Source: Oscillospiraceae bacterium (GTDB lineage Bacteria; Bacillota; Clostridia; Oscillospirales; Oscillospiraceae). Taken from it: a DNA stretch of 51,463 nt. The stretch's first letter is position 1. Every line of letters starts with the position of its first letter. The stretch spans positions 1-51,463 of the forward strand of contig JAFPWN010000055.1 in assembly GCA_017412765.1 (NCBI GenBank), written 5' to 3'. The notes under the pieces were generated by a model that searched no databases, was not told where the DNA came from, and was given only the letters and a program-made list of their open reading frames with translations. Below are positions 1 through 51,463 of the stretch, piece after piece. The position numbers and the translations under genes were made by a program.

Positions 1-153
1 ACAAAAAGAAAAAGCGTTGGATATAGGAGGCGGGGTTCTGTGAAGGGGCCGGCCAAGAGGCCCCTTCACGTCGCATAACCCGCCCGCAGGCGTCATATTT
101 TGCGCTCCGAGAGTGCAAAATATGTTCGATGCGGAGACTTTATCGACGCATTG
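1..153 (+). repeat. 160-nt structured intergenic repeat, copy A (left end cut by window edge)
   Basis: First of three near-identical copies (others at 17052-17212 and 22906-23066, both on the minus strand). Visible parts in the sense direction are an A-rich start, a perfect 11-bp stem (40-50 with 59-69) enclosed by a GGCGGG/CCCGCC pairing, a 14-bp stem (94-107 with 111-124) with a 3-nt loop, and the end GTCGACGCATTG. One position of the second stem is a G-T pair here and G-C in copy C, so pairing holds only if this strand is the RNA sense. The right end directly abuts a terminator hairpin at 154-181. No ORF is convincing. It may be a MITE-like element or a structured RNA. Confidence 0.85.
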
Positions 154-187
154 AGAGCTGAAATCTTCGGATTTCGGCTCTTTCTTT
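154..187 (+). terminator. Rho-independent terminator abutting repeat copy A
   Basis: An 11-bp stem with a TTCG tetraloop (one G-T pair) is followed by TTCTTT. It begins at the last base of the repeat, as at the other copies. The gene it originally served lies left of the window. Confidence 0.7.
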
Positions 188-205
188 ATCTTTTAATGAA
201 AAAGG

Positions 206-245
206 AAATCCGAACCTTTCTGCATACTGAGAGGTTCGGATTTTT
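206..245 (-). terminator. Terminator downstream of tRNA-Leu
   Basis: A 12-bp perfect stem (206-217 with 232-243) has T-rich tracts on both sides, so it can work in both directions. On the minus strand it ends the comEA-regulator-kinase-tRNA unit. Confidence 0.8.
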
Positions 246-251
246 ACATTC

Positions 252-334
252 TGGTGCGGGTAACAGGACTTGAACCTGCACGGTTGCCCACTGGAACCTA
301 AATCCAGCGTGTCTGCCAATTCCACCATACCCGC
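252..334 (-). tRNA. tRNA-Leu(UAG)
   Basis: The 83-nt minus-strand sequence folds as a class II tRNA. The acceptor stem is GCGGGTA/TACCCGC with discriminator A and encoded CCA. The anticodon stem is CTGGA/TCCAG with loop TTTAGGT, giving anticodon UAG, followed by a variable arm and a T arm containing GGTTCAAGTCC. It reads CUA leucine codons. It lies 24 bp after the histidine kinase stop and may be co-transcribed or use the weak promoter noted just upstream. Confidence 0.96.
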
Positions 335-343
335 ATTGATGAA

Positions 344-371
344 ATAATAACACACTTTTCAGAAAGAGTAA
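344..371 (-). promoter_or_regulatory. Possible weak promoter of tRNA-Leu(UAG)
   Basis: Minus strand TTACTC, 16 bp, TATTAT, with the -10 box ending 9 bp before the tRNA. It overlaps the kinase 3' end. The -35 is poor. Confidence 0.3.
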
Positions 372-1792
372 AGAGGGAATGTAACGCAAAAGTCCATTCC
401 TCCGGCGCCGTTTTTGATCGCCTCAACCTTGCCGGAGTGCTTTTCGACCGTGGATTTGACGATTGAAAGCCCGAGACCGCTGCCGCCCTGTTCGCGGCTG
501 CGTGATTTATCAACCCTGTAAAAGCGGTCGAAGATATACGGGATATCCTGCTCCGGAATGCCGATTCCGGTATCGGATACGGTGATCACAACGCTTGCGT
601 CGATCTTCTGCGCGCTGATTTTTACGGTTCCGCCGGGATTAGTATATTTTACGGCGTTGTCAGTAAGATTGGAGATGATTTTGAACAGATCGTCCTCAGA
701 GGCGAGAACAGTCATCTCTCTGCTGCTTGATTCGACGCTCAGCTCAATATCCTTGGCATCCGCAATAGGCTTAAGCATTCTCGCGGCGTTCTCCAAAACA
801 GGCGTGACGGCAGTCGGTTCGCGCACGGTGGCAATATCGTTATCGAGCTTTGTGAGATCAAGAAGCTGACCTGTCGTGCTTGCAAGGCGCTCCGATTCGT
901 TTCTGATGTCCTCGACAAACTCGCGCAGAGTGTCGTTATCCATATTCTCCGTCTGCAGAATGCTGTCTGACAGCAGGCGAATAGAGGCGAGCGGTGTTTT
1001 AAGATCGTGCGAGGCGTCGGCAACAAATCTGCGGCGAGTTTCCTCTGTTGACTGAAGCCTCTTTGTAAGGGAGTTGAATTCGTCCGCAAGTCCGGCAAGC
1101 TCGTCGTGACCCTCTACGTTGATACGGTATGTGTATTCGCCCTCGCGAACGGTTTTGATCGCGTTCAGAACCATTCTTATGCGCCGCGTGATAGTTCCGG
1201 AAAATATAAAGCCGAGAATGAGAGTCGTTATAGAAAGCACAACAGAGATTATGCCGATATCGTTGCGAAGCCCGGTTACGATTGAGCCGACATTCTCATC
1301 GTACTCGAAAATATAAACGCATCCGGCAATCTTTCCACCTGAGAAAACCGGTACTCCGACTCCGCTGAGAAACGCGCCGCTTGAGAAAATGGATCTGAAA
1401 GAATCGTTGCCGTTCAGAGCGTCCGTCATTATCGGACGCGGGTCGATCTCATTTACTCGGACGTTACGCGATATTTCCTGAAAAAGTACCTCGTTATCCG
1501 CGTTGACAATGGTTATCCTGCCGAGAGAAGAGGTGTCCATAAGCTGCATTACGCCAAAGACGTTCTTCTGCGTCATCGAATCGAGAGAACCGACGGAGAT
1601 GCTTATCTGATTTGCGCGCGCGGAAAGAGTCTCCTGCTTTGCCCTGAAAACAAGGTCGCGGGAGAGCATGATAGGATATGTATTAAGAAGCGTCAGCACC
1701 ATAGCTAATATGACGACGTAGGATAGAAGAAACTTCGTCTTTACGCTGATGAAGCCGCGCTTTTTCTTGTCAGCCCTTGAAATAATACCCAA
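359..1792 (-). CDS. Membrane sensor histidine kinase
   Basis: Two-component sensor, about 477 residues, partner of the overlapping regulator. Residues 21-40 form TM1, about 42-175 an extracytoplasmic sensing domain, and 179-200 TM2. HAMP follows at about 200-250, then the HisKA phosphoacceptor motif SHDLKTP with His262. The HATPase domain shows the N box (NLTDNAVKY, about 375-383), G1 (DTGIGIP, 407-413) and G2 (GGSGLGL, 436-442). All catalytic motifs are intact, so it should autophosphorylate and transfer to the regulator. The start given is a TTG (at 1790-1792) that overlaps the regulator by 23 bp and sits just after GGGGAG, which is tight spacing; no upstream ATG fits, so the exact start is uncertain. 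The architecture matches PhoR/WalK-like kinases; the signal is unknown. Confidence 0.9.
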   Translation of the reverse strand: MGIISRADKKKRGFISVKTKFLLSYVVILAMVLTLLNTYPIMLSRDLVFRAKQETLSARANQISISVGSLDSMTQKNVFGVMQLMDTSSLGRITIVNADNEVLFQEISRNVRVNEIDPRPIMTDALNGNDSFRSIFSSGAFLSGVGVPVFSGGKIAGCVYIFEYDENVGSIVTGLRNDIGIISVVLSITTLILGFIFSGTITRRIRMVLNAIKTVREGEYTYRINVEGHDELAGLADEFNSLTKRLQSTEETRRRFVADASHDLKTPLASIRLLSDSILQTENMDNDTLREFVEDIRNESERLASTTGQLLDLTKLDNDIATVREPTAVTPVLENAARMLKPIADAKDIELSVESSSREMTVLASEDDLFKIISNLTDNAVKYTNPGGTVKISAQKIDASVVITVSDTGIGIPEQDIPYIFDRFYRVDKSRSREQGGSGLGLSIVKSTVEKHSGKVEAIKNGAGGMDFCVTFPLYSF

Positions 1793-2450
1793 CTCCCCAT
1801 TTTGTCATGAGATGATCCGGCTCAGCCGGGTTTGCCTCGAGCTTGTCGCGCAGGCGGTGGACGTGTACGTCTACGGTGCGAATATCGCCCTGATAATCTC
1901 TGCCCCAGACGATATTGAGAAGATTCTCACGGGAATAAACTCTGCCCGGATTTTTCATAAACAGCTCTATAAGATCAAACTCTCTCGCGGTGAGCTCGAT
2001 CGTTTGACCGTTTCTTTCTGCAACGTGCCGTATAAAGTCGAGAGTGATTCCGCCGATAGTGAGGCGCTGTGTTGTATCGGCCTGGAGCTGACTGTTAGTG
2101 CGCCGAAGCATAGCGCGGATGCGCGCCTTGAGCTCAAGAATGTTAAATGGCTTCGTGACGTAGTCGTCCGCACCGTACTCAAATCCGATTATTTTGTCCA
2201 TATCGTCGGTACGGGCGGTCAGCATAATTATCGGAACGGCGGAGAACTCCCGTATCTCAAGACAGGCTTCAAGGCCTGTCTTTTTCGGCATCATAAGGTC
2301 GAGAATGATAAGATCATACCCGCCGGTCCTCGCGAGCGAAACCGCTTCTTCACCGTCATAGGCGCAGTCTACTGCATAACCCTCGTTTTCAAGATTGAAT
2401 TTTATGCCCTTTACGAGCAGCTTTTCATCGTCTACAACAAGTATTTTCAT
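1770..2450 (-). CDS. OmpR/PhoB-family response regulator
   Basis: A 226-residue DNA-binding regulator, the usual length for the family. The receiver domain has the acidic pair D7-D8, phosphoacceptor D51 (ILDLMMP), T78 and K100. The winged-helix effector domain at about 130-226 ends with the typical RLRDKLE and GVGYYFKG motifs. The ATG at 2450 has a GGAGGG site 5 bp upstream. It overlaps the histidine kinase, so the two are almost certainly translated from one mRNA and form a phosphorelay pair. It follows comEA after only 13 bp, which suggests one transcript, though a link with DNA uptake is not shown. Closest broad types are PhoP/WalR-like; the regulon cannot be read from sequence. Confidence 0.93.
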   Translation of the reverse strand: MKILVVDDEKLLVKGIKFNLENEGYAVDCAYDGEEAVSLARTGGYDLIILDLMMPKKTGLEACLEIREFSAVPIIMLTARTDDMDKIIGFEYGADDYVTKPFNILELKARIRAMLRRTNSQLQADTTQRLTIGGITLDFIRHVAERNGQTIELTAREFDLIELFMKNPGRVYSRENLLNIVWGRDYQGDIRTVDVHVHRLRDKLEANPAEPDHLMTKWGVGYYFKG

Positions 2451-2463
2451 ATATACCCTCCAA

Positions 2464-2976
2464 TCAGTAGCAAATGAGATCGATTATGGCGGCAAGCTTT
2501 TTCTCTCCGATGCCGCTGACTTTTGTAAGCTCGTTTTTAGAATAGAATCTGCCGAATTGATTTCGATAGTCTATAATGCGCTGAGCGAGTACCTCGCCGA
2601 TACCGGGGAGCGTCATAAGCTCATCCTTTGAGGCTGTGTTGATATTTATAAGTTCTGAGGTCTCTTTGCCTTTTTCGACAGGCTCCTGCACTCTGTCCTC
2701 TATCTCCGGAGCAGGGGGAGAGGGCTCTGCCGGGTCGAGCGTCACAAGCTCGTCCGTCACGGCCGGCTCATCCGCCTCGGCAGCGGCAATACCGCGCTCC
2801 TGAGGAGCTTCGACAGGAACCTCGACTATCTTTTCGACCGGTACCTCAACATATTCGGTTTTTGTTACGACGAGCTGATCGCGGTTTGTATTTCTGCCTG
2901 CGTAAAATGCGGCGACTGCGATGAGAAAGGCGGCAAAGACATTCAACGTGACTTTTCTTATCTTCTTATCGTCCAT
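2464..2976 (-). CDS. ComEA-like helix-hairpin-helix DNA-binding protein
   Basis: A 170-residue protein with an N-terminal membrane anchor (about 9-25), an acidic and proline-rich spacer (30-105), and a C-terminal tandem helix-hairpin-helix domain (LPGIGEVLAQRI and VSGIGEKKLAAI, about 108-170). ComEA binds double-stranded DNA outside the membrane and hands it to the ComEC channel during natural transformation. Firmicute ComEA usually also carries an SLBB domain; this one does not, so only anchor, stalk and HhH remain. No comEC or comEB is next to it; instead it leads a two-component operon. The ribosome site is weak. Function as a DNA receptor is inferred from the HhH domain and topology. Confidence 0.82.
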   Translation of the reverse strand: MDDKKIRKVTLNVFAAFLIAVAAFYAGRNTNRDQLVVTKTEYVEVPVEKIVEVPVEAPQERGIAAAEADEPAVTDELVTLDPAEPSPPAPEIEDRVQEPVEKGKETSELININTASKDELMTLPGIGEVLAQRIIDYRNQFGRFYSKNELTKVSGIGEKKLAAIIDLICY

Positions 2977-3105
2977 AATATTTCTCTTTTTATCTATTGA
3001 ATTTTGGCAAAAAATTTCGTATTATATATAGAGATAAAAATAGAGCCTGAATCTGATTTATTGATCGCTTCTGAGATCATTATAACATATATTTCGGAGA
3101 AATAA

Positions 3106-4572
3106 ATGAAAAAAATAAGAAGAATAACAATTATTATAATAATAGCTGCGGTAATTACGGCGCTTTTTGCTCCTGCCGCCGCAGCTCTCGAGGATCCCGA
3201 AGCGGAATGCAGGGCTGCAATCGTGACCGATATCGCCTCCGGGCAGATCCTTTACAGCAAAAACGCCTATGACAGGCTCTATCCGGCAAGTCTGACGAAA
3301 ATCGTAACCGCGATGGTCGTGATCGACGCCGTCAACAACGGCGAGGTTTCGCTGAGCGATACCGTTGAGTTCTCCGAAAACGCTTTTTTCGATATCGGAA
3401 AAGATATAAGCTCCTATAAATTTCAGGCAGGGGAGCGGGTGAAGCTCGAAAATCTTCTGTACTGCATAGTTATGACAAGCGCAAACGAGCCTTGCAACGC
3501 GCTTGCCGAGCACGTGGCCGGTACCGTAGAAGCTTTTGTTCAAAGAATGAACGACAGAGTAGCGTCGCTCGGCTGCACAATGACAAGCTACGGTAATACT
3601 CACGGCCTGCCCTCAGAGCTGAATTATACAACCGCATACGATCAGAGCCTGATCATAGCAGACGCGATGGAGGACCCGCTTTTTTCGAAAATGGCGGCGA
3701 CAGAAACGTATAAAATTCCTGCGACCGCGTTTGCCGAGGAGCGCGAGTTAACGTCGTCAAACAACCTGATTCGCAGCTCTTCAAGCTATTATTACGAGTA
3801 CGTCCAGGGCGGAAAGACGGGTTATACAAACGCCGCGGGCTTCTGCCTTTCGTCGATCGCGCAGCGAGGTGAAATGAAGCTTGCCTGCGTTGTCCTGGGC
3901 GCGGAGAGCGTCATTCAGGACAGCGGCAAGCCGCTTATCAAGAGCTTTTCGGAAACGAGGCGGCTATTTCGCTGGGCATTCAATAATTTCAACTACCGCT
4001 CAATAGTGAGTACTCTCGACCTCATTGAAGAGATCCCGGTAGAGCTCGGAGAAGGAACCGGAACGGTCGTACTCCGTCCGGAGAGAGATATCATAGTTCT
4101 GATGGGTAATGACGTTAACGTTTCTGATGTGCAATATAAAATTAATATCTATTCGGAAGAAGGCGGTTCGCCGCTTACTGCTCCGGTGACTGCCGGAGAG
4201 GTTCTCGGTGAGGCTGAAATCTCGCTTGGCGGAGTGGACTACGGAAAAGTCAAGCTTGTAGCAAACTCATCTGTTGCACTTGACAGGAACAAATATATAG
4301 CCAGAGAGATCAGAAATACATTTGATAATTTTTACGTAAAGCTTTCGATCGTTATTATAATCGCAATATTTATCCTGTATATCGCTTTCATTATGGTTTA
4401 CAATATCCGCCGCAAGCAGCAGAAAGAGCAGGCTGATAAGCTTGCGCGCGAGCGGATAGAGGAGATAAGAGCAAAGGAGCGCCAGCTGAACTCAGGCAAA
4501 ACCTTTGAGGAGATCGAGCGCAGACACGCCCGTGAGGAGAATGCGGCGTTCACGAGAAAGCCGAAAAAATGA
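3106..4572 (+). CDS. D-alanyl-D-alanine carboxypeptidase (peptidase S11, PBP5/DacF type)
   Basis: A penicillin-binding protein that trims the terminal D-Ala from peptidoglycan stem pentapeptides outside the membrane. A signal peptide spans residues 1-27. The catalytic set is complete: SLTK (S62, K65), SAN (125-127) and KTG (237-239). Family C-terminal beta domain follows, then a transmembrane helix at about 412-435 and a charged cytoplasmic tail of about 50 residues. Many S11 enzymes use an amphipathic anchor, so a true TM plus a coiled tail is a variation. The ATG has CGGAGA 6 bp upstream. It is divergent from comEA and ends at a clear terminator. It resembles sporulation DacB/DacF as well as vegetative DacA; which one cannot be decided. 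Confidence 0.93.
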   Translation: MKKIRRITIIIIIAAVITALFAPAAAALEDPEAECRAAIVTDIASGQILYSKNAYDRLYPASLTKIVTAMVVIDAVNNGEVSLSDTVEFSENAFFDIGKDISSYKFQAGERVKLENLLYCIVMTSANEPCNALAEHVAGTVEAFVQRMNDRVASLGCTMTSYGNTHGLPSELNYTTAYDQSLIIADAMEDPLFSKMAATETYKIPATAFAEERELTSSNNLIRSSSSYYYEYVQGGKTGYTNAAGFCLSSIAQRGEMKLACVVLGAESVIQDSGKPLIKSFSETRRLFRWAFNNFNYRSIVSTLDLIEEIPVELGEGTGTVVLRPERDIIVLMGNDVNVSDVQYKINIYSEEGGSPLTAPVTAGEVLGEAEISLGGVDYGKVKLVANSSVALDRNKYIAREIRNTFDNFYVKLSIVIIIAIFILYIAFIMVYNIRRKQQKEQADKLARERIEEIRAKERQLNSGKTFEEIERRHAREENAAFTRKPKK

Positions 4573-4577
4573 AATAA

Positions 4578-4610
4578 AAGCGCGGAGAAAAGGTCATCTC
4601 CGCGTTTTTT
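4578..4610 (+). terminator. Terminator after the D,D-carboxypeptidase gene
   Basis: An 8-bp stem CGCGGAGA/TCTCCGCG (4581-4588 with 4597-4604) is followed by six T. Confidence 0.9.
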
Positions 4611-4682
4611 GCGCTAATTGCACAAAAGTGAATTAAAGAAACCTTGTTTTATTCATATTCCTATGAAAATACTTTTTGGGTA

Positions 4683-4711
4683 TTGCAATTTTGCAAGTTC
4701 GTGAATATAAT
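4683..4711 (+). promoter_or_regulatory. Sigma-A promoter of the aminotransferase gene
   Basis: TTGCAA, 17 bp, TATAAT, giving a leader of about 25 nt. The -35 box is one of two direct TTGCAA palindromes (4683-4688 and 4691-4696), which could also be an operator. Confidence 0.8.
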
Positions 4712-4743
4712 ACTTGTGAAATTCAAACTTGGGAGTTTTAACT

Positions 4744-5931
4744 ATGAAATCTATTTCCAAAGTTGCAGCCGGAATAGCTCCGAGCGCAACTCTTGCAATA
4801 AGCGCGCTTGCAAAAGAGATGAAAGCACAGGGGATCGACGTAATAGGCTTCGGCGCCGGCGAGCCGGATTTTCCGACACCGGACAATATCAAGGCCGCTG
4901 CTATTAAGGCTATCAACGATGATATGTCGCATTACACCCCCTCAGGCGGCATCCTTCCGCTCAGGCAGGCGATCTGCGGCTATCTCGACAGGACATTTAA
5001 CCTCAGATACGATCCTTCGCAGATCGTCGTTTCAAGCGGTGCCAAGCATATACTTTATATCGTTCTGCAGACTCTTCTTAACCCCGGCGATGAGGTTATA
5101 CTGCCTGCTCCGTATTGGGTCACCTACGCGGAGATCATCAAGATGGCGGGCGGAGTACCCGTAATAATCAACACCACCGAGGAAAACCGCTTTAAGATGA
5201 GCGCTGATGAGCTCAGAGCCGCCTGCACCGATAAGACGAAGTGCGTTATAATGACAAACCCCTCCAATCCTACCGGAATGCTTTATTCGCCGGATGAGGT
5301 AAAGGCGCTCAGCGCGGTTATCAGTGAAAATGATCTCTATATTGTTGACGATGAGATCTACGCCTACCTCACGTATTCCGGCGAGTTTATGAGCTTTGCC
5401 GCGGTTTCTGAAGATATGAAGGAGCGCACTATCGTCGTAAACGGCGTTTCCAAGACCTACGCCATGACCGGCTGGAGGATCGGATTTGCCGCCTGCAACT
5501 CACAGATCGCAAAGGCTATGTCAAACTTCCTCAGCCACTCCACCGGCAACGCGTCCAACGTCGCGCAGTACGCCTCTGTCGAGGCATATAACGGCTCGCA
5601 AGAGAGCGCAAAGCTTATGCGCGATGAGTTTATTAAGCGCAGAAGATACTTCGTTGATCGCGTAAACGCAATGGAGCTTGTGAGCTGCACCGAGCCTGAC
5701 GGCGCTTTCTATATCTTTATGAACATCAAAAAGGTCATCGGGAAGACCATCTGCGGGGACTATATCGGCTCAAGCGATGATTTCTGCAGGTCGCTTCTGA
5801 AAAGCGGTCTTGTCGCAACAGTTCCCGGCTCCGCTTTCGGCTGTGACGGCTACGTCCGCTGGAGCTACGCCACCAGCATGGAGAACATCAAAAGCGGTCT
5901 TGACCGCCTTGAAAAGTACCTGAACAGCTGA
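4744..5931 (+). CDS. Class I aminotransferase (aspartate aminotransferase type)
   Basis: A 395-residue PLP enzyme of fold type I, subgroup I-gamma, which usually moves the amino group between aspartate (or prephenate/aromatic acids) and 2-oxoglutarate in the cytoplasm. Seen: GAGEPDFPTP near the N-terminus, the SGAKH cofactor-phosphate motif, NPSNPTG, VDDEIY with the PLP-ring aspartate, and the Schiff-base lysine in VNGVSKTYAMTGWR (K237 from this start). The C-terminal GYVRWSYA holds the carboxylate-binding arginine. The ATG at 4744 has GGGAG 8 bp upstream and lies just after a strong promoter. Homologues of this length include aspartate, aspartate/prephenate and aromatic aminotransferases, so the amino donor is not fixed by sequence. 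Confidence 0.93.
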   Translation: MKSISKVAAGIAPSATLAISALAKEMKAQGIDVIGFGAGEPDFPTPDNIKAAAIKAINDDMSHYTPSGGILPLRQAICGYLDRTFNLRYDPSQIVVSSGAKHILYIVLQTLLNPGDEVILPAPYWVTYAEIIKMAGGVPVIINTTEENRFKMSADELRAACTDKTKCVIMTNPSNPTGMLYSPDEVKALSAVISENDLYIVDDEIYAYLTYSGEFMSFAAVSEDMKERTIVVNGVSKTYAMTGWRIGFAACNSQIAKAMSNFLSHSTGNASNVAQYASVEAYNGSQESAKLMRDEFIKRRRYFVDRVNAMELVSCTEPDGAFYIFMNIKKVIGKTICGDYIGSSDDFCRSLLKSGLVATVPGSAFGCDGYVRWSYATSMENIKSGLDRLEKYLNS

Positions 5932-6002
5932 AAGCTGTAATAATTCAACCTAACGCTTCATAAAGTCTTCTCAGATAAATCATTATGAATGGAGAAGATT
6001 TT

Positions 6003-7142
6003 ATGGAGCTTTTTCTTTTAAAGAACGAGTTCGGATTTCTTAAGCCCGTACTGCGAAAGACCGAAACGAAAGAGGTCGGCATTGACGTGGTAGTTTCCGA
6101 CTCAATGCCGGACGTTGACAGCATCATCTCTGTTACAGCGGTTCCGATGATGCGCGAAAAGGAGGCGTTTCTCGGAAAGATGAACGTTTCCGGCGTATGC
6201 GACGTCGCCGTATTCTATGAGTCCGGCGAGGCTGAGAATACGCAGAAGCTTTCGACCTCGATAGAGTTCTCGAATACGTTTGAGGCGCCGGAGATCAATA
6301 CGGATTCTCTTCTGTCGGCAAAGATCACTGTCACGAATGCTGACGCGCGTACCATAAACTCCCGCAAGGTTTCAATAAAGCTTGAGCTTAAGTACGAGGT
6401 CGAGGCGTACAACAGGGAAACAGCTTCGGTTCCGTATTCTGTCACCGGCTCGGAAACGGTCGAGCTTCTGACAAGCAAAAAAACTATATGCTGCGCGTCG
6501 GGACTGAGTGAAAAGGTCTTTTCCGTAACCGACAGCATACCGGCGGACGGAGAGATCACCGTCGGGGACGTCGATTTTACGGTCGAGGACGTAAAAATCG
6601 TCGATACGAAGGCAGTTATAAAGGGCATCGCAATTACTACGCTGCTCATAGGCGAGGAAGAAAAGAGGGTTGAAAGTCCGTTTTCGCAGGTCATCGACCT
6701 CGAGACGGATTCTGAGCCGAAGGCCGTGGATTGTACCATTATGCCATCGGGAGTCTATGCATCGGAGCGAATCGACGCCGAGAGCGGAGCCGGAGAAGCC
6801 GATATTGAGCTGAGCCTCGTCTGTCAGTGCCGCTCGATGGGAGAAATACAGATCGAATATATCGCGGACGCGTACTCGACAAAGGGTAATCTTGAGATAA
6901 TGAAGGAGAAGCTCGGCATTTCCGATGACGAGTCGATGTCTTATATAACCTCTCTCGTCGAGACTGAGGCGGACGCGCCGAAAATGACGCATTCCGTCAT
7001 TCTGTGCAGAGCAAACGATACGGAGTCCCTCTGGTCTATCGCCAAGCGCTACGCTGCGAGAAAGTCGCTCGTTATGGAGGCAAACGGAATGGAAACGGAA
7101 GAAATTAAGCCGGGAAGCATTATTCTTGTGCCGAAAAATTAA
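6003..7142 (+). CDS. SPOCS (DUF3794) and LysM protein, SipL-like spore-coat morphogen
   Basis: A 379-residue protein with no signal peptide. Residues about 25-300 hold two SPOCS-type beta-rich units, the first opening with the family motif VSDSMPDVDSIISV. A LysM domain occupies the last 50 residues (DTESLWSIAKRY ... PGSIILVPKN). In Clostridioides difficile SipL, SPOCS and LysM domains sit on the forming spore and recruit SpoIVA for coat assembly in the mother cell. The same order here suggests the same role, though this protein is shorter than typical SipL. The ATG at 6003 is chosen over one at 5985 because GGAGA lies 7 bp before it. No sigma-A promoter is obvious upstream, which would fit a sporulation sigma factor. 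Confidence 0.85.
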   Translation: MELFLLKNEFGFLKPVLRKTETKEVGIDVVVSDSMPDVDSIISVTAVPMMREKEAFLGKMNVSGVCDVAVFYESGEAENTQKLSTSIEFSNTFEAPEINTDSLLSAKITVTNADARTINSRKVSIKLELKYEVEAYNRETASVPYSVTGSETVELLTSKKTICCASGLSEKVFSVTDSIPADGEITVGDVDFTVEDVKIVDTKAVIKGIAITTLLIGEEEKRVESPFSQVIDLETDSEPKAVDCTIMPSGVYASERIDAESGAGEADIELSLVCQCRSMGEIQIEYIADAYSTKGNLEIMKEKLGISDDESMSYITSLVETEADAPKMTHSVILCRANDTESLWSIAKRYAARKSLVMEANGMETEEIKPGSIILVPKN

Positions 7143-7149
7143 AAATATC

Positions 7150-7178
7150 TTGCAACGGGCGTAAATATGTGCTAAAAT
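7150..7178 (+). promoter_or_regulatory. Sigma-A promoter of yebC
   Basis: TTGCAA, 17 bp, TAAAAT, located just after the SPOCS/LysM stop and about 37 bp before the yebC start. Confidence 0.7.
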
Positions 7179-7215
7179 CTTTAGGTTAATAGATATTCAG
7201 AAGGGATGAAGCACT

Positions 7216-7950
7216 ATGTCCGGACATTCCAAGTGGCATAATATTCAGAAAACAAAGGGTGCCGCAGACGCAAAGCGCGCTCAGGCATTCACTAAAATCG
7301 CCCGCGAGATGATCGTCGCGGTCAAAGAGGGAGGAAGCGGCGATCCCGCGAACAACTCCCGCCTTGCAACCGTCATCGCCAAGGCAAAGGCAGCCAATAT
7401 GCCTAACGACAACATCAAGCGCACTATCGACAAGGCGCTCGGCTCCGGCAATACCGATAACTTCGAGACCGTCACCTATGAGGGCTACGGCCCCGAGGGA
7501 GTCGCCGTTATCGTTGACGCTATGACCGATAACCGCAACCGCACCGCATCCGAGGTTCGTCATCTCTTTGATAAGTACGGCGGAAATATGGGCGCAGCCG
7601 GCTGCGTCAGCTGGTCATTCGACAAGAAGGGCGTTATCATCATCGACAACGAAGATGAGGAGCTCGATGAGGACGAGGTCATGATGGAAGTTCTTGACGC
7701 CGGCGCTGAGGATTTCGAGCCGGACGGCGAGACGTTCACAGTATATACCGCGACTGACGACGTCGCAGCCGTTGCCGACGCTCTCACGAAAAAGGGCTAC
7801 ACGCTGCTCTCCGCTCAGGAAGAGATGGTTCCGCAGAACTACATCAAGCTCACCGACGAGGAGAACATCAAAAAGTTTGAGAAGATGCTCGAGCTTATGG
7901 ATGACAACGACGACATTCAGAACGTCTGGCACAACCGCGACGAGGACTGA
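7216..7950 (+). CDS. yebC: YebC/PmpR-family protein (TACO1-like)
   Basis: A 244-residue cytoplasmic protein matching the family end to end, starting with the diagnostic MSGHSKWHNIQ, then KGAADAKRAQAFTKIAREM and NMPNDNIKRTIDKA, and an acidic middle region. Family members have been described both as DNA-binding regulators (PmpR) and, more recently, as ribosome-associated factors that help translate difficult proline stretches. The sequence alone does not separate these. AAGGGATG lies before the start. It has its own promoter and a hairpin after its stop. In proteobacteria yebC neighbours ruvC; that linkage is not present here. Confidence 0.95.
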   Translation: MSGHSKWHNIQKTKGAADAKRAQAFTKIAREMIVAVKEGGSGDPANNSRLATVIAKAKAANMPNDNIKRTIDKALGSGNTDNFETVTYEGYGPEGVAVIVDAMTDNRNRTASEVRHLFDKYGGNMGAAGCVSWSFDKKGVIIIDNEDEELDEDEVMMEVLDAGAEDFEPDGETFTVYTATDDVAAVADALTKKGYTLLSAQEEMVPQNYIKLTDEENIKKFEKMLELMDDNDDIQNVWHNRDED

Positions 7951-7959
7951 GTAATGAGT

Positions 7960-7992
7960 GATCCTCCGGCCTTTCGGTCGGAGGATCGTTTT
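7960..7992 (+). terminator. Hairpin/terminator between yebC and acylphosphatase gene
   Basis: A 9-bp perfect stem GATCCTCCG/CGGAGGATC is followed by GTTTTA. The T tract is short, so read-through into the next gene, 18 bp on, is likely. Confidence 0.6.
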
Positions 7993-8009
7993 ATACGAGG
8001 GAGCGTATT

Positions 8010-8294
8010 ATGAGCGAGATAATTCGCCGGAGATACTGTTTTTACGGTGCGGTGCAGGGCGTGGGGTTCCGCTTCAAAGCAAACAGAGCCGCAAATATTT
8101 ACGGCTGTACCGGCTGGGTGCGAAACGATTGGGATGGCTCTGTCACAATGGAGATTCAGGGCCAGGAAGCGGCAATCGACCGCGTTATCGAGAGCCTTAA
8201 CCGGAGTCTTTATATTAGGATCGATCGCGTTGAGATTAAAAAGCTTCCGACAGACATGTATGAATCCTCATTCAGAACGGAGATGGACTATTGA
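8010..8294 (+). CDS. acyP: Acylphosphatase
   Basis: A 94-residue enzyme that hydrolyses carboxyl-phosphate bonds in acyl phosphates. The family signature GAVQGVGFRFKA spans residues 13-24 and contains the phosphate-binding arginine R21. The catalytic asparagine N39 is in TGWVRNDWDGSV. Length and layout are typical. The ATG has GAGGGAG about 7 bp upstream. Its stop overlaps the TTG start of the next gene, so the two are translationally coupled. Physiological substrate is not established for bacterial acylphosphatases. Confidence 0.95.
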   Translation: MSEIIRRRYCFYGAVQGVGFRFKANRAANIYGCTGWVRNDWDGSVTMEIQGQEAAIDRVIESLNRSLYIRIDRVEIKKLPTDMYESSFRTEMDY

Positions 8295-9073
8295 AACAGT
8301 ATATCGTTGACGCATTTTCGGACGTGCCGTTTTCCGGTAACCCCGCAGCCGTTTGCATGATGGATTCGTGGCCGTCTTACGATAGCATGCTTAAGCTTGC
8401 GGCAGAGAACAACCTATCCGAGACCGCGTTTATCGTCAGGGAAGGGGATAATTACCTCCTGCGCTGGTTTACACCCGGTACAGAGGTAGAGCTGTGCGGG
8501 CACGCGACTCTGGCTTCGGCATATGTGATTTTCAGCTTCTATGAACCGGAGTCAAGTGAAATCAGCTTCTCGACAATGAGCGGAGTTCTCACTGTCAAAC
8601 GCCGAGGCGACCTGTTTGAAATGGATTTTCCGACCTATGAGCTCCGTGAGATACCGGTTACAGAAGATATGGAGCGCGCGTTCGGAGCTAAACCGGTTAA
8701 AGCCGTTATCGGACTCGATCTTGTATGCGTTTTTCAAAATGAGCAGATCGTCAGAAATATGGTTCCGGACAGCTCCGCGCTTACGAAGCTTCCCGGGAGG
8801 ATACAGAACGCCACCGCAAAGGGTACGGACGCTGACTGCGTATCACGAAGCTTCTGTCCGAAGCTGAGTATCAGGGAGGATCCCGTCTGCGGTTCTGCGC
8901 ACTGTCAGATTGCGGATTACTGGTCACGTGAGCTTGGAAAAAGTGAAATATCCGCTTATCAGGCATCTGAACGAGGCGGCTGGCTCTATTGCAGCAAGAC
9001 GGAGAACGGAAGAATGAAAATCAGCGGAAAGGCCGCTCTTACGGCAATATCCGAGATATACGCAAAATTATAA
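8291..9073 (+). CDS. PhzF-family isomerase-like protein
   Basis: A 260-residue member of the PhzF/diaminopimelate-epimerase-like fold. Seen: VDAFSDVPFSGNPAAVC at the N-terminus, NNLSETAFI carrying the family's catalytic glutamate (E44), and RWFTPGTEVELCGHATLASA. The second half has the matching REDPVCGSAHCQIADYW. In phenazine producers PhzF isomerises a dihydroxyanthranilate; most Firmicute relatives act on unknown substrates and no phenazine genes are nearby. The start is TTG at 8291, overlapping the acylphosphatase stop by 4 bp, with GGAG 8 bp upstream. The gene ends at a bidirectional terminator shared with the RNase P RNA gene. Confidence 0.9.
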   Translation: MKQYIVDAFSDVPFSGNPAAVCMMDSWPSYDSMLKLAAENNLSETAFIVREGDNYLLRWFTPGTEVELCGHATLASAYVIFSFYEPESSEISFSTMSGVLTVKRRGDLFEMDFPTYELREIPVTEDMERAFGAKPVKAVIGLDLVCVFQNEQIVRNMVPDSSALTKLPGRIQNATAKGTDADCVSRSFCPKLSIREDPVCGSAHCQIADYWSRELGKSEISAYQASERGGWLYCSKTENGRMKISGKAALTAISEIYAKL

Positions 9074-9077
9074 AATA

Positions 9078-9118
9078 AGGGCATTGGAATCAAATCACTC
9101 CAATGCCATTATTTTTTT
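9078..9118. terminator. Bidirectional terminator between phzF-like gene and rnpB
   Basis: An 8-bp stem GCATTGGA/TCCAATGC has a T-run on the plus side (CATTATTTTTTTA) and TTATTTTATAA on the minus side. It serves the two convergent transcripts. Confidence 0.85.
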
Positions 9119-9119
9119 A

Positions 9120-9459
9120 GAGAGCAGGTCTGTAAGCCGGGTTCTGTAATAGACGGTCATCTATCTAATCGCACCGTTGCCGGTGCGCTCAAGCCGCCTC
9201 CTCGGGACGAACGGGCAGTTCTCAATGTCCCTCCACGGCGTTGCTCCGGATAGAGTTTACAGCGAAAGCGTGTCTCCACGCCTCGGGTGGGCTCTTACCC
9301 CGCCTTTCCACCATCACCGCAAATGCGGCAGTCTATTTCTGTTGCACTTGTCCGAGGGTCACCCCTGGCCGGTGTTACCGGTTATCCTTGCCCTGTGGAG
9401 CCCGGACTTTCCTCACGCACAGCCTTTCGGCTTATGCCCGCGACCGTCCGACCTGCTCA
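9120..9459 (-). ncRNA. rnpB: RNase P RNA (rnpB)
   Basis: Catalytic RNA of ribonuclease P, which matures tRNA 5' ends. On the minus strand the 5' part carries GAGGAAAGTCCGGGCTCC and the 3' part ACAGAACCCGGCTTACAGAC, the universally conserved cores of the family. The ends pair as P1 (GAGCAGGTC with GACCTGCTC, 9450-9458 with 9122-9130). The length of about 340 nt and the conserved ACAGAAATAG segment fit bacterial RNase P RNA, probably ancestral type A. A near-consensus promoter lies right before it and a terminator right after. Ends are accurate to a few bases. Confidence 0.97.
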
Positions 9460-9466
9460 AGACGGT

Positions 9467-9495
9467 ATTTTAATATAAAAATCAGGTCTTGTCAA
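9467..9495 (-). promoter_or_regulatory. Strong sigma-A promoter of rnpB
   Basis: Minus strand TTGACA, 17 bp, TAAAAT, with the start point expected at about 9460, exactly at the P1 helix of the RNA. Confidence 0.9.
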
Positions 9496-9504
9496 ATGGA
9501 ATGA

Positions 9505-9533
9505 TTGAAAATTCTGCGCTGAAGGTATATAAT
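9505..9533 (+). promoter_or_regulatory. Sigma-A promoter of murD
   Basis: TTGAAA, 17 bp, TATAAT, about 36 bp before the murD start. It is back-to-back with the rnpB promoter. Confidence 0.88.
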
Positions 9534-9568
9534 ATATAGGTTAATGAAAAAATCTAACGAGGTGCAAA

Positions 9569-10936
9569 ATGACTCTCAATGAATATCTTTCCTCACTTCG
9601 CGGAAAAAAGGTCGAGGTTCTCGGCATCGGTATATCAAACCGTCCGCTTATCAGGCTCTTGCTGAAAAACGGTATCGAGGTAGTTGCGAGAGATAAAACT
9701 CCGCGTATGAAGTTCGGCGAGGCTGAAGAAGAATTTGAGAGGTGCGGCGCAGCGCTCGTTCTCGGAGAGAATTACTTAAAGGGAATCGACGGAGACGTTA
9801 TTTTCCGCTCGCCCGGAATTCGTCCCGATCTGCCCGAGATCGTTTCTGCTGTTCAGTCCGGAGCCGTGCTCACAAGCGAGATGGAGGCGTTTTTCGAGGT
9901 CTGCCCGTGCGATATTATCGCCGTTACCGGCTCCGACGGAAAGACAACAACGACGACAGTCATCTCCGAAATACTCAAGCGCGACGGCAGACGGGTATGG
10001 GTCGGCGGCAATATCGGTACTCCGCTTCTTGACAAAGCTGACGAGATGCGCCCAGACGACGTCTGCGTGCTTGAGCTTTCGAGCTTCCAGCTAATGACAT
10101 TGAACAAAAGCCCGAAAATCGCCGTCATAACTAATGTGGCTCCGAATCATCTCGACGTACATAAGGGCATGGAGGAGTACGTCTGGGCAAAGAAAAACAT
10201 CTTTGACCGCGCCGTTCAGCCGGAAAAGGTCGTTCTGAACGCCGATAACGAAATCACTGCCGGATTTGCCGATGAGGCAAAGAACCCGGTTATGTTTTCT
10301 CGCAGGAGCGCCGTAAAAGAGGGAGTTTATCTCGAAAACGGCGATATAATCGCCACTTTCGGCGGCAAAACCGAACGCATAATGAGCGCGGACGCGATTT
10401 TCCTTCCGGGCGTGCACAATATCGAAAACTACATGGCGGCGTTTGCCGCGACGTGGGGCTTAGCCTCGAAAGCCGCTATGGTCGAGACCGCGCGCTCTTT
10501 CAGAGGTGTTGAGCATCGCATTGAATTTGTACGCGAGCTGAACGGAATAAAATTCTATAACGATTCTATAGCTTCAAGTCCTTCACGCACTACCGCGGGA
10601 CTGCGTTCCTTTAATCAGAAGGTGATCCTTATGGCAGGCGGCAAGGACAAGGGCGTGCCGTTTGACTCGCTTGGCGCTGAGATCGTTGAACACGTCAAGA
10701 CGCTCGTCGTAACAGGCTGGACTGCGGACAGAATCACTGAGGCGGCGAAGAACGCCGGCTTCACAGGTGAGATCATCCACGAGGACGATTTCTGCGACGC
10801 GGTCAGAGCCTGCTATAAGGCTGCTTCGAGCGGCGACATAGTGCTGATGAGCCCCGCCTGCACCTCGTTTGACAGATTCAAAAACTTCGAGGAGCGAGGG
10901 CGTCTCTTCAAAAAGACTGTAATGGAGCTTAAATGA
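9569..10936 (+). CDS. murD: UDP-N-acetylmuramoylalanine--D-glutamate ligase
   Basis: A 455-residue cytoplasmic Mur ligase that adds D-glutamate to UDP-MurNAc-L-Ala using ATP, the second amino acid step of peptidoglycan precursor synthesis. The N-terminal Rossmann-like UDP-binding domain begins LGIGISN. The ATP loop is GSDGKTTTT (121-129), followed by the conserved ELSSFQL and TNVAPNHLDVH. The C-terminal domain has the family's VEHRIEFV, YNDSIASSP and AGGKDKG motifs. GAGGTG lies 7 bp upstream of the ATG. It is not in a dcw-type cluster; instead it is coupled by a 4-bp overlap to a PLP enzyme gene. Confidence 0.96.
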   Translation: MTLNEYLSSLRGKKVEVLGIGISNRPLIRLLLKNGIEVVARDKTPRMKFGEAEEEFERCGAALVLGENYLKGIDGDVIFRSPGIRPDLPEIVSAVQSGAVLTSEMEAFFEVCPCDIIAVTGSDGKTTTTTVISEILKRDGRRVWVGGNIGTPLLDKADEMRPDDVCVLELSSFQLMTLNKSPKIAVITNVAPNHLDVHKGMEEYVWAKKNIFDRAVQPEKVVLNADNEITAGFADEAKNPVMFSRRSAVKEGVYLENGDIIATFGGKTERIMSADAIFLPGVHNIENYMAAFAATWGLASKAAMVETARSFRGVEHRIEFVRELNGIKFYNDSIASSPSRTTAGLRSFNQKVILMAGGKDKGVPFDSLGAEIVEHVKTLVVTGWTADRITEAAKNAGFTGEIIHEDDFCDAVRACYKAASSGDIVLMSPACTSFDRFKNFEERGRLFKKTVMELK

Positions 10937-12171
10937 TGGACAAAAGAGTAACAGAGCTTGCCGACAAGGTCGAGGCAAAGCTTAAAGATAAGTTTGCAAA
11001 AATAGACAAAACCGCGCTCAGCAATACCGGGCGTCTGCTTGAAATATACAGAGAGAACCGAGTTTCCGCAAATATGTTCGCCGGAACGAGCGGATACGGC
11101 TATGACGATCTCGGACGCGATACTTTTGAGAAGGTTTTCGCGGAAGCGATGGGCGCGGAAAAGGCGATAGTCCGCAATAACTTCGTAAACGGCACTCACG
11201 CTATCGCAACCGCGATGTTTGCGTGTCTCAGACCGGGCGACGTGCTTCTCGCGGCGACGGGCATTCCATACGATACTCTCCAGGCGGCTATCGGACTTAC
11301 CGGAGACTATCCAGGCTCGATGAAGTACTACGGCATCGGTTACGATGAGGTCCCGCTCCTTGATAACGGCGAGCCGGATCTCGAAAATATCAGACTGAAA
11401 GCCGCCGACAAGAGAGTAAAATGCGTTGAGATACAGCGCTCGCGCGGCTACGCGAACCGCCCGACTCTCAGCGCTCGGAAGATAGGGGAGATCTGCGATA
11501 TAGTTCACGCCGTCAATCCCGAGGCAGAGGTAGTCGTCGATAACTGCTACGGCGAATTCGTTCAGGAGACTGAGCCGCCTGTGGTCGGCGCCGATCTCAT
11601 TGCAGGCTCGCTGATTAAAAATCCCGGCGGCGGTCTTATCGCTACGGGCGGCTACGTTGCGGGAAAGAGTGAACTTGTCGATGCCGCGGCGATGCGGCTT
11701 TCCGTTCCCGGCATCGGCGGCGAGTGCGGGTCTTACGAGGGCGGTTACAGACTGCACTTTCAGGGCCTCATGAACGCGCCCCATACTGTCGCTCAGGCGC
11801 TCAAAACTGTTGTCTTCTGCGCCGGTATGCTCGAGGAGCTCGGATACAAGGCTTCTCCGGCTTCTGATGAGGAGAGATACGATATTATTCAGTCCGTAGA
11901 GCTCGGAAAGGCGGAGCTTCTTGAAAAGTTCTGCCGCGGAATACAGTTTGCTTCGCCGGTAGACAGCTACGTAACGCCGATCCCGTGGGATATGCCCGGC
12001 TATGAGGATCAGGTCATAATGGCTGCGGGTACGTTCGTGCAGGGCGCTTCGATCGAGCTCAGCTGCGACGGACCGATGCGCGAGCCGTACACAGCCTTCA
12101 TGCAGGGCGGTCTGACTTATGAGCTCGGCAAGCTCGGAGTTATGAACGCTATTGATATGCTTTTGAAATAA
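10933..12171 (+). CDS. Methionine gamma-lyase-family PLP protein (aluminium-resistance type, YnbB-like)
   Basis: A 412-residue fold-type-I PLP enzyme of the family named both aluminium resistance protein and methionine gamma-lyase-related. Seen: FAGTSGYGYDDLGRDTFE near residue 50, the PLP-ring aspartate D203 (VVVDNCYGEF), the Schiff-base lysine K229 in GSLIKNPGGG, and VPGIGGECGSY. In Bacillus the homologue (ynbB) sits near glnR; here it follows murD with overlapping stop and start. The biochemical reaction of this family is not well established and the resistance name comes from a phenotype. A second ATG three bases later is an equally good start. Confidence 0.9.
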   Translation: MMDKRVTELADKVEAKLKDKFAKIDKTALSNTGRLLEIYRENRVSANMFAGTSGYGYDDLGRDTFEKVFAEAMGAEKAIVRNNFVNGTHAIATAMFACLRPGDVLLAATGIPYDTLQAAIGLTGDYPGSMKYYGIGYDEVPLLDNGEPDLENIRLKAADKRVKCVEIQRSRGYANRPTLSARKIGEICDIVHAVNPEAEVVVDNCYGEFVQETEPPVVGADLIAGSLIKNPGGGLIATGGYVAGKSELVDAAAMRLSVPGIGGECGSYEGGYRLHFQGLMNAPHTVAQALKTVVFCAGMLEELGYKASPASDEERYDIIQSVELGKAELLEKFCRGIQFASPVDSYVTPIPWDMPGYEDQVIMAAGTFVQGASIELSCDGPMREPYTAFMQGGLTYELGKLGVMNAIDMLLK

Positions 12172-12178
12172 ACGCTGA

Positions 12179-12213
12179 AAAATGCGCATATACTTCCCGT
12201 AGGGGTGAAGATC

Positions 12214-12224
<11 letters not shown>
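12179..12224 (+). promoter_or_regulatory. Hairpin containing the yunB ribosome site and start codon
   Basis: An 11-bp perfect outer stem (AAAATGCGCAT at 12179-12189 with ATGCGCATTTT at 12214-12224) encloses an inner CTTCCC/GGGGTGAAG pairing. The yunB ATG (12214) and its AGGGGTGA site both lie in paired positions, and the stem ends in TTTTA, so it also resembles the terminator of the upstream gene. Confidence 0.65.
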
Positions 12225-17022
<4,798 letters not shown>

Positions 17023-17026
17023 AAAT

Positions 17027-17051
17027 GATCCGGCAGGAAACCTGCCGGATC
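17027..17051. terminator. Left copy of a duplicated terminator hairpin
   Basis: A perfect 25-bp hairpin (GATCCGGCAGG/CCTGCCGGATC with an AAA loop) preceded by an A-run, so it works as a terminator on the minus strand for pfp. An identical 25-bp hairpin is at 17213-17237, on the other side of repeat copy B. Confidence 0.9.
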
Positions 17052-17212
17052 AATGCGTCGACAAAGTCTCCGCATCGAACATATTTTGCACTCTCAGAGC
17101 GCAAAATATGACGCCTGCGGGCGGATTATGCGACGTGAAGGGGCCTCTTGGCCGGCCCCTTCACAGAACCCCGCCACCTTTATCCAACGCTGTTCTTCTT
17201 TGTCTACAGTAT
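17052..17212 (-). repeat. 160-nt structured intergenic repeat, copy B
   Basis: Complete copy, 161 bp, sense on the minus strand. It has the same two strong stems as copy A and the same GTCGACGCATTG end. It lies exactly between two identical 25-bp terminator hairpins, in the gap between convergent genes. In the long stem the sense strand has a G-T pair where copy C has G-C. Confidence 0.9.
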
Positions 17213-17243
17213 GATCCGGCAGGAAACCTGCCGGATCTGTTTT
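17213..17243 (+). terminator. Right copy of the duplicated terminator hairpin
   Basis: Identical to 17027-17051 and followed by TGTTTTTT, so it acts on the plus strand. Removing the repeat and one hairpin copy restores a normal bidirectional terminator (A-run, hairpin, T-run). Confidence 0.9.
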
Positions 17244-17254
17244 TTACGGATAAA

Positions 17255-18496
17255 TTACTTTGCGAGGACTTTCTTGAGTCTTGCGAAGCGGGGCAGACCG
17301 TTCTCGAGCTTGCGATCTGGCTCACCGGCGATAAGGGGAAGAGCATAATCGGCAAAGTCGGAGGTGATGCCGTTGTGATCGGGGGTGATCCACTCAAGCG
17401 GGACCTTCTTTTCATAGTTGGCGACAGAGGTGAGCGGGAGGAGGATCATCTCGCAGGAGTACTTGCCGTCTGTCATGACTCTCTTGAAGCCGACCATCTT
17501 GCCGGTCTCGCCGTTAACGGCAGCCTCAACAGCGGTCTTGCCGGCGAGGAAGCTCTCGTCGATATCTGTCTGGCTGGCGAGGTGAGCGCCGCAGCGCTGG
17601 AGAAGGCTGAGCTCGATGCCGCGAACCTTGGCACCGGTCTTTTCTTTGACGACGTTTGCGAGGTGAGCAGCAAGTCCGCCGAGCTGAGCGTGACCGAAGC
17701 CGTCGGTAGCGGAGGCCTTTGCCTCGGAAACGAACGTGCCGTCGGCATAGTGGATGCCCTCGGATACGGCAACGATGCACTTGCCGTTCTTGTTATAGAT
17801 ATCGGTTACGTCCTTGAGGAACTTGTCCATATCGAAATCGACCTCGGGAACGTAGATGAGGTCGGGGCCGCAGCCGACGGTGGAGGCGAGGGAAGCGGCA
17901 GCGGTGAGCCAGCCTGCGTGACGGCCCATGATCTCGATAACGGTGATCATGCCGGTATCGTAAACTCTCGCGTCCTTATAGACCTCGCAGACGGAGGTGG
18001 CGATGTACTTTGCTGCAGAGGCGAAGCCTGGGCAGTGGTCGGTACCGTAAAGGTCGTTGTCAATGGTCTTGGGAACGCCCATTACTCTGCAATCCCAGCC
18101 GGATTTTGCCATGTAGCGGCTGACCTTGTCGCAGGTGTCCATGGAGTCGTTGCCGCCGTTATAGAAGAAATAACGGATATTGTACTTCTTGAAGATCTCA
18201 AGAATACGCTTATAGTCGGTGTCGTCCTTATCAGGATCGGCGATTTTATAGCGGCAGGAGCCGAGCTCGGAGGAGGGGGTGTTGAGAAGAAGCTTGAGCT
18301 CCTCGGCGTCCTCCTGACCCATATCATAGAGCTGATCTGCGAGCATACCCTTGATACCGTGCGCCATGCCATAGACATTGGTGATGCATTCAGAATCAAG
18401 CGCGGTACGGATAACGCCGTAGGCAGACGCGTTGATTACAGAGGTGGGGCCGCCGGACTGACCGATCACGGCAGCACCGATAAGTTTTTCGCTCAT
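17255..18496 (-). CDS. pfp: 6-phosphofructokinase, pyrophosphate-dependent type
   Basis: A 413-residue cytoplasmic enzyme that phosphorylates fructose 6-phosphate to the 1,6-bisphosphate. GQSGGPTSVINAS is at residues 12-24. Donor choice can be read from two motifs: GGND (114-117) has Asp where ATP enzymes have Gly (GGDG), and PKTIDND (142-148) has Lys143 where ATP enzymes have Gly. Both indicate pyrophosphate as phosphoryl donor, making the step reversible. IEIMGRHAGW is the substrate-binding segment. The start has GGGAGGTAA upstream. It is divergent from fba, the next glycolytic enzyme, with 152 bp between starts. A weak promoter (TTTAAA, 17 bp, TATCAT on the minus strand) may serve it. Confidence 0.93.
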   Translation of the reverse strand: MSEKLIGAAVIGQSGGPTSVINASAYGVIRTALDSECITNVYGMAHGIKGMLADQLYDMGQEDAEELKLLLNTPSSELGSCRYKIADPDKDDTDYKRILEIFKKYNIRYFFYNGGNDSMDTCDKVSRYMAKSGWDCRVMGVPKTIDNDLYGTDHCPGFASAAKYIATSVCEVYKDARVYDTGMITVIEIMGRHAGWLTAAASLASTVGCGPDLIYVPEVDFDMDKFLKDVTDIYNKNGKCIVAVSEGIHYADGTFVSEAKASATDGFGHAQLGGLAAHLANVVKEKTGAKVRGIELSLLQRCGAHLASQTDIDESFLAGKTAVEAAVNGETGKMVGFKRVMTDGKYSCEMILLPLTSVANYEKKVPLEWITPDHNGITSDFADYALPLIAGEPDRKLENGLPRFARLKKVLAK

Positions 18497-18584
18497 TGGA
18501 ATTACCTCCCATTATTTTTTTGATTACGCATAGATGATAACATATTTCATTCTGATTTTAAAGTGCATTTTTCCAAAATATATC

Positions 18585-18612
18585 TTGAAATCGGAAAACA
18601 TTATGGTAAAAT
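18585..18612 (+). promoter_or_regulatory. Sigma-A promoter of fba
   Basis: TTGAAA, 16 bp, TAAAAT, with AAAGGAGATG shortly downstream. Confidence 0.75.
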
Positions 18613-18648
18613 ATATCTATCCATCAAATGTTAAAGGAGATGTTTGCA

Positions 18649-19635
18649 ATGGGAATCGTAACTTCCAAAGAAATGTTTAAGAAAGCATACGACGGCGGCT
18701 ACGCGATCGGCGCTTTCAACGTCAACAACATGGAGATCGTCCAGGGCATAACCGAGGCAGCTATCGAGCTTCACGCTCCGCTTATCCTTCAGGTTTCCAA
18801 GGGCGCTCGCAACTACGCAAAACACGTTTATCTCATGAAGCTCATTGAGGCCGCTGTTCAGGACGCTGAGCAGACTGCCGGCTTTGATCTTCCTATCGTT
18901 GTTCACCTTGACCACGGCGACTCCTTCGAGCTCTGCAAGAGCTGCATCGACGGCGGCTTCAGCTCCGTTATGATCGACAAGTCCGGTCTGCCTTTCGAGG
19001 AGAACATCAAGATCACCAAGCAGGTCGTTGAGTACGCTCATGACCACGGCGTTGTCGTTGAGGCCGAGCTCGGCACTCTCGCCGGCGTTGAGGACGAGGT
19101 CAACGTATCCGCTGAGGATTCCAGCTATACCCGTCCCGAGGACGTTCAGGAGTTCGTTGAGCGCACCGGATGCGACTCCCTTGCAATCGCTATCGGCACG
19201 AGCCACGGCGCTTATAAGTTCACCGCAAAGCAGTGCACCCGCGATCCGATCACCGGCAAGCTCGTTCCGCCTCCTCTCCGCTTCGACATTCTTGAAGAGG
19301 TCTCCCGCCGTCTGCCCGGCTTCCCGATCGTTCTTCACGGCTCCTCCAGCGTTCCTCAGGAGTTCGTTGACAAGATTAACAAGTACGGCGGCAAGAGGCC
19401 CGACGCAGTAGGAATCCCCGAGGAGCAGCTCCGCGAGGCAGCAAAGATGGCAGTCTGCAAGATCAACATCGACTCCGACCTCCGTCTTGCGCTCACTGCG
19501 TGCATCCGCGAGCACTTCTGGGAGCACCCCGATCACTTCGATCCGCGCCAGTATCTCACCCCCGGTCGCGCCGCAATCCGTGAGATGGTCAAGCATAAGA
19601 TCGTAAATGTTCTCGGCTGCGACGGAAAAGCTTGA
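18649..19635 (+). CDS. fba: Class II fructose-bisphosphate aldolase
   Basis: A 328-residue zinc-dependent aldolase that splits fructose 1,6-bisphosphate into dihydroxyacetone phosphate and glyceraldehyde 3-phosphate. The motif VVHLDHGD has the zinc ligand H86-type histidine, catalytic D88 and H89. Further signatures are DKSGLPFEENI, EAELG, AIGTSHGAYKF and LHGSSSVP, which holds another zinc histidine. The ATG at 18649 has AAAGGAG with ideal spacing; an in-frame TTG further upstream is unlikely. Codons are strongly biased to C/G endings (a highly expressed gene). It is divergent from pfp and ends at a strong terminator. Confidence 0.96.
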   Translation: MGIVTSKEMFKKAYDGGYAIGAFNVNNMEIVQGITEAAIELHAPLILQVSKGARNYAKHVYLMKLIEAAVQDAEQTAGFDLPIVVHLDHGDSFELCKSCIDGGFSSVMIDKSGLPFEENIKITKQVVEYAHDHGVVVEAELGTLAGVEDEVNVSAEDSSYTRPEDVQEFVERTGCDSLAIAIGTSHGAYKFTAKQCTRDPITGKLVPPPLRFDILEEVSRRLPGFPIVLHGSSSVPQEFVDKINKYGGKRPDAVGIPEEQLREAAKMAVCKINIDSDLRLALTACIREHFWEHPDHFDPRQYLTPGRAAIREMVKHKIVNVLGCDGKA

Positions 19636-19659
19636 TTTTCTGATATGATATAGTATATA

Positions 19660-19694
19660 ATAGACACTGACATAAAAGTCAGTGTCTATTTTTA
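19660..19694 (+). terminator. Terminator after fba
   Basis: A 12-bp stem ATAGACACTGAC/GTCAGTGTCTAT (19660-19671 with 19678-19689) is followed by a T-run. A TTGATT, 18 bp, TATAAT array directly upstream would start transcription at this hairpin, so it could instead be a 5' hairpin of the next gene. Confidence 0.85.
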
Positions 19695-19718
19695 TACACA
19701 ACGGAAGACGGTGATATT

Positions 19719-21542
19719 ATGGATGAGAAAAATAACGTGAATAATGAGCTTGACCCCGTCGAGGAAATGCTGGTCGATAAGCTGGCAGAGAAAAACACGG
19801 ACGCCTCAGGCGGCGCTGAACTGGACGACGTCGCTTTCGACGAAAACAGCGATGCCGAACCCTCCGAGGAGGAGATCGAAGCCCCTGCGGAAGAGCTGTC
19901 GGAGGAGGAAGAGTTTTTTAATTCGATTGGCGAGACGATCGAAAATACAGTAGAAACCGGCGAGCTGCCGGAAGCCGACGCCGGCTCTAAAAAACCGTCG
20001 TTTGTGCTTTCCGGTGCATTTCTGAACGAAGCAATCAGGATCCTCGCAGGTCTGATACTTCTCGTATTCAGCCGAATGAGCTTTGTTGCGGCGCCTTTTG
20101 ATACGATCCTGGCGCTCGCGGCAGTCGCATTATGCGGTATCCCGCTCGTTCTGCGCGCGCTTGAAGATTTCAAGAGCAGAAGATATCTGAATGAAAATGT
20201 CATCGTTTTTGCCGCGGCGCTTCTTTGCGTGCTTTTCGGCGGAGTGTTTGACGGTGTGATTGCGCTCGTTATTGCCGATATAGGCTTTAACCTCAGAGAT
20301 TTTGCGCTCGATTGGTACCGCGAAGAGGCGGATAAGCTCCTCGGCGGTAAAAGCTCCGACTCTGAGCGCGATATAGTCGAGTCGATTTTCCGCGTTATCG
20401 ACGCTTACTTTACACCGGCAGTCGCGCTGGTTGCTGTTATCAGCGGAATTCTTTCGCTTATATTTGCCGGCGATGCTCTTTTCGCGCGTTTGTGCTGCTC
20501 CTGCGCCGTTTTAGCCGCGAGCGCGCCGCTTATGGTCACCGCGATCACCGCTCTTGTGTATGATATCGGAAAGGGGAGCGCCGTCAAAAAAGGCATTCGC
20601 TTTACTGACGTCAGAAGTATAGCTTCAGCTTCAAAGCTCTCGAGCGTAATTTTCAATAAGACCGGAACCGTCACCTCCGGAAAGTACTACGTCATCGGAG
20701 TTTATCCCGTCAAGATCACCGCAAAGCAGCTTATCGCTCTCGCTGCATACGCCGAGATCTACTCAAATCACCCTCTTGCCGACGCAATCAAGGCTGAGTA
20801 CGGTGCGGAGATTGACCCGCGCAGGATAACTCAGCAGCGCGAGGAGAAGGGCTCCGGCAGCTTTGTTCAGCTTGCAGGCGGCAATATCGTTGCCGTCGGC
20901 AATATTGAGCTTATGGAAAAGCTCGGCGTAAAGGGCGATATGATACCATCCGATTGCGTTTCCGTCTACGTAGCAGTAGGTAAAATCTTCGTCGGTAGAA
21001 TTGATTTCGAGGACGAGGTCATGCCCGGCGCAGCAGATACAGTGGCCCGGATCAGGAAATGCGGCGTTGCGAACGTTGCCCTTATGACCGGAGACAATAC
21101 CCTCAGCGCTACAAGACTCGCTCGCGGCATCAATATCAGCGAGGTCTACGCCGACTGCACGCCTCACGATAAGTATGAGAGAGTGCAGTATATCATGGGT
21201 CAGCAGCAGAAGGATGAGTGCCTCGGCTACATAACCTCCGCAAGAAGCGAAATTCGCGCAAGTGAGCTTGCCGACCTCAAGATCGTGCTCGGTGAGAATA
21301 CGTCAAGTCTTCCCGGTACCGTATTTATCCCGTCCGGTGATATTGCAGCGATACCCGCGCTTATCAACGAAGCCAAGCGAATCAGCGTGATGGTCCGCGT
21401 CTGCACGATCGCAATTCTTGCGGTGAAGGCGATCAGCATACTGCTTGCGCTTATCGGCGTTGTCGGAGTCAGCTTCGTAGTGTGCCTCGATATCGCAGCG
21501 GTGGTAGCCGCAGCGTTTGCCGCGATGTTCAGACTTGGTTAA
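19719..21542 (+). CDS. P1B-type ATPase-like pseudoenzyme
   Basis: A 607-residue membrane protein with the tail of a heavy-metal P-type ATPase but none of its chemistry. Order: acidic disordered region (1-90), TM pairs at about 105-150 and 157-190, a loop of only about 45 residues where the actuator domain with TGE should be, a TM pair from about 230, then P/N-like domains and two C-terminal TM helices. The ion-binding CPC is SAP (268-270). The phosphorylation motif DKTGT is NKTGT with N313 (codon AAT). The N-domain HP motif (SNHPLADAIK) and TGDN (about 457-460) remain. The Mg-binding GDGxND is absent (YITSARSEI at its place). The frame is intact, so loss looks selected and not like random decay. 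It follows fba as a separate gene; role unknown. Confidence 0.85.
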   Translation: MDEKNNVNNELDPVEEMLVDKLAEKNTDASGGAELDDVAFDENSDAEPSEEEIEAPAEELSEEEEFFNSIGETIENTVETGELPEADAGSKKPSFVLSGAFLNEAIRILAGLILLVFSRMSFVAAPFDTILALAAVALCGIPLVLRALEDFKSRRYLNENVIVFAAALLCVLFGGVFDGVIALVIADIGFNLRDFALDWYREEADKLLGGKSSDSERDIVESIFRVIDAYFTPAVALVAVISGILSLIFAGDALFARLCCSCAVLAASAPLMVTAITALVYDIGKGSAVKKGIRFTDVRSIASASKLSSVIFNKTGTVTSGKYYVIGVYPVKITAKQLIALAAYAEIYSNHPLADAIKAEYGAEIDPRRITQQREEKGSGSFVQLAGGNIVAVGNIELMEKLGVKGDMIPSDCVSVYVAVGKIFVGRIDFEDEVMPGAADTVARIRKCGVANVALMTGDNTLSATRLARGINISEVYADCTPHDKYERVQYIMGQQQKDECLGYITSARSEIRASELADLKIVLGENTSSLPGTVFIPSGDIAAIPALINEAKRISVMVRVCTIAILAVKAISILLALIGVVGVSFVVCLDIAAVVAAAFAAMFRLG

Positions 21543-21561
21543 TAAGAAATAAAAATCAATT

Positions 21562-21621
21562 AAGCTCCTTTTAAGCTCTCGGGTATAGAATATGCCCAAA
21601 GAGTAAGAAAGGAGCTTTTTC
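21562..21621 (+). promoter_or_regulatory. Long hairpin with the ribosome site of the next gene in its stem
   Basis: AAGCTCCTTT (21562-21571) pairs with AAAGGAGCTT (21608-21617), whose AAAGGAG is the Shine-Dalgarno of the gene at 21624. An inner GGGTAT/ATGCCC stem extends it. T-rich sequence follows, so it could act as terminator, RBS mask, or both. Confidence 0.6.
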
Positions 21622-21623
21622 TT

Positions 21624-22502
21624 ATGAAAAAATACACATTCGGAATACTTTTCAGTCTGTTTCTGACTGCTTTTACGCTATATTCACTCTTAGATGTTTT
21701 TGTTATACCGCGCACCTATGCCGGAGCGGTAATTGCGGAAGCGCAGGAAACGGATGAAGAAACCAAAAGCCGGGAGACAGAGCTTAATTCAGATGTAACG
21801 AGTGAAGAGCCGGAAATCACGATATCCACGTACAGGGAAAATGATACTACGATTTACGTTGCCGATATAGTGGTGTCGGATTCAAGCTGGCTCAAAACCG
21901 CGTTTGCATATGATACCTATGGGCGGAATATAAAGGATCAGACGAGCGAGATAGCTCTGGAGCACAATGCGATACTCGCAATAAACGGCGATTTCTACGG
22001 CTCGCGCAATACCGGTTTTGTTGTACGAAACGGCGTGATTTACCGCGATATAAGCTCAGGAGGCGAGGCTCTGGTGATCTACGCTGACGGCAGCTTCGAG
22101 ATAGTTAATGAGGACGATACCACCGCCGAGGAGCTCGTGAATAACGGCGCGGTTCAGGTTTTATCCTTTGGCCCGGCGCTGGTGGAAAACGGAGAGGTCA
22201 GCGTAACAAAATCAGACGAAGTCGGCAAGGCGATGGCTTCAAATCCGAGAACTGCGATCGGTATTATCGACGAGAATCACTATATTTTCGTAGTCAGCGA
22301 CGGAAGAACGAGCGAGAGTGAGGGTCTGAGCCTCCTTGAGCTTGCTGAATTCTGTAAATCTCTCGGAGCGGAAACCGTCTACAATCTCGACGGAGGCGGC
22401 TCGTCAACGATGGTTTATCTGGGAGAAGTCATAAATAATCCGACAACAAGCGGCAATAATATCAAAGAAAGGGAAGTGAGCGACATTGTTTATATCGGAT
22501 AA
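21624..22502 (+). CDS. Phosphodiester glycosidase (NAGPA/DUF2233) family protein, membrane-anchored
   Basis: A 292-residue protein with an N-terminal signal anchor (about 5-28), a short acidic stalk (about 35-65), and a DUF2233/NAGPA domain. Core motifs are AINGDFYG near residue 119, RTAIGI, and NLDGGGSSTM near 254. It lacks the SLH repeats and spacer of the paralogue at 14839-17022, so it is anchored to the membrane, not the S-layer. Probable role is hydrolysis or transfer at a sugar-phosphodiester in cell-surface polymers; substrate unknown. AAAGGAG lies 6 bp before the ATG but inside a hairpin. The end overlaps the next gene by 17 bp. Confidence 0.88.
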   Translation: MKKYTFGILFSLFLTAFTLYSLLDVFVIPRTYAGAVIAEAQETDEETKSRETELNSDVTSEEPEITISTYRENDTTIYVADIVVSDSSWLKTAFAYDTYGRNIKDQTSEIALEHNAILAINGDFYGSRNTGFVVRNGVIYRDISSGGEALVIYADGSFEIVNEDDTTAEELVNNGAVQVLSFGPALVENGEVSVTKSDEVGKAMASNPRTAIGIIDENHYIFVVSDGRTSESEGLSLLELAEFCKSLGAETVYNLDGGGSSTMVYLGEVINNPTTSGNNIKEREVSDIVYIG

Positions 22503-22878
22503 CAACGCAATTCGGGCAAATATGCTGAGAAAAGCCCGCGCATATTTCATTGTATCAATGCTTGTGGCGCTTTTCGGCGCCGTCTACGAGCATTTCAGCT
22601 TCGGGGTATATTCATTCTTCATGGTGTTCGCTTTTGCGATACCGCTTATCCTGGGCGCTCTGCCGGCAATGTATCTCGGAATGAGGGAGAGAGCGGTCCT
22701 GCCTCCGCCGATGGCGTCAAAGCTATGGAGAGCCGGAATCGCGGCGCTTACGGTCGGCTCACTGTTTCAGGGCGTGATTGAAATATACGGAACAGACAGC
22801 TCCATGACCGGAATGTACGGATTGATCGGCTCCATCATGCTGATCTCCGGCGCTGTTTCGGCTTTATTCAAAAAGTAA
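22486..22878 (+). CDS. Small four-helix membrane protein, unknown function
   Basis: About 130 residues with four predicted TM helices (about 20-35, 40-62, 85-100 and 107-127) and a basic C-terminus. I do not recognise a family. The start is probably a TTG at 22486, 8 bp after GGGAAG and overlapping the upstream gene; an ATG at 22522 would remove 12 residues without touching TM1. The overlap suggests translation coupled with the phosphodiester glycosidase-like protein, so it may be its membrane partner (inference). It is the last gene before repeat copy C. Confidence 0.65.
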   Translation: MFISDNNAIRANMLRKARAYFIVSMLVALFGAVYEHFSFGVYSFFMVFAFAIPLILGALPAMYLGMRERAVLPPPMASKLWRAGIAALTVGSLFQGVIEIYGTDSSMTGMYGLIGSIMLISGAVSALFKK

Positions 22879-22882
22879 GTGT

Positions 22883-22905
22883 CAGGGGTTCAATATGAAC
22901 CCCTC
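22883..22905. terminator. Left hairpin flanking repeat copy C
   Basis: AGGGGTTC/GAACCCCT with loop AATAT. A second version of the same hairpin, one base changed in the stem, is at 23067-23090 beyond the repeat. T-rich sequence follows on the minus strand. Confidence 0.75.
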
Positions 22906-23066
22906 AATGCGTCGACAAAGTCTCCGCATCGAACATATTTTGCGCTCTAGGAGCGCAAAATATGACGCCTGCGGGCGGGTTATGCGACGTGAAGGGGCCT
23001 CTTGGCCGGCCCCTTCACAGAACCCCGCCTCCTATATCCAACGCTTTTTCTTTTTGTATACAGTCT
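22906..23066 (-). repeat. 160-nt structured intergenic repeat, copy C
   Basis: Complete copy, sense on the minus strand. The long stem is perfectly paired (14 bp) with loop CTA. The end GTCGACGCATTG abuts the left hairpin. Only a handful of substitutions separate it from copies A and B over about 150 bp. It lies between convergent genes, as copy B does. Confidence 0.9.
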
Positions 23067-23090
23067 GAGGAGTTCAATATGAACCCCTCA
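23067..23090. terminator. Right hairpin flanking repeat copy C
   Basis: A near-identical copy of the hairpin at 22883-22905 (shares AGTTCAATATGAACCCCTCA apart from one stem base), 4 bp after the stop of the minus-strand recombinase gene. Confidence 0.75.
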
Positions 23091-23094
23091 GCTT

Positions 23095-24117
23095 CTATTC
23101 TTCAGTGTCGTCAGCGTCTTTGTCCTTTCTTCTGAAAGAGGCGAGGGGAGAGAGCTTGGCGGCTTCCCTGAGACCGGAGGACTCGACGTGAGTGTAGATC
23201 TCAGTAGTATTGAGATGCTCATGCCCCAGAAGCTCCTGCAGCGTTCTGACGTCAACTCCGTTATGGAGCATCAGCGTTGCGGCGGTGTGTCGAAGTTTAT
23301 GCGATGAATACTTCGAGCTGTCAAGACCCGCGGCCTTGATGTGCTTTTTTACGAGAGCGTGTACAGTCGAACGCGATATTCTCGTACGTTGAGAGGAGAG
23401 GAAAAGCGCCTCCGGATCCTTCGCGGCGATCGATCTGCGAACTGTAAGATAATCGTCGAGAGCGTCGATACAGGCGTCGTTAAGATAGACTACGCGCTCC
23501 TTGCCGCCCTTGCCGAGAACTCTGAGGCTGTCGCCGTGTACGTCCGAAATATCGAGACCGATAAGCTCGGAGATACGAAGCCCGCAGTTCAGAAAGATGG
23601 TGATTATTGCGAAATCACGCTCTCTGTTGGAGCCGTCAATACTCGTTAATAAATTAACGCTTTCATCCTCGCTGAGATAACGAGGAAGTGTTTTAAGTAT
23701 TTTGGGGGAATCGAGATCCTGAAGAGGATTTACATCGAGAAGCTTAGCTTTATTAGTCAGGTATTTATAAAAAGAGCGGATAGTTGATATTTTGCGAGCG
23801 CGGCTTGTTGCCGTCAGACCCTTGGCTGAATGAGAGCTGTTCGGGTTTTTTTCACGTTCTCTGGAGAGATACGCCAAGTAGGAATAGACGTCAGAAAGGG
23901 TAATGCTTCGGACAAAGCTGATCTCAACGTCGCTGATCGAAATATCGTCAAATGGAGTTTTCGGAGGAACGACGCCTTTTTCAAGCTTCATATATTTAAA
24001 GAAAGTTCTTAGATCAAGATAATACTCGTCGACGGTTTTCTTCGAGTGACCTTTGACGGTTTCGTGATAGACGAGAAAAGATTTGATGATCTCGGGCGCT
24101 TCGGTTCGATAGTCCAT
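23095..24117 (-). CDS. Xer-type tyrosine recombinase
   Basis: A 340-residue site-specific recombinase with the N-terminal SAM-like DNA-binding domain (about 10-125) and a complete catalytic domain: R181 (GLRISEL), K206 (GKGGKER), H273 and R276 (HKLRHTAA), H299 (LGHEHL) and nucleophile Y308 (IYTHV). XerC/D-type enzymes resolve chromosome dimers at dif before division. Its place beside radA and the sporulation operon, not beside phage genes, favours a housekeeping Xer. It is slightly longer than XerC/D (about 300) because of a linker at about 46-66 and 90-103. Transcribed from its own extended -10 promoter; GAGGTG lies before the ATG. No dif site was identified. Confidence 0.9.
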   Translation of the reverse strand: MDYRTEAPEIIKSFLVYHETVKGHSKKTVDEYYLDLRTFFKYMKLEKGVVPPKTPFDDISISDVEISFVRSITLSDVYSYLAYLSREREKNPNSSHSAKGLTATSRARKISTIRSFYKYLTNKAKLLDVNPLQDLDSPKILKTLPRYLSEDESVNLLTSIDGSNRERDFAIITIFLNCGLRISELIGLDISDVHGDSLRVLGKGGKERVVYLNDACIDALDDYLTVRRSIAAKDPEALFLSSQRTRISRSTVHALVKKHIKAAGLDSSKYSSHKLRHTAATLMLHNGVDVRTLQELLGHEHLNTTEIYTHVESSGLREAAKLSPLASFRRKDKDADDTEE

Positions 24118-24139
24118 AATAACACCTCACTTTATGAAT

Positions 24140-24148
24140 ATTATAGCA
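24140..24148 (-). promoter_or_regulatory. Extended -10 promoter of the recombinase gene
   Basis: Minus strand TGCTATAAT with no good -35, about 22 bp before the start codon. Confidence 0.65.
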
Positions 24149-24190
24149 TAAATCGAGAGGGAGTTCTATTGGCAAAATGCACAAACTTAT

Positions 24191-24212
24191 GAACAAAATA
24201 AAAATTTTGTTC
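24191..24212. promoter_or_regulatory. Perfect 9-bp inverted repeat upstream of the recombinase gene
   Basis: GAACAAAAT, four A, ATTTTGTTC. It is too AT-rich for a good terminator and looks more like a dimeric repressor operator or recombinase-related site. Function unknown. Confidence 0.45.
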
Positions 24213-24229
24213 AATTTAGGGGAGGCTAA

Positions 24230-24268
24230 AACGCCCGGAAACAGCCTGAAAGCCATTTCCGGAGGTTT
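24230..24268 (-). terminator. Terminator after radA
   Basis: CCGGAAA/TTTCCGG (24235-24241 with 24256-24262) followed on the minus strand by CGTTTTAG. T-runs are present on both sides. Confidence 0.65.
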
Positions 24269-24269
24269 T

Positions 24270-25625
24270 TTATTTAATGAGCAGCTCAAAAGCCTCTTTT
24301 ACAGTTTTTACTTCGATAACCTTTATTCCGTCAGGTATATTGATCAGCTTTCTGCGCTGCACCGGTATAAGACATTTTTTGAAGCCGAGTCTTTTTATCT
24401 CAGCGATCCGCTGTTCAAGCTGCGTTACGCTTCTGAGCTCTCCGGTCAGTCCGACTTCACCGATAGCGACAAGATCGTCCGGTATAGGTTTGTCCTTATA
24501 GCTTGAACCGATCGCCAGCACCGCCGCAAGGTCTGCTGCCGGCTCGTCTATGCTGAGTCCGCCGATCACGTTGATATAACCGTCGAACCCGCCGATCTTC
24601 AATCCGCCGCGTTTTTCAATGACCGCCATCAGCAGCATCGCTCTGTTATAGTCGAGTCCGTTCGACGTTCTTCGCGGTACGTTGAAGCTCGACGCCGTCA
24701 TCAGCGCCTGGATCTCGGCAAGCACCGGCCGCGTGCCTTCCATAACGCAGGTCACGCAGGTTCCGGGAGTATTTTCCGGTCTGCCGCTCAGCAGCATCTC
24801 AGACGGATTCGGAACCTCCTGAAGCCCCGTTTCTGTCATCTCGAATACGCCGATCTCATTGGTTGAGCCAAATCTGTTTTTAGCCGAACGCAATATCCTG
24901 TGGCTCGCCGATTGAATACCCTCAAAATATAGTACGCAATCGACCATATGCTCAAGCACCTTAGGACCGGCGATCGCGCCCTCTTTGTTGACGTGGCCTA
25001 TGACGAACACGGTAACGCCGTAGGTTTTTGCGATTTTCATCAGCGCGTTCGTGCATTCCTTAACCTGCGCGACCGAGCCTGCCGAGCTGTTTAGCTCCGG
25101 CGAATAGAGCGTCTGAATCGAGTCGATTATCAGCATATCCGGCTTCGCGGACTCAAGCGTATTGAGTATGTCGTCCATATTCGTTTCGCTCAGCACGAAC
25201 AGATTCCCGGTGCGCACTTTAAGGCGCTCTGCGCGCATTTTCAGCTGTCGCTCCGATTCCTCGCCGGTAACGTATAAAACAGTCTGCTCGCGGCAGATAT
25301 ATTCGCAGATCTGCAGTAACAGCGTTGATTTGCCGATTCCCGGCGAGCCGCCGAAAAGCACGAGCGAGCCCTTTACACAGCCGCCGCCAAGCACTCTGTC
25401 AAGCTCAGCTATGCCGCTTGAAAAGCGCTCTTCCTCGGCGGTATCAAGCTCTGCAAGCGTTCTCGGAAGGCGCTTTATTCCGCGGCTGACGGCGTTTTTT
25501 GTGCTTTTCGTCTCAGCCGGCGCCTCTATCACTGTATTCCAGCTTCCGCAGGATGAGCACTGACCCATCCATTTCGGAAACTCATTTCCGCATTCTGTGC
25601 AGTAATACGTTGTCTTTTGCTTCAT
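24270..25625 (-). CDS. radA: DNA repair ATPase RadA (Sms)
   Basis: A 451-residue RecA-like helicase that promotes branch migration in recombination and processes stalled forks. A four-cysteine zinc finger (C9, C12, C23, C26) is followed by the ATPase core with Walker A GGSPGIGKST (92-101), Walker B MLIIDSIQT, and the RadA-specific KNRFGSTNE motif. A C-terminal Lon-protease-like P domain lacks catalytic residues, as in all RadA. In B. subtilis radA is next to disA; here it is 15 bp downstream of cwlD, so probably on the same mRNA. GAGGCAACT precedes the ATG. Confidence 0.96.
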   Translation of the reverse strand: MKQKTTYYCTECGNEFPKWMGQCSSCGSWNTVIEAPAETKSTKNAVSRGIKRLPRTLAELDTAEEERFSSGIAELDRVLGGGCVKGSLVLFGGSPGIGKSTLLLQICEYICREQTVLYVTGEESERQLKMRAERLKVRTGNLFVLSETNMDDILNTLESAKPDMLIIDSIQTLYSPELNSSAGSVAQVKECTNALMKIAKTYGVTVFVIGHVNKEGAIAGPKVLEHMVDCVLYFEGIQSASHRILRSAKNRFGSTNEIGVFEMTETGLQEVPNPSEMLLSGRPENTPGTCVTCVMEGTRPVLAEIQALMTASSFNVPRRTSNGLDYNRAMLLMAVIEKRGGLKIGGFDGYINVIGGLSIDEPAADLAAVLAIGSSYKDKPIPDDLVAIGEVGLTGELRSVTQLEQRIAEIKRLGFKKCLIPVQRRKLINIPDGIKVIEVKTVKEAFELLIK

Positions 25626-25640
25626 AGTTGCCTCATATCA

Positions 25641-26333
25641 TCATAAATAGTTTGAAATATTGCCCATAATTATCGTGCTGAGGAGCTTCTGATGCTCAAC
25701 TGTTTCAAGCTTATCAGCCTCAGCGGGATTAGAAAGAAAGCCGCACTCTACGAGAACTCCGGAGCACTCTGATTTTGAAAAAAGATAGATATCGCTCGCA
25801 ACGGGCTTTGCCGTTCGTTTGCTATCAGAGTTTACGTATCTCGTAAAGTCGCTCTGAACAGCCTTTGCGAGCTCTTCGCAGTCGCCCTTGTAGAAAACCT
25901 GCGCGCCGGACGGCGAAGCGGACGTGTATTTATTTTGATGTATCGACAAAAGAAATCCGTTTTTGCAGGAATTGACAAGCTCGACCCGGGCGCGCGTATC
26001 CGCGACCTTTTTCTTTCTGATCGTGTCAGCCTCGGCGGGATAGATTATTTCCTCAGTCTCGCGGGTCATTACCGGCTTATATCCTATAAACTCAGCGAGA
26101 AGCTTGATCCTTTTCGCGATCTCAAGATTAATTTCGCTCTCGCATTTTCCGGTGACCGAAACAGCGCCGCCGTCAGCGCCGCCGTGTCCCGCGTCGATAA
26201 TCAGAATTCTGTCGGATAATTCCGAGATAGCCGGAACCGAGACCAATTCCGACGCACTGTTCATCGATACGTAGAAAAGCGAAAACAGTACGACAGCGCT
26301 GAAGACTATTCCGGCAAAAGGTCTGTAATTCAT
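25641..26333 (-). CDS. cwlD: N-acetylmuramoyl-L-alanine amidase CwlD (germination-specific type)
   Basis: A 231-residue, membrane-anchored zinc amidase (Amidase_3). N-terminal TM at about 6-24. Zinc and catalytic residues are in IDAGHGGADGG, the glutamate of INLEIAKRI, LLSIHQNKY and VECGFLSNP. CwlD, with PdaA, makes the muramic-delta-lactam of spore cortex that germination enzymes recognise. Length and the short anchor match CwlD better than vegetative amidases, and the position beside sigF supports this. The ATG at 26333 is preferred over upstream in-frame starts because GAGGGGAG is in place, but that site is buried in a hairpin (26335-26376). Confidence 0.9.
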   Translation of the reverse strand: MNYRPFAGIVFSAVVLFSLFYVSMNSASELVSVPAISELSDRILIIDAGHGGADGGAVSVTGKCESEINLEIAKRIKLLAEFIGYKPVMTRETEEIIYPAEADTIRKKKVADTRARVELVNSCKNGFLLSIHQNKYTSASPSGAQVFYKGDCEELAKAVQSDFTRYVNSDSKRTAKPVASDIYLFSKSECSGVLVECGFLSNPAEADKLETVEHQKLLSTIIMGNISNYL

Positions 26334-26334
26334 A

Positions 26335-26376
26335 CCTGCCCACTCCCCTCTCGTAAAGCTTATGAGAGGGCGCAGG
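26335..26376 (-). promoter_or_regulatory. Leader hairpin enclosing the cwlD ribosome site
   Basis: On the minus strand CCTGC...GCAGG encloses CCCTCTC...GAGAGGG; the latter arm is the Shine-Dalgarno region of cwlD. The whole leader between promoter and ATG is taken up by it. Confidence 0.55.
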
Positions 26377-26379
26377 TAC

Positions 26380-26408
26380 ATTATACTTTGAAAACGACGT
26401 TTTTGCAA
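26380..26408 (-). promoter_or_regulatory. Sigma-A-like promoter of cwlD
   Basis: Minus strand TTGCAA, 17 bp, TATAAT, just after the sigF stop. It would let cwlD and radA be transcribed apart from the spoIIA operon. Confidence 0.75.
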
Positions 26409-26417
26409 CAAAAATGC

Positions 26418-27116
26418 TCAGGCAAGCAGCTGCCTGAGCTCGTTTATCGCGCGCTTTTCGATTCTCGATACCTGCACCTGGCTGATACCGAGTATGCTCG
26501 CCGCCTTTTCCTGCGTCAGATCTCTGTAAAAGCGGAGAAGAATGACCTTCTTTTCCCTATCTCCGAGCGAGCTTATCGCCTCTTTCAGAGCCACTCTCTC
26601 AACTAAATCGTTCTCTCCCCTCTTATCGGCGATAACGTCCTCAAGCCGCCCTGAGCCGTCGTTTATCTCAGCCTGCAGCGATTCCGGTGTTGCTGTCGCC
26701 TCCAGCGCGAGGGCAATATCCTCGTTTGATAGACCCGTTTCCGCGCTTATCTCGGATATTGTCGGCTCCCGGCATAGCTCATGAGATAGTCTGCTCTGGG
26801 CGGTTTTTATTATGATAGCGCGCTCTTTTATAGTACGCGAGACCTTGATCTCACCGTCGTCGCGCAGAAACCTACGTATCTCGCCGGCGATCTTCGGTAC
26901 AGCGTAGGTAGAGAACTGAGTGCCGTATTCCTCGTCATAGCCCATGACCGCCTTCATGAAGCCGACGCAGCCGAGCTGATACAGATCGTCCTTTTCAACA
27001 CCTCTTCCCAAAAATCGCCTGCAAACGCTCCAGATCAGGCCGGAGTTTTCCACAATCAGCCGCTCCATCGAGCTGTTGTCGCCATTCTGCGCCGCTCTTA
27101 TGACCTCAGGGCTCAT
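26418..27116 (-). CDS. sigF: RNA polymerase sigma factor SigF (forespore)
   Basis: A 232-residue sigma-70 family factor, the first forespore-specific sigma in endospore formers. Region 2 contains DLYQLGCVGFMKAVMGYDEEYGTQFSTYA with core-binding and -10 recognition elements; region 3 lies at about 105-150; region 4 has REKKVILLRFYRDLTQEKAA and an HTH ILGISQVQVSRIEKRA. Identity as SigF and not SigG or SigB rests on its place behind spoIIAA and spoIIAB. The ATG overlaps the spoIIAB stop by 4 bp, so sigma and anti-sigma are made in balance. Confidence 0.95.
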   Translation of the reverse strand: MSPEVIRAAQNGDNSSMERLIVENSGLIWSVCRRFLGRGVEKDDLYQLGCVGFMKAVMGYDEEYGTQFSTYAVPKIAGEIRRFLRDDGEIKVSRTIKERAIIIKTAQSRLSHELCREPTISEISAETGLSNEDIALALEATATPESLQAEINDGSGRLEDVIADKRGENDLVERVALKEAISSLGDREKKVILLRFYRDLTQEKAASILGISQVQVSRIEKRAINELRQLLA

Positions 27117-27547
27117 CGCGCTCGCTTTGCGATTTTACGCCGCATGACGACTGTCGTGCCTTTACCCGGTGTGGAACGCACGCGAAGAGAGTCCATAAAG
27201 CTCTCCATGATCGTGAAGCCCATGCCGCTGCGATCTTCTCCGCCGGTCGTAAAGAGAGGCTCCCTCGCCTCCTCGACGTTCTCTATTCCCCTGCCTCTAT
27301 CCTTTACCGTGATTTCAACGGTGTCCTCGGGAAGAAGCCTGCATTTGAGAACGATCTCGCCGATGCTGTCAGGATACGCGTGTACGATGCAGTTCGTCAC
27401 TGCCTCGGAAACCGCGGTTTTTATATCTCCAAGCTCTGATATCGTCATATCCAGCTGTGACACGAATACCGCGACAGCTCCTCTCGCAAAGCCCTCGTTT
27501 GCGGAGAGCGACGGAAAAGTGACCTTCATTGAGTTCAGCTCATTCAT
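27113..27547 (-). CDS. spoIIAB: Anti-sigma-F factor SpoIIAB
   Basis: A 144-residue GHKL-fold serine kinase and anti-sigma factor. The N box is EAVTNCIVHAY, G1 DRGRGIENV, and the lid and G2 region GGEDRSGMGFTIMESFMD. It binds and blocks SigF in the predivisional cell and phosphorylates SpoIIAA; after septation, unphosphorylated SpoIIAA releases SigF. Length is typical. GGGAGGT lies upstream of the ATG. It is separated from spoIIAA by 13 bp and overlaps sigF. Confidence 0.96.
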   Translation of the reverse strand: MNELNSMKVTFPSLSANEGFARGAVAVFVSQLDMTISELGDIKTAVSEAVTNCIVHAYPDSIGEIVLKCRLLPEDTVEITVKDRGRGIENVEEAREPLFTTGGEDRSGMGFTIMESFMDSLRVRSTPGKGTTVVMRRKIAKRAR

Positions 27548-27560
27548 CTATGTACCTCCC

Positions 27561-27881
27561 TTATTCGCTCATCGGAGCAAGTATTTTAATAATTCTGTCA
27601 AGTCCTGAAGCGTCGAGCACGCGCATCGGCTGTGCCTGCACGTTAGATACGGCAAGCCTGCCTCCGGTTGAATTTATGAGCTTGTACGCCTTGAGAATAA
27701 TTGCTATACCACTCGAATCCATAAAGCTGACCTTTGACATATCGAGAATACAGTCGCGTGGAAGCTCTGCTTCAAGCTTGTCCATGACCTCGCGCATGAT
27801 ATGAGCCGCTGTATGGTGGTCTATTTCGCCGCTTAAAAAAATCGTCAGCCTCGTGCCGTCGTCACTTCGGCTTGTTTTCAT
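27561..27881 (-). CDS. spoIIAA: Anti-sigma-F factor antagonist SpoIIAA
   Basis: A 106-residue STAS-domain protein. The phosphorylation site is in SFMDSSGIAIIL; one of S56/S57 is the serine modified by SpoIIAB and dephosphorylated by SpoIIE. It switches partners with SpoIIAB to free SigF in the forespore. AAGGAG lies 8 bp before the ATG. It heads the spoIIA operon and begins right after the valS terminator. Confidence 0.96.
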   Translation of the reverse strand: MKTSRSDDGTRLTIFLSGEIDHHTAAHIMREVMDKLEAELPRDCILDMSKVSFMDSSGIAIILKAYKLINSTGGRLAVSNVQAQPMRVLDASGLDRIIKILAPMSE

Positions 27882-27898
27882 AAAATCAGCTCCTTAGT

Positions 27899-27936
27899 GT
27901 AAAAAAATACCCCTGCAACATCGTTACAGGGATATT
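27899..27936 (-). terminator. Terminator after valS, immediately before spoIIAA
   Basis: Minus strand stem CCCTGTAAC/GTTGCAGGG with a GAT loop, one G-T pair, then TATTTTTTT. It insulates spoIIA from valS but lies inside the likely spoIIA leader. Confidence 0.85.
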
Positions 27937-27943
27937 GTATATT

Positions 27944-27967
27944 ATTCTGTTTGCAATATAGGTCGAA
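27944..27967 (-). promoter_or_regulatory. Candidate spoIIA promoter with Spo0A box
   Basis: Minus strand TTCGACC (27961-27967) differs by one base from the 7-nt Spo0A box TTCGACA and is followed 13 bp later by GAAT, the core of sigma-H -10 elements. In Bacillus spoIIA is driven by sigma-H plus Spo0A. Transcripts from here would cross the valS terminator hairpin before reaching spoIIAA. Confidence 0.4.
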
Positions 27968-27985
27968 GTAAGTCGCAGACTATAT

Positions 27986-30601
27986 TTATTTAAGTCCGGC
28001 AAGAGTCTCCTCAAGGTTTTTGATGAGTGCGCGGAGCTTATCCGCTCTGTCGCGCTCAGCCTGAACGACCGCCTCGGGCGCGCGGGAAACGAAGCTCTCG
28101 TTTGCGAGCTTGCGCTCCTGGTTTTCGAGGAAGCCGCGATTTTTCTTAAGCTCCTGCTCGATCCTTGCGCGCTCCTTGTCAAGATCGACAAGCTCCGCCA
28201 TCGGAAGCGCCATCTTAGCGAAAGCGGAGTTTATAACAACGTAGCCGTCGCCGCCGATCTCAGCGTCAGCGCCGAAAATATCGACCTCGCTTGCCGAAGC
28301 AAGGCGCTCAAAGTACATCTCGGTGCCCTTGAAAGCCTCCGGATATGCGGTGGAAACGATCACCTTCGCCTTCTTGGAGGGCGGAACGTTCATCTCAGCA
28401 CGGCGGGAACGGATCGCGCTGATGGACTCCATGACCATCTCAAAATCGCGCTCCTCGGTCGGGAAGCTGAGCTTGTCGCTGAACTCGGGGAACTTTGCGA
28501 TAATGAGCGCCTCTTCATTGTGCGGAAGCGCGTCGTAGATCTCCTCGGTGATAAAAGGCATGAACGGGTGCAGCAGCTTGAGTATCTCGGTGAGAACGTA
28601 GAGCAGAACGTGCTGAACGTCCTCGTCGCCCGCCTGAAGGCGCGGCTTGGACAGCTCGATATACCAGTCGCAGAAGGTATCCCAAATGAAATCGTAGATC
28701 TTTTGCGCGGCAACGCCGAGCTCATAGCTGTCGAGATTGTCGGTAACCTCTTTTGCGAGTGTGTTGAGCTTTGAAAGTACCCACTTGTCGGGAAGCTCGA
28801 GCTTTTCCGGGAGCTTGTTCTCGGTAACGGTGAGGTTCATCATAACGAAGCGGCTCGCGTTCCAGATCTTGTTGCAGAAGTTGCGCATAGCCTCGCACTT
28901 TTCCTCATAGAAGCGCATATCGTTTCCGGGGCTGTTTCCGGTTATCAGGTTGAAGCGCAGCGCGTCTGCGCCGTACTTATTGGCGATCTCCAGCGGGTCG
29001 ATGCCGTTGCCGAGGGACTTGGACATCTTTCTGCCGAGGCTGTCGCGGACGATGCCGTGGATAAACACCTTGTCAAACGGCTGCTTTTTCATATGCTCCA
29101 TGCCGGAGAATATCATTCTGGAGACCCAGAAGAAGATTATATCGTAGCCGGTGACGAGCACGCTTGTCGGATAGAAATAGTCGAGATCCTCGGTCTTGTC
29201 GGGCCAGCCGAGAGTGCTGAAAGGCCACAGCGCGGAGGAGAACCATGTATCGAGAACGTCCTCCTCGCGGGTAAGATGAGTGCTGCCGCATTTGGCGCAC
29301 TTGGTCGGGTCTTCCCTGCTGACGTTGATATGGCCGCAGTCATCGCAGTACCACGCGGGGATCTGATGACCCCACCAGAGCTGACGGGAGATGCACCAAT
29401 CGTGGACGTTGTTCATCCAGTTGAGATAGGTCTTGGAGAAGCGCTCGGGAATATACTTGACGGTGCCGTCCTCAACAACGCGGATAGCGTCCTTTGCAAG
29501 CGGCTTCATCTTTACAAACCACTGAGCGGAGATAAGCGGCTCAACGTCATTATGGCAGCGATAGCAGGTTCCGACGTTGTGGCTGTAATCCTCAACCTTG
29601 ACGAGATAGCCCTCGCGCTCGAGATCCTCGACGATCTTTTTGCGGCACTCATAGCGGTCAAGTCCTTCGTAGGCGCCGCCGTTTTCGTTGATGGTACCGT
29701 TGTCTGCGATAACGCGGATGACCTCGAGGTTGTGTCTCAGACCGACCTCAAAGTCGTTGGGGTCGTGCGCCGGAGTCATCTTGACTGCACCGGTGCCGAA
29801 GCCTATCTCGCAATACTCGTCGCCTACGATGGGTATCTCGCGGCCGACAAGCGGAAGTATGCAGGTCTTGCCGATGAGAGGCTTGTGCTTCTCATCCTCG
29901 GGATTGACGGCGACGCCGGTATCGCCCAACATAGTCTCGGGGCGCGTCGTCGCAACGACGATCTCGCCGGAGCCGTCGGATAGTGGGTAGCGGATGTGCC
30001 ACAGATGACCGGGCTTGTCCACATACTCGACCTCGGCATCGGAGAGCGCCGTGAGGCAGTGCGGGCACCAGTTTATAATGCGGCTGCCCTTGTAGATAAG
30101 TCCCTTCTCGTAGAGAGAAACGAACGCCTCGCGTACAGCCTTGGCGCAAACGTCGTCCATAGTGAAGCGGCTGCGCTCCCAGTCGCAGGATACGCCCATC
30201 TTCTTCTGCTGCTCAACGATGCGGCTGCCGTACATCTCTTTCCATGCCCAGACGCGCTCAAGGAATTTTTCTCTGCCGAGGTCATAGCGGGTAAGACCCT
30301 CCTTGACTCTCAGCTCCTCTTCAACCTTGATCTGAGTTGCTATTCCAGCGTGGTCTACGCCGGGAAGCCACATCGCGTTATAGCCCTGCATACGCTTGTA
30401 TCTTGTGAGAATGTCCTGAAGCGTGCAGTCAAGCGCGTGACCCATGTGGAGCTGTCCCGTTACGTTGGGTGGTGGCATTACGATGGAAAAGGGCTTTTTG
30501 GACTCATCGCGCTCAGCGTGGAAATAGCCTTTCTCCATCCACATATCGTAGATTTTCGACTCGACCTCTTTCGGGTCGTAGATTTTCGGAAGCTCTTTCA
30601 T
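27986..30601 (-). CDS. valS: Valyl-tRNA synthetase
   Basis: An 871-residue class Ia synthetase that charges tRNA-Val. The HIGH motif is [16 protein letters not shown] near residue 45; the editing (CP1) domain includes [19 protein letters not shown]; a zinc-finger-like [18 protein letters not shown] lies within; KMSKSLGNG is the second catalytic motif. The C-terminal coiled coil ([16 protein letters not shown]) is complete. Length is normal. The leader is only about 30 nt, so there is no room for the T-box riboswitch often found ahead of valS in Firmicutes. GAGGGAGA lies upstream of the ATG. Confidence 0.97.
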
Positions 30602-30637
30602 TCTTTCTGTCTCCCTCAGAATAAAATTAACTTATAA

Positions 30638-30666
30638 ATTATAGTCAATCGGCGCGAAAATGTCAA
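30638..30666 (-). promoter_or_regulatory. Consensus sigma-A promoter of valS
   Basis: Minus strand exact TTGACA, 17 bp, exact TATAAT. Confidence 0.92.
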
Positions 30667-30669
30667 GTA

Positions 30670-30820
30670 TTATGCGATAATTGAGCCGCTTACCATGTAA
30701 TCTACAATCATTTGGCAAAGCTCCGCCCTTGTCAGCGCTTCGTTCTTTGCGTTCGCAGTTTTAGCTGAAAGGGAACACAATACAAATGCATGCAAAAGTC
30801 TTAATATTCCATTTTTTCAT
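30670..30820 (-). pseudogene. Broken mini-gene: signal peptide joined out of frame to an SLH tail
   Basis: On the minus strand an ATG at 30818-30820, with AAAGGAAG upstream, starts a signal-peptide-like stretch (MKKWNIKTFACICIVFPFS) that hits a stop after 19 residues. One base out of frame the sequence continues as NEALTRAELCQMIVDYMVSG to a stop at 30670, which is the conserved second half of an SLH repeat. Signal and SLH end are thus about 10 residues apart, meaning the body of a surface protein was deleted and the joint is frameshifted. The leader shares a 17-nt box with the transglutaminase gene upstream. Confidence 0.7.
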
Positions 30821-30892
30821 GGTACTTCTTCCTTTGATCCTCATGATTTATACTTCATATCTCAACGCGAAAATAGTGCATGCATAATATTG

Positions 30893-32623
30893 TCAAGCAG
30901 AAAGTAAAACGCTGATCGAATCAGAAATCGGACAAAAAGCATTGCTGTTTGTGCCTATCGAGAAAAATCTCAGCTCATAAACATCGCTCTCTATCTCGAA
31001 GTCAGCTGCTTCATTGAGCATAATGACGTCAACAAATCTCCCGTCATTGTCATATACGCCAACCCATACGGGGATCCAGTTTGCAGGTTCGACGCTGAAG
31101 TGGAAATTATATATTCCGTTATCGGAATTCATTACAATTTTGCAATCATTTGCCAAATCAATATTCATCAGAGAAACAATGTATACGTCGCTTTTAAGGT
31201 ATCCGTAATACCCCTCAACCCAAACGTAAAGCTGTACAGTCTGACCGTATTCAAGATTCGAAAGCGTAATAGTCTGAGAGGTAAATAGGTTTGCTCTATT
31301 TCCGTCTACTACCCACAAATAATAATAACTGCTCACGCCGTCCGGCAAAGAGATGATATTTTTACTCAACACCCCGTTCTCTTCACTAATAGCAACACTT
31401 CCGGAGATTATTTTTTCACTTTTTTCGATGCCCTCGATTTTAACTTCAATATCTCCTCTGCAAGAATCTGCAAACACATAGAAATATGTACCTTTATCTG
31501 TGAAATCATATTGTTTACCATTTAAGTAAACCTTCATATCTTCGCTTTTATTGCACCCCGGTCCGTATTTGATTATAATCTGTATCGAGTCGCCGTATGT
31601 TACCGAAAATCCTTTTTTGTCAGCGGTATAGTCTTTGCCTTTGGTTCTGCTGTGTACTCCATAAATATACCAGTCATCCGAAACCGACTGATAAACAACT
31701 CGATCATACGCCGGGTCTTTTGCCGGATTCCATCCATCGTTTTGCGGTGTAGCCGGATAACCGAACGTAAAAGCTTCAAGCTCATGATCGGTGCTGATAG
31801 ACTCGCTCGATAAATTAAAAAAATCGTAGGTTCTTCCGTCATCCCAAGTCACGTCAATATGATACCAGCCTTCGTCTTCTTTAACGAGGTTCCAGCCATG
31901 ATTTTCCGCTCCCCCGTTACTGTTTTTAGACGTTCCTGATACATAAATGTTTTCCACTCCGCACTGTACCATCAAAAGCTGAAACGCTCTTCCGTACCCG
32001 GCGCATACGGTCTTTCCATCGACTATTCCGGAATATGCAACCTGATCGCGGCGCGCACCCAGCTCAACATCCGAAGCTTCAACATAATCAATATGATCAA
32101 CTAAGGCGTCATGTATTCTGAATGCTTTTTCTTTTGCGCTCAGGGTATATACGTTGTCCTTTGTAATGCCGGCATCGTTGAGGATTGCCTCTGCTGCCTC
32201 TTTCATGCGCAGCGAATAATCTCCTTGATAACCGAGGTTGTAGCTCAATTCGATATTTGAACAGGTGCAATCATTTGTATTATCTGAATCATTAATATAA
32301 TAATAAGCACCTGTATAGACATAATCTCCGATATATTCTTTCTGCACGGCGTTGAAAACCGCCCGTGCCTCTGAAAGAGTAAAGCTGTATTCGGCGTTTT
32401 CCAAATCGACGGTTTTTTCACCATTCATCGCCGCATCAACTATTTTGTCAAAGAGCCAAAGATTTTTTCCTTCCAGCTCGCTTCTGTAATAAAGTTCAGA
32501 ATTATCAAGGCCTGGAAAACCGTCAAGCACAAACAAACCGTCTGCAAGCGCAGTTGCAGATAGCAGAATAACTGACACAGCAAAAGCAAAGAGCAAAATT
32601 ATAGTCCTTTTTAGTTTTTTCAT
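30893..32623 (-). CDS. Secreted transglutaminase-like (papain-fold) surface protein
   Basis: A 576-residue protein with a signal peptide (1-27). An N-terminal helical region (about 45-165) precedes a transglutaminase-like core with the complete triad C207 (GKTVCAGYGRAF), H242 (ENHGWNLV) and D257 (WYHIDVTWDDG). About 300 C-terminal residues are beta-rich repeats, ending in a module (VWVGVYDNDGRFVDV ... RFFSIGTNSNAFCPI) of the type common at the ends of clostridial surface proteins. Such secreted domains may cut or crosslink proteins; bacterial ones are often peptidases. No SLH or LPXTG anchor is seen, so it is secreted or held by partners. AAGGGG precedes the ATG. It belongs to the surface island and may be transcribed from a leader duplicated at 30847-30863. 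Confidence 0.85.
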   Translation of the reverse strand: MKKLKRTIILLFAFAVSVILLSATALADGLFVLDGFPGLDNSELYYRSELEGKNLWLFDKIVDAAMNGEKTVDLENAEYSFTLSEARAVFNAVQKEYIGDYVYTGAYYYINDSDNTNDCTCSNIELSYNLGYQGDYSLRMKEAAEAILNDAGITKDNVYTLSAKEKAFRIHDALVDHIDYVEASDVELGARRDQVAYSGIVDGKTVCAGYGRAFQLLMVQCGVENIYVSGTSKNSNGGAENHGWNLVKEDEGWYHIDVTWDDGRTYDFFNLSSESISTDHELEAFTFGYPATPQNDGWNPAKDPAYDRVVYQSVSDDWYIYGVHSRTKGKDYTADKKGFSVTYGDSIQIIIKYGPGCNKSEDMKVYLNGKQYDFTDKGTYFYVFADSCRGDIEVKIEGIEKSEKIISGSVAISEENGVLSKNIISLPDGVSSYYYLWVVDGNRANLFTSQTITLSNLEYGQTVQLYVWVEGYYGYLKSDVYIVSLMNIDLANDCKIVMNSDNGIYNFHFSVEPANWIPVWVGVYDNDGRFVDVIMLNEAADFEIESDVYELRFFSIGTNSNAFCPISDSISVLLSA

Positions 32624-32651
32624 AACATCAGCCCCTTATGAATTTTTACTG

Positions 32652-32668
32652 TTTATACTTCATATCTC
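32652..32668 (-). repeat. 17-nt leader box shared with 30847-30863
   Basis: Minus strand GAGATATGAAGTATAAA occurs 29 bp upstream of the transglutaminase start and again, exact, 27 bp upstream of the broken SLH mini-gene (30847-30863). Both are preceded on the minus strand by TATTTTCGCG. The two leaders are therefore duplicates. Confidence 0.7.
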
Positions 32669-32709
32669 CGCGCGAGCGTTCGCGCGAAAATATCAAATAT
32701 AAAGCTTTT

Positions 32710-32739
32710 GCACAGAGGCGTCAAAAGACGCCTCTGTGC
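32710..32739. terminator. Strong hairpin ending the giant surface operon
   Basis: A perfect 13-bp stem (GCACAGAGGCGTC with its complement) and an AAAA loop, without a long T-run on either side. It lies between the headless fragment and the transglutaminase gene, so a terminator or transcript-end stabiliser is likely. Confidence 0.6.
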
Positions 32740-32815
32740 TATTCCCTTTCGGATGCTTTATGTTATTTTGAACGGTACTGTTTATTGTCTGTAAGCAGAA
32801 CTGTCGATAAAGGTG

Positions 32816-33394
32816 TTATTCAGCGGACACTGCGAGTTTAGATTTAACAGATGTCGACACTTCTCGGAGCGGCTTAAAAAATGCGTCAAGATACATGATT
32901 CTGATCTGTTCTGCATCTTTTGGAAGCTCAAAGCTCTCGTGCTTGTTGCTAATGTCGATCATTCTGACACCCAGCATCTTACCGTTTTCGCTGTATGATG
33001 CAATAAAGACGTAACGCAGTTCTTCGCTGATCACATCTTTAAGAAGTGTTACCGCATCCTCATACGTGTCTCCGGTTTTCTCTTCAATGTGCGACAAATC
33101 GTGAGCACAAACACGGCTGATTATCAGTTTTCCGTCAATCGTCCAACCGATGTCCCAATCACTCCAATCATGCTCAAGCGCCGAGATGTTGTCGACAGTC
33201 TTCGTTTGAGTGCTGAACGCTTTGTTCTCAAAGACTGCGGTGTAGGTAGTTTCACCCTCGACTTCACATTCAGCCTGCTTCGTTACCGCAGAGGTCGCGG
33301 TTGCTGTTTCAGTTTCGACGTGAGACTTGTCATTTCCGCAAACGCGTGTCGCGGTTACATTCGCATTATCCTCGGACCAGACGTAGGCAGGCAA
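32816..33394 (-). pseudogene. Headless C-terminal fragment of a repeat-type surface protein
   Basis: About 193 codons are open, but there is no ATG: a stop lies just upstream of the first usable TTG at 33394 and no ribosome site is seen. It begins mid-module (YVWSEDNANVTATRVCGNDK), in the Cys/His-containing repeat common in clostridial adhesins, with SEVTKQAEC/GETTYTAVFENKAF-like elements and a second truncated repeat. The end (FIASYSENGKMLGVRMIDI ... DAFFKPL) is a terminal beta module resembling that of the transglutaminase protein. It starts 31 bp after the giant gene's stop in the same direction. It is best read as the leftover 3' end of an older surface gene replaced or recombined by the giant gene. 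Confidence 0.7.
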
Positions 33395-33424
33395 AATATT
33401 CTAAAAATGTTTAGCGGAAATTTA

Positions 33425-36400
33425 TTACTTCACGAAATATCTGTAGAGCATAGTTACGATCTGAGCTCGGAGGCAATCTGTATCGCCCTCGAACTTGTTA
33501 TCGCCGGTTCCGTTGCATATACCGTTCTCCTTCACCCACGCTGCTGCTTCGGCATAGTAAGCATCTGCAGGTACGTCGGCGAAGCTCTCAGCTGTCTTTG
33601 CCTTGCCGTTCATTGCGCGCGCAAGGAAGGTCGCCATCTGTGCGCGGTTGACAGTGTCGTTAACGCCGAACTTTCCGCCGCCCATACCGTTAGTCACGCC
33701 GTTCTCGGTTGCCCAAAGGACTGCCTTGTAGTAGAAGGCGTCAGCGTCGGTTACGTCGGTAAACTCAGACTTGGTTGCCGTAGGCTCCGGACAGCCAAGT
33801 GCTCTCCAGAGGAAGGTCACCGCCTGCGCTCTCGTGCAGGTTGCGCCGGGTGCGAAGTGATTCTCGTCTACGCCGTTGGTTATACCCTTCTCAACCGCCC
33901 AATCGACAGCCTTCTCATAATAGCTACCCGCCGGAACATCAACGAACTCCGGAGCTTTTTCAAACTCAGCTTCAACGGTTACCTTGCCCTCCGGCATCGT
34001 AAACTTCGCTGTCATAAGCGCGCGGCTTACTGTGACGTCATTCCCGTTCTCATCCTTAACGCTGATGCTCTTAAGTACATATCCTGCGTCAGGGGTGATT
34101 ATGACGGTTACTGTTGCTCCGGTCTTGGCAGTGTCGTTATCGACAGATACTATACCGTTTGCAGAATCCTTAACTTCAACTGTCTTTACAGATGATCCGC
34201 CGCTGTAATTAACGACGAAGTATGGCTCTGCGGTAATTTCTTTTGCAGCCGAAAGTACATTGAACAGCTCCTCGGTAAGAGTCTTGAACTTGCCGTCAAG
34301 CTTTTCTCCGTCAGCAGTAATTACCCAGCCGTTGAATGTGTATCCGCTTCTGGAATCCTTCTCAAGTGCAGAGCCTATATCAGTCATCTTATAGGGCACT
34401 GTCTTTTCGGTCTTATCGAAGAAAGTATAGCCTACGCTAACGGTCTTGCCCTCAATAAGCTCGACATCGCTGAAACGGTTCTGCTCCCAGCTTGCAACTG
34501 ATCCGTCTACCGTAACGTCAACAAACTCAACATCCTTCTCACCGTGGATAAGCTTTGCTATCGTCGGAATAAAGCTTTCGGGAAGCTGAACGCTGACCTT
34601 GATCTTACCGCTGAACTCCTTGATCTCCGGCTGATCATCTATTGTATTGCCGTCAACCTTTACGATTATCGACGGGGTGATGTCTACTACCATCTTATTG
34701 TTAGTATTATCGAAGGTCTTCGGCGCAATATCTATCGTAAGCTCAACATCAACCTTTGTATTATCGCTCGTCTTGTAATTCTCGGCGATGTCATTGAGCT
34801 CCTTAGCCGCTGCCGCAACAACGTTTTCCGCCTTTGTCTCTTCGCCGAATGTTACGCCGGAAAGCGAACTGTCCACAGGCTGAGTCGTATTGCTTCCGCC
34901 GCCGAGATCAACGTTTTCGTTCTTCGCTACTATTTCGCTCTTATCAATACTGTAGGTCTTAACTACTGTGCTGCTGTTCTTGAGCTTAATTGTGACGGTA
35001 TCTCCAGCTACAGTCTTGTCAAACGAGCTGTCAACGGTAACGTCAACGTTTATAGCATTTTCAGCAGCTTTCACGCCGTAAATCTTAATAACGTCGCCCT
35101 CAAGCTGTCCGGCGACCTTATCGTCTGCTCCGGCAGTGGCAATAATGGCGCTGATGAACTCTTTTACCGCCTTGACGGAAACCGTCTTCTCGGCAGCGTT
35201 ATAGTTGGCTGTTTCGGCTACCTTGATTGTAAGCGTAGTTACGCCCTCATCAACGCTCTTAACGGTAAGAACTTTGCCATTGAGCGACGCGGAGGCGATT
35301 CCGCTCTCAAATTCATAGCTGACAACAGCGCTCTTATCCGCGTCGTTTGCGATCGTCACTACAATGTCAGCGCTGTTTGCGCCCGGATAAAGAAGTACAC
35401 TTTCCTTGTCGATTGCAAGATCACGGTCAGCCTTCGTGATTTTCGCTTTTACACCCGCGGGCTGAGCCGAAAGAACGTAGTTAGCCTTATCTGTTCCATC
35501 AAGGGCAAAGCCTGTGAATGCAACTTCTTTCTCCTCGCCTGCGTTTGCATCGGCGAAGCTTGCAGTTCCTACATTGACGGTCACATCGTCCTCGCCGATC
35601 TTGCCGTCAACAGTGTGAGTTCCCGTGATTACAGCAGCTACAGTGCCGTCGTAGACCTTATCTGCCGCGGTAACTCCGGTAATGGTAACAGCCTTCGGAG
35701 TAATGTCTGCCGTAACGCTTGCAGGCTGAGCCTTGAGGCTGTAGTAATCAGAATCTGCGCCGGTGAGTGAGAATCCCTTGAAGGTAACGGTCTTGCCGTT
35801 TGCAGCGTTCTTATCCGCAAACGCCGCAGTACCCATAACTACGGAAACGTTGTCAGAGCCGACCTTGCCGTCTACAGCAGCGGTTCCGGTAATTGTGGCG
35901 GTAGTATTGCCGTCATAGACCTTATTTGCGGCAGCAAGACCTGTAATTGTAACGTCCTTCTTGTTGACGGTAAGGGTTACGGAAGCCTCGCCGATCGTAT
36001 TATTGGACTCGAACTTAGCGGTGATGGTTGCGCTTCCCTGTCCTTTGATAGTGACCACGCCGTCTGCTACCGTAGCAACAGCGGTGTTATTGCTTGTCCA
36101 GTTCCAAGTGCGATTGCTGTCTCCCTTATGCTCTGCGTCTGCCGTAAGAGTGAAGCTTGCATCGCCGTAGGTCTTAGTGATGGAGGCCTCTCCGTCGATC
36201 GTGACGTTGGCGTCAGTCTTGTCAACGACAGTAACGGTGATCGCGCCGTCGCCGGTGTATGCGTTGTACTCGTTGGCTCCGTCATTATTGACATTCTTTG
36301 CGGTGATGTTTACGGTAATAACAACGTTGCCGGTATTCGCAGTGGATGTGAGTGTCGAGCCTTCGAGAGTCGCGGCGGTGCCGGATTTTATCTCAAAGCT

Positions 36401-39400
36401 CACGGTGCCCTGCGCATCCTTAACAAGAGAGTTGAGGTCGAGCTTATTGCCGCCCTTGGCAAGACTCGCGGTCGCGGTAATTGTCGGGGTCTGGTTTGCA
36501 GCTCCAATCGTTGCCGTTACGCTTGCGGGAACGGTGTTATTGTGGTTCTTATCTCCTGCTACCTTGTAATAAACAGTATAGCTTCCGGCATAAGTTCCGG
36601 TCGGGATATTCTTGCTGTATGTTCCGGTCCCAGTGAGAGAGTAAACCATCTCGCCGCCGGCAGCCGTTCCGGCGCTGACGAGAGCCTGTGCATTTCCGGT
36701 GTAGGCAAGATTCTGGGCAGCCGAAGGAGCGGTGTTTACAGAAGAAGCTGCCTTGTTTATGGTGAAGCTCGTTGTTTTTGCGCTCGGTAGAGTGTAGTTT
36801 CCTGCCTTAGCTCCGCTAAGAGCGTTTGCAGTTGCGGTGTATTCGGTTCCCGCGTCGGTCTGACCGCCGGTTACGGTTACGGTAACTGCATCGTTGTTCA
36901 CAAGTCCCGTCGCCGTTGCGGTCGGAGCCTTGCTTGTTCCGTCATATGTGAAGGTGGATTCGCCCCAGGTAAGTCCTACTTCCTTCGCAGTTACGGTGAG
37001 TGCGCCCGCTGCGTAGGTTATTTCGTAATTTGCTGCGTTAAGTCCGTTCGGTGTGATCTCATATGTTCCGACGTTGCCGTACCGCTCATAGTCAAATGTA
37101 TAGCCGACAGTGCCGGTTACAACGGTCGCGGCATCTCCCTTTACAAAGCCGGAGTAAGTCACGCCGTTACCGGCGGGCGCGTCGCCGTATACGATGCTGT
37201 TCGCGTTTGCCGTTACGGTAAGAGCTGCCTTGTTTACAGTGAGATCGAAGGCAGCGGTGCCGATGGTGGTGTTGGACTCATAGGTCGCGGTGATGGTTGT
37301 GCTGCCCGCACCTTCTATGTTAACATTGCCGTTATTGTCAACGGTTGCAACATTATTGTCGCCGGTTGTCCAAGTCCACGTTCCGGTGCCGGTGCCCGCG
37401 TTTCCGACATTTGCGCTCAGCTTAAACGAATCTTCGCCGTAGGTCTTGGTAACAGCTGCTTCGCCGGATACGGTTACGTTCGCATTATCCTTTTCAACGA
37501 CAGTAACTGTGATTGCGCCGTCGCCGGTGTATGCGTTGTACTCGTTGGCTCCGTCATTATTGACATTCTTTGCGGTGACGTTAACGGTTATTACTACGTC
37601 GCCAGTATTCGCGGAAGATGTAAGCGTCGATCCATCGAGAGTTGCAGCTGTGCCGTTCTTTATCTCGAAGCTGACTGTACCCTCTGCGTTAGTAACGAAA
37701 GTGCTGAGATCAAGGGTGTTGCCGCCCTTGGCAAGGCTTGCCGCCGCAGTGATGGTCGGGTCCTGATCCGCCGCGGTGATGTCCGCAGTTGTGTTTGCGG
37801 GCTGAGCGGTAAGATTGTAGTTTCCTGCCTTCGAACCGGTAAGTGCATAGCCGGTAAAGGTCACGGTCTTGCCGGTTCCGGCATAAGCGTCAGCAAACGC
37901 GGCAGTGCCGGCACTAACTGTAACGTCATCGCCCTCAATCATTCCGTCGATTGCGGCAGTACCGTTGGCAGTCGCGGCAGTATTTCCGTCATAGGTCTTG
38001 TTCTCTGCGGAAAGTCCGGTGATCGTAACGTCCTTCGGCGCGATCGTTACAGTGCCGATAGTCATTTTATTGGCGGTGGCATTGAAGTTAGCGCCGCCGT
38101 TGGGTGAATTGAATGTTATGGTGTAAGTTCCTGCGTTGGCGGGTACGGCAGCTTCCTGAACGTCGTTTACAAACACTGAAAGCTGAAGCCCGTCGCTTGC
38201 GTAGGGCGCTTTGAGGGTAGGCAATGTAATGGGAACCGTATTTCCGTCGTAGGTCTTGCCCTCCGGAGCGGTAATGTCGAACACGTCAGCCGTCAGATCC
38301 GCCTTGGAGATATCTACGGTAAGTGTCGGCTTAGCAACTGTGTAGTTAGCTGCGTCAGCACCGGAGAGAGTAATGTCTGCGTAGGTGACAACCTTGCCGG
38401 TCGCGGCATTTGCATCAGCAACAGTGCCGCTTGTCGGGAAGTTTGCGGTTACTGTGTCGCCCTCAGCAACTTCGGAGAGGGCACCTCCGGTGAGGTCAAC
38501 AGCAACAGTGCCATTATATGCGCGGTTTGTCGCGGTAAGTCCCGTGACTGTGAGCTCTTTTTTACCAACGGAAAGACCGTTAAGGGCTGCGCTCTTGGTG
38601 CCGAAGGTTACGGTCGCGGAGGTGTCGCCATTTCTGAGATAGCTGCCGTTTGCATAGGCTATGTTATATCCGGTAACGGCAGAACTTGTGTTATCATCGT
38701 AGGAGGCGGTTACGACCATACCGGTTGTGTCAAGCGTTTCGCCGTGGACGTACATTGTCTTAGCTGGCTTGGTCGTGACTTCGATGCCGGTAAGCACTTT
38801 ATCTTCGGTTTTTTCAAAGGTCTTGGTAAGAGTTACTTGAGTATCACTGTCGCGCGTCACAGTCCAGCCCTCGGGAGCAGTAACCGTTGCGGCAAATACA
38901 TGGCCGGTGGTCGCGGTAAGGGTTACCGTGGCTGTATAAGCTGTGCCGCCGGCAAAAGTCGCGGGATTACCTTCCCACTCAATTGCACCGGTAAAATCGT
39001 CAGTTGCCTCGATAGAAGACTGTGGCGTACCGTTCTTAGCAGGTGCGGTAACCGAGAAGCCAACAGAAGATACCGTTTTAGGTGTTATGCTCCAGGTGAT
39101 TGACTTGTCTTCCGAGTTTCCGTCAACCCATTTCGTCTCAGCTTTATCCTTAAGTGTAGCTGTTACCGAATGTGATCCGACATCAGTAGCGGAGGTTGTG
39201 CCGGAAAGCATGTATTTATCCTTATCCGCGCCGTTATCTGTTACAGTTATTGCAGAGCCGGTGTACTCAGCGTCCTGAAGATCCGGGACAGCAACCGGAT
39301 TCTTTTCCACAATAAGATTGGAAGTTGACGCCGTTTTACCTTCGTATGTAACGGTTATGCCCTTTCCGTTGTTTTCTGCAACAGTAAGCACAGTGCCGTT

Positions 39401-40357
39401 TGCGGGATCAGCGGTATATGTGGTAACTGCTTTTGAGCTGTTATCATTATAGGTTGCAGTTACCTCAAGTCCGGTAAGGTCAAGAGCTTCACCGGATTTA
39501 TAGTTGAGCTTCGAGGGCTGTGCGGTTACCGAGATTGAAGTTACGGCAACAGCCTCAGCGGCGAAGGTTACGGTTGTGCTCGCGCCCTTATAGGTGACGG
39601 TAGCTGTGTTCTCCCCTGCAATGATGTCACCGCCGAGAGTTACGGTCAGATCGGCATCGTCTGAAGCGACGTCGGAAACCGTTCCGGCAGCGTCGATGTA
39701 CTTAATGTTTGTCAGTGCGGCCTTGACATCGCTAGCAACACTGGAGGTGTAGATCGTTTTGGTGCTGTCGATCTCCGCAGTAAGCGCGGGGGCCAGAACG
39801 ATAGAGAAATGTCCTGACTTTCCATCTGAAACTACAGAAGTTCGAGATACACCGGACTTAATAATCTTGAAATTATGCAACTGTTCAGAATTCAACTGGG
39901 TCTTACTCCTGAAAACAAGATAAAAGAGGGTGCCGCTCTCGTTGATAATGGGATTATAGTCCTCATCGAACGATTGAATTCCTTCTGTATCGCTCCATCC
40001 TGCTATTACAATCGCATCATTTTGATGATTGTTCACGGTTGCGCTGCTAGTTAATCCTTCTGCGCTTTTATTTATATAGCTCACATTGTCTGAGTCATAC
40101 TGAATAACAAAACCGAATGACTGAATTGATTCAGCCTTTTCATTCGGATTACCCGCAAAATTTACAGCAACCAGGAAGTTTTTTCCTGCATCAATCGAAT
40201 CAATTTCAACATGAGGATTTGATGTTGACATCGGAATTAGAGATATATAAATGCTCTTGCCGTTATCTCCTTCTACTACAGCATCCGCCGTTGCAGAAAA
40301 AGAAAGCATACTAAGCATCATAGCTAAAATAATTATTACTGATATAGCTCTTTTCAT
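33425..40357 (-). CDS. Giant SLH surface protein with cohesin-like head and YDG/MBG/Ig-like repeats
   Basis: About 2,310 residues. Signal peptide (1-25); cohesin-like beta domain (about 30-190: FLVAVNFAGNP ... FGFVIQYDSDNVSYI); bacterial Ig-like modules (about 270-355 and 515-600: LDLTGLEVTATYNDNS, LDTTGMVVTASYDDNT); then a long array of YDG and MBG-type repeats (ITGLSAENKTYDGNTAA and variants, about 600-1650) interrupted by two Big_2-like units; a unique region to about 2050; an InlB-type repeat (about 2056-2133); and three SLH repeats (about 2139-2310). It should span and protrude from the S-layer. The ATG at 40357 has GGAGGAAG upstream; a start seven codons earlier is less likely. It is the last intact gene of the cohesin-dockerin operon. 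Internal near-identical DNA repeats can drive length changes. Confidence 0.88.
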   Translation of the reverse strand: MKRAISVIIILAMMLSMLSFSATADAVVEGDNGKSIYISLIPMSTSNPHVEIDSIDAGKNFLVAVNFAGNPNEKAESIQSFGFVIQYDSDNVSYINKSAEGLTSSATVNNHQNDAIVIAGWSDTEGIQSFDEDYNPIINESGTLFYLVFRSKTQLNSEQLHNFKIIKSGVSRTSVVSDGKSGHFSIVLAPALTAEIDSTKTIYTSSVASDVKAALTNIKYIDAAGTVSDVASDDADLTVTLGGDIIAGENTATVTYKGASTTVTFAAEAVAVTSISVTAQPSKLNYKSGEALDLTGLEVTATYNDNSSKAVTTYTADPANGTVLTVAENNGKGITVTYEGKTASTSNLIVEKNPVAVPDLQDAEYTGSAITVTDNGADKDKYMLSGTTSATDVGSHSVTATLKDKAETKWVDGNSEDKSITWSITPKTVSSVGFSVTAPAKNGTPQSSIEATDDFTGAIEWEGNPATFAGGTAYTATVTLTATTGHVFAATVTAPEGWTVTRDSDTQVTLTKTFEKTEDKVLTGIEVTTKPAKTMYVHGETLDTTGMVVTASYDDNTSSAVTGYNIAYANGSYLRNGDTSATVTFGTKSAALNGLSVGKKELTVTGLTATNRAYNGTVAVDLTGGALSEVAEGDTVTANFPTSGTVADANAATGKVVTYADITLSGADAANYTVAKPTLTVDISKADLTADVFDITAPEGKTYDGNTVPITLPTLKAPYASDGLQLSVFVNDVQEAAVPANAGTYTITFNSPNGGANFNATANKMTIGTVTIAPKDVTITGLSAENKTYDGNTAATANGTAAIDGMIEGDDVTVSAGTAAFADAYAGTGKTVTFTGYALTGSKAGNYNLTAQPANTTADITAADQDPTITAAASLAKGGNTLDLSTFVTNAEGTVSFEIKNGTAATLDGSTLTSSANTGDVVITVNVTAKNVNNDGANEYNAYTGDGAITVTVVEKDNANVTVSGEAAVTKTYGEDSFKLSANVGNAGTGTGTWTWTTGDNNVATVDNNGNVNIEGAGSTTITATYESNTTIGTAAFDLTVNKAALTVTANANSIVYGDAPAGNGVTYSGFVKGDAATVVTGTVGYTFDYERYGNVGTYEITPNGLNAANYEITYAAGALTVTAKEVGLTWGESTFTYDGTSKAPTATATGLVNNDAVTVTVTGGQTDAGTEYTATANALSGAKAGNYTLPSAKTTSFTINKAASSVNTAPSAAQNLAYTGNAQALVSAGTAAGGEMVYSLTGTGTYSKNIPTGTYAGSYTVYYKVAGDKNHNNTVPASVTATIGAANQTPTITATASLAKGGNKLDLNSLVKDAQGTVSFEIKSGTAATLEGSTLTSTANTGNVVITVNITAKNVNNDGANEYNAYTGDGAITVTVVDKTDANVTIDGEASITKTYGDASFTLTADAEHKGDSNRTWNWTSNNTAVATVADGVVTIKGQGSATITAKFESNNTIGEASVTLTVNKKDVTITGLAAANKVYDGNTTATITGTAAVDGKVGSDNVSVVMGTAAFADKNAANGKTVTFKGFSLTGADSDYYSLKAQPASVTADITPKAVTITGVTAADKVYDGTVAAVITGTHTVDGKIGEDDVTVNVGTASFADANAGEEKEVAFTGFALDGTDKANYVLSAQPAGVKAKITKADRDLAIDKESVLLYPGANSADIVVTIANDADKSAVVSYEFESGIASASLNGKVLTVKSVDEGVTTLTIKVAETANYNAAEKTVSVKAVKEFISAIIATAGADDKVAGQLEGDVIKIYGVKAAENAINVDVTVDSSFDKTVAGDTVTIKLKNSSTVVKTYSIDKSEIVAKNENVDLGGGSNTTQPVDSSLSGVTFGEETKAENVVAAAAKELNDIAENYKTSDNTKVDVELTIDIAPKTFDNTNNKMVVDITPSIIVKVDGNTIDDQPEIKEFSGKIKVSVQLPESFIPTIAKLIHGEKDVEFVDVTVDGSVASWEQNRFSDVELIEGKTVSVGYTFFDKTEKTVPYKMTDIGSALEKDSRSGYTFNGWVITADGEKLDGKFKTLTEELFNVLSAAKEITAEPYFVVNYSGGSSVKTVEVKDSANGIVSVDNDTAKTGATVTVIITPDAGYVLKSISVKDENGNDVTVSRALMTAKFTMPEGKVTVEAEFEKAPEFVDVPAGSYYEKAVDWAVEKGITNGVDENHFAPGATCTRAQAVTFLWRALGCPEPTATKSEFTDVTDADAFYYKAVLWATENGVTNGMGGGKFGVNDTVNRAQMATFLARAMNGKAKTAESFADVPADAYYAEAAAWVKENGICNGTGDNKFEGDTDCLRAQIVTMLYRYFVK
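36243..36306 (-). repeat. Exact 64-bp internal repeat, partner at 37515-37578
   Basis: Identical over 64 bp, spaced 1,272 bp (424 codons) and in frame; similarity continues at a lower level on both sides. It encodes VNNDGANEYNAYTGDGAI. Recombination between the copies would delete or duplicate exactly one in-frame module set. Confidence 0.9.
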
Positions 40358-40374
40358 CACGCTTCCTCCAATAA

Positions 40375-41028
40375 TCATTTCAATACTTCTAATCCAACAT
40401 AGTGCTTAAGAATCGAAAGAGCATCCACAGGATCTACAACGCCGTCTCCGTTTGTGTCACCAACTTTAAAACTTTTCCCGCTTAGGATTTCAATGCCAAC
40501 ATAGTGCTTTAAGCATGAAAGAGCATCTTCAGGGTTTATTATGCCATCACCATTGACATCGCCCTTCAGTCTCGCAGTATAATACTTAAAGCTTACTATA
40601 ACTTCTCTGCTCTTTCCATTCGTTGCAAGATAAATAAAGTACTCTTCCCCGCCCTCGAGCTTTGAGGGGTAAACCATAAACGTGACCTTTTCATCCTTCG
40701 GGCTTGTCTGATCGATATAGACGATGTTGTCTGCCGTAGGAGCTCCCTCTTCGCTCTGGACAATTATAAGCTCATATTGATCGGTAGCACCGGAAATCTC
40801 AAGCTCCATCTTGACCGCATCGGCATAGAACTCTGTATTTTTGTCATCAATCTGAGTATTTGCCGCTTTTATCACATTATTGTTTTCATCATAAAATGTG
40901 ATAGTCACGTTATTACTCTTTGTGACATCGTAGATACCGTCCTGCTCAGGGTTATCGGCAAGTGCGGTTATTGAAAATGCTGATAACAGCATAATAATCG
41001 CAAGTCCGACGCATATGGTTCTTTTCAT
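40375..41028 (-). CDS. Secreted dockerin type I protein
   Basis: A 217-residue protein with a signal peptide (1-24), a beta-rich domain of unknown type (about 28-152), and a C-terminal dockerin type I. The dockerin has two EF-hand-like repeats, GDVNGDGIINPEDALSCLKH (156-175) and GDTNGDGVVDPVDALSILKH (190-209), with D157/N159/D161 and D191/N193/D195 as calcium ligands. Dockerins plug into cohesins with high affinity. No catalytic domain is recognisable, so it is an adaptor or ligand-binding subunit and not a typical cellulosomal enzyme. The start overlaps the cohesin-SLH gene stop by 4 bp; the giant gene starts 17 bp after its stop. Confidence 0.9.
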   Translation of the reverse strand: MKRTICVGLAIIMLLSAFSITALADNPEQDGIYDVTKSNNVTITFYDENNNVIKAANTQIDDKNTEFYADAVKMELEISGATDQYELIIVQSEEGAPTADNIVYIDQTSPKDEKVTFMVYPSKLEGGEEYFIYLATNGKSREVIVSFKYYTARLKGDVNGDGIINPEDALSCLKHYVGIEILSGKSFKVGDTNGDGVVDPVDALSILKHYVGLEVLK

Positions 41029-42131
41029 TCGCTGGCACCTCCAAATTCATTTATGTATTCAATGAGTATTTTTGCGAGCTGCGCTCGTGTTGCATGATTC
41101 GACGGCGCTAGCGTTGTCTTTGAAGCGCCTGAAATGATCCCGTTATATATAGCCCAATACATCGGAGTTTTCGCCCAATATGCAATACTCGCGGAATCTG
41201 AGAACGTCTCGTCATAAATACTGTAAAACATCAGCTCCGCTCCGGGATTGCTTCCGGAAAGAGCAAACAATATTTTCACAGCCTGCTGTCTCTCAACGTA
41301 TGCCTTCGGTGCAAATTCGGTGGCTGAAATGCCGTTTACTATGCCCTTCGAGTAAGCCCAGGCGATCGCGTTTCTGAACTCCTCAGGCTCGTCCTTAATG
41401 TCGGTAAACGGCGCTTCACCGGTTACCGCCGGACTGCCGCAATAACGATAAAGCACCGTGACAAACTGACCTCGCGTTACGAGATCGTCCGGTCCGAAGT
41501 TCCCGTTCGGGTAGCCGTTGAAAAGCTTCATTTCTGCCGCTTTTTCGACGTATTCCCTGCCCCAGTGATTTTCTACGTCGGAAAATACCGCCTTTTTCTG
41601 CTCTTCTTCGTCTAAATAATTACTATAACCGGTGGTGTTTGTGATTTCAGGGTCAGGCTTAGTGCCTTCCGGCGACTGAGTCGATTTTGAGATCGAATAA
41701 GCTAACGGTTTCTCGTCGCTGTCTGCAAAAGTGACGTTTGTGATGGCAAGCTCGACGCTTTCCAGATCGCGCTGAGCTACAAAGTAGAATCTTGCGATCC
41801 TGCCGTCTTCTCTCTGCGGTTCAACGGTCACACCACCGACTATAGCTCCGTCTGTGCCATTTGGATTTGTGACGTAGAGCAGATTCTCCATCAGCTCACC
41901 CGCAAGGATGGATGAACATAAAACGTCGTTTTTGTCATATTCGAGCGTAAAACCCAGTACACTGAAACCGGGATTGCCGCTCAGTTCAACGTCTACTGTA
42001 AATTTCTGATCCTTTTTTACAGGTTCATCCGGCTGTATGACGGTAAATTCAGTGCCATCTGCAAATGCAACCGCGCAATGCGCCACAAGCAAAGCAACGG
42101 CAAGTAAAATAGACATATACCTTTTTCCCAT
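41025..42131 (-). CDS. Cohesin-SLH cell-surface anchor protein
   Basis: A 368-residue secreted protein: signal peptide (1-24), one cohesin-type domain (about 27-150: KFTVDVELSGNPGFSVLGFTLEY, then ARFYFVAQRDL), a short linker, and three SLH repeats (about 183-368; VENHWGREYVEKAAEMKLFNGY, AIAWAYSKGIVNGI, PMYWAIYNGIISGA). This is the layout of cellulosome anchoring proteins such as OlpA: SLH binds the wall, cohesin displays a dockerin partner. The likely partner is encoded directly downstream with overlapping stop and start. GAAGGAG lies 7 bp before the ATG. It leads the three-gene operon. Confidence 0.9.
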   Translation of the reverse strand: MGKRYMSILLAVALLVAHCAVAFADGTEFTVIQPDEPVKKDQKFTVDVELSGNPGFSVLGFTLEYDKNDVLCSSILAGELMENLLYVTNPNGTDGAIVGGVTVEPQREDGRIARFYFVAQRDLESVELAITNVTFADSDEKPLAYSISKSTQSPEGTKPDPEITNTTGYSNYLDEEEQKKAVFSDVENHWGREYVEKAAEMKLFNGYPNGNFGPDDLVTRGQFVTVLYRYCGSPAVTGEAPFTDIKDEPEEFRNAIAWAYSKGIVNGISATEFAPKAYVERQQAVKILFALSGSNPGAELMFYSIYDETFSDSASIAYWAKTPMYWAIYNGIISGASKTTLAPSNHATRAQLAKILIEYINEFGGASE

Positions 42132-42484
42132 TTAATCGCTCCTTCATATTTAATTGTTTTAACTTGAACGGATTAAATTGTTGCCATCTATCATAGTTTT
42201 ACCGAAGCAGTAAAACGTATTGCGATTCTATTATATCAATAAATCATATAAAGAGGTATATGTAATAATGCAATAGAAAATGTGACGATTCCGTTATCTG
42301 ATCTGTTTCCTTAAAATCGTTTCCTGTTTTTTCATCATGTTATATCCTAATTACTCATAAAATCAGACTATTTCAAATATAATATATCATTTTACATCTG
42401 ATATTGCAAGTAAAATAGCATCTATATTCCAACGTTTATTTGCTTGCATTAGGTAAAATACTATGCAAAAAGGGGGTAGATAAG
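42132..42484. other. AT-rich intergenic region between divergent units
   Basis: 353 bp without a gene. It must hold the promoter of the cohesin operon: on the minus strand a TATGAT (after a GTTTTAC/GTAAAAC hairpin at about 42200-42220) and a TATAAT further up are candidates without good -35 boxes. On the plus side GGGGGTAG precedes the XRE start. Nothing else is recognisable. Confidence 0.5.
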
Positions 42485-42799
42485 ATGTGGGAAGATGTAC
42501 TTGCTTTAAGACTTGCTCAACTCAGAGTGTCAGATGGCGTATCTGCAAAAGAGATGAGCCTTGCAATTGGTCAGAATGCCGGTTATATCAATAATATTGA
42601 AAACAGGAAATCGCTTCCCTCAATGTCTTCGTTTTTGTTTTATGTGACTACCTCGGTATAACACCAGCTGTATTTTTTTGACACCGGAAGTCACAACCCG
42701 TCTCAGTTAAGGGATGTCATCAACAACCTTAAGCGTCTGTCTTGCGAACAATTGAATTGTATAGAAATAATCGTTCGTGACTTAACAAGTCAAAAATAA
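42485..42799 (+). pseudogene. Frameshifted XRE-family regulator
   Basis: ATG at 42485 after GGGGGTAG opens an HTH_XRE domain (LRVSDGVSAKEMSLAIGQNAGYINNIENR). The frame hits a stop at 42659. The expected continuation CDYLGITPAVFF is in the +1 frame, and after a T7 run the original frame resumes with FFDTGSHNPSQLRDVINNLK to a stop at 42799. So one base is missing near 42648 and one is extra in the T-run near 42671-42677; total length is still divisible by three (105 codons). Either two sequencing errors at T-rich spots or a true decayed repressor. The original protein would be a small DNA-binding regulator, perhaps of a neighbouring unit. Confidence 0.75.
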
Positions 42800-43089
42800 C
42801 AGCATTTTTGGATGGCATCATTATTCGATATTGTGATAAAGGACAATATAAAACGACGCATTTTTTAATTTGTTGCCCTTGTGGCGTCTATTTTCAGCAC
42901 AAACTACGAACTACCAAAGAAGCAATATCCAAAATAATCTGACAGGCAAAAAAGAAAAACCGAAATGCCGTATAAACACTGGCTTTTCAAGCTTTTGAAC
43001 TCGTTTTATGTTAAACTCGGAATTTTCTGTCAACATAAAATGCATTATGTTGCACGAACAGATGCTTTTGATCTCACACTTGAGCTTAT
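42800..43089. other. Intergenic region with no recognisable gene
   Basis: AT-rich, many stops in all frames. A plus-strand frame from 42965 stays open but runs through the terminator at 43104-43149 and has no ribosome site or family match. It may hold decayed sequence. Confidence 0.5.
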
Positions 43090-43149
43090 CAAAAAGAAAA
43101 AAGGGCTGAGAAGCCAGCGTGACCGTTTGATCGTGCCGGCTTCTCAGCC
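43090..43149 (-). terminator. Terminator of the galactoside operon
   Basis: A 12-bp perfect stem GGCTGAGAAGCC/GGCTTCTCAGCC (43104-43115 with 43138-43149) followed on the minus strand by CTTTTTTCTTTTT. Confidence 0.9.
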
Positions 43150-43219
43150 TCTCTGCATTGTGTTAAACGAAAATATTCTCTATGTTACTCAGGCAGACTA
43201 AAGATAGTCAATTAATAGC

Positions 43220-44797
43220 TTATTTTGAATAATAGTCGATAGTTCCGAGCTTTGTAGTTACCTTTATGGTATCGGCGTCTACGGTGTAATCGCCGGGCTT
43301 CAGCTCGAGAAGCTTTTTGTAGAAAGCGACCTTTTCCGGCGTGTACGCTCCCATATTGTCGGAGCAAAGGAACACGCCGCCGATAACTCTGTCAACGGTC
43401 GCAAGATTCTCCTTCTGTTTAGGCGTGAGCTTGATATTGTCGTCACGCAGGAAGAATACGTCAGGATCGGAAAGGAATGCTCTGCCGTTCAGCTGACGGC
43501 GGAAGAACGTAGTCTCCATGGCGTGCTTTGTGCTGACGCGCTCGCGGTGCATGGCGTGCATATAAAGCGCGTCGTCCCAGTCGAGGCTGACATCGCAGCT
43601 GACGCGGCAATACTCCACAAGCCCGAACGCCGGCATTACGGGAACTCCGCAGCCGAGGATCGGATGGTCGCCGCAAACCTCGCGCAGCAGCTTCATCGCG
43701 CGGATCATGCGCCCGGCGCGGCTCTCCCGTTCGTTTCCGAAGGGCGCGGCACCGTAGAGGAAGTCGAGCTTTACAAGGTCGAAGCCCCACTCGTCGAACA
43801 CTTTTCGGAAGGTCTCGCGGATATAAGCTTCGACCTCGGGCTTATCGAAATCGAGGGAATAGAAGCCGCCCCAGTTACTTCCGCAGCTCCACGGCTCACC
43901 GTCAACGCGGATGAACCAATCCTGATGCTCCTTATAGATCTTAGACGCGGTATTCGCCACAAAAGGCGCGAGCCACAGACCAGCCTTGAAGCCCTTTTCA
44001 TGTATGGAGTCCGCTACGGGCTTCAAGCCGTTCGGGAATTTTACGGGATCGGTCTCAAGCCAGTCACCGACGTTCGGCTCCCAGCCGTCGTCCACCTGAA
44101 AGAGATCGCCTTTGTCGAGCACCCTGGCGCAGCCGTCGAGGTCCTCGATGATACTCTGCTCGGATATGTCCTCATAGCGGTTATACCAGCTCGAATAGCC
44201 CTTGATCGGCTCGGCGGGAAGTCTTTTTATTCCCATAGCCTCAAACCAGCCGTCGAAAACCTCGTTTTCAGAGCCGGTCTTAACGTAGAGGTCAAATACG
44301 TGGAAATCGCCGCCGCAAGCCAAGCCCTCGCAGTCGCGGGTGACGGTGAACTCGCCCGTCCAGCCGTCGTGCGTAAAGAGCGTATAGCCCGGCTCCTCGT
44401 CGATGGAGCCGAAGAAGCGATAGCGGCTTCCGAGTCTGAAATAGCAGTAGCTCTCGCCCTGGAAGAATCCGGGTCTGTACGGGTAATCGACAAAATGATA
44501 GTCGCCGTAGCGATCGAATCGGTATCTGTCAACGAGCGCTTTCGGAAGTCTGTTGAGTCCGCGCGTTCTGCGGATTCTCGTCACCTCGCGGCAGTTAGTC
44601 CAGGTCTGATAGCCGTTAAAGAAGGCTTTTTCGTTTCGGGCGATCTGTACAGTCGCCTTGCCGACCGCGCTTTTAAGCTTTCCGTTCGGAAGGCCGATGA
44701 TTATATGATTTGCGCCGTCCTTGAGGGAGGCTTTCTTTGTAAAAGAGACGCTTCCCTCGCCCGTTTCGACGACGACGGTATATTCAAGCTCGATCAT
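43220..44797 (-). CDS. Alpha-galactosidase, GH36 family
   Basis: A 525-residue cytoplasmic glycosidase (no signal peptide). The (beta/alpha)8 barrel shows the GH36 series: YSSWYNRYEDIS (201-212), FQVDDGWEPNVGDW (233-246), GLWLAPFVA, the nucleophile D345 in LVKLDFLYG, and the acid/base D402 in RVSCDVSLDW. It removes terminal alpha-galactosyl units from melibiose or raffinose-type sugars. It is shorter than the 700-residue GH36 enzymes because the N-terminal beta-supersandwich is reduced. The start overlaps the transporter stop by 4 bp. Related GH36 members include alpha-N-acetylgalactosaminidases, so substrate is probable, not proven. Confidence 0.88.
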   Translation of the reverse strand: MIELEYTVVVETGEGSVSFTKKASLKDGANHIIIGLPNGKLKSAVGKATVQIARNEKAFFNGYQTWTNCREVTRIRRTRGLNRLPKALVDRYRFDRYGDYHFVDYPYRPGFFQGESYCYFRLGSRYRFFGSIDEEPGYTLFTHDGWTGEFTVTRDCEGLACGGDFHVFDLYVKTGSENEVFDGWFEAMGIKRLPAEPIKGYSSWYNRYEDISEQSIIEDLDGCARVLDKGDLFQVDDGWEPNVGDWLETDPVKFPNGLKPVADSIHEKGFKAGLWLAPFVANTASKIYKEHQDWFIRVDGEPWSCGSNWGGFYSLDFDKPEVEAYIRETFRKVFDEWGFDLVKLDFLYGAAPFGNERESRAGRMIRAMKLLREVCGDHPILGCGVPVMPAFGLVEYCRVSCDVSLDWDDALYMHAMHRERVSTKHAMETTFFRRQLNGRAFLSDPDVFFLRDDNIKLTPKQKENLATVDRVIGGVFLCSDNMGAYTPEKVAFYKKLLELKPGDYTVDADTIKVTTKLGTIDYYSK

Positions 44798-46194
44798 GCG
44801 TTTCTTTCCTTGACAAGGCGCGCGTTCTTCTCGATCTCATTATCGTCAAGCTTGAACTTCTTTCCGAAGAAGAAGAAAACGATTATGAGAAGAATAACGG
44901 GGCCGACGGTCATGAGAAGCCTGAGTCCGGTAAGAGTAGACGCGGACTGAACGGCTACGGCGGCTTCATCGTCGGCGTTGCCTACAAGACCGATAGCGTC
45001 AAGTCCGATACCGGTGATGAATACCGAAAGACCGGAGGCAAGCTTAACGACGAAGGTCTGCATCGAGAAGATAACGCTCTCCTCGCGGTGACCAGTCTTG
45101 AGCTCGCCGTAATCAACAGTGCTTGAAAGGAACACGGTCGTAAGAACGGAGAGCATACCGTTTGCGGCAAAGACGAGGATACCGGGAATGGTGATGAGAA
45201 TGAGATTTCCGCTGAAGCCGAAGAGGCAGAACGCGAGGATAAGGATATATCCGAGTATGCTCATGCCGACGGAAACCTTGAAAATGCTGATGTTGGAGAG
45301 CTTTTTGCGCAGGATCGGATAGAGGATCATCATACCGAGGATCTGGAATCCGCCGCCGACGGTGGAGAACAGAGTGTAGTTGCCTCTCCAGCCCTCGCCG
45401 CCCATATCGTACTTGAAGAAGTAGATTATAAGATTGGAGGTAAGATAGAGCGCGGAGTTTATGAGAACGATGGATAGCACAACGATAAGCGCCTGATCAT
45501 TTTCAAAGAGAGACTTGAACATCTCTCCGACGGTTGCGGTTTTCTGCTCTGCGACCTTGTGCTCCTTTATGGCAAAGCAGCAGATGATCTCGGTTACGAT
45601 AAAGATAACAGAAACGCCGAGCGCGAAATACTTAAGACCTACAACATCGTTGCCTCCGCCGAGGATACCGACGAGAAGCATGGTGAGCATGGCGATAAGT
45701 GCCGAGCCGACGCCGGCGCAGGTACGGCCGATAACGGAGAGGTTCTCGGTCTCAGCCGGAGTGTTGGTGACCGCGGGGATCATGGACCAGTAAGGAATGT
45801 CCATCATTGTGTATGTAACGCCCCAGAGTATGTAAACGACGGAGAAATAGACCATAAGTCCGGCGTTATCAAGGCTTGCCGGCGCGGCAAAGAGCGCGTA
45901 GAGAACAAAAGCGTTCAGAACGGTGCCGGTGAACAGCCACGGACGGAAGCGGCCCCACTTTGTGTTGGTTTTCTGGACGATGATGCCCATGAACGGATCG
46001 TTGAACGCGTCGAAAACGCGGGCAATCATAAGAATAAGACCAACGAAAGTCGCGCTGAGGTGAAGAAGATCCTGATAGTAATAGAGAATGTAGCTTGAGG
46101 AAAGCGCGTAGACCATATCCTTGCCGACGGCGCCGATACCGAACGCCACCTTCTGCCATACGGTCATTTTCTGGTCTGCAAGTGTCTTATCCAT
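44794..46194 (-). CDS. GPH-family sugar:cation symporter (MelB-like)
   Basis: A 466-residue membrane carrier with about 12 TM helices. Family features: KVAFGIGAVGKDMVYAL at the N-terminus, the RVFDAFNDPFMG motif with the cation-site aspartates (about 58-70), and KWGRFRPWL in the first cytoplasmic loop. Transporters of the GPH family import melibiose, lactose, raffinose or glucuronides with Na+ or H+. Its place between GH2 and GH36 glycosidase genes suggests a galactoside or related glycoside. It ends in a polar tail (KKFKLDDNEIEKNARLVKER). It lies 21 bp after the GH2 stop. Confidence 0.92.
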   Translation of the reverse strand: MDKTLADQKMTVWQKVAFGIGAVGKDMVYALSSSYILYYYQDLLHLSATFVGLILMIARVFDAFNDPFMGIIVQKTNTKWGRFRPWLFTGTVLNAFVLYALFAAPASLDNAGLMVYFSVVYILWGVTYTMMDIPYWSMIPAVTNTPAETENLSVIGRTCAGVGSALIAMLTMLLVGILGGGNDVVGLKYFALGVSVIFIVTEIICCFAIKEHKVAEQKTATVGEMFKSLFENDQALIVVLSIVLINSALYLTSNLIIYFFKYDMGGEGWRGNYTLFSTVGGGFQILGMMILYPILRKKLSNISIFKVSVGMSILGYILILAFCLFGFSGNLILITIPGILVFAANGMLSVLTTVFLSSTVDYGELKTGHREESVIFSMQTFVVKLASGLSVFITGIGLDAIGLVGNADDEAAVAVQSASTLTGLRLLMTVGPVILLIIVFFFFGKKFKLDDNEIEKNARLVKERNA

Positions 46195-46215
46195 TTTAGA
46201 AGCTCCTCCTGTTAA

Positions 46216-48549
46216 TTATTGCGCGATGGTAAAATCTATGGAAACGGGCGCGATGCCTGCCGCCTTAACGACAGCCCTTCCTGTACCCGCTTTGCCAACT
46301 GTTCTGACGTAAGCTCCGCACATTCCGCCCTCTGCCGTGACAGCAGCGGGGCCGACAAGCTCGATATCGCCCTCGGTCTCAATTGAAACCGGAAGCTGAG
46401 CGTAAGACGCGATATTGCCGTTTTCATCGAGTATTCTTATACGAAGCGAGGACATATCGTATTTTTCGCCCTCGGAAAGTGCGGTTTTTGTGCTTTTTAC
46501 CTCAAGATGCAGCTTGTTTCCCGGGGTTTTCGTTACGCTCTTGACTACCTCTCCACCCTGTATCGCGTCAAAGCGCCAGCGCGTCGCCTCGCCGCCCCAG
46601 TTTCCGATGTACTTTCCGTAGAGCGCGACTCCGTCCTCGTATTTCATACCGTAGCGGAGCTTGCACCAAGCGAGCTTCGCCTTGTACTGTAACGGAAGAT
46701 TGCTCATACCGTAATTCCACGCGGCAACGAGGCACTCGCGGATAAGCGACTCCTTCTTGCCCTCGAAGCCCTCCTGAGTGTGCAGAAGCTCACCGATTAT
46801 ATCGTCTATGAGTATCGGACCGTGCTTCAGTCCCGTCCAGTCCTTCGCCCTGAAGCTTGTGACGAAATTATCGTTTTTGTAGAGCTTTATCTCGTCGGCA
46901 TTTGTAAAAGCCCATACCTTTCCGAGATTTGCGCCTGCGTAGTCACCCATATCGAAGCTCGAGCCTATCTCAAGCACAGGCTCCTTATCGCCCTGGCTCG
47001 CGTAGGTCGCGGCGGCGAGCTTGGGATTGCGGAAAGCGTCAAGAACGCCGTGGTAGCAGATCCTGTCGCCGGAGCCGAAATCCTTATGAGTGTTGTAGTC
47101 GAACATACACCAACCGAAGCAGCCCGCGTGCTCGTTATCGGCAAGGGCGGCATTCAGAACTCTCGCGTGGCGCAGCGCGTGCTCCTGACGCTTTTCCCAT
47201 GGGTCATAGGACTTTGTCGGGAACATATGACCGGAATGCTCGGAGATAAGGAAGCCCTTCGACATATCGGTCGTTACCTTATCCTTGGGACGGCAGCCGT
47301 CGTTCGTTCCCATGTGGCTGAAATCGTTGAACGCGTAAACGTCCTCGAGAAGGCTCGATTTTTCGATGAATCTGACTCCGCTCGTCGGTCTTGACGGGTC
47401 GAGCTCATGCGCGATCGCGTTCGTGCGCTTGTAGAATTCATCGTTATCGACGGATTCGTTGATCCTCACGCCCCAGAGCACGATCGATGGATGATTGCGG
47501 TACTGCAATATCATCTCTTTTACGTTCTCGCAAGCCTGATCCTGCCACTTTTTATCACCGATGTGCTGCCAGCCGGGGATCTCGGTGAATACGCAAAGGC
47601 CGAGCTTGTCGCACTCATCTATGAAATACTGACTCTGCGGATAGTGGCTCGTGCGAACCGCGGTGACCTGCAATTCATTCTTAAGGATCCTCGCGTCCTC
47701 GCGCTGAAGGCTCTCCGGCGCGGCATAGCCCATATAAGGCCAGCTCTGGTGGCGGTTAAGTCCGCGCAGGAAGCTCTTTTTGCCGTTGAGATAGAAGCCG
47801 TCGGCCTTGAACTCTACCGTTCTCACGCCGAACGTAGTCTTAAGCTCGTCGATCACGCCGCCGCTTTTAGCCTTAATGACGCAGGTATATAGATTCGGGT
47901 CGTCATTATCCCAGACCTTCGCATTCATCAGAGAAAGCTCCGCTTCGCCGGAGGTAATATCCGCCATTCCGCAGACCTCTCCGCTCGGGTCAAGGAGCCT
48001 CACCTCGGCCGATTCCGGCTTTCCTGAGAAGGTTGCCTTGATGTTCACCTTATCGAGCGAGGGCGTGGTTACGAAAATATCCTCAATGTAGGTCTTGGGT
48101 CTGACGTCAAGCCAAGCCTCTCTGTAAAGTCCGCCGAAGGTCAGATAGTCGATCACGAAGCCAAACGGCGGTATCGATCCGTTCTCGGTGCAGTCGAGCT
48201 TGACTGCTACCGTATTCTCGCCGGTATGTACAAGCTCGGTTATATCAACTCTGAACGCGGTGTAGCCCGTTCTGTGCTCGCCTGCAAGAATGCCGTTTAC
48301 AAATACCGTTGCGATGTGTCCCGCGCCGTCAAATTGCAGAAAAAGCTTCTTTCCGACCATATCGGGAGTGATCTCAAGAGCTCTGCGGTATCCGCAGATC
48401 ATCTCGTAATCGGAGTTCAGCGCATAGTGAAGCGGCATCTCGCGCACATTGTGCGGCAGTCTTACCGCAGCTCCGCGCTTTTTACCGCTCAAAAAATCGT
48501 CATCCCAGGATTCGGTAAATTCCCAGGAATTGCAAAGGCTTATCATCAT
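46216..48549 (-). CDS. GH2-family beta-galactosidase-like glycosidase
   Basis: A 777-residue intracellular glycosidase: N-terminal jelly-roll sugar-binding domain (about 5-150), Ig-like domain (about 150-245), and catalytic barrel (about 245-530) with NRHQSWPYMG, RTSHYPQS, acid/base E365 (VRINES) and nucleophile E437 (LISEHSG). The C-terminal half has further Ig-like modules. GH2 of this layout covers beta-galactosidases and beta-glucuronidases; the SLCNSWEF start and general layout fit the DUF4982-type beta-galactosidase group. The ATG at 48549 has GGAAGGAG upstream; codons before it are not translated. It is first in the operon, under a sigma-A-like promoter overlapped by a small palindrome. 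Confidence 0.88.
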   Translation of the reverse strand: MMISLCNSWEFTESWDDDFLSGKKRGAAVRLPHNVREMPLHYALNSDYEMICGYRRALEITPDMVGKKLFLQFDGAGHIATVFVNGILAGEHRTGYTAFRVDITELVHTGENTVAVKLDCTENGSIPPFGFVIDYLTFGGLYREAWLDVRPKTYIEDIFVTTPSLDKVNIKATFSGKPESAEVRLLDPSGEVCGMADITSGEAELSLMNAKVWDNDDPNLYTCVIKAKSGGVIDELKTTFGVRTVEFKADGFYLNGKKSFLRGLNRHQSWPYMGYAAPESLQREDARILKNELQVTAVRTSHYPQSQYFIDECDKLGLCVFTEIPGWQHIGDKKWQDQACENVKEMILQYRNHPSIVLWGVRINESVDNDEFYKRTNAIAHELDPSRPTSGVRFIEKSSLLEDVYAFNDFSHMGTNDGCRPKDKVTTDMSKGFLISEHSGHMFPTKSYDPWEKRQEHALRHARVLNAALADNEHAGCFGWCMFDYNTHKDFGSGDRICYHGVLDAFRNPKLAAATYASQGDKEPVLEIGSSFDMGDYAGANLGKVWAFTNADEIKLYKNDNFVTSFRAKDWTGLKHGPILIDDIIGELLHTQEGFEGKKESLIRECLVAAWNYGMSNLPLQYKAKLAWCKLRYGMKYEDGVALYGKYIGNWGGEATRWRFDAIQGGEVVKSVTKTPGNKLHLEVKSTKTALSEGEKYDMSSLRIRILDENGNIASYAQLPVSIETEGDIELVGPAAVTAEGGMCGAYVRTVGKAGTGRAVVKAAGIAPVSIDFTIAQ

Positions 48550-48571
48550 AGCCTCTCCTTCCAAACATACT

Positions 48572-48605
48572 GTGTATATTTTACACTTTTTATAGAAAAA
48601 TGCAA
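48572..48605 (-). promoter_or_regulatory. Promoter of the galactoside operon with overlapping palindrome
   Basis: Minus strand TTGCAT (48600-48605), 16 bp, TAAAAT (48578-48583). The inverted repeat GTGTA-N5-TACAC at 48572-48586 covers the -10 box and could bind a repressor. Confidence 0.6.
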
Positions 48606-48654
48606 TATTAAATTCATTATTTTGACATAAGCACAGAAGCGACAATCCTTTTGC

Positions 48655-48683
48655 TTGACAAATATTCTCTGTTATTCTAAAAT
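48655..48683 (+). promoter_or_regulatory. Sigma-A promoter of proS
   Basis: TTGACA, 17 bp, TAAAAT, about 33 bp before the start. Confidence 0.88.
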
Positions 48684-48715
48684 ATACAAGATATTTTTCA
48701 GGAAGGATTGATACT

Positions 48716-50155
48716 ATGGCCAAGGATAAAAAAGTCACCGAAATAACCGATATGGACGTTGACTTTGCCCAATGGTATACCGATATCTGCCGCAAGGCTG
48801 AGCTCGTTGAGTACGCAAGCGTAAAGGGCTTCACCATACTCCGCCCCTATGGCTACGCGATCTGGGAGAACATCCAGTCCATCATGGACAAGGAGTTCAA
48901 AAAGACCGGACATCAGAACGTCGCTATGCCCGTTCTTATTCCCGAGAGCCTGCTCAAAAAAGAGGGCGAGCTCGTTAACGGCTTTGCGCCCGAGGTCGCG
49001 TGGGTGACCGAGGGTGGCTCGGAGAAGCTTGAGGAGCGCCTTGCGTTCCGTCCGACGAGCGAGACTATGTTCTGCGACCACTGGCACAATGTGCTTCAGA
49101 CTTATCGTCAGCTCCCGATGCTCTACAATCAGTGGTGCTCCGTTATCCGCTGGGAAAAAACCACGCGCCCCTTCCTCCGCTCCAGAGAGTTCTGGTGGCA
49201 GGAGGGTCACACCATTCACGAGACCGCCGAGGAGGCCGAGGCCGAGACTCAGCAGCAGCTCAACTGCTACGCCGATTTCTGCAAGAACGCTCTTGCGATG
49301 CCCGTTGTAAAGGGCCGTAAGACCGATAAGGAAAAATTTGCCGGCGCAGAGGCGACCTACACCATCGAGGCGATGATGAAGGATCACAAGGCGCTTCAGA
49401 GCGCGACGAGCCACTATTTCGGAGACAAGTTCTCCAGAGCTTACGACGTGACCTATACCGGCCGCGACAATAAGCTTCAGTATCCGTTCCAGACCTCCTG
49501 GGGCAGCACGACCCGTCTCATCGGAGCGGTCATCATGACTCACGGCGACAACAACGGACTTGTTCTCCCCCCTGCTATCGCGCCTATCCAGGTAGTCGTT
49601 CTTCCGATCGCTCAGCACAAGGAGGGCGTTCTCGATAAGGCTGCCGAGGTCGTAGCAAGACTTGAGAAGTCCGGCATCCGCGTAAAGGGCGATTTCAGCG
49701 AGCAGAGCGCCGGCTGGAAGTTTGCCGAGTGGGAAATGAAGGGCGTTCCCCTTCGACTCGAGCTCGGTCCCCGCGATATCGAGGCCGGTCAGTGCGTAGT
49801 CGCAAGGCGCGACAATGGCGAGAAGGTCACAGTAGCGCTCGACGAGCTTGAAAATAAGATCCCTGAGCTTCTTTCTGCCGTTCACGACGGGCTTTATGAA
49901 AAGGCGCTCGATAACCTCAATAAGCACACCTACGCTGCAGCGACCGTAGAAGAGGTCAAGGACGTATTCGAGACCAAGGGCGGCGGCTTCGTCAAAACAA
50001 TGTGGTGCGGCGAAGAGGAGTGCGAGGTCAGGATGAAGGAGCTTGCGGGCGTTTCCAGCCGCTGCATGCCCTTTAAGCAGGAGCATCTTGCCGACACATG
50101 CCCCGTATGCGGCAAAGCCGCTAAGACTATGGTCGTCTGGGGCATTGCGTACTGA
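48716..50155 (+). CDS. proS: Prolyl-tRNA synthetase, archaeal/eukaryal type
   Basis: A 479-residue class II synthetase that charges tRNA-Pro. It is the short form (ProRS type 3) without the bacterial editing insertion. Seen: FAQWYTDICRKAELVEY, GFTILRPYGYAIWE, motif 2 region FRPTSETMFC ... WCSVIRWEKTTRPFLRSREFWWQEGHT, motif 3 near TSWGSTTRLIGA, an anticodon-binding domain (about 290-400), and a C-terminal zinc-binding domain with CGEEEC and CPVCGKA. GGAAGG lies 8 bp before the ATG. The leader of about 25 nt leaves no room for a T-box. The stop overlaps the next start by 1 bp. Codons show a strong high-expression bias. Confidence 0.97.
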   Translation: MAKDKKVTEITDMDVDFAQWYTDICRKAELVEYASVKGFTILRPYGYAIWENIQSIMDKEFKKTGHQNVAMPVLIPESLLKKEGELVNGFAPEVAWVTEGGSEKLEERLAFRPTSETMFCDHWHNVLQTYRQLPMLYNQWCSVIRWEKTTRPFLRSREFWWQEGHTIHETAEEAEAETQQQLNCYADFCKNALAMPVVKGRKTDKEKFAGAEATYTIEAMMKDHKALQSATSHYFGDKFSRAYDVTYTGRDNKLQYPFQTSWGSTTRLIGAVIMTHGDNNGLVLPPAIAPIQVVVLPIAQHKEGVLDKAAEVVARLEKSGIRVKGDFSEQSAGWKFAEWEMKGVPLRLELGPRDIEAGQCVVARRDNGEKVTVALDELENKIPELLSAVHDGLYEKALDNLNKHTYAAATVEEVKDVFETKGGGFVKTMWCGEEECEVRMKELAGVSSRCMPFKQEHLADTCPVCGKAAKTMVVWGIAY

Positions 50156-50688
50156 TGAACATCTGCGTTTATCTCTCCGCGCAGGAGGGTCGTGATCCCG
50201 AGTACCGCGCGTTCGTCACTGAGCTCGGTCATCTTATCGGCAACGGCGGTCATACGCTCGTTTACGGCGGCTCAAAGTCCGGTATGATGGGCGCAGTCGC
50301 TGACGCCGTGCTTGAGACCGGCGGCAAGGTTATCGGAGTTGAGCCGAGATTTTTCATTGAGGCTGAGTTTCAGCACGATGGTATCACCGAGCTTCTCGTT
50401 ACCGAAACGATGAATGAGCGCAAGGAAAAGCTCGTTGAGCTGAGCGACGTATTCATCGCCCTGCCCGGAAGCACCGGCTCTCTCGAGGAGATTGCCGACA
50501 CCGCTTCCATGATAAAGATGGGCTTTATTGACAAAAAGCTCATAATCGCAGATTACAAGGGCTTCTATTCCCCTCTCAAAAAGCTCTTTGAGAATATGAT
50601 CGAGGGCGATTTTGTAAAGCGCGAGGAGCTCTCCGGCATAAAATTTGCAGACTCCCTTGATGAAATAAAAGTAATGCTTGACAACTAA
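50155..50688 (+). CDS. LOG-family (TIGR00730-like) nucleotide phosphoribohydrolase-like protein
   Basis: A 177-residue Rossmann-fold protein. The N-terminal YGGSKSGMMGAVADA (37-51) and the MNERK helix (R89) match LOG proteins, which release the base from N6-modified AMP (cytokinin activation in plants) or hydrolyse AMP. The signature PGGxGTxxE reads PGSTGSLEE (104-112): Gly106 is Ser and Thr109 is Ser, while the catalytic E112 stays. Activity may therefore be altered. It is coupled to proS by a 1-bp overlap and carries the tRNA-Leu promoter in its 3' end. Confidence 0.88.
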   Translation: MNICVYLSAQEGRDPEYRAFVTELGHLIGNGGHTLVYGGSKSGMMGAVADAVLETGGKVIGVEPRFFIEAEFQHDGITELLVTETMNERKEKLVELSDVFIALPGSTGSLEEIADTASMIKMGFIDKKLIIADYKGFYSPLKKLFENMIEGDFVKREELSGIKFADSLDEIKVMLDN

Positions 50689-50707
50689 GGCCAAATAATG
50701 GTATTAT
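50678..50707 (+). promoter_or_regulatory. Promoter of tRNA-Leu(CAG)
   Basis: TTGACA (50678-50683), 18 bp, TATTAT (50702-50707). The -35 overlaps the end of the LOG gene. A 7-bp hairpin (50711-50731) sits in the expected 5' leader, right before the mature tRNA. Confidence 0.8.
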
Positions 50708-50733
50708 AACATCTGCCTGTTGAGGGCAGATAT

Positions 50734-50821
50734 GCGCGAGTGGTGGAATTGGTAGACTCGCCAGATTCAGGTTCTGGTGTCCATTCCGGACGTGCGGGTT
50801 CAAGTCCCGCCTCGCGCACCA
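50734..50821 (+). tRNA. tRNA-Leu(CAG)
   Basis: 88 nt, class II. The acceptor stem is GCGCGAG/CTCGCGC with A and encoded CCA. The anticodon stem CCAGA/TCTGG has loop TTCAGGT, so the anticodon is CAG (codon CUG). Long variable arm; T loop GGTTCAAGTCCC. Phage remnants directly downstream suggest its 3' end served as an attachment site. Confidence 0.97.
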
Positions 50822-50822
50822 T

Positions 50823-50859
50823 AAAAGCTCCGGTTTCTGCCACGATTCCGGGGCTTTTT
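50823..50859 (+). terminator. Terminator after tRNA-Leu(CAG)
   Basis: AAAAGCTCCGG/CCGGGGCTTTT stem (50823-50833 with 50848-50858, one mismatch) and TTTTT. Confidence 0.75.
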
Positions 50860-50910
50860 CTTGTTTTTCGGAACAGTAATCGTTAAAACTAAATCAAAAA
50901 AATGAGCATT

Positions 50911-50931
50911 TGATAACAAAAATGATAACAA
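50911..50931. repeat. Two direct TGATAACAA repeats next to the integrase remnant
   Basis: TGATAACAA at 50911-50919 and 50923-50931. They lie between tRNA-Leu and the integrase tail, where arm-type integrase sites would be expected. Function not shown. Confidence 0.35.
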
Positions 50932-50933
50932 GC

Positions 50934-51023
50934 TCAAATTACGAGCAAATTGCCCAATGTGACAGAAGTCTCTTTCTTGGACGCATTATCTATATGGGTA
51001 TAGATATCGAGCGTCGTATCGCA
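50934..51023 (-). pseudogene. Integrase 3' remnant (tyrosine recombinase tail)
   Basis: The last 30 codons of a phage-type tyrosine integrase on the minus strand: TTLDIYTHIDNASKKE holds the catalytic tyrosine context, followed by LGNLL and a stop. It is fused in frame to the portal fragment upstream; the rest of the integrase is missing. The tail points at tRNA-Leu(CAG), 112 bp away, the usual position of int beside its attachment site. Confidence 0.65.
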
Positions 51024-51257
51024 GCTTCCGGTATTCAGATCAGTATCTGTATCTATCGGCACTGCGGCGACATTCCCCTCATCAAGCAGCGATAAAAATA
51101 AATCCTGCTTGAAAGCGAAACCGCTCGTAAATCGGAATCTGTCCGGTCTGTATGAGTAGCTGGCGCCTAAATCCCGAATTCTCGGGGTGGGGTCTTGTTC
51201 GCCGTTAAAAAAAACGTTCCAGGCGTGTTTAAACCTGGAACCCATCGATTTCTCCAT
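51024..51257 (-). pseudogene. Phage portal protein 5' remnant with internal deletion
   Basis: Minus-strand ATG at 51255-51257 with AAGGAG upstream. The sequence (MGSRFKHAWNVFFN, then SYRPDRFRFTSG) matches the start of HK97-type portal proteins. It then jumps to LFLSLLDEGNVAAVPIDTDT, a motif normally about 50 or more residues further on, so an internal piece is gone. The frame continues into the integrase tail. It is dead as a portal protein. Confidence 0.65.
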
Positions 51258-51280
51258 TTTGAATTTTCTCCTTATAGAGC

Positions 51281-51305
51281 AAAAAGAAAAACCGCCGAAG
51301 CGGTT
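51281..51305 (-). terminator. Terminator hairpin abutting a repeat-like end
   Basis: AACCGC/GCGGTT with a CGAA loop (51290-51305); on the minus strand it is followed by TTTTTCTTTTTG. It directly joins the AATGCGTCGAC end at 51307. Confidence 0.75.
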
Positions 51306-51400
51306 CAATGCGTCGACAAAGTTGTTACGGCTCGGCGAGATTGACCCCGTAGGGCTCAGCGAGAATCGCCACACCGAGCTCAAATAAGGAAAAAGCCATT
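51306..51400 (-). repeat. Second structured element sharing only the terminal 16 bp with copies A-C
   Basis: CAATGCGTCGACAAAG (51306-51321) is identical to the end of copies B and C and again abuts a terminator hairpin. The interior differs: it has its own nested stems (GCTCGG/CCGAGC outer, GGCGA..ATT/AATCGCC and ACCCC/GGG inner). The far boundary is not defined in the window. Confidence 0.5.
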
Positions 51401-51450
51401 TTCAAATGCGTAATAATCCGTTACACTGGTGTTGGGCAACAACTCAGCGG

Positions 51451-51463
51451 AAGGAGGATTATG
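51451..51463 (+). other. Possible start of a gene running out of the window
   Basis: AAGGAGG followed after 3 bp by ATG as the last three bases. Only the start codon is visible; the spacing is a little short. Confidence 0.4.

Follow-up and report, generated by a model that had tools for sequence, protein, structure and literature searches.

A 160-base repeat in the genome of an Oscillospiraceae bacterium is very probably a gene-less mini-transposon (MITE) of IS1182 type, which inserts at the foot of a terminator hairpin in such a way that the hairpin is copied to both of its flanks. We characterized the repeat in a stretch of 51,463 nucleotides (positions 1 to 51,463 of contig JAFPWN010000055.1; hereafter the window), for which a preliminary description was at hand, and compared its copies, flanks and ends with those found in other genomes.

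The element and its copies

The element measures ~162 bp, with CAATGCGTCGACAAAG at its left end and CAGACTGTAGACAAA at its right end, and was standardised on all copies to run from C (CAATGCGTCGACAAAG) to G (CTACAGTCTG). Its termini are imperfect inverted repeats, CAATGCGTCGACAAAG and CAGACTGTAGACAAAG being identical at 11 of 16 positions (counted by eye), and it folds far better than shuffled sequences on both strands (z of -6.16 and -6.09). It is short, carries no transposase and has, besides these terminal inverted repeats, the target-site duplications and empty sites described below, all of which mark it as a MITE.

Two complete copies, delimited by their sequence and by flank alignment, lie on the plus strand of the window. 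Copy B (C-AATGCG...CAGTAT-G; 17051..17213) is enclosed by a duplicated 23-bp terminator hairpin, whose left copy (17028..17050) has its T tail on the minus strand and whose right copy (17214..17236) has it on the plus strand. Copy C (22905..23067) is enclosed by a 21-bp hairpin (22884..22904 and 23068..23088, the latter with one mismatch). The preliminary description had already placed both copies between hairpins, and these are indeed present, with the exact ends slightly shifted to the positions given here. It had also held that the left hairpin keeps an A-run and the right one a T-run, which is the case at copy B, where the left hairpin resembles a terminator on the minus strand alone and the right one on the plus strand alone; at copy C the same terminator scan reports none.

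A further copy, A, occupies 1..153 of the minus strand and is cut by the contig end. The hairpin at its left end (154..181) has, by eye, a near-identical counterpart that follows the element's right end at the start of another contig (C68, L030). At the opposite end of the window (51306..51463, plus strand), the left end of the MITE (CAATGCGTCGACAAAG, 16 of 16 positions identical) is directly preceded by a hairpin (51290..51305) and followed by a different interior and then GGAAGGAGGATTATG, with an RBS-like GGAAGGAGG and an ATG at the contig end. The window also holds two 300-nt direct repeats (36162-36461 and 37434-37733; 80% identical), which are not copies of the MITE.

The genome to which the window belongs (G000; 2.28 Mb in 74 contigs) contains many copies of the MITE, those scored (40 per search, of 77 and 81 candidates) being 91-100% identical to the query. 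No copy was found in the 39 other genomes of the first set of relatives searched. When 34 congeneric genomes were scanned with the 16-base left end, allowing at most one mismatch, it was present in three, namely G000 (54 matches), G040 (29) and G041 (28), in each of which the reversed control pattern gave 0 matches; the MITE is thus carried by two of the 33 other congeneric genomes. A first scan of genome contigs with a 22-base pattern returned 0 matches, and seven matches of the left-end pattern in viral contigs were rejected, as none is preceded by a hairpin and the sequence is unrelated by eye. In G000, several contigs are broken at an element end in matching hairpins, as judged by eye (C15/C22, L049/L007; C32/C22, L048/L032; C46/C68, the window and L030), and the duplicated hairpins can therefore guide assembly.

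Duplication of the target hairpin

Across the three genomes we gathered 114 copies or copy-ends with distinct flanks (58 from G000, 29 from G040 and 27 from G041; a copy split between two contigs is counted twice among the ends), 93 of them with both flanks. The left and right flanks proved duplicated, with a score of at least 12, in 80 of these 93 copies, against 5 of 368 re-paired, shuffled flanks. This upheld the central proposal of the preliminary description, that the whole hairpin constitutes the target-site duplication, together with its expectation that most copies lie between matching hairpins. The duplications are palindromic hairpins of 20-34 bp whose sequence differs from locus to locus.

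Among 79 distinct duplications, the outermost six inside positions pair in 76-91%, whereas the three positions just outside pair in 25-37% and positions 4-6 outside in 33, 33 and 49%. The ends of the best stem coincide with both ends of the duplication in 20 of the 79 and lie no more than 1 nt away from them on both sides in 56; the first base of the duplication is A in 63 and the last is T in 73. That the stem ends at or near the ends of the duplication suggests that the cut is made at or beside the stem foot, and that it is the hairpin which sets the length of the duplication.

We next consider the T tails that accompany these hairpins. Of the 80 duplicating copies, 64 have a plus-strand T tail at the right hairpin and 61 a minus-strand T tail at the left one, with both present in 47 and at least one in 78; the element-facing sides gave 0 and 1, and positions 25 nt further out gave 21 and 17. 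With the T tails located on the outer sides, one complete terminator tends to remain for each strand after insertion. Neighbouring genes at 89 copies were called convergent in 31, tandem in 23 and 23, and divergent in 12, using a crude and noisy ORF caller. The equal tandem counts indicate no strong orientation bias, as might be expected if a symmetric structure were recognised at the level of DNA.

The remaining 13 of the 93 copies score below 12. Four of them have repeats of 6-9 bp and no clear hairpin (L035, L012, L067 and L005), five have a left hairpin but no right one (L115, L081, L011, L133 and L137), one has two different hairpins (L084), one has diverged hairpins (L073), and two are unclear (L069 and one copy in L039). 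A hairpin target is thus preferred rather than required. The earlier idea that hairpins are recognised by their shape is supported, at the level of sequence, by duplications whose ends fall close to the foot of the stem in hairpins unrelated to one another, but a minority of copies occupy sites that are not hairpins. At L115 and L081, the right flank repeats just some of the bases that precede the left hairpin, which would fit a right hairpin that was lost or never copied (by eye).

As for the loops, the two copies of the hairpin are in direct orientation in 73 of the 80 duplications, inverted in five (L016, L039, L077, L093 and L112) and ambiguous in two. The inverted loops suggest either flipping of the hairpin or copying from the other arm.

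Relationship to the IS1182 family

A transposase with the same ends, which the preliminary description had proposed to seek, does exist: it belongs to the IS1182 family and is found in other genomes and, as C-terminal fragments, in G000 itself. The clearest case is a 1600-bp element from Anaerostipes (L245), both ends of which have the right-end form of the MITE (CAGACTGTAGACAAAG), and whose transposase scores 457 bits with the family model NF033551 (cut-off 270) and contains the domains DUF772, DDE_Tnp_1_6 and DDE_Tnp_1. The family models were run on this element alone, and 11 further loci have a similar frame by eye.

In G000, contigs C42 and C49 both start with C-terminal matches to the IS1182 model (35 positions, 25 bits and E 4.3e-5 each, below the full-length cut-off), which are followed by the right end of the MITE (TTTGTCTACAGTCTG in C49, with one base different in C42) and then by a new hairpin. 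A third weak IS1182 match (C12:7589-7720) has a stop inside it. A search of G000 for PF05598 gave no match, consistent with the N-terminal part being missing. No complete autonomous element is assembled in this genome; its middle is missing, and only their ends connect the left fragment with the right ones. Judging from these ends, the left end at 51306 is probably the start of an autonomous IS1182 element whose gene lies off the contig, and the simplest reading would be a multi-copy autonomous IS1182 element whose body was not assembled. The 159-bp IS-like left end was itself compared with 394 genomes of the order, where only its own copy and three short matches were found (L149, L150 and L151), the first two inside ordinary reading frames and the third a short match, and with plasmids and phages, where no match was found.

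Within the genus, the IS1182 model exceeds its cut-off in eight of the 34 genomes and gives some match in 20. Eleven loci were taken from this set, of which eight passed an ORF filter (L391-L393 were left out), and seven of these eight elements lie between exact palindromic repeats of 22-31 bp, L383 being the one without a hairpin repeat. Their ends, of CAGTCTGTCGACAAAC or CAGTCTGTCAAAAAAC type, are related but not identical to those of the MITE. A palindromic or hairpin target, as reported for some IS1182 members, is thus seen for both the MITE and the IS1182 elements of the genus. From the ends and the fragments we infer that the MITE is a non-autonomous derivative within the IS1182 family, and an IS1182-family transposase is the likely autonomous mobiliser.

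Empty and shared sites, and alternative explanations

We then compared the insertion sites between genomes. Contig C8 of G040 is orthologous to the region of copies B and C, and there both elements are absent and a single hairpin is present at each site. Altogether, four empty orthologous sites were found among the compared loci, each with one copy of the target by eye: those of B, C and L086, which are hairpins, and that of L012, a diverged 7-bp site. Loci with one hairpin and no element, which the preliminary description had proposed to look for, do exist: each of the four empty sites has a single copy of the target, and in three of them it is a hairpin. All other flank-pair matches in this comparison were filled sites.

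Among 16 pairs of orthologous filled sites, five (L147/L142, L088/L113, L088/L072, L113/L072 and L114/L075) join an element to its best match in the other genome; in the rest the second element ranks lower, which could reflect either repeated insertion or gene conversion. At some shared sites the hairpins agree within a genome and differ between genomes, and look converted or re-targeted. At L074 (G040) and L126 (G041), the element is found at one terminator in opposite orientations (flanks compared by eye), reflecting either independent insertions or an inversion between the palindromic flanks.

Such remodelling of palindromes, also evident in the inverted loops, bears on an alternative that we regard as improbable, namely that a transposase with a fixed, short stagger merely favours terminators, and that the long repeat arises later by gene conversion or by replication slippage over the palindrome. 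The few copies with 6-9 bp duplications speak for it, as does an IS1182 element of Paracoccus for which a table lists a 4-bp duplication (PMC3281130), indicating that the whole family need not behave alike. However, the 56 of 79 duplications delimited within 1 nt by the stem foot at both ends are at odds with this explanation, and so are the exact duplications around the seven IS1182 elements of the genus, given that slippage is not expected to place a duplication exactly at the element ends.

Considerably less probable is that no transposition took place and that the repeat is an old spacer, lying between two genes' own terminators or next to a hairpin that had been tandemly duplicated beforehand. 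The 31 of 89 copies called convergent, by the same noisy ORF caller, would suit such spacers, yet the four empty sites have a single copy, the two hairpins match within a locus and differ between loci, and transposase-bearing elements show the same duplication. Simple segmental duplication, which the preliminary description had excluded, was likewise rejected, as hairpin copies that match within a locus differ between loci and the empty sites have a single copy.

Class C group II introns also use terminator hairpins as landing sites, and a retroelement of this kind could in principle be invoked. They share these targets with the MITE, but differ from it in their RNA-based mobility and in their ends, and are not known to leave a hairpin duplication. 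With terminal inverted repeats, a target duplication, the same ends on transposase-bearing elements and a window free of Rfam intron matches at gathering scores, we rejected such an intron and consider a retroelement exceedingly improbable.

The same low standing is given to hairpin replacement of the kind described for IS1272, in which the element itself would bring the second hairpin: IS1272 belongs to the same family and targets hairpins (PMC4923244, PMC5678879, as far as the excerpts go), and some copies of the MITE have a hairpin on one side only, but each locus has flanking hairpins of its own, and at the three hairpin sites with an empty counterpart these match the hairpin of that counterpart. 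The hairpins are hence the target and not part of the element, and nothing was deleted there; rather than being lost without duplication, the target hairpin is kept and duplicated.

Related elements in Firmicutes

Insertion with duplication of the target hairpin is not confined to this genus. In a collection of 84,980 species, TCAGACTGTAGACAAAG occurs at no fewer than 118 loci; of the 80 titles listed, 79 name Firmicutes and the other Acholeplasmataceae. Among 125 usable matches to these ends in other genomes, 106 have a stem that stops at the element end, against 5 of 375 controls. Of 128 matches, 60 have a candidate partner end and 29 of these (26 loci) show a hairpin-sized duplication with a score of at least 12, taken as the best of several candidate ends, without a shuffle control and with some sizes uncertain (L233: 151 or 162). 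The elements so delimited span about 150 to 1847 bp. Elements of this kind, duplicating their target hairpin, are widespread in Firmicutes.

Among 15 long candidates, with the second end 0.8-3.2 kb away, 12 have a transposase-like frame by eye (in L248, in two broken frames) and three do not (L237, L311 and L342). L248 and L282 are transposase-bearing elements with ends of the family and different hairpins at the two ends, and are perhaps recombinants.

Related ends also occur on other MITEs in other families of the order, where a hairpin duplication was seen by eye at five of ten sites in G367, at two sites in G186, at the G411 site and at one of four sites in G250; at the remaining sites just one end is present, the contig is cut or the hairpins differ. 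No transposase was recognised in the ORF lists of L053, where another hairpin comes after a left end, or of L191 and L230, both with family-type ends. In four related MITEs of other families (L156, L166, L167 and L192), the left end is itself a near-perfect hairpin, CAGTCTGTAGAC-AAA-GTCTACAGACTG and variants of it (by eye), and the left end of the window's MITE seems to be a decayed form of this hairpin.

Two elements were found to carry other genes. In Sporomusa malonica (NZ_FWXI01000013.1, 3669-5515; L311), an 1847-bp element that has family ends and lies in an exact 23-bp hairpin duplication carries two genes matching those of the Thoeris defence system, ThsA (macro; PADLOC E 1.6e-132) and ThsB (TIR-like; 1.6e-114). 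Its ORF list shows no transposase, and it is, judged by its gene content, a transposase-less transposon with defence cargo. L342 (minus strand from 2348; 1082 bp) has family ends, a 19-bp hairpin duplication and a 259-residue frame resembling an alpha/beta hydrolase (by eye).

Discussion

We propose that a DDE transposase would join both 3' ends of the element to the 5' feet of the hairpin, with a stagger that is set by the hairpin and not by a fixed number of bases, and that gap repair would then copy the whole stem-loop to both sides of the element. Where the minus-strand T tail stays with the left hairpin and the plus-strand one with the right, as tends to be the case, both convergent transcripts could still reach a complete terminator, merely gaining a structured 3' extension. 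Retaining a terminator for each strand would make insertions nearly neutral, which could explain the high copy number.

More broadly, these elements probably represent a Firmicutes-wide IS1182-type group, ranging from MITEs of ~150 bp to elements with defence cargo, in which the cut is measured by structure: the transposase would read the foot of a hairpin or cruciform, the duplication would correspond to one whole terminator, and insertion could leave a complete terminator on each strand. The duplication left by a transposase normally varies little in length. Here, its length is apparently set by DNA structure, so that structure-guided DNA cutting becomes testable in a simple and abundant system. 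The elements also suggest how a mobile element may stay harmless, by duplicating the terminator that it enters, and reach tens of copies per genome. On the practical side, paired hairpins can help to connect contigs that break off at the repeat, and elements of this kind, including those that bear cargo, can be located across Firmicutes by the end motif.

Whereas the preliminary description took the repeat for a non-coding element of no known kind, it is, judging by its ends, very probably a MITE of the IS1182 family, full-length members of which have already been reported in terminator hairpins (PMC3098183, PMC4923244). As far as the excerpts of the literature used here extend, what was known before is the insertion of IS1182 elements in terminator hairpins and the replacement of hairpins by IS1272, whole-hairpin duplication being only a hypothetical pathway. 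We found neither a described case of a whole hairpin being duplicated nor one of an IS1182 MITE residing in terminators in the literature searched, which included excerpts of PMC5678879, PMC10969869, PMC9208149, PMC4923244, PMC12056078, PMC3281130 and PMC3098183. In the portion of a 2025 study used here, IS1182-related transposases are described as acting with or without target duplication and as possibly recognising sequence or DNA structure (PMC12056078).

Bacterial MITEs as portrayed in the excerpted part of a review (PMC10969869) resemble the present element in their small size, terminal inverted repeats, many intergenic copies and structured transcript, but no hairpin-sized duplication or terminator targeting is described for them in that part. 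ISCbo5/ISbma2 of Clostridia likewise belongs to the IS1182 family: a 2011 genome paper (PMC3098183) locates ISCbo5 in hairpins where genes end, and describes every insertion site except one as a hairpin of this kind that most likely acts as a transcription stop. Unlike the MITE, it is a full IS, and the excerpted text does not state a whole-hairpin duplication, a cut at the stem foot or a MITE.

IS1272/TnSha1 of Staphylococcus (PMC4923244, PMC5678879, in excerpt) shares with the MITE the structure-dependent targeting of hairpins without a sequence consensus, terminators among its targets, and 16-bp ends. Yet Furi et al. 2016 (PMC4923244), in the text at hand, report hairpin targeting with deletion and no duplication, and Wan et al. 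2017 (PMC5678879) draw whole-hairpin duplication as a possibility (Fig. 13, pathway b) beside the replacement pathway proposed for IS1272. Thus, while IS1272 deletes or replaces its hairpin, the MITE keeps and duplicates it, matching only the hypothetical pathway b, and would realise a route so far just drawn for IS1272.
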